A DNA stretch of 64,000 bases from Lampris incognitus (taxonomy: Eukaryota > Chordata > Actinopteri > Lampriformes > Lampridae): contig NC_079211.1 in NCBI RefSeq assembly GCF_029633865.1, positions 149,305,901-149,369,900 of the forward strand, in the 5' to 3' direction. Of this stretch, positions 1-64,000 are shown one piece after another; the stretch's first letter is position 1; every line of letters begins with the position of its first letter. A program made the position numbers and the translations under genes. The notes beneath the pieces are model-generated. The model had not been told where the DNA came from. It did not search any database and saw only the letters and a program-made list of their open reading frames with translations.

Positions 1-168
1 CAGTCTGCTTCGCACTATTGCACCATTTAAAGTGCCGTCTGTACCATGAGACAGCAGCTCTTCAGGAATAAACAGCTTTGTGGTCAACAAGTCAAGCCTA
101 CGGACCGACACCAGAACAGGCCGGGTCCAGTTAAACACCAGGACTGCGGCTGCAGCTAAAGTCAGGAA
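1..168 (-). other. Possible host exon fragment at window edge
   Basis: Read on the minus strand there is an open stretch of about 55 codons with no stop. It starts after a CAG near base 168, has a hydrophobic, alanine-rich start, and later contains the run LFIPEELL. There is no in-frame ATG, so if real it is an internal exon or part of one, running off the window. The sequence upstream of the CAG is not pyrimidine-rich, which weakens the acceptor. The FIPEEL run recalls the start of the cytochrome b5-like domain of neuferricin, but the match is too short to name the gene. Confidence 0.22.
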
Positions 169-354
169 ATAATACTGTCGTATTTATTTATTTTTTATTT
201 ATTTTTCCTTCGCCAACTTAGGAATTTTTTGGATTTCACTTTTCCAGTGTTTCAGAAACACGAATCAATAAATAACAATAAAAAAGTAACAGGTTCGGTT
301 GGATCGTATTTTACAGGTTTCCTCAAGGGAAGTTTGATATTCGTTTAAAAATTC

Positions 355-477
355 CATCCATCATCCGAACCGCTTATCCTGCTCTCAGGGTGGCGGGGAT
401 GCTGGAGCCTATCCCAGCAGTCATTGGGCGGCAGGTGGGGAGACATCCTGGACAGACCGCCAGGCCATCACAGGGCC

Positions 478-521
<44 letters not shown>

Positions 522-735
522 CATCTAGGGACAATTTAGTACGGCCGGTTCACCTGACCTACATGTCTTTGGACTGTGGGAGGAAGCCGGAGCCCCCGGA
601 GGAAACCCACACAGACACGGGGAGAACATGCAAACGAGAGGACGACCCGGGACGACCCCTGAGGATGGACTACCCCGGGGCTCGAACCCAGGACCTTCTT
701 GCTGTGAGGAGACCGCACTAACCACTGTGCCACCA
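355..735 (-). mobile_element. tRNA-derived SINE, family A, full length
   Basis: On the minus strand it begins with a tRNA-like head containing a GGTTCGAGCC-type B box and ends in the CCATCC/GGATGG tail seen in other copies here (7886, 30428, 32866). An internal (AC)n tract lies at about 478-525. The body matches the 7886-8277 copy almost base for base. Confidence 0.8.
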
Positions 736-2200
736 TTTAAAAATAAAACGTAAATTTAAGTCTTGTATTCGACCGGTGTTGAAAAATCAGCCCGCACTGC
801 CTGAGGCCGAGTCAAGTCCGAGTGACTATACCGTGAAGTCTGAGACGAGTCCGAGACCTCCTTCATGAGGGCCAGAGACAGAGTCCGGACTCGAGCACTA
901 CAACCAGTCAGCTCCTCGGATACCAGCAGGCGGTTCAAAACCTCCCTCAGTGGTTGGAATAACTGGGACAATAACAAGCCATTTCCCTCGAGCTACTTTC
1001 AAGTGAATATTGAATTTGTGAATTAAAAAAAGCAAAACAAAAGCAGTCACACACACAAGTCACAAGTTTGAACATTCACTTAAAGAGGAGAAGCAACGTG
1101 TCGGAAAAGAGGTCGGGCAGCGCGGAGAGAGGAGCCTCAAACCTCTCCAGATGTTTGTCAACGCGTTTCTGTTTTTCACTTGGATTTCTTCAACAGCTTA
1201 GTTCTGCACACAGTGTGGTTATTTAATCTCAATTTGCAAATCCCTCCCAACCACATATTGCATTATTAAGCTACGCCTTCTAAAAAAGTACTTCTCTCAG
1301 AACTCATAGTTTACATAACTGGCGTGCTACTTAACACAACCAGTGCAGCTCACTGGTTTTACAGGTTTTATAGCATAACACCACGGGCAGTCCCTGAAAC
1401 CGGCTGGACATCGGTGTTGTAGTACGATAACTGCCCTTCCACCCTGCTGCCGTGGGTTGTTAACGCACACACGACCTCCAGTTCAAACTCCTGCAAGCGT
1501 CTCAATGTTGATGTGGAGGTTTTGAGCGGAGGAGCCCTGATCCATCATTTAGAGCAGCCCTGAGAAAACAGTCGTTAATCAGCAAACGAAATAACTCACT
1601 ACGAACTGCATTTCCACCGGGTGGTGTTCTCGATGAGCGCTCTGAGTAATTCGACAGTCTTTGAGGAACGTTTGGGATTCTATAGGAATATTTTTTGGCA
1701 GGTTTTTTTCCCCCTCAAATCACGTTGAGACAACTAAATAGTGGAGCTGTGCGTCTTACAGCCTCAATAATAACCGTAAGATTAAAAGCTGGGAAAAACA
1801 GACATGTTGGCGAGAAAGCATGTGTTAAAATCCAACAGTTACAAGAAAACCACATTTTCTTTGCATTAGACTGAAGGTCTCAGTAAAGAAAATGTCCTTT
1901 TCTACTGGGGCGTTCCAGTGTTGAGGACATTGAAGCCCTCGAGCTGACGTGGTCTTTAGACCACAGAACACAGACGTCCTGCATTCTATGATGAACAAAT
2001 GCAGGAAAAAAACCTATCCTGTTTGTTCTGGTGGGTTAAACATTTCAGTTCAGCCATCAAATCAATAAATTATTGAGAACAGCACGTGAAAATCCATCAC
2101 GAGATCATTCAGCTGCTGTAAGATCAGACACCATGTTATGAAACGAGCCAGCAACCATCGGTCCCATGTTCATAAAATTCATCTTTGTTCATCATACTGA
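736..2200. other. No gene seen
   Basis: No exon-like open frame or family match was found. Bases 736-782 are shared with 8278-8331 (see findings). Bases 790-960 are rich in GAGTCCGGACTC-like words typical of degraded fish repeats. Confidence 0.5.
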
Positions 2201-2204
2201 CAAA

Positions 2205-5200
2205 TCATGATCAAATCCAGCCACTTAGGATGCACAAGCCAGTGCATTCTTAGTGCCGGTCCCAAGCCCGGATAAATGGGGACGGTTGTGTCAGGAAAGG
2301 CATCAGGCGTAAAACCTTTACCAAACCAAATATGCAGATCATAAATCAGATTTCCATATCGGATCGGTCGAGGCCCGAGGTACCAACAACTGCCACTGGT
2401 ACTGTTGGCCAACAGGTGCCAGTGGAAACTATGCTACTGTTGAGTGAAGGAGAAGGAGAGGGGGAAGGCATGTACAGAGGCAGCGGGAGAGGAGGAAGGG
2501 TAGGAGTATGGAGGTGAGAGTCGGAACTTGGAATGTTGGCACTATGACTGGTAGAGGGAGAGAGCTGGCTGATATGATGGAGAGCAGGAAGGTAGGTACA
2601 CTGTGTGTGCAAGAGACCAGGTGGAAGGGGAGCAAGGCCGGGGGCATTGCAGGTGGGTCCAAAGCCTTCTACCATGGTGTGGATGGGAGGAGAAGTGGGG
2701 TAGGGGTAATTCTGAAGGAAGAGTGTGTCAAGAGTGTGCTGGAGGTGAAGAGAGTGCTCGACAGAGTGATGAGTATGAAGCTGGAAATCCAAGGTGTGAT
2801 GATGACTGTTATCAGCGCATATGCCCCGCAAGTTGGGTGTGAGATGGAACAGAAAGACTTCTGGAGTGAGTTGGATGAAGTGGTGGGGAGTGCACCCAAG
2901 GAGGAGAGAGTGGTGATTGAAGCGGACTTCAATGAGCATGTTGGTGAAGGGAACAGAGGTGATAAGGAGGTGATGGGTAGGTATGGTGTCAAGGAGAGGA
3001 ATGTGGAAGGACAGATGGTTGTGCATTTTGTGAAAATTATGTTAATGGCTGTGGTGAAAACATTTCTAGAAGAGGGAGGAACACAGGGTGGCATATAAGA
3101 GTGGAGGAAAGTGCACAAAGGTGGACTATAGCTGATGGAGGAGGCACAATCTGAAAGGGATTGGAGACTGCAAGGTGGTGATAGGGGATAACGTAGCTAG
3201 GCAGCATCGGATGGTGGTCTGCAGGATGACTTGAGATCAAGAAGAGGAAGAGAGTGAAGGCAGAGCCAAGGATCAAATGGTGGAAGTTGAAGAAGGAAGA
3301 CTGTTGTGTGGAGTTCAGGCAGGAGTTAAGACAGGCACTGGGTGGTAGAGAAGAGTTGACAGATGGCTGAGCAAGCACTGCAGAAATAGTGAGGGAGACA
3401 GCTAGGAAAATACTTGGTGTGTCATCAGGACAGAGGAAGGAAGACAAGGAGACTTGGTGGTGGAATGAGGAAGTACAGGAAAGTATACAGAGGAAGAGGT
3501 TGGCAAAGAAGTGGGATAGTCAGAGAGATGAAGAAAATAGACAGGAGTACAAGGAGATGCGGTGTAAGGCAAAGAGAGAGGCGGCAAAGGCAAAGGAAAA
3601 GGCGTATGGTGAGTTGTATGAGAGGTTGGACACTAAGGAAGGAGAAGAGGACTTGTACTGATTGGCTAGACAGAGGGACCGAGCTGCGAAGGACGTGCAG
3701 TAGGTTAGGGCGATCAAGGATAGAGATGGAAATGTGCTGACAAGCGAGGAGAGTGTGTTGAGAAGGTGGAAGGAGTACTTTGAAGAGTTGATGAATGAAG
3801 AAAATGAAAGCGAGAGAAGGTTGGATGATGTGGGGATAGTGAATCAGGAAGTGAGGTGGATTAGCAAGGAGGAAGTGAGGGCAGCTATGAAGAGGATGAA
3901 GAGTGGAAAGGCAGTTGGTCCAGATAATATACGTGTGGAGGCATGGAGATGTTTAGGAGAGATGGCAGTGGAGTTTTTAACTAGATTGTTTAACACAATC
4001 TTGGAAAGTGAGAGGATGCCTGAGGAGTGGAGAAGAAGCATACTGGTACCAATTTTCAAGAATAAGGGTGATGTGCAGAACTGTAGCAACAACAGAGGTA
4101 TAAAGTTGATCAGCCACAGCATGAAGATATGGGAAAGAGTAATAGAAGCTAGGTTAAGAGGAGAGGTGATGATCAGCAGCAGCAGTATGGTTTCATGCCA
4201 GGAAAGAGCACCACAGATGTGATGTTTGCTTTGAGAATGTTGATTGAGAAGTATAGAGGAGGCCAGAAGGAGTTACATTGTGTCTTTGTAGATTTAGAGA
4301 AAGCATACGACAGAGTGCCGAGAGAGGAGGTGTGGTATTGTATGAGGAAGTCGGGAGTGGCAGAGAAGTATGGAGGAGTGGTGCAGGATATGTATGAGGG
4401 CAGTGTAACAGTGGTGAGGTGTGTGGTTGGAATGACAGATGGGTTCAAGGTGGCGGTGAAATTACATCAAAGATCGGCTCTGAGCCCTTTCTTGTTTGCA
4501 ATGGTGATGGACAGGTTGACGGACGAGATCAGGCAGGAGTCTCCATGAACTATGACGTTCGTGGACAACATTGTGATCTGCAGTGAGAGTAGGGTGCAGG
4601 TTGAGGAGAGCCTAGAGAGGTGGAGGTATGAACTGGAGAGACAAGGAATGAAACTCATTAGGAGCAAGATGGAATACACATGCGTGAATGAGCGGGAAGA
4701 CAGTGGAATGGTGAGGATGCAAGGAGTAGAGGTGACGAAGGTGTATGAGTTTAAATACTTGGGGTCAACTGTTCAAAGTAATGAGGTGTGCGAAAGAGGT
4801 GAAGAAGAGAGTGTAGGCAAGTTGAAGTGTGTGTGGAAGAGTGTCAGGAGATATGTGTGACAGAAGGGTACCTGCAAAAGTTAAAGGGAAGGTTTACAAG
4901 ACGGTTGTCAGACCAGCTATGTTATATTGTTTGGAGATGGTGGCAGTGATAAAAAGACGGGAGGTGGAGCTGGTGGTGGCAGAGTTGGAGATGCTAAGAT
5001 TTTCACTGTAAGTGATGAAGGACAGGATTAGGAAAGAGTTTATTACAGGGACAGCTCAGGTTGGACAGTTTGGAGACAAAGCAAGAGAGGCAAGATTGAG
5101 ATGGTTTGGACATGTGTGGAGGAGAGATGCTGGGTATATTGGGAGAAGGATGCTGAATATGGAGCTGCCAGGGGAGAGGAGAAGAGGAAGGCCAAAGAGG

Positions 5201-5335
5201 AGGTTTATGGATGTGGTGAGGGAGGACATGCAGGTGGCTTGTGTGACAGAGGAAGATGCAGAGGACAGGAAGAGATGGAAACGGATGATCCACTGTGGCA
5301 ACCCCTAACGGGAGCAGCCGCAAGTAGTAGTAGAC
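2205..5335 (+). mobile_element. RTE-type LINE, near full length, degraded
   Basis: The order of parts is 5' UTR (about 2205-2505), an AP-like endonuclease beginning VRVGTWNVGTMTG at 2508 and including CVQETRW and SAYAPQVG, a linker, and a reverse transcriptase with LVPIFKNKGD (about 4045), FVDLEKAYDRVPREE (about 4290) and ALSPFLFAMVMDRL (about 4480). The catalytic YADD-type box is altered to FVDN at about 4555. The C-terminus carries RWFGHVWRRDAG and ends at 5308 with the family's usual close near GNP. The frame is interrupted at several places (for example stops near 3096, 3660 and 4545), so it is inactive. This is the LINE type often mis-annotated in fish as craniofacial development protein 2-like. 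The clade is assigned from the endonuclease and RT style and should be read as RTE-like. Confidence 0.85.
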
Positions 5336-5710
5336 TGAGAAATTGTGATCCAGCTCATTTCAAAAGGCTTGAGAGGACACGATGTCATGCAATATTACTA
5401 TCATCTGAGTTAAAGATGAAAACTAAACTGTCCAAGAGCACTTGTAAATTTCACTCTTTCTAGGACCTTGGAGTATGCACAATGACAAAAAAAAAAGAAG
5501 AAAAAGAAAAAGAATCATCTCCATGGAAACAGAAATAAGGTAAACCGAGGAAGTGTAAAACTATTAATTGGAGGAATTACAACAGAGCCTTTAAACAAAA
5601 CAAAAAAAAGCATGTGGCACATTATGAAATATAAGTAACAACTGGATGTTTTTTGTTTGTTTGTTTTTTTTTACCCCAAATTCTCTAATGATGGAATGGG
5701 CTGGACTTCA
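5336..5710. other. 3' flank of the hydrolase gene
   Basis: This A-rich, non-coding stretch lies between the LINE and the stop codon of the minus-strand hydrolase gene and should hold its 3' UTR. No clear AATAAA was found on the minus strand here. Confidence 0.4.
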
Positions 5711-8023
5711 TTAGGTCCCTGTCAGTTTTCTGTACTCTTGTTTGATACAGCCGTAGACGGTGTGGTAGAAGTGCCTGTCCGGGGTCATGAGGTCGGTGAC
5801 GATGTTGGTGTGGTTGACTTTGGGCAGCAGGTACAGTGACACCTTCAGCGACAGCGACGTGAAGAGCTTGGAGAACCTCATAGAAGACTCAGCAGGAACG
5901 ATGATGTCAGTGGTTCCATGGATTAAGCCGAAGGGGGGCACCCTGGTGGAAGTCAGAACACGAGATGTTAAATCACAGATTCATGGTTATACGAGAAAAA
6001 AAAAACAACAACTTTGTTTGGAATGTGAGGTTAATTAGGTTTTTTTTACACTTACAGCGGTGTTCAATGTTTCTTTCGCCACATTGTGCTATATATTTCC
6101 TAGGGAGCTCCTGAGTGGTCACGTCATATTTACCTATCTTTCTGTGTATTTGTTTGTCTGTCTTTCTATCTCCAGTAACACATGCCTATGTTTGATTGCA
6201 GAAAAGCTTCATCGGAGGTAAACATTGTCAAGTTGCAGGTTGGCAGTTTGAGGATTTTCAACACATTTTACCAAAAAGAATCAAAATAACCAAGAAATTC
6301 TTAAGAAATATTATGTATGATCTGAGCCAGCTGAGTGGTTAAGCCAACCGCCTGTAAAACGGTATGTGGTGAAACCGGGCTGGGACTCAAACCTGCCAGA
6401 TTGTCCTCCCCTGAGACTTTGAAAATCCTTCTTCCTCGCCAGAAGACCAAAGACTAAAAGCACCAAAATGTGAGCAGACCGCCCGCTCCCCAATCAAAAA
6501 CTGAAATATCGACAGTTCACAATGTACGGAGTAAAGCAAGCACCATCAGTTGTAAAAGGATAAATGAACAGCCGGAATACGCCAGCCTTTGTGTGTTCAG
6601 GTGTCAAATGTGTGGCTTTTAGTGTCGACTTTGTTGCAGAAGTCAGAACTGTTCGGTTCTCCCACCTTGCCAGTTTGTCCGGGCTGAACGTCTTCAGCAG
6701 GTGTGTGGGGGAATAGTACGGGAAGTTCTCCACGCCGTTCATGGCTTTGTGCATGGTGGACACGTACTCCACAGCTCGCATCTGTTCGTGCTCGTAATGG
6801 TCCATAATGTTGTACACGCCACTCAAACCTGTTCAGAAATGGTGACGAGGACAGATATCTTGGACATGCAAACTCCACACAGAGGACGACCTGGGATGAG
6901 CCAAATTGTGTCCGGGCTGCCAAAATGTGTCTGGGTGACGTCATCGCACATCGCACTCGTCATTGTATTCGTTTTAGTACAATACACGTGCAGGGTCACC
7001 TTTTATATTAGACTTGCAGTTGTTTATATTAGGATATGTTTTTCGAAAAGCACAAAAAAAGCATACTTTTAGGCGAAAGTTCATCTACTCGTTGATCACC
7101 TTGCTAGCTAGCTAGCAAACTAGCTAGCTACCATTATGTAGCATGGACGAGATTTTCAAGTCGAATATAAAAGATGACCCTGCGCATGTATTGTACGATG
7201 TAGCTGAAAAGAGTACACTATTAAACCTGCTTTTGCCTGCAATATTAGGACTCTACGAACTAGTGAGAGAGGAAAGTCAGGGATGCAGTGCGATGACCTC
7301 ACACGTACACATTTTGGCAGCCCGGACACAATTTGGCCTGACATAACCCCGGACCTTCTTGCTGTGAGGCGACAGCGCTAACCACTGCGCCACCGTGCCG
7401 CCAAACACTGAAAAAATGACAGAAAACACCAGCTGTTGGGTTTCAGTCCAGCACGTTAAGACGGACAGTTTAGTGCTATAAAGTCACATATTTGTGAAAC
7501 TGCGAAAGGTCATAAGGCCGAGGGTTCTGCAGAATCAAACTGACCCATAGGAACCACTACTGAGTCACGCAGTGGCTGTCTTACCGATAACTCCTCTTAT
7601 CGCTGAAGTAACTCCCTGCTGCTTAGCTGCCTCAATGAAGAGCTCCTCTCTCAAGTCAAGCAGGAAGAAAGTAGTCAGTGCACACAGATGTGCTCCAGCG
7701 GAATGGCCAACCAACACTATGTTGTCCTGTGGTCAAAGGAAAGGGACAGTCATACATTTGATGATATGCAGTCATGAGATTTATTCCCCATGAACAAGGG
7801 ACGAGTCTGGGTGTGCAAGCAAAGAATGATGAAAGTAAGGCCCTCGCAACATGTCTGAAGCGGCAGTGAAGCTCTATTTTACAATTTCCATCCATCCATT
7901 ATCTGAACCGCATCCCCGGCTCTCAGGGTCGCGGGGATGCTGGAGCCTATACCAGCAGTCATTGGGCAGCAGGTGGGGAGACACCCTGGACAGGCCGCCA
8001 GGCCATCACAGGGCCGACACATA

Positions 8024-8060
<37 letters not shown>

Positions 8061-11000
8061 TCATACCTAGGGACAATTTAGTACGGCTGATTCACCTGAC
8101 CTACATGTCTTTGGACTGTGGGAGGAAACCGGAGCCCCCGGAGGAAACCCACACTGACACGGGGAGAACATGCAAACAAGAGGACGACCCGGGATGACCC
8201 CCAAGGATGGACTACCCTGGGGCTCGAACCCAGGACCTTCTTGCTATGAGGCGACCGCGCTAACCACTGTGCCACCATTTAAAAATAAAGTGTAAATTTA
8301 AGTCTTGTATTCGACCGGTGTTGAAAAATCAGTGGGTGGGAGGAAACCGGAGCACCTGGAGGAAAACCAAACACAGACACGGGGAGAACATGCAAACTTC
8401 ACACAGAGGAGGACCCGGGACGACCCCCAAGGTTGGACTACCCCGGGGCTTGAACCCAGGACCTTCTGAGCAGAAAACATGTTGAGTGATTGGGCTGGTG
8501 ATAATTTTGACAAATATGAGACCTCAACACACAGCTTCTTCAAAGTGATAAAATCTATGCTTAGTCTTCTGTCAGCGGTAAAACACGTATTTCGACAACC
8601 TCCCCCTCCAATTTACCTACACTACCGTTCAAAAGTTTGGGATCACATTGAAATGTCCATATTTTTGAAGGAAAAGCACTGTACTTTTCAATGAAGATAA
8701 CTTTAAACTAGTCTTAACTTTAAAGAAATACACTCTATACATTGCTAATGTGGTAAATGACTATTCTAGCTGCAAATGTCTGGTTTTTGGTGCAATATCT
8801 ACATAGGTGTATAGAGGCCCATTTCAAGCAACTATCACTCCAGTGTTCTAATGGTACAATGTGTTTGCTCATTGGCTCAGAAGGCTAATTGATGATTAGA
8901 AAACCCTTGTGCAATCATGTTCACACATCTGAAAACAGTTTAGCTCGTTACAGAAGCTACAAAACTGACCTTCCTTTGAGCAGATTGAGTTTCTGGAGCA
9001 TCACATTTGTGGGGTCAATTAAACGCTCAAAATGGCCAGAAAAAGAGAACTTTCATCTGAAACTCGACAGTCTATTCTTGTTCTTAGAAATGAAGGCTAT
9101 TCCATGCGAGAAATTGCTAAGAAATTGAAGATTTCCTACACCGGTGTGTACTACTCCCTTCAGAGGACAGCACAAACAGGCTCTAACCAGAGTAGAAAAA
9201 GAAGTGGGAGGCCGCGTTGCACAACTGAGCAAGAAGATAAGTACATTAGAGTCTCTAGTTTGAGAAACAGACGCCTCACAGGTCCCCAACTGGCATCTTC
9301 ATTAAATAGTACCCGCAAAACACCAGTGTCAACATCTACAGTGAAGAGGCGGCTGCGGGATTCTGGGCTTCAGGGCAGAGTGGCAAAGAAAAAGCCATAT
9401 CTGAGACTGACCAATAAAAGAAAAAGATTAAGATGGGCAAAAGAACACAGACATTGGACAGAGGAAGACTGGAAAAAAGTGTTGTGGACGGATGAATCCA
9501 AGTTTGAGGTGTTTGGATCACAAAGAAGAACGTTTGTGAGACGCAGAACAAATGAAAAGATGCTGGAAGAATGCCTGACGCCATCTGTTAAGCATGGTGG
9601 AGGTAATGTGATGGTCTGGGGTTGCTTTGGTGCTGGTAAGGTGGGAGATTTGTACAGGGTACAAGGGATTCCGAATAAGGAAGGCTATCACTCCATTTTG
9701 CAACGCCATGCCATACCCCGTGGACAGCGCTTGATTGGAGCCAATTTCATCCTACAACAGGACAATGACCCTAAACACACCTCCAAATTGTGCAAGAACT
9801 ATTTAGAGCAGAAGCAGGCAGCTGGTATTCTATCGGTAATGGAGTGGCCAGCGCAGTCACCAGATCTGAACCCCATTGAGCTGTTGTGGGAGCAGCTTGA
9901 CCGTATGGTACGCAAGAAGTGCCCATCCAACCAATCCAACTTGTGGGAGCTGCTTCTGGAAGCGTGGGGTGCAATTTCTCCAGATTACCTCAACAAATTA
10001 ACAGCTAGAATGCCAAAGGTCTGCAATGCTGTAATTGCTGCAAATGGAGGATTCTTTGACGAAAGCAAAGTTTGATGTAAAAAAAATCTTATTTCAAATA
10101 CAAATCATAATTTCTAACCTTGTCAATGTCTTGACTCTATTTTCTATTCATTTCACAACATATGGTGGTGAATAAGTGTGACTTTTCATGGAAAACACAA
10201 AATTGTTTGGGTGATCCCAAACTTTTGAACGGTAGTGTACATCGTATGGGGGGCATCAAACACGGCGAGACCCATGAGATATTCTTGTATAAGATGGTTT
10301 CAATGTGCTTTGAATGTCTTGTATGTCTTCGTTTTTACCAACAACAACTTAGTCTTGTATAGCGCCTTTCAAGGAACCAAAGGACGCTTTACACTAGATT
10401 AAAAAATTTTTTTTAAAAAAAATTAAAACAAAGATCATATGAGTACCGAACACAGGCCTTAGTAAGAAGGTAGGTTTTCAGCAGTCTTTTAAAATTGTCC
10501 AAAGAAGCAGTGTTGTGGCTCTCCGCTGGAAGAGAGCTCCAGAGGGTGGGGGGCTGCCACACTAAAGGCTCTATCCCCACAAGTCTGCAGGCTGGTGTGG
10601 GGAATGGAAAGCAGGCCCATGTCCAGATTCCGGGATGGAATATAGGGGTTGAGGAGGTCTGATAGGTAATGGGGGGGTATGGGCATGGAAGGATTTATAG
10701 GTGAGGAGGAGATTTTATAGGAAATGCGGGATTTGACCAGGAGCCAGTGAAGGTGGACAAGGGAGGGAGTGATGTGTTGCCAGGGCTTGGTGCGGGTGAG
10801 CACCCTGGCAGCTGAATTCTGCACATACTGAAGCCTGTCTAGGGCTTTGCTAGGTACGCCAGACAGGACTCCATTGCAATAATCCAGATGGGAGGTGATG
10901 AAGGCATGGATGAGGGTCTCTGCCACGGAGTCTGAGAGTAATGGCTGGAATCTGGAGATGTTTCTGAGGTGAAAGAAAGCAGATTTGGTGACAGATTTGA

Positions 11001-14000
11001 TGTGTGACTGGAATGAGAGGGGGGAGTCCAGAATGACACCAAGGTTGCAGACTTCTGGGGATGGGCAGATGGAGCAGCCATCCATGCTGAGAAGGTCTCC
11101 AACCTTCCGGAGCAGCGCCTTGGAACCCACAACCATGAACTCAGTCTTATTGGTATTTAGCTCAAGTAGTTTTGATGACATCCAGGTTTTTATTTGGTGG
11201 AGGCAGTTAAAAAGGGATTAGGGGGGGGCTGAGAGGTTGTTGTTTGCATTGTATTATCACAGTGTATTCATTAAGTGTTTAATCTGTAAATCAGTTATCG
11301 TATTGTCTACCATGCCCACACAGTACCTACTGCATGCCTGCCTATCTAGACGAAGGAACCCTCCTCTGATGGTTTCTTCCATTTTCTTACTCGTTTTTCT
11401 TACTCATTTTTAAGTAGTTATTTTTAAAAAGTTTTTCTTTATCTGAATCGCAGGTCTCAGGATGGGGGGGGGGTGCTGTCTGTTGCCATTCACTGTATCT
11501 ACCTCATTCTCATGATGTGAATGGAAAGCCCTCTGACACTATAACTGTGATGTAGGGCATCCGGGTGGTGTGGCGGTCTATTCCGTTGCCTACCAACACG
11601 GGTATCGGCGGTTCGAATCCCCGTGTTACCTCCGGCTTGGTTGGGTGTCCCTACAGACACAATTGGCCGTGTCTGCAGGTGGGAAGCCGGATGTCGTGGG
11701 TAATCGGCAGAGGGGGTGGAGCAGCGACCAGGCTGGCTCGGAGGAGTGGGGTAATTGGCCAAGTACAAATTGGGGGGGGGGGAACAAAAACAAAACTGCA
11801 ATTTAGGGCTAAATACAAATAAACTTGACCTGATTGTTAAAGCAGGTTTGTGAGCTCTGTTTGAATAAACTGCTCCAGAAATGTTTCTTCTTGGTATCAT
11901 ATGCTCATTTAATCACTTAGAAAGAGCAGGCAGACAGCTTAGGTGCTATTTAGACAAAAGTAAGGGGACTTCGGTAATGACTGCTTTATCACAAAGGGCT
12001 TTATTTTACTGAGTAATTCTTAGGAATAGTTTAACTTGTGAAGGTTATTCATCAGCTCTTTTCAGTTTCAAAAGAACATTTATGGAAATGTCTTACTTTG
12101 TCAAAGTTGAACATCTGTGCGCTCTCTCGTGCCCAAACCAAGCAGTCAGCGATGTCTTGGACCATGGCTAAAACATTCCCCTGGGGAGAAAATCAGATCA
12201 AATGTCAGGCCATGTGCCAAAATTAAAATGTGACGCCATTACACTTATTCCATCACAATCCGCATCTTTATGTATCTGACACAACAATACAGCCCCTATG
12301 TAACTCAAATCTAAGAGGTAGAAACACAGCTCTATACACAGGTGTTGTAAGTCCACACCTATGTACTGTCTCTCTGAACAATCATAAGACTTGTCACACA
12401 AATCACTTTGAGACACTTACCTTTGGATATGTGGAATAGTCCGGGCAAATGACTGTTGCACTCAGCTCTTCGGCCATCTGCCTGGCCAGTAGACAGTATG
12501 TGGACCTCTCTCCTGAACTCCACGCACCACCGTAGATGAAAACCACCAGCGGTACCGGCCCATCTCCACACCTGCCCACTGTGGGGGGGAAGTATAAGTC
12601 CAGCTTGTTTCCGCGACGGCCAAAGGCGATCCCCTTTGAAGCGTATGGACAATTTTGAGTTTTACATAGTATGATTTTCAAATGCTTAAAGCAGGGCACT
12701 GGGCCTTGCTAACTTTTGTGGGGTAGAATGAAAACTAGGACATGTTGGTATATTTTCAGATAGTTATTTTCAGATGGAAAGTGGTTTGATGCTAGGACTG
12801 TCCCAAATAAAATTTGGATGTCTGTTCACTCCCACAGGTGGGTGGCACGATAACCTGAACAAACACCTAATGGAAGGATAGCATGATAGTCTGAAGTTGG
12901 GGAAATCACCTCCCATATTCAAGACTTGTGTGGCCATATCAGTCATAGTGCCTCTGAGCAAGACACTTAACTATACCTATTCCTGGGGCATCCGGGTAGC
13001 ATGGCAGTCTATTCTGTTGCCTACCAACATGGGGATCGCCGGATCGAATCCCCATGTTACCTCTGGCTTGGTCAGGCGTCCTGTAGACACAATTGGCTGT
13101 GTCTGTGGGTGGGAAGCCGGATGTGGGTATGTGCCCTGGTCGCTGCAGTAGCGCCTCCTCTGGTCAGTCAGGGCGCCTGCTCAGGGGGGAGGGGGAACTG
13201 GGGGGAATAGCGTGATCCTCCCACATGCTACGTCCCCCTGGTGAAACTCCTCACTGTCAGGTGAAAAGAAGCGGCTGGTGACGCCACGTGCATCGGAGGA
13301 AGCATGTGGTAGTCTGCAGCCCTCGCGGGATCGGCAGAAGGGGTGGAGCAGCGACTGGGATGGCTCAGAAGAGTGGGGTATTGGCCAGATACAATTGGGA
13401 AGAAAAATGGGGAACAAATTAAAAAAAAGAGAAGGAAAGAAAAAAACTACCTATTCCTGTGGTTGGCAGGAGTTAATTGACCCTACATCCCCACCAGAGG
13501 GTAAAAAGAAATTTCTATTTGGATTACTAAAATATACCTGTTATATCAACTTCTATTTCTGACATGCACATATAGACAGACAGACTGGCAGACGGGCAGA
13601 CAGATACATAGAAAGAGAGAGAGGGTCTATATGGGAACAGGCAAGCGTTCCGTCTTAATTTCTGTCTTACACAATAACATCATTAGGAACAACTTACCTT
13701 TTCATAATGCTCGCGGTTTTTATCATTGTTGTACCATGACCTCCACTGAAAGTAAAGTTTCCCATACTGCAGGTATTTGAGAGTTTCCAGCACAGCTCTA
13801 GTCAAACAGTATATTCGCCTGAAGGAGGCCGACAGATTCGAGTTATCAAATAACATCCTTTTAGCCATCTTGAAAAGAAACATGCATGTTTATGTATTTG
13901 CCGTTATTTCCTCTGTCCCTCTCCTTTTCTGAACCTGGGCAATGAATGCATTTGCTCAAAGTATTTCATTGTGTATGCTTGCTTTCGGTGGATCCTCCCC

Positions 14001-14038
14001 ATTATACATGAACAAATGGATACTGCCCACCCACTTCG

Positions 14039-14130
<92 letters not shown>

Positions 14131-14305
14131 TCATACATCAGCTGTTTGAAGTTACCTCGGTTTCAAAGCTTCTGTGTACTTCTTATAACCGGCTTTATTT
14201 GGCCAGCCGTACATCCACTGGGCAGCTAAGGAGATGGAGTAGGGGAGGCCCACTAATAGGGCGCCTGCTGCCACAGGCAGAGAAATGTGGTATTTCAGTC
14301 CAGCC
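5711..14305 (-). CDS. Alpha/beta-hydrolase, isoprenylcysteine methylesterase-like
   Basis: Seven minus-strand exons were resolved: 14156-14305, 13698-13818, 12421-12633, 12097-12180, 7585-7726, 6666-6828 and 5711-5942. All have AG/GT borders and join in one frame of 367 residues to a TAA at 5711-5713. The first coding exon was not found, so the N-terminus is missing. Residues are counted from the first resolved codon. A hydrophobic segment near the start (LPVAAGALLVGLPYSISLAA) suggests a membrane anchor. The oxyanion loop is YGGAW (124-128), the nucleophile elbow GHSAG with Ser198, then GTTDIIVP with Asp303 and VNHTN with His335, giving a complete catalytic triad. Fish relatives are called probable isoprenylcysteine alpha-carbonyl methylesterase ICMEL-like; a lipid or ester substrate at the ER membrane is inferred, not shown. 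The introns are loaded with Tc1, L2, SINE and MITE copies but no exon is damaged. An ATG at the 5' side of the 13.8 kb exon is intronic: the phase requires the CAG acceptor before RIYCLTR. Confidence 0.85.
6846..7403 (-). mobile_element. SINE family A, split by a MITE
   Basis: The two halves (6846-6900 and 7337-7403) match the head and middle of the SINE at 355-735. Between them lies a TIR element. The SINE ends about 18 bases from the acceptor of the 6666-6828 exon of the hydrolase gene. Confidence 0.65.
6901..7336. mobile_element. MITE with ~50-bp terminal inverted repeats
   Basis: Both ends read CCAAATTGTGTCCGGGCTGC inward and stay inverted for roughly 50 bases. The middle (about 7103-7132) is a TAGC-rich palindrome. 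No coding frame is present. Flanking bases do not give a clear target duplication, so the superfamily is not assigned. Confidence 0.7.
7886..8277 (-). mobile_element. SINE family A, full length
   Basis: Near-identical to 355-735, with an (AC)n tract at about 8021-8060 and the tRNA-like head at the right end. It lies in a hydrolase-gene intron. Confidence 0.8.
8331..8466 (-). mobile_element. SINE family A, partial
   Basis: Only the central part of the SINE is present, from the GTGGGAGGAAACCGGAGC region to the B-box side. It abuts the 5' extension of the preceding copy. Confidence 0.65.
8630..10237 (+). mobile_element. Full-length Tc1-like DNA transposon
   Basis: The ends are inverted (CACTACCGTTCAAAAGTTTG on each side) and flanked by TA, the Tc1/mariner target. 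The length, 1608 bp, is normal for Tc1. It holds one uninterrupted transposase and sits in a hydrolase-gene intron. A palindromic derivative of the same family is at 27275-28471. Confidence 0.95.
9032..10075 (+). CDS. Tc1-like transposase, intact frame
   Basis: A 347-residue frame runs from ATG (MARKRELSSETRQS) to TGA without a break. The N-terminal paired-like DNA-binding region has two helix-turn-helix units (about residues 1-110: SMREIAKKLKIS, then TGPQLASSLNS) joined by a GRPR-type AT-hook (SGRPR, about residues 57-62). The DDE domain shows WTDES, QQDNDPKHTS and SPDLNPIELLWEQL, with the last Asp and Glu spaced as in Tc1 (DD34E). The typical GGG motif is KHGGGNVMVWGCF. The protein would cut and rejoin its own ends at TA sites in the nucleus. 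All catalytic residues are visible, so nothing in the frame predicts inactivity; whether it is expressed cannot be told. Confidence 0.93.
   Translation: MARKRELSSETRQSILVLRNEGYSMREIAKKLKISYTGVYYSLQRTAQTGSNQSRKRSGRPRCTTEQEDKYIRVSSLRNRRLTGPQLASSLNSTRKTPVSTSTVKRRLRDSGLQGRVAKKKPYLRLTNKRKRLRWAKEHRHWTEEDWKKVLWTDESKFEVFGSQRRTFVRRRTNEKMLEECLTPSVKHGGGNVMVWGCFGAGKVGDLYRVQGIPNKEGYHSILQRHAIPRGQRLIGANFILQQDNDPKHTSKLCKNYLEQKQAAGILSVMEWPAQSPDLNPIELLWEQLDRMVRKKCPSNQSNLWELLLEAWGAISPDYLNKLTARMPKVCNAVIAANGGFFDESKV
10348..11218 (-). mobile_element. L2-type LINE, 5'-truncated
   Basis: The minus strand encodes the end of a reverse transcriptase and its C-terminal part: LNTNKTEFMVVGSK, LDYCNGVLSGVPSKALDRLQ, then HLHWLLVKSRISYKI and GDRAFSVAAPHP. 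The 3' tail, near 10350-10395, reads into the ATAGCGCCTTTCAAGGAACC segment common at fish L2 ends. It lacks the endonuclease and most of the RT and is inactive. Confidence 0.8.
11219..11553. other. Intron sequence, no feature
   Basis: AT-rich with a short G run near 11464. No gene or repeat family was recognised. Confidence 0.4.
11554..11782 (+). mobile_element. tRNA-derived SINE, family B, internally deleted
   Basis: It starts GGGCATCCGGGTGGTGTGGC and has a B box GGTTCGAATCC. It then jumps from the GGGAAGCCGGATG segment to the AGAGGGGGTGGAGCAGCGAC segment, so it lacks about 200 bases present in the 12986 copy. It ends in a G-rich, A-rich tail. Confidence 0.78.
12986..13430 (+). mobile_element. 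tRNA-derived SINE, family B, full length
   Basis: This is the longest uninterrupted plus-strand copy. The tRNA-like head runs 12986-13065, followed by the conserved body (CTCCTCACTGTCAGGTGAAA, GGTAGTCTGCAGCC) and an A-rich tail. It lies in a hydrolase-gene intron. Confidence 0.82.
14041..14130. repeat. (AC)n microsatellite, about 90 bp
   Basis: A pure AC run of about 45 units sits 25 bases past the donor of the 14156-14305 exon, in the following intron of the minus-strand hydrolase gene. Confidence 0.97.
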
Positions 14306-14389
14306 CTTCAAAAAGTAAAAGCACACAGTTTTAGCGAAGGGGGGGAAAAAGCATCACTATTCTTCATTGACTTCAAATAAAAAAAATAT

Positions 14390-14850
14390 GGTAACACTTT
14401 AGTATGGGGAACATAAAAAAACGTAATTACTAGTGAATTAGTAATGATCAAGATGTCACTTTAGTATGGGGAACATATTCTAAGTAACAAAAACTTAATT
14501 TACAGTAATTTAACACTACGAACACTTGTAGTTTTGTGTTTTGTTATGTAAGAACAGACCATATTCATTAAGTGTTAGTAAGGGAGAATAACTCTTCTTG
14601 TGGTACTACCACCTTATAAAGTCCACACTAAGCAAAGCATATTGAGATGGTACTACTAATAAGCAATACTTCTGAGGTTATAGAGGGAAAACTCATAGTT
14701 AATGGCTTACTGGCTGTATAATAAGGCCATGCAGAATAAGGCATTAATGAGTACGTAATAATGACCAATTAAGAGCCAATATGTTGCTAATTTGCATGCT
14801 AATAAGCACCCAATTAATGGTGACTACGTTCCCCATACTAAAGTCTTACC
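14390..14850. mobile_element. hAT-type MITE with 8-bp target duplication
   Basis: The ends are inverted (GGTAACACTTTAGTATGGGG left; the right end reads CCCCATACTAAAGTCTTACC). The 8-bp duplication AAAAATAT is exact on both sides (14382-14389 and 14851-14858), as hAT transposition makes. No coding capacity. Confidence 0.88.
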
Positions 14851-14869
14851 AAAAATATTTTACCAGCTT

Positions 14870-15680
14870 CTCACATTTTTATTGTGTGGCAGTGTTTTAT
14901 CTTCTGGGCTGAGTTCTGCAGGAGAATAAACGAGAGAGGGTAAAACATTATAAACTATCAACCCTGTAGACTAGAGAGGCAGACGCATGGCCATTCTGTA
15001 AGTCGACAGCATCACATCCTTTAAACTGGTGTAACGTCCTCCATCTTAGTGTGAATGCTCTATTACCTTGTTTAATACCAAAGGCTTCATTTTTTTTCCA
15101 TTTTCTAATTTCGTCTGTTACTCACCACTACGGGCTTTATTTGGACCTAGATTGGCATGTCGGGATGATACAGAAGGACTGTGATGACCCTGCAATGAGG
15201 CAACGAGAGCAAGCCTACGGAAGCGCGTAAGGCTACGCAGCAACGCCTAGCAGCCCCACAACGCTGCTCCCACTTTACGTTTCACGGGAGAAAGTGATTC
15301 TACACAGAAAATCAGTTTCTACTAACAGACGACAAACACGAATAACGTTCTTTGCAGAGGACGCCGAACGTCATCTGATACTTCCTACGGCCCAGCCGGC
15401 GTCGGGTTTGGAGGACAAGAAAAACAAAACAACCCGGAAGCACACGAAAGCGGAAGTGGCTAAAAGCGACTTCCGGAACGTTGTATCGCTTCTTAACAAC
15501 GTTGCACTTCAAAATAACAGAAGATGAGACGCGATTACTGCCGAATTGGGCGTACAATTCGGACATACTTATGGAATAAAATTTAACCCACACATGTTGA
15601 AGTTATTTGATATTTTCACACGATGCGCGCATGCGCGGGACTGTCGGTTTTCCACGGCAGTAGTGATAGGCGGGTATACG
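14870..15680 (-). promoter_or_regulatory. Probable 5' region of the hydrolase gene
   Basis: Reading on the minus strand, a strong donor (GTG|GTGAGTAA) lies near 15123, so a non-coding first exon probably ends there. Upstream, about 15180-15560 is CpG-richer than its surroundings, and a perfect palindromic NRF1-type site GCGCATGCGC lies near 15627. The short exon carrying the start codon, between here and 14305, was not found. This placement is inference from splice signals and motif only. Confidence 0.42.
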
Positions 15681-15688
15681 GCTTAGTA

Positions 15689-16439
15689 CAGTGTTTCTCA
15701 ACCGGGGGTCCGCGGACCCCTAGTGGTCCGTGGTGTAATTGCAAGGGGTCCGTGAAAATAAAATATCTTTAAGAAAAAGATCCTATGACATTTATAGAAA
15801 TAGGATTATTTTACTCAAATGTGACTGAGACCTTTATCTACCTAAACTATAAAGGCTAACAGGACTTTTTTCTCTAATTACATCTGTTTCACAAGTGTAA
15901 TTTATTGTATTTTAATAAGAGATCTCGCTGTTTTGTTCCACTTCTGTTTTGTTCCATATATCTGAAAGTTACTGAATACATATTCTGTTTTGTTACATAT
16001 ATCTGAAAGTTACTGAATACATATTCTGTTTTGTTACATATATCTGAAACTTACTGAATACATATTCTGTGTTGTTACATATATCTGAAAGTTATTGAAT
16101 ACATATTCTGTTTTGTTACATATATCTGAAAGTTACTGAATACATATTCTGTGTTGTTACATATATCTGAAAGTTACTGAATACATATTCTGTTTTGTTA
16201 CATATATCTGAAAGTTACTGCATAAGAATTCTGTTTTGTTACATATATCTAAGTTACAACTGAAAGCTCTTATTTTTGCCCCAAAGAGTGAATAAATGCT
16301 ATAATGCAATTTAAAATGCAGTTTGTACTGTTTCTATCAAATTGCAACCCCCCCTCCCCCAAGATCAGGTGGAGGGGTCCTCAGGGTAGATCAAAAATAC
16401 GCAGGGGGTCCAGGACCCCAAAAAGGTTGAGAACCACTG
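15689..16439. mobile_element. hAT-type MITE, copy 1, with exact 8-bp target duplication
   Basis: It begins CAGTGTTTCTCAACC and ends GGTTGAGAACCACTG, imperfect inverted ends, with GCTTAGTA duplicated exactly at 15681-15688 and 16440-16447. Inside is an array of about seven 41-bp units around TTCTGTTTTGTTACATATAT (about 15945-16250). A second copy lies in reverse orientation at 22042-22770. Confidence 0.92.
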
Positions 16440-16447
16440 GCTTAGTA

Positions 16448-17892
16448 CACATAGAGATCTAGATAGGCAGTGACAACGCCGCCTTTCTGCCAAGCAGGCG
16501 GAAACCCAAACGAGGGCGCGTTGCCGTCGCCATGCTGACGTGTGACAGAAAGCCGAACTAACTGTCGCCTCGCTTTTGAATATCAATTTCGACAAAAGCT
16601 GCTGAAAAATCTGGGCAAGTTGCTGAATCACGACCCCACTATAATGTTAATCTGGTGACACCTTGAATAGTAAAAAAAACAAAAACAAGGAGGAGGGGTA
16701 AACAGGCATAAAAACTGCCTTTCCAAGATCTTACCCTCTTCCTAATTTTGTCCCTGTCGCCATTAGAACCAAATACTTGTACTAATTGATCAGAGGTCAG
16801 AATGTAAAGTAAAGTTGGTGCATCTTTGTCCTATACTAGACTTTATCACATTAGTATAGCTGTAAAATGATAACGAGGCAAGAGACGAACACCGTACGTT
16901 TTTCAACTCCTTTCTTTTTTATCTCACTTCTTCATCACCCTCAGCACCGTACTACACTCAGCAACAATCATTAGGCTACTGCGCCCTCTGGTGGCGTGGT
17001 GGTATTGCAATGCATGAACAATGAATGAGCCGACTACACAACAATCTTCAGCTGGGAGGTAGCGCCATTTTGGCAGGAAGAAAAATGGCCTTGCCAAAAT
17101 CTTATCCTCCCTTTCTTTTTATTTCCATTACTCGAATACTCAATTAAACGTTTTGAGCGTACAAGAGAGATCATGGTGCCCGCAGATTAAAGTCTCAGGT
17201 AGATGGATGTCGCAATCATGTTGTGCGCCCTCGCAACAAAACCACGTTCTCTTCTTTTGATCATCAGACGCTGTTTTATCATGAAGACATCACGCCTGAT
17301 ACCGGCTCCGTCCAAATGGACCGACTCCTGCTAAGAACCACGTCAACTGCAGTCACCACCCGAGGGGACGCCTGCGCTTCTTCCTCCCTCTGTTTACTGG
17401 CGGATCGCAAACGACTTCAAGGTGCATAGCGCCACCTACTGTACAAGAGTCTGTAACGTCATGTCACCTTATTAAATCCTACCCGTCAGCCTTGGGTCAC
17501 TCAAGAAAGTAAACACGGTGCCTTGCTGGTGATGTTAATCCCCTCTCTCTCTGTCCCCAGTGTCCCCATCAGATTCCACTTCCGCCCCGCCTCTCGGACT
17601 TCATCCTGTGACCTTTCTCTCCCCACTTGTTACAATGTCCTGTTACATGTTCAGCGTTTTCTTTAACGCCACAGTTCTCACACGGACCACTGCCCCCCAT
17701 TTTCCCCCATTATGAACCAGCTGCCATTTAATCCTGTGTGATCCGGTCTTACTCTTGTTACGACGGTCTCCTCCCTTCTGCTCCTTTCTTTATGATTCTT
17801 TGTTGTGACATATTTTTGTATTTTGTAATACCCCCTTCCTTTTTAGTCTTCCTCCCACCTTTTCTGCCATATCTCCATTCCTTTCCTCTTAA
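16448..17892. other. No gene seen; part may be LINE 3' UTR
   Basis: No supported exon. Two loosely similar stretches near 16700 and 17085 (both with CC(A)AGATCTTA/CCAAAATCTTA) suggest an old duplicated repeat. The last few hundred bases may be the 3' untranslated part of the minus-strand LINE that follows. Confidence 0.4.
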
Positions 17893-19500
17893 TCACTGCT
17901 TTTTCCTTCTCCTTTTTCCAAGTGGGACTGACGCTGTTATTTCCTTTTGCGAAGCCCTTTTTGCTGGTTTGTCTGCACACTCGTTCCCTTCCAGTCCCTC
18001 ATGTGCTGCTACCCAGCAGAACTGTACGTCTACACCACCTCCGCGTAGTCTTCGTAAATTATGGTGAATTTCAATGATTAAAGCTTCTCGGACAGTTTTT
18101 GCTGACTGTATACTTTCCAAGACTGCTATTGAGTCTGTGCATATCACCACCCTATCAAGTCTGACCTCTTCAACCCACTGTAAGCCAATAATGACTGCCA
18201 CTATTTCTGCTGTATGTACTGATAACTGGTCAGGTATTAATAATGAATCAATAATGACTGCCACTATTTCTGCTGTATGTACTGATAATTGGTCAGATAT
18301 TAATAATGAATCAATAATGACTGCCACTATTTCTGCTGTATGTACTGATAACTGGTCAGGTATTAATAATGAATCAATAATGACTGCCACTATTTCTGCT
18401 GTATGTACTGATAACTGGTCAGATATTAATAATGAATCAATAATGACTGCCACTATTTCGGCTGTATGTACTGATAACTGGTCAGATATTAATAATGAAT
18501 CAATAATGACTGCCACTATTTCGGCTGTATGTACTGATAACTGGTCAGATATTAATAATAAATCAATAATGACCGCCACTATTTCTGCTGTATGTGCTGA
18601 TAACTGGTCAGGTATTAATAATGAATCAATAATGACTGCCACTATTTCGGTTGTATGTACTGATAACTGGTCAGGTATTAATAATGAATCAATAATGACT
18701 GCCACTATTTCTGCTGTATGTACTGATAACTGATCAGGTATTAATAATGAATCAATAATGACTGCCACTATTTCTGCTGTATGTACTGATAACTGGTCAG
18801 GTATTAATAATGAATCAATAATGACTGCCACTATTTCTGCTGTATGTACTGATAACTGGTCAGGTATTAATAATGAATCAATAATGACTGCCACTATTTC
18901 TGCTGTATGTACTGATAACTGGTCAGGTATTAATAATGAATCAATAATGACTGCCACTATTTCGGCTGTATGTACTGATAACTGGTCAGATATTAATAAT
19001 GAATCAATAATGACCGCCACTATTTCTGCTGTATGTACTGATAACTGGTCAGGTATTAATAATGAATCAATAATGACTGCCACTATTTCTGCTGTATGTA
19101 CTGATAACTGGTCAGGTATTAATAATGAATCAATAATGACTGCCACTATTTCGGCTGTATGTACTGATAACTGGTCAGGTATTAATAATGAATCAATAAT
19201 GACTGCCACTATTTCTGCTGTATGTACTGATAACTGGTCAGGTATTAATAATGAATCAATAATGACTGCCACTATTTCTGCTGTATGTACTGATAACTGG
19301 TCAGGTATTAATAATGAATCAATAATGACTGCCACTATTTCTGCTGTATGTACTGATAACTGGTCAGATATTAATAATGAATCAATAATGACTGCCACTA
19401 TTTCTGCTGTATGTACTGATAACTGGTCAGATATTAATAATGAATCAATAATGACTGCCACTATTTCGGCTGACAGTGAAATCACAAATGGTCTACCTGA
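17893..19500 (-). mobile_element. LINE fragment with RNase H domain, internally expanded
   Basis: The minus strand ends with a LINE-type RNase H: AEIVAVIIGLQWVEEVRLDR (catalytic Glu in the AE box), VVICTDSIAVLESIQ (catalytic Asp), and VQFCWVAAHEGLEGNECAD (the family's WVPSH-GxxGNExAD box, here with A and E changes). Upstream, where the rest of the domain and the RT should be, there is instead the 63-bp tandem array. The frame stays open for 566 codons, but most of this is the repeat. LINEs of the I/Nimbus style carry such an RNase H; the exact clade is not settled. Non-functional. Confidence 0.75.
18187..19470. repeat. 63-bp minisatellite, about 20 units
   Basis: The unit holds AATAATGACTGCCACTATTT and CTGATAACTGGTCAGGTATT. 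It equals 21 codons, so several frames stay open on both strands; on the minus strand the unit reads ISDQLSVHTAEIVAVIIDSLL. Copies differ mainly at one G/A site (TCAGG or TCAGA) and one T/G site (TTTCTGC or TTTCGGC), so it is young or homogenised. Confidence 0.97.
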
Positions 19501-19599
19501 GTGGGATACTCGCTTTCTCCAGCATTTGCGTGCGCCCTCTAGCGCTGTTAGGTGCAAACAGCAACTAAAACGAGTGGGCGAGGTATGGCTCACAGAGTA

Positions 19600-20283
19600 G
19601 AGAGCCTACGATCTCTGTTCTGCGGTATGGCTGAGACAGAGGCAACCATTAATCTTTGGGTTTTGTTCTTTTGTTGTTGGGCTTTTTTTTCTAGGTTCTG
19701 GAAGGTGCTATGTCCAAATTCTCTCAAATTCCACGAATCAATAAGGCCACTTGTGAGGTCATATGATGCCAGGGCTTTTTAGTAATAGTTTTATCATAAA
19801 TATAGAACAGATTATAATAGAATATATTTTATTTCGAAAATGTAACAAATAATAAGTAAGAAAATGTAACAAGAAAAACAAATAAAATGAACAGCAAACA
19901 TGAACAGCAAATTCTCAATAAACAAAAATAAATAAATAAATACTAAATGTCCAAAAGGAGCAGGAAGAAGTATAGACTTATTTGTTCCTATCCCCCCTTT
20001 TCATAGCTTAAATGATAAATTTAATGTTCATCATATATACACATAAATGATTACATTAATGTTTATCATGTATAACTACAGTCTTTACCTCAGTGTTAAT
20101 GAAATATAACTTAATTACCTTAATGTATATCCTATTGACACACACATAATCATCGTGCAGTGCCCATCCAGCATGTCCCCACACTCAGAGGAAAAAAACT
20201 ACATCGTCAACACATAGAAACAAGGTTGCTGAGTTCTACATCTGAACCATTCCACAAATAAACCCCACAAATTGAAACGCATA
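19600..20283. other. AT-rich stretch, no gene seen
   Basis: A-rich and T-rich with no supported open frame or recognised repeat. Confidence 0.5.
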
Positions 20284-21034
20284 GTGTAACATACACGAAT
20301 AAGTAGACACGTTTAGTCGACTGGTTAACGTTGTCGCCCGCGATGCAAGAAATACGGGTTCGCGTCCCGGCTGTGGCGGTTCCCGCGGCTGCCCCCCCCC
20401 CCCGAGTTTGCTGCATTGGTGTCAGAATGTCTTTGGTTGCACAGATGGGGCAGAGAGTAACTTGGGTTGAAGCTCCCTCTCTTGAGATCGTGTCCAGCTT
20501 GCTTCTGGTGTTTCCCCCTGGTGGCACACTCTCCGATCGTGCCCAACTTGCTTCTGATGGCTGCCGCCGGTGGCTCCCTCTCCACGGATCATGTCCAGCT
20601 TGCTTCTGGTGGCTTCCCCATGGCTTGAAGGGCTGGCTCTCTTCCGTTGCATGGTCGGGGCAGGACGCGGCAGGAGCTCTGCGTTGGACTTGTTCTGAAA
20701 GAGAAGACATTTTCCGTTTCCTCTGGACTCGGCCCCTCGGACACTACCCAGCGAGTCTACCGCACTCAGGGGTGGGCAGCCAGCCCTTCAAGCCATGGGG
20801 AAGCCACCAGAAGCAAGCTGGACATGATCCGTGGAGAGGGAGCCACCAGCGGCAGCCATCAGAAGCAAGTTGGGCACGATCGGAGAGTGTGCCACCAGGG
20901 GGAAACACCAGAAGCAATCTGGACATGATCCGTGGAGAGGGAGCGAATTCGGGGGGCAGCCGCGGGAACCACCACAGCCGGGACGCGAACCCGTATCTCT
21001 TGCACTGCGGGCGACAACGTTAACCAGTCGACTG
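20284..21034. repeat. Large inverted repeat with tRNA-like ends
   Basis: Left arm 20315-20639 and right arm 20778-21034 are inverted copies; the left arm has about 65 extra bases (about 20405-20470). The outer ends carry GTCGACTGGTTAACGTTGTC followed by GGGTTCGCGTCCCGGCTGTG, which resembles a tRNA B-box half. Inside each arm the phrase TCCAGCTTGCTTCTGGTG recurs two or three times. The spacer is about 138 bp. No protein is coded. Confidence 0.85.
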
Positions 21035-21270
21035 AAGGGTCCGACATGGCTAACGGGTTGGGCCCTTTAGTCGACCCCCGGCTGTGACGGTCCGGTCGGG
21101 GACGCCCTATCCTGAAGGAGGGGGTAGTGTAACGTACACCAATAAGTAGACACGTTAGCCCTTGGCTAACAGGTCGGCCCCTTTGGTCGACTGGTTAACG
21201 TTGTCGCCCGTAGTGCGGGAAACCCGGGTTCGCGTCCCGGCTGTGGCGGTTCCCGGGCTGCCCCCCCTTA
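21035..21270 (+). repeat. Partial copy of the same tRNA-like end
   Basis: Bases from about 21126 repeat the start of the previous element (GTGTAAC, then AATAAGTAGACACGTT) and the GGTTAACGTTGTCGCCCG and GGTTCGCGTCCCGGCTGTGG segments. It stops at a C run near 21267. Confidence 0.7.
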
Positions 21271-22041
21271 TTCACTACAATGTGCTCTTCAAGTTATAAC
21301 CCCCCTCTCTTCCTGAGAACATTTTTTGTATGTTGCCAGGAAGAACATTACTTCTTCTTTTGTACATTATTTGTGCAGTCTTATATTCTACCAGCTCCAA
21401 GAACTAACACACCGTGTCAGTATGTTGGTGTGGCGATGAGATCCTACATTGTTTACTATCCCCGTGGCTCTTTTAGTAGTATGCATAATGAGTACATGAT
21501 GCAAAAATTGTTAAACGTTCTTGGTAGACCTTTGCCAGAAAACCCCTTTACAAAAGGCCCCCGTGGACCCGAGGAGGCAGAAAAGCACCCTTTCACAGAT
21601 TTCCACTGAACAGCCTTCAGCGAGGAGAACCAGAGACGCAGTAGGATTGTCCCAGAACCTGGACACGCCCCTTATTTTAGCCATATTTTTAATTCATAAG
21701 GGTAAATTTAGTAAGACTCCGCCCATCTTCATTTTCTACTATAATGAAACTCAACTCTATATTAAGTCCCTGAAATAATGAAACCAAAATGTGTCAAAGA
21801 TCTCTATGGATTACTAGAAAATGATCGGGCCAACGCAATATATTCAAAAGTAACAATCGTTTAGTCAACCTTTATTTACAATTTACTTATTTCATTAACA
21901 TTTTACATTTTATTCTGCTTAGCTGATTTATCGATGGCTATTTCATGTTTTGTTCTGCTGGATTTGTTCGATGCCTTTTTTTGTATGGTTTGTGTCCATT
22001 TTTTTACATCTCTTGTGGTGTGGGCTCGTTGTTTTCTAGAG
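21271..22041. other. No gene seen
   Basis: Open stretches are short and lack splice context or family motifs. Confidence 0.45.
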
Positions 22042-22770
22042 CAGTGGTTCTCCACCTTTTTGGGGTCCTGGACCCCCTGCGTATTTTTGATCTACCCTGA
22101 GGACCCCTCCACCTGATCTTGGGGGAGGGGGGTTGCAATTTGATAGAAACAGTAGAAACTGCATTTTAAATTGCATTATAGCATTTATTCACTCTTTGGG
22201 GCAAAAATAAGAGCTTTCAGTTGTAACTTAGATATAGTTAACAAAACAGAACTCTTATGCAGTAACTTTCAGATATATGTAACAACACAGAATATGTATT
22301 CAGTAACTTTCAGATATATGTAACAAAACAGAATTCTTGTGCAGTAACTTTCAGATATATGTAACAAAACAGAATTCTTATGCAGTAACTTTCAGATATA
22401 TCTAACAAAACAGGATATGTATTCAGTAACTTTCAGATAAATGTAACAAAACAGAATATGTATTCAGTAACTTTCAGATCTATGTAACAACAGAATTTTT
22501 ATGCAGTAACTTTTAACAATGCAAACGGGAGCGAGATCTCTTATTAAAATACAATAAATTACACTTGTGAAACAGATGTAATTAGAGAAAAAAGTCCTGT
22601 TAGCCTTTATAGTTTAGGTAGATAAAGGTCTCAGTCACATTTGAGTAAAATAATCCTATTTCTATAAATGTCATAGGATATTTTTTTTAAAGATATTTTA
22701 TTTTCACGGACCCCTTGCAATTACACCACGGACCACTAGGGGTCCGCGGACCCCCGGTTGAGAAACACTG
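22042..22770. mobile_element. hAT-type MITE, copy 2, reversed
   Basis: Same family as 15689-16439 in the opposite orientation, with the same 41-bp inner array (about 22250-22515). Flanks TTCTAGAG and GTCTAGCG match at six of eight bases, so the duplication has decayed. Confidence 0.88.
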
Positions 22771-22974
22771 GTCTAGCGGATGAAGTTTTCAATTGTAACG
22801 TTTGCCTTATTGTAAATGTATCGCTCGAATTAAAAAAAAACAGAAAAACGAAATAAAAGAAAAATGAAAAGAAAAATGAAACCCCCCCCCCAACGTCTCT
22901 TAACGTGCTTTGCCCCAACATTTGTTTTTCCTCTATTGACCAACTTTCAAATATACAGACGCATTACAGACACG

Positions 22975-23560
22975 TGCTCAACGAGCGGCGGGGTTCTCTG
23001 CGTAACTTCCGGCGCAACTTCCGGCGTTCCCTCCTTTCTCCGAGCGTCCGCCGACTGTGTGAGCCGCGTGTTTACACACTCCCAGGTCAGTTTCCAGCCC
23101 CGTGGCCCTTCGCCGGCCTCGTTATTCGGGCGGCGCGGTTTCGCCGATACGGAGCGCGGCCTCGGCGACGCCCGGCCGAGTGCGCCGGAGGGCAGCGAGC
23201 GTGTCGCGGCGGCCGTTTGGAAAGTAAGCCGGAAGGCGCCGAGGCCTCCTGCCGGGCGTTAGCCGCGGCGCCCACCGCCTAGCGGCGCGCTAGTAAGACG
23301 TGGACGCCGGATCTGCCCCCTCTCCCGTCCGCCGCAAGGCGAGAGGGGCCCCGGCTTCTCCACCCGCCCCTCCGCCCTCTTTAAATCCTTTAAAATGCGG
23401 CGCTGCCACCTCACGGCACAAGGCGACGTTAAGCTAGCCGCCGGGACTAAGTTACCCCGCCCGCCCGCCGAGCCCGGCCACAGACACGGGGCGAGGCCGC
23501 CGCCACCGCCGCCGTTTAGATGGCTATCGTCGCTAGCCAGCACCGGGCACGCTTCACCCG
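22975..23560 (+). promoter_or_regulatory. btf3: CpG-rich promoter and probable 5' exon of btf3
   Basis: This is the densest CpG block near the gene. A donor CCCAG|GTCAGT at 23085/23086 could close a non-coding first exon. The coding part starts 8.3 kb downstream directly after an acceptor, which requires an upstream exon. Linking this island to btf3 is inference from strand, order and the absence of any other plus-strand gene between them. Confidence 0.55.
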
Positions 23561-24142
23561 GACACACGTCACCTTTATTCTCTTTTAACTTTACCACATG
23601 CTACTATGACGCACAAACACCTTCCATTCCCGGGGGGGGGGGGATAGCGGTACTCAAGTACTGTACTTAATAGCCTAGTAACGTTACTTTACCTCAGCGT
23701 TTACATTTTGGGGATATCCTACTTTTCTCTCTCTCCCCTCCCTCTCTTCCTCTCTCTCTCTCCCCCTCTCTTTTCAGACAAACTTCACCTTTATTCTTTT
23801 TTATCTTTACAACATGTTACTGTGATGCACAAACACGTTTCATTCCCAGGGGAGGAAAATAGCTGTACTCAAGTACTGTACTTAATAGCCCACTAACGTT
23901 ACTTTACTTAAGCGTTTACATTTTGGGGATATCCTACTTTTTCCTTCCTCTCTCTCTCTCCCCCTCTCTTTTCAGACAAACTTCACCTTTATTCTTTTTT
24001 ATCTTTACAACATGTTACTGTGATGCACAAACACGTTTCATTCCCAGGGGAGGAAAATAGCTGTACTCAAGTACTGTACTTAATAGCCCACTAACGTTAC
24101 TTTACTTAAGCGTTTACATTTTGGGGATATCCTACTTTTTCC

Positions 24143-24228
<86 letters not shown>

Positions 24229-24825
24229 GCTCTCTCTCTCTCTTTTCAGACAAACTTCACCTTTATTCCCTTTTATCTTTACATGCTACTATGATGCACA
24301 AACAAGTTTCATTCCCAGGGGAGGAAAATAGCGGTACTCAAGTACTGTACTTAATAGCCCGCTAACGTTACTTTACTTAAGCATTTACATTTTGGGGATA
24401 TCCTACTTTTTCCTTCCTCTCTCTCTCTCTCTCTTGCTCTCTCTCTTTTCAGACAAACTTCACCTTTATTCTCTTTTATCTTTACATGTTACTGTGATGC
24501 ACAAACACGTTTCATTCCCAGGGGAGGAAAATAGCTGTACTCAAGTACTGTACTTAATAGCCTGCTAACGTTACTTTACCTCAGCGTTTACATTTTGGGG
24601 CTATCCTACTTTTTCCTTCCTCTCTCTCTCCCCCCCGTCTCTCCCCCCCCTCTCTTTTCGGACAAACTCCACCTTTATTCTCTTTTATCTTTACATGTTA
24701 CTATGATACACAAACACGTTTCATTTCCAGGGGAGGAAAATAGCTGTACTCAAGTACTGTACTTAATAGCCCGCTAACGTTACTTTACTTAAGCATTTAC
24801 ATTTTGGGGATATCCTACTTTTTCC

Positions 24826-24871
<46 letters not shown>

Positions 24872-25464
24872 GCTCTCTCTCTCTCTTTTCAGACAAACTT
24901 CACCTTTATTCCCTTTTATCTTTACATGCTACTATGATGCACAAACAAGTTTCATTCCCAGGGGAGGAAAATAGCGGTACTCAAGTACTGTACTTAATAG
25001 CCCGCTAACGTTACTTTACTTAAGCATTTACATTTTGGGGATATCCTACTTTTTCCTTCCTCTCTCTCTCTCTCTCTTGCTCTCTCGCTCTCTTTTCAGA
25101 CAAACTTCACCTTTATTCTCTTTTATCTTTACATGCTACTATGATGCACAAACAAGTTTCATTCCCAGGGGAGGAAAATAGCGGTACTCAAGTACTGTAC
25201 TTAATAGCCTACTAACGTTACTTTACTTAAGCGTTTACATTTTGGGATATCCTACTTTTCTCTCTCTCTCTCTCTCTCTCGGTCTCTTTTCAGACAAACT
25301 TCACCTTTATTCTCTTTTATCTTTACCACATGTTACTATGATACACAAACACGTTTCATTCCTAGGGGGGGAAAATAACTGTACTCAAGTACTGTACTTA
25401 ATAGCCTACTAATGTTACTTTACTTAAGCATTTACATTTTGGGGATATCCTACTTTTTCCTTCC

Positions 25465-25498
<34 letters not shown>

Positions 25499-25662
25499 CA
25501 GACAAACTTCACCTTTATTCTCTTTTATCTTTACAACATGTTACTGTGATGCAATAACAAGTTTCATTCCTGGGGGGGGAAATAGCTGTACTCAAGTACT
25601 GTACTTAATAGCCTGCTAACGTTACTTAAGTGTTTACATTTTGGGGATATCCTACTTGTTCC

Positions 25663-25704
<42 letters not shown>

Positions 25705-25873
25705 CAGACAAACTTCACCTTTATTCTCTTTTATCTTTACAACATGTTACTGTGATGCACAAACACGTTTCATTCCCAGGGGAGGAAAATAGCGGTACTC
25801 AAGTACTGTACTTAATAGCCTACTAACGTTACTTTACTTAAGCGTTTACATTTTGGGGATATCCTACCTTTTC

Positions 25874-25954
<81 letters not shown>

Positions 25955-26126
25955 TTTCAGACAAACTTCACCTTTATTCTCTTTTATCTTTACCACATGT
26001 TACTATGATACACAAACACGTTTCATTCCTAGGGGGGGAAAATAGCGGTACTCAAGTACTGTACTTAATAGCCTACTAACGTTACTTTACTTAAGCGTTT
26101 ACATTTTGGGGATATCCTACCTTTTC

Positions 26127-26193
<67 letters not shown>

Positions 26194-26364
26194 TTTCAGA
26201 CAAACTTCACCTTTATTCTCTTTTATCTTTACCACATGTTACTATGATACACAAACACGTTTCATTCCCAGGGGAGGAAATAGCTGTGCTCAAGTACTGT
26301 ACTTAATAGCCTGCTAACGTTACTTTACTTAAGCGTTTACATTTTGGGGCTATCCTACTTTTTC

Positions 26365-26443
<79 letters not shown>

Positions 26444-26640
26444 TTTCAGACAAACTTCACCTTTATTCTCTTTTATCTTTACCACATGTTACTATGATAC
26501 ACAAACACGTTTCATTCCCAGGGGAGGAAATAGCTGTGCTCAAGTACTGTACTTAATAGCCTGCTGACGTTACTTTACTTAAGCGTTTACATTTTGGGGA
26601 TATCCTATCTCCCCCCCCTTCAGACAAGCTTCACTGATCC
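23545..26640 (+). repeat. Satellite-like array, ~14 units each with a (CT)n tract
   Basis: Units of about 180-275 bp share CAGACAAACTTCACCTTTAT, CAAACACGTTTCATTCC, CAAGTACTGTACTTAATAG and TTTACATTTTGGGGATATCC, followed by a (TC)n tract of very different lengths and TTTTCAG. Length differences come mostly from the (TC)n part. The first unit is the most diverged and is fused with the CpG-rich block. It lies in the presumed first intron of btf3. Confidence 0.93.
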
Positions 26641-27274
26641 GGGGTTCGAGGTGCACACAATAACGGAGCGAGAGCGCAAAACAAATCGTAATATGTGGCG
26701 TTGAGACATTAAACACTTCAAGTTGTACAAATAGAAATCCTAAAAAACCCCAAAACAAAAAAAACCTACACACATTTCAAGGTACGTGGTACCTTTTCTG
26801 TACATGATAATAAAGTGAAACGAACAGTTTTGATCTGGTCCGACAGCCCCTTGGCTGCATGTTAGTGGCGTGTAATAAACAGGAAGTACTGCGGGTAAAT
26901 AGTTAAAGTAACCACAAACATATTATTCAGTTAAGGGAGATTTTCTGTCCCCAGGGTAGATTTTCAAGCAAAATTAGAAAAACAAAACAACAACAACAAA
27001 ACAAGTATTGTATTTGTTAGTTAGGTTGTGTTAGCTGTGAAAAAAAAAGATTTGTGTCTCAGTGATGACATTTTAATACTTTCTCAGTATGTTGAAAATT
27101 CAAATGTGTCAGAATTGCACTGTTTTGGGCTTGTCCCCTCCTACCCAGACTTTTTAACTTCCCCTCTATAATAAAGTAATAAAAGTGGTTAAATTCATTA
27201 AAGCTTTACTTTGTATTTTCTCATAATAATTTAAAAATACATATTTCAAAATTCATCTGGGTTATATATATATA
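26641..27274. other. Intron sequence, no feature
   Basis: AT-rich, no supported exon; ends in a short TA repeat used as a Tc1 target. Confidence 0.45.
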
Positions 27275-28468
27275 CACTACCGTTCAAAAGTTTGGGATCA
27301 CCCAAACAATTTTGTGTTTTCCATGAAAAGTCACACTTATTCACCACCATATGTTGTGAAATGAATAGAAAATAGAGTCAAGACATTGACAAGGTTAGAA
27401 ATAATGATTTGTATTTGAAATAAGATTTTTTTTACATCAAACTTTGCTTTCGTCAAAGAATCCTCCATTTGCAGCAATTACAGCATTGCAGACCTTTGGC
27501 ATTCTAGCTGTTAATTTGTTGAGGTAATCTGGAGAAATTGCACCCCACGCTTCCAGAAGCAGCTCCCACAAGTTGGATTGGTTGGATGGGCACTTCTTTG
27601 AGCAGATTGAGTTTCTGGAGCATCACATTTGTGGGGTCAATTAAACGCTCAAAATGGCCAGAAAAAGAGAACTTTCATCTGAAACTCGACAGTCTATTCT
27701 TGTTCTTAGAAATGAAGGCTATTCCATGCGAGAAATTGCTAAGAAATTGAAGATTTCCTACACCGGTGTGTACTACTCCCTTCAGAGGACAGCACAAACA
27801 GGCTCTAACCAGAGTAGAAAAAGAAGTGGGAGGCCGCGTTGCACAACTGAGCAAGAAGATAAGTACATTAGAGTCTCTAGTTTGAGAAACAGACGCCTCA
27901 CAGGTCCCCAACTGGCATCTTCATTAAATAGTACCTGTTAGAGCCTGTTTGTGCTGTCCTCTGAAGGGAGTAGTACACACCGGTGTAGGAAATCTTCAAT
28001 TTCTTAGCAATTTCTCGCATGGAATAGCCTTCATTTCTAAGAACAAGAATAGACTGTCGAGTTTCAGATGAAAGTTCTCTTTTTCTGGCCATTTTGAGCG
28101 TTTAATTGACCCCACAAATGTGATGCTCCAGAAACTCAATCTGCTCAAAGAAGTGCCCATCCAACCAATCCAACTTGTGGGAGCTGCTTCTGGAAGCGTG
28201 GGGTGCAATTTCTCCAGATTACCTCAACAAATTAACAGCTAGAATGCCAAAGGTCTGCAATGCTGTAATTGCTGCAAATGGAGGATTCTTTGACGAAAGC
28301 AAAGTTTGATGTAAAAAAAATCTTATTTCAAATACAAATCATTATTTCTAACCTTGTCAATGTCTTGACTCTATTTTCTATTCATTTCACAACATATGGT
28401 GGTGAATAAGTGTGACTTTTCATGGAAAACACGAAATTGTTTGGGTGATCCCAAACTTTTGAACGGTA

Positions 28469-28471
<3 letters not shown>
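27275..28471. mobile_element. Palindromic Tc1 derivative (535-bp arms)
   Basis: Both ends are the same Tc1 end (3' side of the family at 8630-10237), flanked by TA. From each end inward come about 320 bp of the 3' end, then a deletion junction (GGGCACTTCTTTGAGCAG), then the start of the transposase. Left arm 27275-27809 and right arm 27937-28471 are both exactly 535 bp. The 127-bp spacer (27810-27936) is also transposase sequence. It cannot make a transposase. Confidence 0.95.
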
Positions 28472-28503
<32 letters not shown>

Positions 28504-28505
<2 letters not shown>

Positions 28506-30139
28506 GTGGTGTGAAAAAGTGTTTGCCCCCTTCCGGATTTCTTATTTTTTTGCATGTTTGTCACACTTAAATGTTTCAGATCATCAAACAAATTTAAATA
28601 TTAGACAAAGATAACACAAGTAAACACAAAATGCAGTTTTTAAATGAAGGTTTTTATTATTAAGGGAAAAAAAATACAAAGCTACATGGCCCTGTGTGAA
28701 AAAGTGATTGCCCCCTAAACCTAATAACTGGTTGGGCCACCCTTCGCAGCAACAACTGCAATCAAGCGTTTGCGATAACTGGCAATGAGTCTTTTACAGC
28801 GCTGTGGGGGAATTTTGGCCCACTCATCTTTGCAGAATTGTTGTAATTCAGCCACATTGGAGGGTTTTCGAGCATGAACCGCCTTTTTAAGGTCATGCCA
28901 CAGCATCTCAATCGGATTCAGGTCAGGACTTTTGACTAGGCTACTCCAAAGTCTTCATTTTGTTTTTCTTAAACCATTCAGAGGTGGACTTGCTGGTGTG
29001 TTTTGGATCATTGTCCTGCTGCAGAACCCAAGTGCGCTTCAGCTTGAGGTCACGAACAGATGGCCGGACATTCTCCTTCAGGATTTTTTGGTAGACAGCA
29101 GAAATCATGGTTCCGTTTACCACAGCAAGTCTTCCAGGTCCTGAAGCAGCAAAACAGCCCCAGACCATCACACCACCACCACCATATTTTACTGTTGGTA
29201 TGATGTTCCTTTTCTGAAATGCGGTGTTATTTTTACGCCAGATGTAATGGGACACACACCTTCCAAAAAGTTCAACTTTTGTCTCGTCAGTCCACAGAGT
29301 ATTTCCCCAAAAGTCTTGGGGATCATCAAGATGTTTTCTGGCAAAACTGAGATGAGCCTTTATGTTCTTTTTGCTCAGCAGTGGTTTCCATCTTGGAACT
29401 CTGCCATGCGGGCCATTTTTGTCCGGTCTCTTTCTTATGGTGGAGTCATGAACACTGACCTTAACTAAGGCAAGTGAGGCCTGCAGGTCTTTGGATGTTG
29501 TTGTGGGGTCGTTTGTGACCTCTTGGATGAGTCGTCTCTGCGCTCTTGGGGTAATTTTGGTCGGCCGGCCACTTCTGGGAAGGTTCACCACTGTTCCATG
29601 TTTTCGCCATTTGTGGATAATGGCTCTCACTGTGGTTCGCTGGAGTCCCAAAGCTTTAGAAATGGCTTTATAACCTTTTCCAGACTGATAGATTTCAATT
29701 ACTTTGTTTCTCATTTGTTCCTAATTTCTTTGGATTGCAGCATGATATCTAGCTTTTGAGGATCTTTTGGTCTACTTCACTTCGTCAGGCAGGTCCTATT
29801 TAAGTGATTTCTTGATTGAGAAGAGGTGTGGCAGTAATCAGGCCTGGGTGTGGCTAGAGAAATTCAACTCAGCTTTCCAAAGATGTGATAAACCACACTT
29901 AATTTATGTTTTAACGGGGGGGGGGGGGGGGAATCACTTTTTCACACAGGGCCATGTAGGTTTGGATTTTTCTTTTCCCTTGATAATAAAATCCTTCATT
30001 AAAAAACTGCATTTTGTGTTTACTTGTGTTATCTTTGTCTAATATTTAAATTAGTTTGATGATCTGAAACATTTAAGTGTGACAAACATGCAAAAAAATA
30101 AGAAATCAGGAAGGGGGCAAACACTTTTTCACACTACTG
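28504..30139 (-). mobile_element. Second Tc1-like transposon, full length, inactivated
   Basis: Inverted ends CAGTGGTGTGAAAAAGTGTT (left; the right end differs slightly) lie between TA dinucleotides in a (TA)n tract. Length 1636 bp. It is a different Tc1 family from the 8630 element. A run of G near 29916-29931 interrupts the 5' UTR side. Confidence 0.93.
28721..29714 (-). pseudogene. Tc1-like transposase, frameshifted
   Basis: The minus strand codes MRNKVIEIYQSGKGYKAISK (helix-turn-helix), SGRPTKITPRAQRR, then WTDETKVELFG and QQDNDPKHTSKS of the DDE domain up to about 28941. The next part, with the third catalytic residue and MLWHDLKKAVHARKPSN, continues in another frame down to 28721; an extra A in the AAAA near 28931 fits the shift. 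The early RKRPDKNG is also unusual for the family. One frameshift is enough to remove the last catalytic residue. Confidence 0.9.
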
Positions 30140-30154
30140 TATATATATATATAC

Positions 30155-30189
<35 letters not shown>

Positions 30190-30427
30190 TGTGTGCATTT
30201 TGCACACGTTTTATCGTTAAATACGACTGTCCCTCATACATCTGTTATTACCATCACACCCAACATTTTAGAGAGCGATAACATTTGTCAACTAACAACA
30301 ATGTGGTTGCCATGGAAATGAGAAGTGCCAGAGGCGCATGAGCGGTCATGGCAGAAACATGACTTTTCCATGTCCACAAATGTCATGTGAAGATTTATGT
30401 GTCCTGATCTGAGAGGATGTTTATTAG

Positions 30428-30535
30428 TCCATCTATCCATCCATTGTCTTAACCGCTTATCCTGCTGTCAGGGTGTCGGGGATGCTGCAGCCTGGTCCAG
30501 CAGTCAGGTGACCTGGCGCTACTAAATTATCCCTA
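30428..30535 (-). mobile_element. SINE family A, tail fragment
   Basis: It shows the ATCCATCCATTGTCTTAACC tail and GGGGATGCTGCAGCCTGG segment only. Confidence 0.65.
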
Positions 30536-31378
30536 GCAATGTTTATTAGTCGTCGTTACCAAACAAGTTACTAATTGAGTGTCTTAGTTCAGAAATAAGA
30601 AATCTCACTTTATTCACGTATATTCATTGTACATTGTATGCTAGCTAACAAGTTAGCTTAGCAAGTCTAAGACTCAGCCAACTTTTTCTCCAAAAGGTGA
30701 AAATTGTCATTACCGTCACGTGTCATGACGTCACATTTTGCTGTTACAACTTTGAAAAAAAGCATCATAATATCAAACTTATTATGTAGGATGATCAGAC
30801 TTATGCTATTTGTTCCAGACCACTGAATAGAGCTTTAAAAAAAAAAAAAAAAAAAAACCACAAAAAAAACAGATTTTAAAGAATTTTTTTTTTTTTTTCA
30901 AAACTTCAAAACCCAAAAGTGCCTCAAATTGAAGAATCATCCTAAGTAAACATTAATATGTGCACGGTCAATAAGCAGGTAAAGGCTACGCTTGCATTGA
31001 GGAAAAAAGTGAGAAATGTTTCTGGAGCTGCAGCTGTCCCTGGTTGCAGTCTGTGAGGGTTTAACACCTCAGCTAAGATTCGTGCCGTCCATTCTACAGT
31101 ACGAGTGTGCAGCTATTTAAAGTAACGCAGCAGCTGCACCTCATTTTTGCTGAAAGACATGTTAATGCATATGTCTAATACACCATTGTGGTAACAAATG
31201 AATAAGATCTGTAATAAACTCATTCACGTGTCACATAATTTACACTTGTTTTCATTGATCACTAATCTACTCACCAAATGCTCCCTCTTCTATCAACTTC
31301 GGCACTTGTCTCCAATAACTGCAGAGTTTCTTATGGAAAGCATAATCTCTGGCTGTTGCTTTTGCTGTGTGTTTTTAG

Positions 31379-33307
<1,929 letters not shown>

Positions 33308-33651
33308 CAAGGAAGCACCAGCGACATTTTAAAGGCTCTTCTTGACACACCCTACTCACACAGCAATTTTTATTTTATTACTGTCCTATCTCCTCTGTTC
33401 TATGGCTACAAGTAGAAGTTGCTCTTAACATAATTGTTACCTTGACCATTGGGTCGGAATACAGTAACTTAAAAAAAACAAACTCACTTTTTATAGCAGC
33501 CTTTACCTACATCATTTTCAGATTGGCCTTATTTTGCTGTCCCGATGAAATGAGTCACATTAGTGGAATGTGCACACCTTTCTTTCTCGCACTGCCTCTC
33601 CTGCACTGTGATCCCAACACATCAAACTTGTATTTGTGGACTCAAACATAT

Positions 33652-33657
33652 AATAAA
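33652..33657 (+). terminator. btf3: btf3 poly(A) signal
   Basis: AATAAA lies 345 bases after the stop codon, followed by a T- and GT-rich stretch, as expected at a cleavage site. Confidence 0.8.
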
Positions 33658-33679
33658 GATTACATCAAAGATCCTCAGT

Positions 33680-34640
33680 TTGTCAGCTTTTGAGTTTTAT
33701 AGAAATGGATACTTGGTTTAAAGTTTGTCAAATTAAAGGAAACACCTTTTTATTAAATTGAATTGTGACCCAAGATGGATTCTGGGTTTTGTTTTAGAGA
33801 TGAGTGAGTAATTGCACTGCACATTTTATTAAGTCAGGTAAAATCTGTTTTGTGGATGCCATCATCTGCAGAATCGAATTTGACCTTCAATATATCGAAC
33901 AGTTGCTGGTGAATGTGACATGGCTCAGATGAACATGAGTACCACTGAAGCTGTGGTTATCTCAGCAGGAGGTGGCGTGGCACATTCAGCATGGGCAGCT
34001 CCTCCTAGTGAAGGTCTTAGGAGAGATCTGTCTTTCATTATCACCATGAGAGACAGTGAGATAGTGGTCGCAGTAATGAAAGCCTTTTATCAGCCTGGAG
34101 TGATGAGTGAGCTGAGCCACAAAGCGAAGTTGTCAGTTTTACAAGTTAATCTTCATACCACCTCTTGTCCGTTGTCATGAGCTGAGGGCAGTTACCAAAA
34201 ATAAGAGCTCTTGCGTATTGGCAGGGGAAATCCGGTTTCTCTGCAGGGTTCAGTCATCGGGGAAGAGCACAGACAGTAGAGCCACTGCTCTAAAGAAGTC
34301 CACCACACTTAAGGAATACCAAACATGACCAAATACAACCTTATTTCCACCACAACCCCTGACTCAAAAAAAAGAAAGATGCATGGACGTTATATATGGA
34401 TGTTATGGGTTGCCACTAAAAGGAGCTCTTTAAGTATAGTCACAGTTCCACACTCACCATAAATACTCTGCAATATAACGGCAAACTAAGGAACCTGATG
34501 GCCTTCATTGTGCCCGACTCTTTAATCTGCAGTTTTCTATTCTCTCTCTCTGTCTCTCTTATACATACATACATATACGTATATGTGTGTGTGTGTATAA
34601 GTGGGCTACTGGAATAAGTCATTCATGGACATGGACTGAC
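33680..34640. other. No gene seen
   Basis: Only short, unsupported open stretches; a short TATACATACATA run near 34560. Confidence 0.45.
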
Positions 34641-34649
34641 AAAATGGAA

Positions 34650-35815
34650 TTGATGGAATGCTACTACAACAGCAGACCCAAAGAGAGGGGTTACATGTAA
34701 TGTATGTGGGAACTATGGACGCGTAGGAGATCAACATCCACACTGACCAAGAAGCAACTGGTAGCTAAATGCTCAAACATCAATAAAAGGATGCTACTAT
34801 CACAGCTAGAGCTTGAGAGGCTCCAACAGAATGGCCATGTGACTCAACAACATGGAGAGCAGTGTGGAAACGACGGGTTGCCCCTGAGGCAGGAGCGCAG
34901 GTTTACAGAACCAACTGGCATAACCCTACCAACCATGACAGCTGAATCAACAGAGCTGAAGATGAAAATCATGGCCAGACTAAACACAGTCAACTGTATC
35001 TGACTCTCATGGCTCACTGACAATGTCCAATCAGAAGAGATGCGATCAGATGTTAACATAGCGCTGCACACTATACCCACTACCAACATCAGAGCTTGTA
35101 AATGCCACTACATATGCTTGGGAGATGCTTGGGTACAAGATTAAGAGCACAAGCCACTGAGAGTACCCGCCACAGAGGAGAAGGCTAGAGGTCAAGATCA
35201 AGGCAACCCAGAGAGACATTAGCTGGCTAATAGAAGTGCAGAAGTTGGTGATGAAAGACAGGTCTTGGCTGAAAAAAGTACAGCAAGTTGTCCATAAGTG
35301 AGGCCCCGGAGACCGCAAAACAAAGACTCACAGCTCTGGCTGCTAGGCTGAAGCAATACACCAGAGAAACGGAATCCAAGAACCATCTAGATTCTAGAGT
35401 GTAGTCCCAGCTGCAGGGAGACAACAGCACAAGAGCAGACCCACCCAAAGCTGAGACTGAGCGAGACGAAGGATATATGGGAGAAGGAGGCATCATACAA
35501 CACCAATGCCCAGTGGCTAGAGGACCTAAGAGCAGACCACAGCAACCTCCCGGAACCAGGACCAGTCATTATCACAACAGCAGACATCCAACAGAGTCTC
35601 AAGCATGAAGAGCTGGACAGCACCAGGACTGGACATGACCCATGCCTACTGGTGGAAGAAGCTCCATGAACAACTGATGGCACAAATGTACCAGCTGCTA
35701 ACACTAGGGTCTTACCCAGACTGGCTGACACAGGGCAGAACAATACTGATCATGAAGGACAACACCTTCAAACTACCGACCAGTAACCTGCCTCTCCACA
35801 ACATGTAAGCTCCTC
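34650..35815 (+). mobile_element. R4/Rex6-type LINE fragment
   Basis: Readable pieces include TKKQLVAKCSNINKRMLLSQ (about 34750) and, near 35610-35780, WTAPGLDMTHAYWWKKLHE followed by LTQGRTILIMKD, which is the conserved start of the RT in fish Rex6 (R4 clade). It is truncated on both sides, has several frame breaks, and is cut off by the RTE LINE at about 35880. Confidence 0.75.
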
Positions 35816-35879
35816 TCAGGAATCATAGCAGCTAAGGGAAATAGCGGAGATTTTTTGGGAGGGGGATTTTTATAATTAT

Positions 35880-37985
35880 ATTCTTCTTTGTCTTCTTCTA
35901 ATTTCGGCTGCTCCCGTTGGTGGTCGCCACAGCGGATTATCTGTTTCCATCTCTTCTTGTCCTCTGCATCTTCCTCTGTCATGCCAACAACCTGCATGTC
36001 CTTTGTCACCAAATCCATAAACCCCCTATTTAGCTGTCCTCTTTCCTCTTGCCTGGCAGCTCCATCTTCAACATCCTTCTCCCAATATACCCACTCCTCC
36101 ACACATGTCCAAACCATCTCCATCTTACCTCTCTTGCTTTGTCTCCAAACTGTCCAACCTGAGCTGTCCCTCTAATATACTCGTTCCTAATCCTGTCCTT
36201 CATCACTCCCAACGAAAATCTTTGCATCTTCAACTCTGCCCCCTCCAGCTCCACCTCCTGTCTTTTCATCAGTGCAACCATCTCTCAACCATACAACATA
36301 GCTGGTCTCACTACCATCTTGTAAACCTTCCCTTTCAATCTTGCTGGCACCCTTCTGTTGCAAATCACTCCTGACACCATTCCCCAACCACTCCACCCTA
36401 CCTGTACTCTCTTCTTCACCTATCTTATGCAGTCCCCGTTACTTTGAACAGTGACCCCAAATATTAAAACTCATCCACTTTCGTCACCTCTACTCCTTGC
36501 ATCCTCACCATTCCGCTGTCCTTTCTCTCTTTCACACATATGTATTCAATCTTGCTCCTGTTGACTTTCATTCCTCTTCTCTCCAGTGCATACCTCCACC
36601 TCTCCTCAACCTGCACCCTACCCTATGGCATTCGGCGTAAAACCTTTTCCAAATCAAATATGTGGATCATAAATCAGATTTCCATACCGGATCAGTCGAG
36701 GCCCAGGTGACCAACGACCACCACTGGTACTGTTGGCCAGAAGGGGGCCAGTGAAAACTATGCTATTTTTGGGGGAAGGAGAAGGAGAGGGGGAAGGCAT
36801 GTCCAGAGGCGGCGGGAGTGGAGGAAGAGTAAGAGTGTGGCGGTGAGAGTCGAAACTCTGAATGTTGGCACTATGACTGGTAAAGGGAGAGAACTGGCTG
36901 ATATGACGGACAGAAAGAAGGTAGATATATCGTGTGTGCTAGAGACCAGGTGGATGGGGAGTAAGGCCAGGAGCACCGTAACTGGGTTCAAACTCTTCTA
37001 CCATGGTGTGAATGGGAGGAGAAATAGAGTAGGGGTAATTCTGAAGGATGAGTATGTCAAGAGTGTATTGGAGGTGAAGAGAGTGTCGGACAAATTGATA
37101 ATTTTGAAGCTGGAAATCGAAGGTGTGATGATGAATGTGGTCAGCGTGTATGCCCCATAAGTTGGGTGTGAGATGGAAGAGAAAGAAGTCTCCAATCCCT
37201 TTCAGACCGTGTCTGAAAAGGATTGGAGACTGCAAGGTGGTGACAGGGGACAACGTAGCTAAGCAGCATCAGATGGTGGTTTGTAGAATGATTGTGGAGA
37301 CCAAGAAGAGAAAGAGAGTGAAGGTAGAGCCAAGGATCAAATGGTAAAAGTTGAAGAAGGAAGACTGTTGTGTAGAGTTCAGGGAGGAGTTAAGACAGGC
37401 ACTGGGTGGTAAAGAAGAGTTGCCGGATAGCTGGGCAAGCACTGCAGAAATAGTGAGGGAGAGAGTTAGGAAGGTACTTAGTGTATCATCTGGACAAAGG
37501 AAGACAAGGAGACTTGATGGTGGAATGATGAAGTACAGCAAGGTATACAGAGAAAGAGGCTGGCGAAGAAGAAGGGGGACAGTCAGAGAGATGAAGAAAG
37601 TAGATAGGAGTATAAGGAGATGTGGTGTAAGGCAAAGAGAGAGGCGGCAAAGGCAAAGGAAAAGGCGTATGGTGAGTTGTATGACAGATTAGACACTAAG
37701 GAAGGAGAAGAGGACTTGTACTGATTGGCTAGACAGAGGGACCGAGCTGCGAAGGACGTGCAGTAGGTTAGGGCGATCAAGGATAGAGATGGAAATGTGC
37801 TGACAAGTGAGGAGAGTGTGTTGAGAAGGTGGAAGGAGTACTTTGAAGAGTTGATGAATGAAGAAAATGAAAGCGAGAGAAGGTTGGATGATGTGGGGAT
37901 AGTGAATCAGGAAGTGCGGTGGATTAGCGAGGAAGTGAGGGCAGCTATGAAGAGTGGAGAGATGACATACCTCTGGAGGCATGGA
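35880..37985. mobile_element. RTE-type LINE in two opposed pieces
   Basis: Bases 35880-36628 are the 3' part on the minus strand (RWFGHVWR, MLKMELPGKRK, KRWKQIIRCGD). Bases 36629-37985 are the 5' UTR, endonuclease (VRVETLNVGTMTGKGRELAD) and RT start (SEESVLRRWKEYFEELM) on the plus strand. About 640 bases of the RT core are missing relative to the 2205 copy. Frames are broken. Confidence 0.8.
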
Positions 37986-40900
37986 GGTGTTTCAACAACA
38001 TTATTATTCATGTTGGCACCAATAATGCTAAGATGAAGCAATCAGAGATCACAAAAGCCAGCATGTTCGAGTTTGCCAGAAAGATGTGTTGGCATCGATT
38101 AATTGTCTCTGGTCCCTTACCAGTGAGGGGTAATGATTAGATGTACAGTAGGCTCACCTCAATGAACCGCTGGCTGGCTCGTTACTGTAATGAGCAGGGA
38201 TTTGGCTTTGTTGATATCTGGCCTTCTTTCTGGGGCCGCCCGTACCTTCTGAAAGCGGACGGCATTCACCCCATTGGGGATGGCGCCACTCTTTTGTCTG
38301 GCAGTATAGATAGCTGTTTACATTTAGTTTGACACTAGGGACTTATCATTCAGCAGGTTGCAGGTGAATAGAGAGCCTGCTAGGTTTAAATCTAGTGCGG
38401 ATGTGGAGTCAAGTAGTTTAATGAATATGATTAGTCAGGGAATTTCTCAGAGTAGATTATCAGCCTGATAGCTTGGTCTATAACATTGAGACTGTCTCCC
38501 TACCCTGCTGTATTGCTCCCAAGCTCTCCTCTCCTAAATGTGTGAATCATAATAATCTAGTAATTATTCCTACCACTGGTAGTGGTGAGATGTGCGACAA
38601 AGTACCTACTAATCTACAAAACCAAACAGCTAATGTTACCAAGAATGTGACCACATATCGTCCAAAGCGTTGGTGGCCAAAACTCTCAACAAGGTGTCTA
38701 ATTCCAATTAATCTTTCACCTATTACTGGCTCTAAAGCTCTGCCTACTACTGATCACTTCCACAAGACGCTTAAATTTGGTTTCATAAATATCAGATCAC
38801 TGTCTACCAAAGCCTTACTAATAAATGATCTGATTCTTGAACATAGTTTTGATATGATTGGGTTATGTGAAACATGGCTGAAACCAAATGTTTTCCTTCC
38901 CTTAAATGAAGCTTCCCCACCTGACTATACTTATGCCCATGTAGCTCGGGCAAATAAACAAGGCGGGGGTGTTGCCTTAATATATAAATCTATTTTCAAT
39001 CTGACTTCTAGACTCGAATCTAAATTCCAGTTTTTTGAGGCTCTTGTTCTTGGTCCATCTCCCTCAGCCATGAATAGACTCGGCTCAGTCCAAATTGTGA
39101 TACTCTACCGGCCTCCTGGCTCTTACTCGTTATTTCTAAAGAGAATTTGTCTCAGGCCTTGTTACTCACTCTGATGAGATTATAATTCTTGGTGATTTCA
39201 ATATTCATCTGAATAAGGCTGCTGATCCTCTAAGTAAAGCCTTCCTGGCACTAGTTGATACTTTTGGGTTCACTCAGTTTGTTCAAGAGTCGACTCATTG
39301 CAGTGGTAACACCCTTGATTTGGTTTTATCTAAAGGGGATAGCTGTTTCTGATCTGAATGTCTTACCAACCACATCTGCTGTGTCTGATCATTTTCTCAT
39401 CAAATTTGAAGCATTATTGACCTGTCCAGTTAATGTCAGCACAGATGTAACTGCCACTCGCCACATCGGTCCCTCCACTGTAACTGCATTTGGCCAGCAG
39501 CTGCTTGAAGTCTTGGCTCCTTTCACTGTGGTAACTGACTTTGTTGAACATTTCACTAGTGACTTAAATGTGGCCCTCTCTAGTCTCCTCGATTCAGTTG
39601 CACCTCTCACTACCAGAGCTAGGCGACTAAAGAGGCCTACACCCTGGTTTAATGATGAGACACATGCTCTTAAGCGGACCTGCAGGAGACTGGAGCGTAA
39701 ATGGCAAAAATCAAAATTGGAAGTTTTTTAACTATCGTGGCACGAGCGTTTATTGAAATACAGGCATGCTCTATCTGCTGCAAAAACAGCGTATCTCTCT
39801 CACTTAATAAATATTAATAAACATAACCCCAGATTTCTCTTTGACACTGTATCTAAACTTACTAAAAAGCAGTCGTCTATTAGCTGCTCACCGTTCACAG
39901 CCCATGAATTTCTAGATTTTTTCTGCAATAAGGTTGATGAGATCTTAAACAAAATCAGTTCTTCAACTCCATCTACTCCTGCAGATCCTGTCTTACTAAA
40001 TTCATATCTACACAATGGGTCACTGACAGTCCCAGTTATTACAGCTTTTGAGACTATCTCTCTTGATACTTTGACTGAGTTCGTGTCAGCTTCTAAATCA
40101 ACTGCTTGCATACTTGATCCCTTACCAGCAAAACTTTTTAAAGACCTCTGGCCTTTTCTTGGACCTACAATGCTAGACATCGTTAATTTATCTCTTACTA
40201 CTGGCATTGTTCCCAGCAGTTCTAAGACAGCTGTGGTTAAACCTCTACTTAAAAAACCGCACCTCGATCCAGGGTTTCTTAATAACTATCAGCCAGTCTC
40301 GAATCTTCCCTTCTTCTCTAAAGTACTAGAGAGAGTTGTGTATCAACAACTTTCAACCCATATACAAGAAAACCATCTATATGAACCTTTTCAGTAGGCT
40401 TTCAGGCCCTGTCACTCCACTGAAACTGCTCTGACCAGAGTGGTAAATGATCTTCTACTGGCGATCGACTCTGATTCCACTTCTGTGCTTCTGCTACTGG
40501 ACCTCAGTTCAGCCTTTGACACCATTGATCACTGTATACTTTTAGATAGATTAAATTGTAATTTTGGTGTCTCTGGTTTAGCTCTCTCTTGGTTTAAGTC
40601 CTATTTATCTGGAAGAACACATTGTGTCTGCTATAGTAATATTACATCAAAATTTTCTGACATTAAATATGGTTTGCCTCAGGGCTCACCATATTTCTAC
40701 TTTTCCCTCTTTACATTACACCTCTTGGCCAAATTATACGCAGTTATGGAATAAATTTCCATTGCTATTTTGATGATACTCAGCTGTATGTGCCTATAAG
40801 GGCTGATGATCATACTCAAATGACTAATTTAGAGGGCTGCTTGGCTACTGTGAAAAACTGGATGTTACTTAATTTCCTGCTTTTAAATTCGGATAAAACT

Positions 40901-41510
40901 GAGATGCTGGTCATTGGCCCTGCCAGACACAGACACCAATTTGATCAAGTAACGATAACAATTGACAACTCTGTGGTTTCACAAAGTGTGGCAGTCAAAA
41001 AACTTGGTGTTACGTTTGATCCCAACCTTTCCTTTCATAAGCACATTAAAGAAATCACCAAGATGGCCCTTTTTCACTTATGTAACATAGCTAAAATTTG
41101 GTCTTTTCTCTCCATGCTGACGCAGAGACTCTAATACATACATTTGTTTCATCCAGACTTGATTACTGTAATGTTCTGTTGTCACGTCTGCCACATGCTA
41201 GTACTAAACGTCTTCAGATGGTTCAGAATGCTGCAGCTAGAATCCTAACTAAAACTAGGAAACTTGACCATATTACACCAATTCTTGCCTCCCTTCATTG
41301 GCTTCCTATCCATGTTAGATCAGAATACAAGGTGCTTCTGCTGACTGTATAAAATCCTAAACGAGCTGGTCCCATCTTACCTGTCTGATCTCCTTAAACT
41401 GTACGTTCCATCTCAAGCTCTCAAAATACAGGGCTCCTGTGTGTACCCAAAGTTAAGAAGAAGTCAGCTGGTGGCAGGGCCTTTTCCTATTGGACCCCGT
41501 TCTTGTGGAG
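37985..41510 (+). mobile_element. L2-type LINE, 5'- and 3'-truncated
   Basis: It starts in an ORF1 esterase of SGNH type (HVGTNNAKMK near 38015 and DGIHPIGDGA near 38260, the Asn and Asp/His blocks). ORF2 follows: endonuclease (FGFINIRSLSTKALLINDL, GLCETWL; about 38770-39350), then RT (RPVSNLPF-type box, LLLLDLSSAFDTIDHCILLD at about 40490, YGLPQGSP at about 40665) and the C-terminal LASLHWLPIHVRSEYK. Frame shifts near 39170, 39340 and 40740 and a stop at 40396 make it inactive. At 41508 it meets a second L2 copy tail to tail. Confidence 0.85.
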
Positions 41511-43198
41511 GATAACAGAATTATAATGAAATTATAAGATATATGAAGAATATGATGAGTAGGATGCCAAGCAGTGTGAAGATGCCACCAGAACAGCCCA
41601 GGACCTGAGCTATGTGACCAGCATTACCATGTAAATAAATAAATACAATTTCCGCACATCTTAGGATATAACATTAAAGTAGGATAACAAAATTACATGG
41701 ATTTATAAGATATATAAAAAGAAAATGTAATGAGGGGGCTGCCAAGCAGTGTCCAGGTAGCGAATACCATCATTATGGAGACCTGGGAGGAGGACAGACT
41801 GCACATACACACAAGGGAGACTCACATCACACCATTCACACAGAGAAAAAGAGAAAGGAGAAGACATCATTCAGAGAGAGAGAAAAGATGTGAGAGAAGA
41901 GACGAGTTTGCAATAGTCAATAATCTATACACTATAATCTCGTCGGCAGAACAGTGCTTGGTAAATTCATTGAGACAGAAACCGACCCGCCATGCAGTAC
42001 AGGTTGTGAAGCACTCAACTTAAAGGCAACTAATTGTAAGCTAAGCCAAAAAGATGAGTTTTAAGTTTGGATTTAAAGGACTCAACACACTCTGATTGTC
42101 TGATGGCATCAGGCAGGTTATTCCTCAAGAACGGGGCCCGACAGGAAAAGGCCCTGTCACCAGCTGACATCTTTTTAACTTTTGAGTACACAGAGCAGTC
42201 CTGTATTTTGAGAGTGAAGAGCTCGAGATGGAACGTACAGTTTAGGATTTTATAAGTCAGCAGAAGCACCTTGAAGTCTGATCTAACATGGATAGGAAGC
42301 CAATGAAGGGAGGCAAGAATTGGTGTAATATGGTCAAATTTCCTAGTTTTAGTTAGGATTCCAGCTGCAGCATTCTGAACCATCTGAAGACGTTTAGTAC
42401 TAGCATGTGGCAGACCTGAAAACACAACATTACATCAATCAAGTCTGGATGAAACAAATGCATGTATTAGAGTCTTTGCATCAGCCATGGAGAGAAAAGA
42501 TCGAATTTTAGCCACGTTACATAAGTGAAAAAAAGACAGTCTTAGTGATTTCTTTAGTGTGCTTATCAAAGCTTATCAAAGGAAAGGCTGGGATCAAATG
42601 TAACACCAAGAATTTGGCTGCCACACTTTGTGAAATCACAAAGTTGTCGATTGTTATCGTTACTTGATCAAATTGGTATCTGTGTCTAGCAGGGCCAATG
42701 ACCAGCATCTCAGTTTTATCTGAATTTAAAAGCAGAAAGTTTAGTGACATCCAGTTTTTCACAGTAGCCACGCAGGCCTCTAAATTAGTCATTTAAGTAT
42801 GATCATCAGCCCTTATAGGCACATACAGCTGAGTATCATCAGCATAGCAATAGAAATGTATTCCATAACTGCGTATAATTTGGCCAAGCGTTGAAATATA
42901 AAGAGAGAAAATTAGAGAGCCAAGAACTGAACCCTGAGGTACACCATATTTAACGTCAGAGAATTTTGATATATTATTATAGCAGACACAATGTGTTCTT
43001 CCAGATAAGTAGGACTTAAGTCAAGAGACATAAAAATTTCAATTTAATCCGTCTAATAGTATTTTGTGATCAACAGTGTCAAAGGCTGAACTGAGGACCA
43101 GTAGCAGAAGCACAGAAGTGGAATCAGAGTCGATAGCTAGTAAAAGATCATTCACCACTCTGGTCAGAGCAGTTTCAGTGGAGTGACAGAGCCTGAAA
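41511..43198 (-). mobile_element. L2-type LINE, second copy, 5'-truncated
   Basis: The minus strand reads from within the RT (near 43198, the [11 protein letters not shown] region) to the C-terminal part ending HLFGLAYN at 42030, followed by what appears to be its 3' UTR down to about 41511. In this UTR two similar stretches (about 41515 and 41683, both with AAGATATAT and GCCAAGCAGTGT) form a loose duplication. Several frame breaks are present. Confidence 0.8.
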
Positions 43199-44220
43199 GC
43201 TGTGTTTTTCTTTTATTATCGTTTTCTCTAGCTTTATATACTATTAACCCTTTTTTACTGTGCATCTGTGTTTTGATTTTACCCATCGTACTTTGTCTCA
43301 CATATTGTTCTGTACTATGCTGTGGTTGTTGTTTGTAGTGCACTTCGTAACTTGTCTGGAGACTATAGATCATAAATGAAATATTATTATTATCATGTAG
43401 TATATAAACCTACTTTCATGCTTTGGAAAGATTTTGTTTTTTGTAGACACCAGAAAACAGTGACATCACAGTGCAATAGTAATTATATTTGCTGAAAAGC
43501 AATGAGTACTAATGCACAGGAAATTATTCATCATTCCATTTAGGATATTGAGGAACAGAAACTAAAACATTCCCAAGAACAATGTGTGTCATCAAGATGC
43601 AAAGCCCAAAATATGTTTCAAGTTTTATGTTGTAATGTGGGTAAATGAAGATGTTTAAATAATATACAAGCCAAACCAATCAAAGGAGAAAGAAAACAGA
43701 AATGGAAAATTTTCTTGCAGCTGTATACAGAATATGGACCTCTAAGAAAATGTTAGGCTTTTTAGAGAATAAATTCACAAATGCGAAATATGAGAAAGGT
43801 AAATTTGCTATTGAGCTGTATAGTTTTATAGAGGCTGACATTTAGGGGTGGATTGCCCCATACATGGCCTGGGTGAGTAATGGTCAACGGGAAAATCCTT
43901 TTGACAAGATAGTATCAATCATCCATCCACATCTTACCAACTTCTGCTTCTGAAAACAAGAGTAACTGACTTGTGACTAACAGGAGATTTGAAGAGGGAC
44001 TGTCTCGTGGGTCAACATCACATTTGTTTTGCATTTCAAATGAAGGGTTGGGGACAAATAAACACCCACCTCTGAATCTAACATATCTCTCACCATCAAC
44101 AAACACACATACACACACATTGTTGCATACCGATACTAGTTTGGCCTGATCAGTCTCCTCCCACGCGCCTACAGGACCACGCGGTGAGGTTGGGTTTATG
44201 TCCTCTGCAGACGCCAACAA
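43199..44220. other. Upstream region of il12b, no gene seen
   Basis: AT-rich. An NF-kappaB-like but imperfect word GGGAAAATCC lies near 43890. Nothing else was recognised. Confidence 0.4.
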
Positions 44221-44339
44221 TATAAAATGATGCCTAGTGAAGTCTTTCTTTATCATAATCAGAATTCAGAGTCTGAAAACCTGCTGAAATTTTTTATCAA
44301 AGGGACACGAAAAAACGAAGACATAACTTCATCCAAATG
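44221..44339 (+). promoter_or_regulatory. il12b: il12b TATA box and non-coding first exon
   Basis: TATAAAA lies at 44221-44227. A transcript starting about 30 bases later would run to the strong donor AAATG|GTAAGTG at 44339/44340. The first coding exon begins straight after a CTCTCAG acceptor, so a non-coding first exon is required and this fits. Confidence 0.65.
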
Positions 44340-44691
44340 GTAAGTGAAAATGCATAACCAGTGGAAGTTGGATGATTATGAATGTATAACTGAGCTTATT
44401 AACCACTACGGTTAGACGTTAATAGAGACAGTCATTTACTATTTCAGCTATGTGTGGCCACATGTTTACATTTCACAGCTTATCAGACCTTTTCACATAG
44501 TTTCAGTGCTTTTTTTCTAGATTAAACAGATTTGCCTATCCAAATCATGAAGCCTTCGGTGACCGCAGGCAGGACATGTGATCAAATTGTTTCCTAGCAA
44601 GTTCTTATTACTAGTCAGAAGGGCAGACAGCAAATCAATGGATTAAAATCCAGCCATAATGACTACTGATCTGTCTTTGTTTTACTCTCAG

Positions 44692-47600
44692 ATGGTTTTC
44701 TCTAAAAGGCATTTGTCCCAGTGGATACTTGGGTTTCTGCTCAGTAGTCTGCCGGGATTATATGGAAATACCTCCTTCCCTGACAACGGTATCTTTCTAG
44801 CAGTACTCAACAGAATTAATTTCTCCATTATGCGACGCGTTATAGTGATTTTGCTCTATTTGTGTTGTAATATGTGACTGTGTGTGTGCGTGTGGTCTGA
44901 ATCTGCCTGCCTACAGTGGTAGTGATCAAAGAGAACGTCGGCACAGCCTTGCTGACCTGTGACACGGACATTGGCGATAATGTCACATGGCGGTTTGAGC
45001 GGGACGGGCTGATAGAGGACGTGGAGCTGGGAGGAGAGTTCGAGCAGGTCGGCCGAGACCTGTGGGTGAGCGAGGTCCTATCACCGATAACGGGACAGTA
45101 CAGCTGCTGGTTTAAGGGAAAAAGGTTATCATCAGCATATCTCCTACTGGACGCAGAGGAGGAATATTCTGGTGAGACATACACATTTTTTCCTTCTCTA
45201 TAACTGAGGACTATCAGAGAAGACCAGCACTCAGCACGATAATTCATACCGGAAAGGTCTACTGATAGCAAGAATCTGATTAATCTGATTACATTTTGAA
45301 CAATCTTCAAATATGAGGATTGAGAAAGCCAATTGTGAACAGCCATTTGAAAAGGAGGAAGCCTCGACTGACTCTTTCAGGTCATTAAATGTGCATTTTA
45401 AAGCTGATGTATTGACAGGTGGTTGAGAATGACTGTTTCTGTTACCACATAAGGACCACTGATCTGAAACCGATCTGTACACAAATCCATCTATGGTGAC
45501 ATCACTGTTGAACAAACCCTCCCACGTCCTGCTGTGAAGAACAGCACTGAATGTTGAAATAGACAAGGACATTTACAACACAGACAGTCGAAACAATGAC
45601 AAAACACACATTTTGAGGCAACGTTCTAACTCCCCACAATGTGCGTCCCGATAGATTCGCTGATCAGTTGTCGAGCAAAGTCTTACAGCTGTACCTTCAC
45701 CTGCATCTGGAATCAGAGTGAATACACCGCCGTACGCCTTGGACTGGGACGCAACTGGTAAGACAAACACAACAGAGACCACTCTAGATGACAGACGGAC
45801 AGACATATCCAGACGTAGAAAAGCGTGATACCATATTCAGAAAACACCCCTTCTTTCTAGCAAATGACAAAATGACTAAATAAAACATCCTGAAAAAACA
45901 TTATAATCATAATTAAATTCCTTTTCAGTGCAGGTTAACACTTTATGATTGTTTTCTCTACATCACTGAAATCCAACCATGTTTGAAATTTAGGTACACT
46001 AAGTTTTGATTCTTCACTGGTCAGATTTGCTTTGATTGACAGCCTTGATGCTACGCCAGTGGCTACTACAATTAAACACAGGTCTGGTTCAAACCTCAAC
46101 CACGTTCGTACATTTGTTAAAGGTTGAGTTGTGTTTACAATAAAGCAATGCAAGTATGCAACAATGTTATGAATAGTGTCTAAATAATGAATGAATTAAA
46201 ATTACAATAAGAGGGCTAATAGACCAGAGATCTAGTCAACTTAATGGTCTTCTTATTTCGGCTGGTCCTGCTAGGGGTTGCCACAGTGGATCATCTGTTT
46301 CCATCTCTTCCTGTTCTCTACATCTTCCCCAGTTATGCAAACCACCTGCATGCCCTCCATCACCACATCCATAAACATCCTCTTTGCACTTCCTCTTTTT
46401 CTCTTCCCTGGCAGCTCCATAGTCAGCATCCTTCTCCCAACATATCCAGCATCTCTCCTCCACACATGTCCAAACCACCTCCATCTTACCTCCCTTCCTT
46501 TGTCTCCAAACTGTCCTACTTGTGCTGTTCCTCTAATGTACTCGCTCCAAATCCTGCCCCTCTTCATCACTCCCGATGAAAATCTTAGCATCTTCAACTC
46601 TGCCACCTCCAGCTCCACCTCCTGTCTTTTCGTCAGTGCCACTGTCGCCAAACCATACAACATAGCTGGTCTCACTACCATCTTATAAAGCTTCCCTTTA
46701 TCTCTTGCTGGTACCCTTCTGTCACAAATCACTCCTGACACTCTTTTCCAACCACTCCACCCTGCCTACACTCTCTTCTTCACCTCTCTTCTGCACTTCC
46801 CCGTTGCTTTGAACAGGTCACCCGAAATATTTAAACTCATCCACCTTCACCACCTCTACTCCCTGCATGCTCACCATTCCTTAGTCCTCCTTGTTTGTGC
46901 ATATGTATTTCGTCTTGCTCCTACTGACTTTCATTCCTCTTCTCTCCGGTGAATATCACCACCTCTCCAGGCTCTCCTCAACCTGCTCCCTACTCTCAAT
47001 ACATATCACAATGTCATCTGCGAACATCATAGTCCACAGGGATTCCTGCCTGTTCTCGCCCATCAACCTGTCCATCACCATTGCAAACCATTCTTCATCT
47101 CTCTGACTATCCCACTTCTTCTTTGCCCACCTCTTCCTCTGTAAACGTTCCTGTACTTCCTCGTTCCACCACCAAGTCTCCTTGTCTTCCTTCCTCTGTC
47201 CTGATGACACACCAAGTACCTTCCTAGCTGTCTCCCTCACTATTTCTGCAGTGGTTGCCCAGCCATCTGGCAACTCTTCACTACCACCCAGTGGCTGTCT
47301 TAACTCCTGCCTGAACTCCACACAATAGTCTTCCTTCTTCAACTTCCACCATTTGATCCTTGGCTCTGCCTTCACTCTTTTCTTCTTCTTGGTCTCCAAA
47401 GTCATCCTACAGACCAGCATCTGATGCTGCCTAGCTACGTCCTCCCGTCACCACCTTGCAGACTTCAGATCGTGACTCCTACATAAGATATAGTCCAACT
47501 GTGTGCACTTTCCTCCACTCTTATATATCAACCTGTGTTCCTTCCTCTTCTTGAACTATGCATTCACCACAGCCATCTCCATCCTTTTCACAAAATCTTC

Positions 47601-50352
47601 CACCATCTGTCCTTCCACATTCCTCTCCTTGACACCATACCTACCCATCACCTCCGTTCCCTTCACCAACATGCCCATTGAAGTTTGCTCCAATCACCAC
47701 TCGCTCCTCCTTGGGTACACTTTCCACCACTTCATCCAACTCACTCCAGAATTCTTCTTTTTCTTCCATCTCACACCCAACTTGCGGGGCATATGCCCTG
47801 ATAACATTTACCATCATACCTTAGATTTCCAGCTTCATACTCATCACTCTGTCCGACAGGTTCTTCACTTCCAACACATTCTTGACATACTCTTCCTTCA
47901 GCACTACCCCTACACAATTTCTCCTCCCATCCACGCCATGATGGAAGAATTTCAACCCACCTCCAATGCTCCTGGCCTTCCTTCCCTTCCACCTGGTCTC
48001 TTGCACAGAGTAGATCTACCTTCCTTCTCTCCATCATATCAGCCAGCTCTCTCCCTTTATCAGTCATAATGCCAACATTTAAAGTTCCCACTCTCACCTC
48101 CACACTCCTACCCTTCCCTCTCTCCTTCTCCTTCACCCAACAGTAGCATAGTTACCGCCAACACCCTACTGGCCAACTGTGTCAGTGGCAGCTGTTGATA
48201 ACCCGAGCCAGCTATTGTTAGCCATGTTGCTTGGTGCTTCCTTTCAGGTCACGCCACCGTCCGCCTTGTTTGTTCAACAATTTTCCAGCTCCTGTTTTCA
48301 AAACGTGTTGCATTATGGGAAAACGTTGCCCACCAGCGGCACATTCAAAAATCAATTTGCCACATCAAAATTAATTTTGAATTATACTTTATCTTGTTAT
48401 TTTCCCAGTGTGAACACGTCACATACTCAAAACACAGCAGTATGTACTAGATCTAAAAATGGGATTCAATATGAACGGTGCGCCATGTCTAACTCACTGT
48501 GTCTCGCGTACGCAGCAGTGAAGGGGAGAAGACCTGCTCCTGGGTTGCTCCTCTCCCAGATGGAGAATTCCAGTTTGAGTTGGCCCACTCCCTCTCTCCT
48601 TATGAGGAGGAATCCCAGATGATCCACGTCACGGCCGAGGCCATCATCGAACACACGTTCTTCAGGATGACCAAGAAATTCTACCTCAGAGATATCAGTA
48701 AGTCTTGTCAGAGGCCCAACCTGTGATCTGTATTTGACCGTGTGACATGACATGACATTTACAGACATAAGTTGAGCTATAGACTGAAAATAACCACTTT
48801 GTGTCTTTGTCAACCGATGGTAACTGACAGTACGGGTCTTATTTTACTCCAATCATTAACCCCATTAGCAATGAGGACAAACGTTTTATTGCATCAGAAA
48901 ACATTAGAAACTCAAGAGTTAGCTGCTGAGTGTTCATCCTTGTATTAAGAGACCTGCCAATCAATGTAGGAGTGACAGCAGCTTACAAGCCTGTGTTTTG
49001 TATTTTGGTAGTGACTCAGGACAATACCTTTGGTTTATGTTTGAATCAATGATCGTACATTTAAATTTAGCCATGACACATCAGGCCCGATGTCAAATCC
49101 AGTCTCAGTTAAGACCCAGACGAACTGGGTCCAAGACCGAGAGGAGACCAAGACGGACACTGGTCTCAATGTCTAGAATGACATGTTTAATTCAAAATGA
49201 GATATCCACCATCTTGAAGAAATTAGGCACCTTATCAGTGCTGACATAGCAAAGAGAGAATATCCCATTGGAATATCATGAAGTCAGCCAAATTTATTTG
49301 TAGAGCCCTAAATAACAGTTACTACGTCTTAGAGGACTTTGCAATCACGACTACATACTCCAAAGGATGTAAATAGAATGAATGAAATATTAAAAGACGT
49401 TAGCTCATAAAATGCTAGCATGACACAGGCAGGATAATATGTCACCGAAGCAGCAAATATCAAATTGCAGCTTGAAATATTCCCAAAGTGAATACAGAGC
49501 ATTTTGGAAAGAGATACTTTGAATGTTTTTGAGTCGCCTTTCCGCTCGCCTCATATTTTATGGTTCTAACATGCCATCACCCTCATCACATGGGCTGGCC
49601 ATCTTTTTTTTATCATCCCCAATTGTACCCAGCCAATTACCCCACTCTCCCGAGCCAATCCCGGTCGCTGCTCCACGCCCTCTGCCGATCCGGGGAGGGC
49701 TGCAGACTACCACATGTCTCCTCCAAGACATGTGGAGTCACCAGCCGCTTCTTTTCACCTGACAGTGAGGCCTTTCACCACCCCCCCGAACAGGCGCCCC
49801 GACCGGCCAGAGGAGGCGCTAGTGCAGCGACCAGGACACATACCCACATCGGGCTTCCCACCTGCAGACACAGCCAATTGCATCTGTAGGGACGCCCGAT
49901 TAAGCTGGAGGTAACACGGGGATTCGAACCAGCGATCCCCATGTTAGTGGGCAACAGAGTAGACCACTACGCTACTTGGACGCCTGGGCAGCCATCTTTG
50001 ATGCCCCCATATAGATGATTCAGAGAGGCTTGACGGTAATGTGGGTGTAGCGTAAGGCATCGATTTTCTTTGTGTGATGGGTCTCATTTCTTCTTTGAAT
50101 TGACCATGCGGACAATCCAATCAGGTCTACCACCCTAGACCCTAGATTTAAAGGTTTACCACCCCTTTAAGTGACAAGTGACCGGTGCATCTGACTCAAC
50201 AGTCCTACCAGACAGTCCTCAGAAGGTGACGTGTCAGGAGTTGGGGGAGAACCTGAACGTGAGCGTCCAGCCGGCGTCCAGCTGGTCCACGCCTCACAGC
50301 TACTTCAGTCTGGACCACGAGATAGAATATGTGTATAAAGACGATGGAAAGG

Positions 50353-50411
<59 letters not shown>

Positions 50412-50564
50412 CCTCTCTCAAACTGACTCTCTCTCTTCCAGAGTGAACGCTCGGCGTCTCCTCTGATACCAAAGAGGATCAGCAGGTTGAGGGTGCGATC
50501 CAGAGACCCCCTGGTGCTGTCAGCATGGAGCCAGTGGACCCCCTGGAAATATGTAACCTACTGA
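44692..50564 (+). CDS. il12b: Interleukin-12 subunit beta (p40)
   Basis: Six coding exons, 44692-44788, 44917-45171, 45655-45757, 48516-48697, 50203-50351 and 50442-50564, join in frame to 302 residues. Exon 1 codes a signal peptide (QWILGFLLSSLPGLYG). Exon 2 is the Ig domain (LLTCDT, VTWRF, GQYSCWFKG). Exons 3-4 form the second domain with paired cysteines (ISCRAKSYSCTFTCIW, EKTCSWVAP). Exon 5 starts the third domain and has WSTPHSYFSL (residues 240-249), a hallmark of p40. Exon 6 has the WSxWS-like SAWSQW (WSQW at 291-294). The secreted subunit pairs with p35 or p19 to make IL-12 or IL-23. Which fish paralogue it is cannot be told. An RTE LINE fills intron 3 and a SINE intron 4, with no exon damaged. 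No AATAAA was seen soon after the stop; an alternative end at 55793 is discussed separately. Confidence 0.93.
45806..46235. other. il12b intron 3, no feature
   Basis: AT-rich intron sequence before the LINE. Confidence 0.4.
46236..48195 (-). mobile_element. RTE-type LINE in il12b intron 3, internally deleted
   Basis: On the minus strand the 5' UTR and endonuclease (VRVGTLNVGIMTDKGRELAD, about 48095-47770) are followed by the linker (KEDKETWWWNEEVQERLQRK). At about 47098 it jumps from KKKWDSQRDEE directly to FAMVMDRL, losing about 900 bases of RT. The YADD box survives as FADD (SLWTMMFADDIVIC). The C-terminal part ends at 46271. Inactive; it lies antisense to il12b. Confidence 0.85.
49600..49985 (-). 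mobile_element. SINE family B in il12b intron 4
   Basis: The reverse complement starts with a GGCGTCCAAGTAGCG head and B box GGTTCGAATCC near 49925, and carries the body GCAGCCCTCCCCGGATCGG. It lacks part of the centre relative to the 12986 copy. Confidence 0.8.
50352..50405. repeat. (AC)n microsatellite filling il12b intron 5
   Basis: The run begins seven bases after the exon 5 end. Intron 5 is only 90 bases long (50352-50441), so over half is repeat. Confidence 0.95.
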
Positions 50565-50813
50565 AAGCTTTGGTTTTTTTACCCACACACTGCCCTCCTT
50601 CTTCCCCCGTCTCACTCCGCCGTTTAACGACCAGGGTGACAATTTATTTCCAAAATGTAAATAAGCAGGATATAACATACAGATAAGCCATTAATCACCA
50701 ATAAGTTAATTAATTGTTAGTTAATTAATTGCCAATTCGTTAATTTCACCGCCATTGCCAATAATCTGACGTGAGCAACAAATCCACACATCAAACGCAA
50801 TGAACAAATCTCC
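50565..50813. other. il12b: il12b 3' flank
   Basis: Should hold the 3' UTR of the six-exon form. No AATAAA or ATTAAA was found. Confidence 0.4.
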
Positions 50814-51652
50814 CTACCCAGATAGCAACCCCCCCCCCACCCCACTCCTTTTCTCCCCAATGTTACTTGGCCAGTTACCCCGCTCTTCCGAGCCGTCCCG
50901 GTCTCTGCTCCACCCCCTCTGCCGATCCGGGGAGGGCTGCAGACTACCACACGCCTCCTCCCATATATGTGGAGTCGCCAGCCGCTTCTTTTCACCTGAC
51001 AGTGAGGAGTTTCACCAGGGGGACGTAGCGCGTGAGAGAATCACGCTATCCCCCCCCCAGTCCCCCCACCCCCAACAGGCGCCCTGGCTGACCAGAGGAG
51101 GCGCTAGTGCAGCGACCACAGCACATACCCACATCCGGCTTCCCACCCGCACACACGGCCAATTGTGTCTGTAGGGACGCCCGACCAAGCCGGAGGCAAC
51201 ACGGGATTCGAACCGGCGATCCCCGTGTTGGTAGGCAAAGGAAATAGACCGCTACACTACCCGGACGCCCCCACACTGCCACTTTCATCCAGCCCACATA
51301 CCACGTAAAATGACGGCCCTCATAGCCAGATCTGGGCCAGAACCAAGCCATAGCAATGCCACATGTGCCACATATTTGCCAAAGGTGGCCATATTTGTTC
51401 TGTGATATTTGGGCCATATTCACCATTTACCACACGGGCCACTTCAGGGTCCCACCCAGATTACATGTTGCTGAGAGCACCGCATCTTTGCCAAAAAAGG
51501 CCCACATTTGATTTGGCACATTTGGGCCATATTTGCTATGATACTTGTGGGCCACTTCAGGCTCACATCCACTTTGTCAGGGCCAGAAGAAGACCATCAG
51601 TGCCGCATCACTGCCTGAAGTGGCCCACATCCGCATGCTGTCTGGGTGTGCA
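50814..51652. mobile_element. TIR element interrupted by a SINE
   Basis: It begins ACCCAGATAGCA at 50814 and ends TGCTGTCTGGGT near 51652, inverted ends. The inner body (GCCACATATTTGCCAAAGG, GGGCCATATTCACCATTTA, GGGCCACTTCAGG) recurs at 52795-53200. A minus-strand SINE B occupies 50828-51270. The superfamily is not assigned. Confidence 0.72.
50828..51270 (-). mobile_element. SINE family B inside a TIR element
   Basis: The reverse complement gives the head GGGCGTCCGGGTAGTGTAGC, B box GGTTCGAATCC, the full body, and the tail at 50828-50850. It is near full length. Confidence 0.82.
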
Positions 51653-52220
51653 TTAGATGATTTGTTGCATGTTGGAAAAGGAGTAGGAGGAAGTATACCC
51701 CTTCTCACCTCCTCTTAAGTTAATTCAGCTACTCTACATTAAAAACTCAGTCCCCACTGTACTGAGTAGTTCACATTCAATGCAAGTTGGGCGGCACAAC
51801 ACAAACTCACCTACCGTTAACAATAAGACAAAAAAGATTTTAAAAAAACACACAGAAAAAAAGAAAACACATCCTGTCATGTACCAAGACTACACAGATC
51901 TCAATGCAAACACAACCCAAATATCCACTTATAGTAAGAAAAAGAAAAATGTAGTAAGAAATGTTTAGAGATTAGAAACTTAGACATGTCCATCTACAAC
52001 TACTGTTCTGTCCTGAAACTCTCTTATCTTCTCATCCGTGTCCAGACCAGACATTTAGACCCAGTAGCGAGTGGTGCTGGTATTTCTGTGTACTGATTGT
52101 TTGTCTCTGTGGCCCACCAGATAGTTATTAAAATGGCTCTGCACTTCCTTCCTCATACACCGCTTCCTTGTCTGTTTGTCATGTTTGTGTATTTTTGGAT
52201 TCTTCTTCCGTTTTCACTGC
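51653..52220. other. No gene seen
   Basis: A-rich around 51780-51960; no exon or repeat family recognised. Confidence 0.45.
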
Positions 52221-52224
52221 ATGT

Positions 52225-52560
52225 CACCTCACAGCGAGAAGGTCCGGGGTTCGAACCCTGGGGTTGTTCAACCTTGGGGGGGGGGGTCATCCCAGGTCGT
52301 CCTCTGTGTGGAGTTTGCATGTTCTCCCCCCGTGCCTCTGGTGGGTTTTCTCCGTGTGCTCCTGTTTCCCCCACCATCAAAAAGACATGCATGTTAGGGT
52401 TAATACTCCTGTCTGTGCCCCAGAGCAAGGCATGGCAAGAAGAACTGGAGTTGGTCCCCAGGCGCTGTACGGTGGCTGCCCACTGCTCCTAGCTACACAG
52501 CTAGGATGGGTTAAATGTAGAGAACAATTTCCCCATGGGGATCAATAAAGTATCTCAAAA
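52225..52560 (+). mobile_element. SINE, family A head with a different 3' end
   Basis: The 5' half shares GGTTCGAACCCTGGGGTTG and GGAGTTTGCATGTTCTCCCC with family A. The 3' half instead has GCTGCCCACTGCTCCTAGCT and ends CAATAAAGTATCTCAA, a tail typical of fish RTE/Rex3-mobilised SINEs. Confidence 0.7.
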
Positions 52561-52688
52561 TCAAAACCCAAAAACTCAAGATCAAGTTTCAAAGCTACTT
52601 ACAGCGGTCAACATATGTGATTTTTGGACTGTTGGAAAGAAAAAGGTGAATCTAGTAGCTTTAAGAGGTGTAATTTGATGATTGAAGC

Positions 52689-53545
52689 TGGGCGTCCGGG
52701 TAGCGTAGCGGTCTATTCCGTTGCCAACCAACACGGGGATCGCCGGTTCGAATCCCTGCGTTACCTCCGGCTTGGTCGGGCGTCTCTACCCAGCTAGCAA
52801 AACTGCTGTGGCCCGGACCCGTCCCACAACCAACCCTTTCATCCGGCCCACATAACGTGTGGAATGATGGCACTTGGGCGGTCCGCTCCTGTTTGCCAGA
52901 TCTGGGTCAGAACCAAGCCATAGCAATGCCGCATGTGCCACATATTTGCCAAAGGTGGCCCATATTTGTTTTGTGATATCTGGGCCATATTCACCATTTA
53001 CCACACGGGGCCACTTCAGGGTCACATGTTGCCCAGAGCACCGCGTCTTTGCCAGAAAAGGCCACATTTGATTTGGCATATTTGGGCCATATTTGCTATG
53101 ATACATGTGGGCCACTTCAGGCTCACATCTGTTTTGTCAGGGCCAGAAGAAGGCCACCAGTGCCTGAAGTGGCCCACACCTGCGTGCTATCTGTGACGCG
53201 TTAGGGTGGAGGTCACACAATTGTTCGTGTTTGCGGGTGGGAAGTCGGATGTGGGCATGTGTCCTGGTGACTTCACTAGTGCCTCCTCTGGTTGGCCGTG
53301 GCACCTGTTCAAGGGGGGAGGGGGAACTGGGGGGGATAGTGTGATCCTCCCACGCGCTAAGTCCCCCTGGTGAAACTCCTCACTGTCAAGTGAAAATAAG
53401 TGGCTAGTGACTCCACATGTATGGGAGGAGGCATGTGGTAGTCTGCAGCCCTCCCCGGATCGGCAGAGGGGGTGGAGCAGCGACCGGGACGACTTGGAAG
53501 AGTGGGGTAATTGGCTGGGTACAATTGGGGAGAAAAAAATCCAAA
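52689..53545 (+). mobile_element. SINE family B split by a TIR element
   Basis: Head and B box lie at 52689-52794; the body resumes at about 53215 (ACAATTGTTCGTGTTTGCGG) and runs to the A-rich tail near 53545. The two parts abut in the consensus seen at 12986-13430. Confidence 0.8.
52795..53205. mobile_element. TIR element inserted in a SINE
   Basis: It starts ACCCAGCTAGCA and ends near TGCTATCTG. The body is the same as in 50814-51652. Confidence 0.7.
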
Positions 53546-53949
53546 AAAGAAAAGATGCAGGAAGGTGATTACACCACTTAAATCAACAGGGCAGGTTTAA
53601 GCTAACAGACCCGTAAAACAGATTTTATAGTCTGGTTAGGTGAGGGCATCATGGGGATGGTTGGTCCTGAGACCAGGGCTCCAAAAACCAGGTCATTACA
53701 CTAACTGACATTTGTACGATTGTTACAATAAACAAAATATAAAACATCAGGCGTCTGCCCCAATCCAGATCAGCTTGTTATTTAGAAAAGCATTTATCAT
53801 AAATGATTATATGCTCACTTATTAGTTCTGTCAATAGCTTTATCAACAATATATAATAAATATCATAAAATACGGGCACTCGGCTAGCATAACTAATAAA
53901 GCTGTAGAGGAAAGTAGAGAAACTTCCCTTATCTTTAGCTAAATCCCAT
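53546..53949. other. No gene seen
   Basis: AT-rich sequence with no recognised feature. Confidence 0.4.
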
Positions 53950-54235
53950 ACACAAATGCTTTTAGCATGCCCCTTAATTTACAAACATCATTTCCCCTCC
54001 CTCAGATGTTTTATTTGGAATAGCCGGCGTATTATGTTGAAAAACAGATCTTTATTCTATCCAGACTGGTTTAACAACAAAATAATTCTAGTAAACCAGT
54101 TAATCAGGGATAATGGACAGGTACTGAGTTATTCTGAATTCCTCCATACTTTTGGCCTTCCGGTTACTCCAGAGGAGTTTGCTGCGGTTATGGAAGTGTA
54201 ACCCAGCTGGAAAATATGGGTTGAAATAGAAGTGA
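53950..54235 (+). mobile_element. L1-like LINE fragment
   Basis: An open stretch codes RIMLKNRSLFYPDWFNNKII, LVNQLIRDNGQVLSYSEF and GLPVTPEEFAAVM, which matches the C-terminal region after the RT in fish L1-clade elements. Only about 280 bases remain. Confidence 0.65.
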
Positions 54236-54394
54236 AGTTAAAAAGAAATTAAATTACAAACTAACTAATGTTGCTGTAAAGCCCCTTGAGGCAAATTTGT
54301 AATTTGTGATATTGACTTGACTTTGTCCTTTCAGCTGACACGCTTTCTGTTCAACCTCTTCATCAGTTGTCGTCTGGCAGGATGAGGGTCAGTG

Positions 54395-54571
54395 GGACTC
54401 CCTATTTGTGCACCACTTCACCAGGATGACACCGCCTTGGCCGTTTCTGATCTTATCGTTTTTAAACTTTACCTCCACCCTAACCCTTAACCCTAACCTT
54501 AACTCTAATCTTAACCTTTACCTTGATCTAATCTTAACCCCCGGGTGAAATGGCGTACAAATAGGTAGTCC
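54395..54571. mobile_element. Short MITE with telomere-like core
   Basis: Ends GGACTCCCTATTTGTGCACC and the inverted GGTGAAATGGCGTACAAATA pair over about 28 bases. The core (about 54480-54538) is a degenerate CCCTAA/CTTAAC series. Confidence 0.6.
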
Positions 54572-54689
54572 TGTTTCTCAACAGAACTGAACAGTCGGGT
54601 TGTGGAAGTAAAAATCCCATTCCTTGGGTTCACCGTATGGACTTTGGATACTAGCTATAATGTATTGTAGCGAAGTCTGTGGGCAGCCA

Positions 54690-55000
54690 TGAACCACCAC
54701 AGCCGGGATGTGAACCCGGGTCTCCCGCACCACAGGCGACTGCGCTAACCAGTCAGCTAAGGGGCCTACTCATCCGTGGTCATTACCCTACCCCCCTCTT
54801 TCGGGAAGCACATTCCCGCGCTTCAGCATACCAACTCCCTCTCGTGTCTGGGTGCAAGCTTCCGGTGGCCTCACCATCCCACTTCTGACACCAATGGAGC
54901 GAATTCAGGGGGCAGCCGGGACGCGAACCGGGGCCGCCCGCACCATGGGCGACAACATTAACCAGTCGACTTAAGGGTCCGACCCGTTAGCCAACGGGCT
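54690..55000. repeat. Degraded relative of the 20315 inverted repeat
   Basis: It shares CACCACAGCCGGGATGTGAA near 54695 and the GGGACGCGAACC, GGCGACAACATTAACCAGTC and GACTTAAGGGTCCGAC segments near 54915-54985. The two tRNA-like ends here point the same way. Confidence 0.6.
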
Positions 55001-55389
55001 AGCAAGTCTAGTCATTGGTGATGGTTACAGTATTAACAGTACAAGGCAGATTTACCATGAGCTGTGAGATTATGAAACGACGACATATGGTCCTGTTGAA
55101 CCCACAAATCAGTCTGACTTCAACTTCTTTCAGAATTTATGTGTTACTAGTGAGTCGCCGGTGAAGAACAACAGTCCATCAGAGATGCTGCCGTTACCAT
55201 GGAGATGTGCAACAACACGGCTGAACCTGAGTTTTACTTATTGATGTTGTACTACGTGTTGGTAAAGGTCTTCTACCAGCTTGTTCTGTCATATCTGCTT
55301 GTTAAACACAACAACTTCCCTTCTTTTTCAAACTCAACACTACCGGCCTTCTTCCTCATCTGGCTGCTATGATGAAGATGGACATTTAC
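55001..55389. other. No gene seen
   Basis: No recognised feature. Confidence 0.35.
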
Positions 55390-55680
55390 CCATTCAATCC
55401 AATTTCACAGGGGGGTGGTTTATCCCAGCATGCACGGGGCAGAAGCCAGGGAGACACCCTGGGCAGGTCACCAGCCCATCACAGAACACACACACATACA
55501 CACCTATGGAACTCAAATTCAGCTAACATGCATGTTTTTGGACTGTGGAAAGAGACCCACATGAACACGGGCAGAACATGTAAACTCCTCACAGACGTGC
55601 TGGTATCAAACCTGGAGCTATCTCGATGTGACGCCATACAGCCTATAAAGTAAACCCCTGTGCCACCCAAAGCCAGATAT
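55390..55680 (-). mobile_element. Diverged family A-like SINE
   Basis: It shares the order of family A blocks (GGAGACACCCTGGGCAGG, a short AC run, TTTTTGGACTGTGG, GGGCAGAACATG) but is much diverged, with a head near 55660-55680. Confidence 0.6.
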
Positions 55681-55792
55681 ATTGGCCTTAAGTAAAAATA
55701 AAATGTAGCTATGAGTATTGATGGGTTTTACACATCACAGCCAGTGAGAATTTCTACTGACAGCTCATAATCTCTCCTCTGCTTCATGGCAG

Positions 55793-55918
55793 GTGAAGAC
55801 TGGTGAAAAGGATTATTGCTGTAAGAAAAAGACAGAAATCTGCTGCCAACCATCACCGGGAAGTATTCCTGGCTGCAGAAGAAAGAAGGCCAGAAAGACC
55901 AAGTCCAAGTCAAAGTAA
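55793..55918 (+). CDS. Orphan terminal exon, basic Cys-rich tail
   Basis: After an acceptor (CATGGCAG) a phase-0 frame of 41 codons reads VKTGEKDYCCKKKTEICC, continues to GCRRKKARKTKSKSK, and stops at TAA 55916-55918. AATAAA follows at 55990-55995. No upstream exon other than those of il12b was found on this strand within 11 kb, only repeats. If a weak donor TAT|GTAACC at about 50552 in il12b exon 6 is used, this frame joins directly after PWKY and replaces its last three residues. It could also belong to an unrecognised gene or be a chance open frame. Confidence 0.4.
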   Translation: MKTGEKDYCCKKKTEICCQPSPGSIPGCRRKKARKTKSKSK

Positions 55919-55989
55919 CAAGACAGATTATTTTCATGGTGTGTGTTAAACCGTCCACGTCTTTATATATTTGTAACAAGACAGTGTTC

Positions 55990-55995
55990 AATAAA
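55990..55995 (+). terminator. Poly(A) signal after the orphan exon
   Basis: AATAAA, 72 bases after the TAA, with TTTTGTTTTCCC downstream. Confidence 0.6.
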
Positions 55996-56165
55996 TGAAT
56001 TTAAAGCAACCTGGCTCAGCATATTTTGTTTTCCCTGTCTATGGTTATATGCATTAAAACCTAAAATGCATTAGAACCTAAAAGCAGTTTTTCCGAAATA
56101 AGTACAAATAGTCACAAACAGCATTTTCCAAGTTCAAACCTATTTTTGCACTCAACAGAAGGAAG

Positions 56166-56265
56166 TCTGTGAATGTTCTCATTCTGAGGAAGCCTCTTGG
56201 ATGAGAGGCGAAACGTCTTCACGGATATATACCAAGTCGAGTTGCACTTGATTCAACTCCTTTGG
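56166..56265 (+). mobile_element. Penelope-like element tail with 14-bp target duplication
   Basis: A 100-bp piece containing CTCTTGGATGAGAGGCGAAA and TTGCACTTGATTCAACTCC, known from fish Penelope-like ends, is flanked by exact copies of TCAACAGAAGGAAG (56152-56165 and 56266-56279). Confidence 0.75.
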
Positions 56266-56429
56266 TCAACAGAAGGAAGCAGCTCAATCTGCCAGAATTA
56301 AAGCCACAAGCGTCAACGAGCGGGTTTCAGGCTTCACAAAGCCAAGCAGAGTCACTACAGCTAGCTTGATTCTGTGTAAAGAAGGAGTGAGACCAATCAC
56401 TAAGCGTACATTAAGACTAAGCGTAAACC

Positions 56430-57150
56430 AGTGGTGATTTTGTATGTGGCAGGAGTGTCAGAAAAGCTGAGACACATTTTCCAAACACCGCATCTCAGTT
56501 GCTTTCAAACCCAAAAAACCCGCTGCACCAGAAGTTGGTCCACCCCAAAGATTGGGTCCCTTGGCACAAACAGAGCAATAGAGTGTACACTGTTAAGTGC
56601 CAGGAGTACTACCGTGACTTGTACATTGGGGAAACTGAACAGACGCTGGCCAAGAGGATGGCACAACACAGCAGAGCTAATGCGTCAGGGCAGGACTCCA
56701 CAGTCTACACCATCTACAGGCCAGTGGCAACTCTTTCAAGGCTGAGGATGTGCACGTTCTTGATAGGGAGGAACGCTGGTTTGAACGAGGCGTCAAAGAG
56801 GCCATCTATGTTAAGAGGGAACGACCATCCCTGAACCGAGGCGGTGGGGGTGGGAGGGGGGTGGTGGCTAAGAGTACATCTGTCGCCATCTTACAATGCT
56901 GTGATTGCAAACATTCCCAAATCCTCTGTGAATAGTACACATGGCCATTGAAACTCTAGTTAATGGTCACACCCATATTTGTGTATGAAACGGGTCGATG
57001 GTTTTGGTCGTTATGCAACTGTATTTTTTATAAGGGGTGTGGATACCTGCAGTCAGCTTAGACTGAAGAGGTCACTTAGATGAGTGATGAAACTCAAACG
57101 TTGTATTCAGATGAACTGATTCAAGCTTCTTTGATTCGCTTACCTGGATT
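56430..57150 (+). mobile_element. Penelope-like element, GIY-YIG end
   Basis: The coding part, spread over three frames, has NRVYTVKCQEYYRDLYIGET (GIY-YIG core), LAKRMAQHSRANASGQDS, and VHVLDREERWFERGVKEAIY then KRERPSLNRGGG, the usual end of Penelope-like endonucleases. The RT is missing. The 3' tail runs to about 57150. Inactive. Confidence 0.82.
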
Positions 57151-57199
57151 ATTGAGCATGCATCAAGTCATGATGCAGGAGTAATGCTCACTGTTTGAC

Positions 57200-57590
57200 C
57201 AATTATGTCACTGATTTCTTTAAGAACATCTTTCTACAATTTGTATGACTATATACACATTCTAGTAAACAGTGAATGTATGTGCCTTCTGTAGTCTTGC
57301 ACTTATTACTAAACTTTGATAGATCTGGATTCATTTTATTGCGTCTCACAGGGGTAATATGTAGTCTATGATTTATCTTAAATTGCAGTTCTTTTGCTCT
57401 ATTAGTGGCAAAACAGCTGGATAGGTTGACCACATATCATCCCACTCTTCAACACCACAGTCATTCTCCCATTCTGTTTTAATTTTAGCTGTATCGTCTT
57501 TTACTGTCACGGAGAGTGACAGATGTTTCATTAGGTTCAAAAATAAAATGTTGGGATCTATTTCCTGGAACACATCTCTGTAGGTTAAAC
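57200..57590 (-). mobile_element. L1-like LINE fragment
   Basis: The minus strand codes FKINHRLHITPVRRNKMNPD and CKTTEGTYIHCLLECV, the CCHC-like C-terminal block of fish L1-clade elements. It is the part that follows the segment seen at 53950-54235, but in the other orientation. Confidence 0.7.
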
Positions 57591-58360
57591 TTCCATATTT
57601 ATACTGATTAAAAACCTCAGAACCTTACGTGTTGGTTTTGGCCCAGCTGATCTGTGTCCTCCTCATCTGAGCTCTCACCCTCTTGTCTCGTACTCTCTCT
57701 GGACTCTCACCCTCTGATAAATCGATGTCAGAATCTCCCTCAGTGGTTCTGTTAAGAATCCTCTCTGCCTCCGTCATAGAGCTGTCTACTGAGGACAATG
57801 AGAAACAAACTAAGCGTCAAGTCCTGATGTCCACTACAGAGGACATTTATAAACTAGCGTTTTTCAAATGAAAATAAACAAGCTCAGCTCTGAAAACTCA
57901 CGCAGATATTCCTGAGATGTTTACTTACTCGAAACAATCTAAAGATAACTATTTTTTTTTATTCATGAATATCATGCTTACCTTTCTTTTTTCCATAAAA
58001 CGCGCTAATTAAGATGGCAGCCATTTTGACGATATTCTTCTTCTTTTACTTCTCCGTTTGGTGTTTATTGGCGGTCGGCAAACAACGAAATGGTGCATTA
58101 CCGCCACCAGCTGGTATGTCGTGTGGATTAGCGTCTATTATTTACGTTATCCCCCCCCCCCAAAAAAAACCCTCAAATCTTCTTAATTAAAGTAGTTACT
58201 CTAAGAAACTGAGACAAGACGTTATAACACTGAGTTTAGTTCTTCTATTGAATATCTACTGAATCAAATTGTATTTTTGTTTTTCTTAGAATTTGAGTCA
58301 GATGCCTTCTTTCTGCCTCATATTTCTAACAATATATTGTAATAAACAAGCCCGATATGG
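57591..58360. other. No gene assigned
   Basis: A minus-strand open stretch around 57640-57790 (rich in Glu, Ser and Asp) could be a transposase or host N-terminal piece but shows no diagnostic motif. The rest is AT-rich. Confidence 0.35.
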
Positions 58361-58369
58361 GCTTTGTCA

Positions 58370-59300
58370 GAGACCTAAAAGACACACAACACCAGTCGAG
58401 GAATATGGAAAAGTAGATAAACCTTTATTTCATCACAAATTATATTAAAAGGCACACAGAGTTGAACAGATAGGCCTGAGGACCGGCGACTACTCACAGG
58501 TAAGTAAAGTCTGTTCACTGTAGTACAAACCACGCACATGGAATAGGGCACACATTAAGATCAGGCACGGCACGCATGAATCCAAACACCCCACCCTTTA
58601 CGGTCCGCACGCTGGAGACACTGCACACGGGGGATGAAACACTAGGCTACACCTCCACCCAAGGAGCAAACGGGGGCTATAACGCCTGCTCAGACACTGC
58701 AAATAAGACAGTAAACGTCCCACCACCCGGGTAACTTGAGCCGCCCACTAGCCCTCTGCTCCTCTGTAAAAAGCCGGCACAATAAAACTCACCAGTGAAT
58801 ACATATATAAAACCTAGTACAACAGGAATAGGGAAATAGCAAGAGTTAAAACTTAGCTCGCTCGGCTGGCGAGACCCTCCCCCAGGGTCTGAGCTTTATT
58901 GGCACCGTCCGACAGCCGGGGAAACAATCGCGTTCAGTCGGCGGTACAGGCAGCGGGCGGCGGCGTGCCGACCACTGGAACCCGGGCTGGAGAGCGGAGG
59001 TCCGCGAAAACACTCCTAAGCGTTCCGGGCCCTCTCTTACTAAAGGAGGCAACTAGCCTCCCCTTCTGATCTGGAACAGCTCCCCTAACTTTCTGTCTTC
59101 AGCGCCGGCAATACTATAAACTGCGAACGCCGCCTCCCCCCAATGAGTGTATTCGCAAACCAACCAAGTCAGCTCTCTCCAGCAACCCCGAGGGACTGCT
59201 TAGCCCTCTCTTTTAACTTGCGTCTCCTCCAGTCTAGTTGCGCGGCTGCAAGCAATCAGTTCATTAAGGAGCCGCGTCTCATGTCAATCACCTCCCACCG
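58370..59300. other. CpG-richer block, possibly an LTR-like fossil
   Basis: On the minus strand this block has a TATA-like word (TTTATAGTATT) and an AATAAAGCTC further on, an order like a solo long terminal repeat. No coding part or clear end repeats were seen, so it could equally be a host CpG island. Confidence 0.3.
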
Positions 59301-59319
59301 CAGGTTTACTACACTATTA

Positions 59320-60030
59320 ACACGAAAACTCAACACGGAAAATCTTAACACTAGAACTCTTAACATGAAAAAATCTTAACGCTAGAACCCTTAACAGTAA
59401 CAACGCTCAACACTAGAGCTTTTAATACTAGAGCTATTTACACTAAAACTCTTAACATGAACAATCTTAACAGTAGAACTCTTAAAATAAACAATGCTCA
59501 ACACTAGAGCTTTTAACACTAGAACTATTTACACTAGAACTCTTAACATGAAAAATTTTAACACTAGAACTCTTAACAGTAACAATGCTCAACACTAGAG
59601 CTTTTAACACTAGTGCTATTTACACTAGAACTCTTAACATGAAAAATCTTAACACTAGAACCCTTAACAGTAACAATGCTCAACACTAGAGCTTTTAACA
59701 CTAGAACTATTTACACTAGAACTCTTAACATGAAAAATCTAAACATTAGAACCCTTAACAGTAACAATGCTCAACACTAGAGCTTATAACACTAGAACTA
59801 TTTACACTAGAACTCTTAACATGAAAAATCTTAACAGTAGAACCCTTAACAGTAATAATGCTCAACACTAGAGCTTTTAACACTAGAACTATTTACACTA
59901 AAACTCTTAACATGAAAATCTTAACAGTAGAACTCTTAACAGTAACAATGCTCAACACTAGAGCTTTTACACTAAAACTATTTACACTATTTACAGTAGA
60001 ACTCTTAACATGAAAAATCTTAACAGTTTG
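59320..60030. repeat. ~93-bp minisatellite, about seven units
   Basis: CAATGCTCAACACTAGAGCT recurs at intervals of 88-93 bases from about 59400 to 59946. Inside each unit short AACTCTTAACA/AACACTAGAAC words repeat about every 18 bases. It ends just before the stop codon of the minus-strand coiled-coil gene and so lies in its 3' UTR. Confidence 0.93.
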
Positions 60031-60044
60031 AAACTACATACGAA

Positions 60045-61992
60045 TTAACTATTTGAAAAACCCCTGACTTTCTTGGTAAAGATAGAAAGAAAGAAGTTCT
60101 TCGTTTTCTTGGGCATCTTCTTGCCTTCTGTCTCCTTCTCAAACAGCCTTTTCTTCTCCTGCTTCTCTCTCTTGGCCAACAGTTTCTGCTCCTTCTTCTC
60201 TTTCTTTGCTGACTCCTTGTCCTCCCGACTCTTGCGTGCCTTTGTTGTTGAGGCCAGCGAGTCGGTACCTGGGACCTGCGAGGGCTCCTCCTTCAGGCTA
60301 AGAAGAGCAGTCCATTTCAGCTCTGCCTCCTCCTTGCTCTGTTTTAGCAGCTGAACTTCTTCTTGAGCCTGAAGCAGGAGCAGCTTAGTCTCTTTGTTCT
60401 CTTCAAGGATACAAGCTTTCTCCTTCTGCCACTGCTCAAGATTACACCTAAACTCCTGCTCGACTTGACTGAGGACAGCCGTGATCCTTTGCTCACTTTC
60501 CTCCATCTGTTGCGAAAGCTCCAAGGTGAAGAGCTTGTTCAGCGCTATCTGCACTTCCACATTCTCTTCAGCGAGCCTTCTTTCAAAGTCCTTCTCTTTA
60601 CGGAGCCCTTCTGTTTGCAGGAAGTTTAACTGCTGCAGAAGTGAGTCTTGGTCCTTGAGGAGAACTTCTTTTTCCTTCTCACAGGTCTTAAGGCATGTCT
60701 CCTTATCATAGAGTGCTTCCTTCAACATTTTAGCATTGACAAGAGACTCTTCTTTGAGAATCTTGTTCATTTTCTCAAGTTCCTCATTGTCTTGGAGGAG
60801 AGACTCCCTCTCCTTCTGCCAATTGTTGTGGCTGACCTCCCTCTCTTTGAGAGTCCTCTGCAAGTGCAAGGTCTTGTCTTGGAGCTCCTTCAGGAGCGTA
60901 GACAAGTCCTCCACCCGGCTTTTCAGAAGAGCGACTTCATCTGGTTTCCTGACATCGTTGCTCCTCCTCTTGTCTGCCTCTCTAACAGTTGAGGGTCTCT
61001 CCCTCCTGTTGTCTTCATGCTCCCCTCTATAAACATACTGCAAAATAGAGTAAAAAAAAGAAGTTGAGGTTACTTAAAACTTTTCTGGAATCTGATTTCA
61101 GCCAACTGAAGGAATCTAAATTTATTGAGTGCGCATTGCTTCAGAATACAAACTTGTCAACATTAAAGAGTTACTTTTTGGGTACTTGTAAGACTCCAAA
61201 GAGTGAACTCAAATGAGTTAGGTTCATATATAATTAGCTCATTCCTTTGAATGGCAGTTTCTGACATGTCAATATGACACTGAGGTCACATGAATCCAAA
61301 CCCCTACGGAAGACATCATGTAATTCTATGTAACCCACCCTATAAATATAATAGAAACGCTGCACTTGCTTTTAATTACCTCCATTATTTTAATTACTTA
61401 ATACAGCTTTAAGATTGGGGATTATTTTCAACATTTATATTTTCTATGTTCCACAACTTGTTCCAATAATAAAAACTGAATTTTGATTTATGTGGAGTCC
61501 ATTTCTTGAAGCTCATATAAAACCAGAAAATGCAGATCCTGCAGAAAATGCATGTGAATGCTGATAGCTGAAAGAAATTGCTGAAGCAATGCTGACAATT
61601 GCTGCAAAAACAGCTGAATTGTAAAAGTAAAACAAGGACGCTGAAAGCTGAAGGAAATTGCTGAAATAATGCTGAAAATTGCTGGGAAAAAATCATGCAC
61701 GCTGATGTGTAGTAGTGGCAGTTGGAAGCTGAAGTCAGTATCTAATGAAGCTGAATATGCTGTAACCTTAACTGGAAGCTGGAACATATTCGCCTACAGG
61801 CAGAATTGGGAGCTCAAGTGCATTACTAAAAGAAAAGCTGGAGCGTATCAGCTGAAGGATCAGGGTTGAAAAACACGTATATGAAAATCTGAAACTAAAT
61901 TGTATATGAAATGGAATTTCTTTATATTAACACAGATGAAGTGTATCATGAAACAGATGGTTTGATTTTTTTTTACATTGTACCAGTGTGTG

Positions 61993-62040
<48 letters not shown>

Positions 62041-63512
62041 AATCAGCAAGAAGAACCAACTGAACGTGACTGCCAAATGTCTGCTGACAATCTGTACAAA
62101 GTCACATTTTCTGTGAAATGTGTTGAAATGTGTGTAAATCCATGTGTCTTGTATGTAGTGTGGAAACACTGTGTAGCAGGACTTTGACAGAAATGTCAGT
62201 CAAGTGTTTGATCCAAACCAGAGACACGAGAGAAGTCATTTAACACCAGAACCACCGGGATGTCACTCCTACCTAAAACCACCATGAGTGGTCCACAATG
62301 ACCGCCCACGGTTTCTAAACTCTATTCTGTCAAGATAAGTACCAAGTTAAGATAGAAATGCATTGCATGTTAGCATGTCTGTTATTAAACTAACTGACAC
62401 CAAAATTACCATTTTAACAACTATAATACTATTTCCATTTTTAAACCATTTAAAGTTCAGAGAGACATAGTCGAACTTGAATAGCAAAGCTGAGAAAGTG
62501 AAAATATGACCTGAAATACAAAAGGGAAAACACACTGCTATTCTAACAAAGGTAACAAGGCCTATAAAAGGTGAAATGTCAAAACAAAACAATAGAAAAT
62601 AACTATTGAAACAGTCCTAGACAACGAGCGGGACTTAAAACTACTAGAACGACCGTGGGCAGTCCTTTCGACCGCCGCAGTTTTTAAACTCTATATTCTG
62701 TCAAGATAAATACCCAGTTGACATATTAATGCAGTACATATGTTAGTGTGTCTGTTTTGAAACTAACTGGCACCAAAATTAACAGTTTAACAACTTTAAT
62801 ACTATTTTCCAAACTATTTAAAGTGGCCGCTGTCCAACGCCTGTAAATGCTGCAGCGCGTCGGTGGTTGTCATGGTGCGTCTGAAACGGCGCCTGTAACC
62901 AGACGTGTTGGAAATGATCAAAAGTTTAGACTATTTGTGTCCACTGGAGGGCGCTATTGTGTTGGACAGAGCAGTGAACTTCACGAAGGAAACGATGCGA
63001 CCAACCAACACGCCTAATGAATAGTGGCATGCCGCGCGCGATCACGCGCAAATTACCAGCCGTCATTTTGACCGTCTACGGTCGTTTTGGGTAGATTTTG
63101 TCGTAACGTGTTTGAGGCGGGAAAATGACTGGCCAGCATTGCCTCGGCAACGCAAACTAAAGTGAGAATCTAAACGGCCCCAATGAGCGTCTTGCTGGTT
63201 CTAGTCAGCAGATGTGAACCAGCTGTGCGGCACACACAGTGTTACCACACTAAATACTGCGCCTGTCACTCACAAGAACACTTGGTTCGCTTGGTTCAGC
63301 TCGTTTCTTACCTGTCTGGCTGGGCCACCTCGCTCTAGCGCCCCCTGCCGGACTCCTGTTTCTCGTCTGCGGCATTCAGCCTGCGGCGCCTCACCGGGCG
63401 GACCCGCTCTTCTTCTCTGGGTTCGCCGCGGTTGCCGCTGAGAAAGGTCTCCGCTCTTCTTCTCTCCCCGTCCACCTCTGTGTCTGCTGCTTCTCTTCTC
63501 ACTTGCGTCCAT
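60045..63512 (-). CDS. Unrecognised coiled-coil protein, two exons
   Basis: Exon 1 (63312-63512) starts at ATG (MDASEKRSSRHRGGRGEKKS), codes 67 residues rich in Arg, Gln and Gly, and ends at a strong donor CAG|GTAAGAAA. Exon 2 (60045-61037) follows an acceptor TTTTGCAG in phase 0 and adds 330 residues to a TAA, 397 in total. From about residue 100 to 310 the sequence is almost Pro-free and rich in Leu, Glu, Lys and Gln with heptad-like spacing (LLKSRVEDLSTLLKELQDKT, LLLLQAQEEVQLLKQSKEEA), a long coiled coil. A short Ser/Pro-containing link is followed by a Lys/Glu-rich helix (KKEKKEQKLLAKREKQEKKR) and a basic end (FTKKVRGFSNS). No catalytic motif is visible. A structural or cytoskeletal role is only a guess. 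I do not recognise the family; the joining of the two exons is inferred from phase and splice signals. Confidence 0.72.
61987..62039. repeat. (GT)n microsatellite
   Basis: A run of about 22 GT units after TGTGTTG, in the single intron of the coiled-coil gene. The rest of the intron (61038-63311) holds an area rich in GCTGAAA words at about 61560-61860 and no exon. Confidence 0.93.
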
Positions 63513-63725
63513 CGTGTCAATGTGCAGCTGCGCGGCGGCCGCTCCGCTTTTATTACTTGCCTTCCACGTGGGGCCCCGTGATTGGACGAGACTTGTTGGA
63601 ATCATGGGCGGGGTTTTATGATTGGCGGCTTCTGTCACGTTCTATTTCGTACAGGCGCCGCCCTCTAAGGCTATCGAAGTGGGTTTATCCCTTCGCGCAT
63701 GCGTGCAGCACTGAAACGTTTAAGT
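63513..63725 (-). promoter_or_regulatory. Promoter region of the coiled-coil gene
   Basis: GC-rich upstream of the ATG, with a CCAAT box on each strand (ATTGG at about 63572 and 63622, read as CCAAT on the minus strand) and an NRF1-like GCGCATGCGT near 63697. A position 50-190 bases upstream of the start codon suits a TATA-less promoter. Confidence 0.5.
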
Positions 63726-64000
63726 CGATGTAAGGTAGTAATGTAAATCCGCCACAGGGTGGCACTGTTACGCTGTATGTTCCCCTGGGAATGCCGCAAA
63801 TGGCGATGTTTGTCCCTCTTGCAACACCGTACCCCTAAGTCTTGTCCCGGGCAAAAGGCTACGTTGATCACCTTTTTTTTTTTTTTTTCTGCCGGAAGGT
63901 GAGCAGTGTTGCTGGCGGTCTGCATTATCATAAAAATATTGATTTATATCCCACATATTGTCTAACTGTTTATTCTGTGGTGTTAATAGACAAGTTTGCT
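63726..64000. other. No gene seen
   Basis: A T run at 63870-63889 and no supported exon. Confidence 0.4.

Follow-up and report, generated by a model that had tools for sequence, protein, structure and literature searches.

Is the palindrome at positions 27275–28471 of the window (the whole stretch of 64,000 nucleotides of Lampris incognitus DNA that was analysed) a rearranged Tc1 copy made on the spot, or is it one copy of a mobile element? The original prediction, made from the window alone, described a Tc1 copy that had already been deleted internally and was then duplicated in inverted form, lying in the presumed first intron of btf3, where its hairpin could act as a source of small RNAs against intact members of the same family. 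The structure of the palindrome, its copies elsewhere in the genome and its relation to full-length elements point to a different origin.

Structure of the palindrome and nature of its junctions

The window contains 50 inverted pairs that reach 60 nt; the palindrome heads the 25 that were listed, the longest of the 50, and its length is far beyond chance. Alignment of the arms (27275–27809 and 27937–28471) bore out the predicted symmetry: each arm is exactly 535 nt long, the spacer is 127 nt, and the inverted match, which extends to 547 nt when the flanking (TA)n is included, contains a single mismatch (T at 27313, G at 28433). Apart from its short centre, the whole element is a single long inverted repeat, as in foldback or palindromic elements. 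The coordinates of its parts and of the neighbouring features are given in Table 1.

Table 1. Positions in the window of the palindrome, its parts, the ordinary Tc1 element and btf3
Feature	Position	Strand	Remark
Left-right Tc1 element, 1618 bp, TA at both ends, open 347-aa transposase frame, D154/D244/E283	8620..10237	+	38 residues between second D and E
CpG-rich stretch, possible btf3 promoter/exon 1	22801..23800		
Left target-site TA, inside (TA)n	27273..27274		
Palindromic non-autonomous Tc1 element, 1197 bp	27275..28471	+	Equals the majority consensus of 39 exact-length copies (38 fetched and the window copy)
Left outer part: inverted Tc1 3′ (right) end, with terminal repeat and last transposase codons	27275..27598	-	Matches 10237 down to 9914
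Junction A: 3-bp microhomology (CTT) between inverted right end and transposase 5′ leader	27596..27598		
Transposase leader and N-terminal coding part	27596..27935	+	Matches 8974–9313, 340/340
95-aa open frame, N-terminal helix-turn-helix region	27654..27941	+	Stop just past junction B
Loop between the arms, 127 nt	27810..27936	+	
Junction B (inversion/fold-back point): 9313 joined to 9187 in reverse, one extra T	27935..27937		
Right arm	27937..28471	-	Mirrors 27275–27809 with one mismatch
Right target-site TA, inside (TA)n	28472..28473		
btf3 coding exons	31379..33307	+	Exon ends read by eye; Pfam NAC

As had been predicted, an intact Tc1 relative with an open transposase frame is present in the same window, at 8620–10237. 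Its transposase matches PF01498 and PF13358 above the cut-offs, which identifies it as an enzyme of the Tc1 type with helix-turn-helix and DDE domains, and its ends are identical over 27 bp with TA on both sides, in agreement with the terminal inverted repeats and target sites of Tc1/mariner elements. According to the available part of the report on Intruder (DD38E), members of that family have 38 residues between the second D and E, a length of 1.5–1.7 kb and a transposase of 341–379 aa; some carry long terminal repeats of 100–272 bp, and the family has been recently active in ray-finned fish, where among vertebrates it is mostly found (PMC7731502). The element at 8620–10237 has the same 38-residue spacing, its likeness to Intruder being one of spacing and size alone. 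The words 'nonautonomous' and 'MITE' are absent from the main text of the Intruder paper, as far as that text was available (PMC7731502).

Read against this left-right element, the palindrome runs from 10237 to 9914, crosses junction A with a 3-bp overlap, continues from 8974 to 9313 and, after one extra T, returns from 9187 to 8974, passes junction A again and ends with 9914 to 10237. The 3′ end of the element at 8620–10237 points outward on either side and the loop holds transposase sequence, in agreement with the original prediction, which was also right that the two arms share one junction, but not that this junction is an internal deletion. A plain internal deletion is ruled out by the orientation of the transposase start, which points inward and is fused to the 3′ end in reverse. 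Junction A is therefore an end swap, in which the left end has been replaced by an inverted right end via a 3-bp microhomology. Self-integration of an excised element was also considered as the origin of junction A and was set aside, since no TA marks the junction.

Further repeats were seen in the window. A second, different Tc1 element on the reverse strand (28504–30139; longest frame 259 aa, inverted ends of about 200 bp) lies next to the palindrome, with a (TA)n run between them, and is flanked by (TA)n left and right. A compact inverted repeat occupies 20472–20944, with arms of 167 nt that are 96% complementary and 139 nt apart. Parts of the region at 40398–43200, which from its look we take to be LINE-like, are present as inverted copies (90–95%) within 3 kb.

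Transposition of the palindrome as a unit into many TA sites

The 27 nt of junction A, with at most two mismatches, were found at 11,443 places (5,728 + 5,715) in the 1.48-Gb genome of the species itself, and the reversed control gave 0. Because the junction recurs at so many places, and in full-length elements as well, the palindrome is no local event, and the earlier view of a deleted Tc1 copy duplicated in inverted form where it stood had to be abandoned.

The DNA around 100 listed junction A places, all exact matches between 0.35 and 16.38 Mb of contig C1, gave 68 loci, 13 of which were second halves of pairs, leaving 55 distinct loci. Both A junctions and a junction B within two mismatches of that in the window were present in 47 of the 55, and 46 of these 47 were delimited at both ends, the right end being absent from L055. 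Three loci contained one A junction and junction B and were shortened or truncated (L025, L046 and L053), two contained a single A junction only (the deletion derivative L017 and the fragment L051), and three contained one A junction together with internal transposase sequence. Scaling the 94 of 102 junction sites in the sampled loci to 11,443 gives an estimate of about 5,300 palindrome copies in the genome, a number that is extrapolated from 55 loci in 16 Mb of one contig and in which the exact 27-nt match biases both count and divergence towards young copies; the ceiling, with all junction A sites being paired, is 5,721.

TA was found on both sides of 48 of the 50 delimited elements (49 fetched, three of them shortened, and the window copy; the undelimited L033, L046, L051, L055, L058 and L059 are excluded), and the target resembles AYATATRT. 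Two of the palindromes (L034 and L045) are inserted in a 41-bp repeat, the uninterrupted form of which is the array at 15942–16257 in the window. The search for further copies with the same junction, which had been put forward as the means of recognizing movement as a unit, thus gave a clear answer: the palindrome has transposed as a unit into many TA sites.

More than half of the delimited elements (29 of 50, the window copy included) sit across TATATATA. Being self-complementary, this sequence could promote strand switching, so that the palindrome might have arisen repeatedly and separately at its present sites, when excision of Tc1 from (TA)n was followed by aberrant repair. However, junctions A and B are common to 47 loci, and for many copies the flanks are of another kind, with TA on each side, which requires one origin followed by transposition; independent origins are already contradicted and we consider them exceedingly improbable. 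Hairpin reads classically yield perfect palindromes as artefacts, and a fold-back read or a missing adapter could in principle have produced such a structure during assembly or library construction. Against this, the palindromic match stops at the element ends beyond the (TA)n, where the left and right flanks differ; the arms of the palindrome copies bear private mutations; and 46 fetched copies with the same internal junctions are each delimited in their own flanks, which makes an assembly artefact very unlikely. We give that explanation next to no credence.

The palindrome occurs in many near-identical copies, contains no full transposase, sits at TA sites and has the ends of an autonomous-type element, which are the features of a non-autonomous, MITE-like element. 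We therefore consider it very probable that the palindrome in the window belongs to a non-autonomous Tc1 family that is very young and amplified, with the history of end swap, snap-back and trans-mobilisation that is proposed below.

Related forms, order of origin and age

The left-right junction was found at 2,990 sites (1,494 + 1,496; control 0) in the same genome. Sixteen left-right loci were fetched, and the 15 that were delimited at both ends have lengths of 1615–1619 bp. The 347-aa frame is kept in 10 of these 15 and in the window copy; in one of them, the frame continues to 361 aa. The 15 elements and the window copy carry 2–7 substitutions relative to their own consensus, with a mean of 4.2 (0.26%, a few gaps being uncounted). 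The palindrome copies of exactly 1197 bp (n = 39, i.e., 38 fetched and the window copy, with eight copies of other lengths and L055, whose end is missing, excluded from the 47) have a mean of 2.97 differences from their consensus (0.25%), and three of them, the window copy, L049 and L057, have none. Judged by these divergences, palindromes and left-right elements are similarly young, with a slight bias to youth in both samples from the required exact match of 27 or 28 nt. Viral contigs were searched with a 22-nt form of junction A and with the transposase, and neither was found in them, as expected.

Three loci, L033, L058 and L059, represent full-length right-right (R'R) elements, bounded on either side by a right end, with junction A next to one of the two. 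Their 347-aa frames are all open and agree with the window transposase at 340–342 of 347 residues (5–7 differ), and the elements show 6–9 differences from the window left-right copy in about 1,270 bp. Because junction A is present in both arms of the palindrome, it preceded junction B, and the simplest order suggested by the sequences is from left-right to right-right to palindrome. The three R'R elements are likely to represent the precursor type of the palindrome, although recombination between a palindrome and a left-right element could also have produced them later.

We propose that the left end of a left-right element was swapped for an inverted right end by a switch at the 3-bp microhomology, as the structure suggests, probably during gap repair, which would give a full-length R'R element with its transposase frame open. 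Synthesis through the left part of such an element may then have halted at 9313, snapped back at 9187 and copied its own new strand, yielding a near-perfect palindrome with junction A in both arms in one event; no intermediate of this step was seen among the 55 sampled loci. The palindrome then moved as a unit into many TA sites, as the copies, their flanks and their TA sites show, and the window copy is one such insertion, in a (TA)n run within the probable first intron of btf3. The shared ends suggest that transposase was supplied in trans by the coexisting full-length left-right and right-right elements, and the two identical right ends and the small size may favour the mobility of the palindrome.

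Mos1 and Mboumar-9 transpose best in vitro when both ends are the same, preferred one, and for Sleeping Beauty the authors mention a comparable outcome in the part of their report that was available (PMC4505599). For the present family, we can only tentatively suggest that palindromes of the end-swapped, right-right lineage owe their excess over the ordinary elements to being a better substrate, through a pair of identical strong ends or through hairpin pairing of the ends, and that about 5,000 near-perfect 535-bp hairpins, many of them probably intronic, impose a genome-wide double-stranded-RNA load on the parent family. The left and right Tc1 ends are the same over their first 27 bp, and a search for a second copy of the 27-bp terminal motif inside either end found none above shuffled sequence, so that neither result points to a stronger right end.

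Arm 1 of the palindrome consensus is identical to the right end of the left-right consensus (324/324), and arm 2 differs at one site. At three sites, both arms of L028 share the state that is seen only in arm 2 of other copies, and L007 and L020 have mutations that are mirrored in both arms. In total, four mirrored changes were counted in 3 of the 39 copies, as compared with 0.05 expected in a simulation with uniform sites. The pattern in these three copies fits arm-to-arm gene conversion. At the single position where the consensus arms disagree, ten further copies have T on both sides; this can be explained without conversion, either as the ancestral state or by CpG decay.

Another explanation for the spread of the palindrome is that its 95-aa N-terminal transposase fragment is a selected DNA-binding repressor. 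Truncated repressor forms exist for other transposons, and the frame contains the helix-turn-helix region and is intact in 34 of the 39 copies. However, the changes found in it comprise 5 silent, 16 amino-acid and 5 stop changes, against 197, 610 and 48 opportunities, respectively, which looks like neutral decay with no sign of purifying selection in this small sample of 26 changes. In view of these neutral-looking changes, we do not propose a selected repressor, which seems improbable.

The 41-bp unit hosts Tc1 insertions of all three kinds elsewhere in the genome (L033, L034, L045 and L078). In the window, inverted arms of about 750 bp at 15689–22770, 93% identical and 5.6 kb apart, each contain a 41-bp tandem array. 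The outer ends of these arms start CAGTGTTTCTCAACCGGGGG, and we presume the arms to be hAT-like. Between them lies a 63-bp tandem array (18186–19472; about 20 copies with 97% matches), which is open in more than one frame.

Genomic context, silencing and known systems

The coding exons downstream of the palindrome are on the same strand and comprise an ATG exon at 31379, one at about 31560, a NAC-domain exon from about 32362 (PF01849) and a C-terminal exon to about 33307. We take the gene to be btf3 from BTF3 motifs together with the Pfam NAC domain. The ATG exon begins 2.9 kb downstream of the palindrome. Within the scanned 20–34 kb, the strongest CpG-rich stretch is at about 22.8–23.8 kb, with a GC content of 0.54–0.69 and an observed/expected ratio of 1.03–1.45, and a weaker GC-rich stretch is located at about 20.2–21.4 kb, among repeats. 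With the CpG-rich stretch upstream and the coding exons downstream, the palindrome is likely to lie inside intron 1 of btf3, which would be roughly 8 kb long if the CpG-rich stretch is exon 1. The presumed intronic position in the original prediction is therefore probable.

The same prediction envisaged a locally duplicated, deleted Tc1 copy in btf3 whose hairpin yields small RNAs against the Tc1 family, i.e., a Mu-killer-like locus. The computed fold of the palindrome as RNA is one full-length stem (−1036 kcal/mol), and the btf3 transcript would contain this 535-bp stem. Maize Mu killer, a MuDR derivative, is likewise inverted and internally deleted, with an inverted partial transposase gene and two same-end terminal repeats beside a transcribed gene, and silences its own family, as described in the available part of the report (PMC3440606). 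However, Mu killer is described as a locus with a genetic silencing effect, whereas here thousands of mobile copies are present, and even for Mu killer the authors, in the text available, reject an earlier read-through model (PMC3440606). The genome-wide distribution of junction A, including its presence in full-length elements, also speaks against a local duplication. Furthermore, left-right elements with open frames are as young as the palindrome, indicating that silencing has not visibly halted the Tc1 family. Since many of these equally young elements have open frames, nothing singles out the btf3 copy, and its role as a silencing locus for the Tc1 family is unsupported. The local duplication with a silencing function is thus unlikely, and we retain the reading of the palindrome as a member of an amplified, mobile family.

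Palindromic elements are known from other systems. C. elegans has the palindromic Tc6, a repeat tied to Tc1. To it we assign the palindromic transposon-related repeat that Dreyfus and Emmons (1991) reportedly described in this worm, as cited in the available part of PMC3212995; it resembles the present element in being a transposon-related palindrome with repeated genomic copies, but in the present case the left-right source and a full-length right-right form coexist, btf3 and fish-like repeats point to a vertebrate host, and the copies are about 0.25% divergent. From what could be seen of the respective reports, the foldback-like Galileo similarly has long or varied terminal inverted repeats, and its defective copies are attributed to repair and template switching, but its transposase belongs to the P superfamily (PMC4168063); a MITE of Atlantic cod also forms palindromic non-autonomous copies in a fish, but is derived from the hAT superfamily (PMC12368964). 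No description of this palindromic Tc1 family was found in the literature searched, Repbase and most subscription journals being outside its scope. Palindromic non-autonomous Tc1 elements are a known kind, and the present family is unusual in its scale, its youth and the coexistence of related forms.

Left-right elements, full-length right-right elements and right-right palindromes coexist in this genome, the first and the last being about 0.25% divergent. These coexisting forms provide a natural test of whether symmetric preferred ends move best, an idea that comes from test-tube work. The thousands of young, near-perfect hairpins provide a test of whether such structures provoke double-stranded-RNA editing, small RNAs or instability in a genome that appears to be that of a vertebrate, and the palindrome copies may capture an early stage of arm-to-arm gene conversion.
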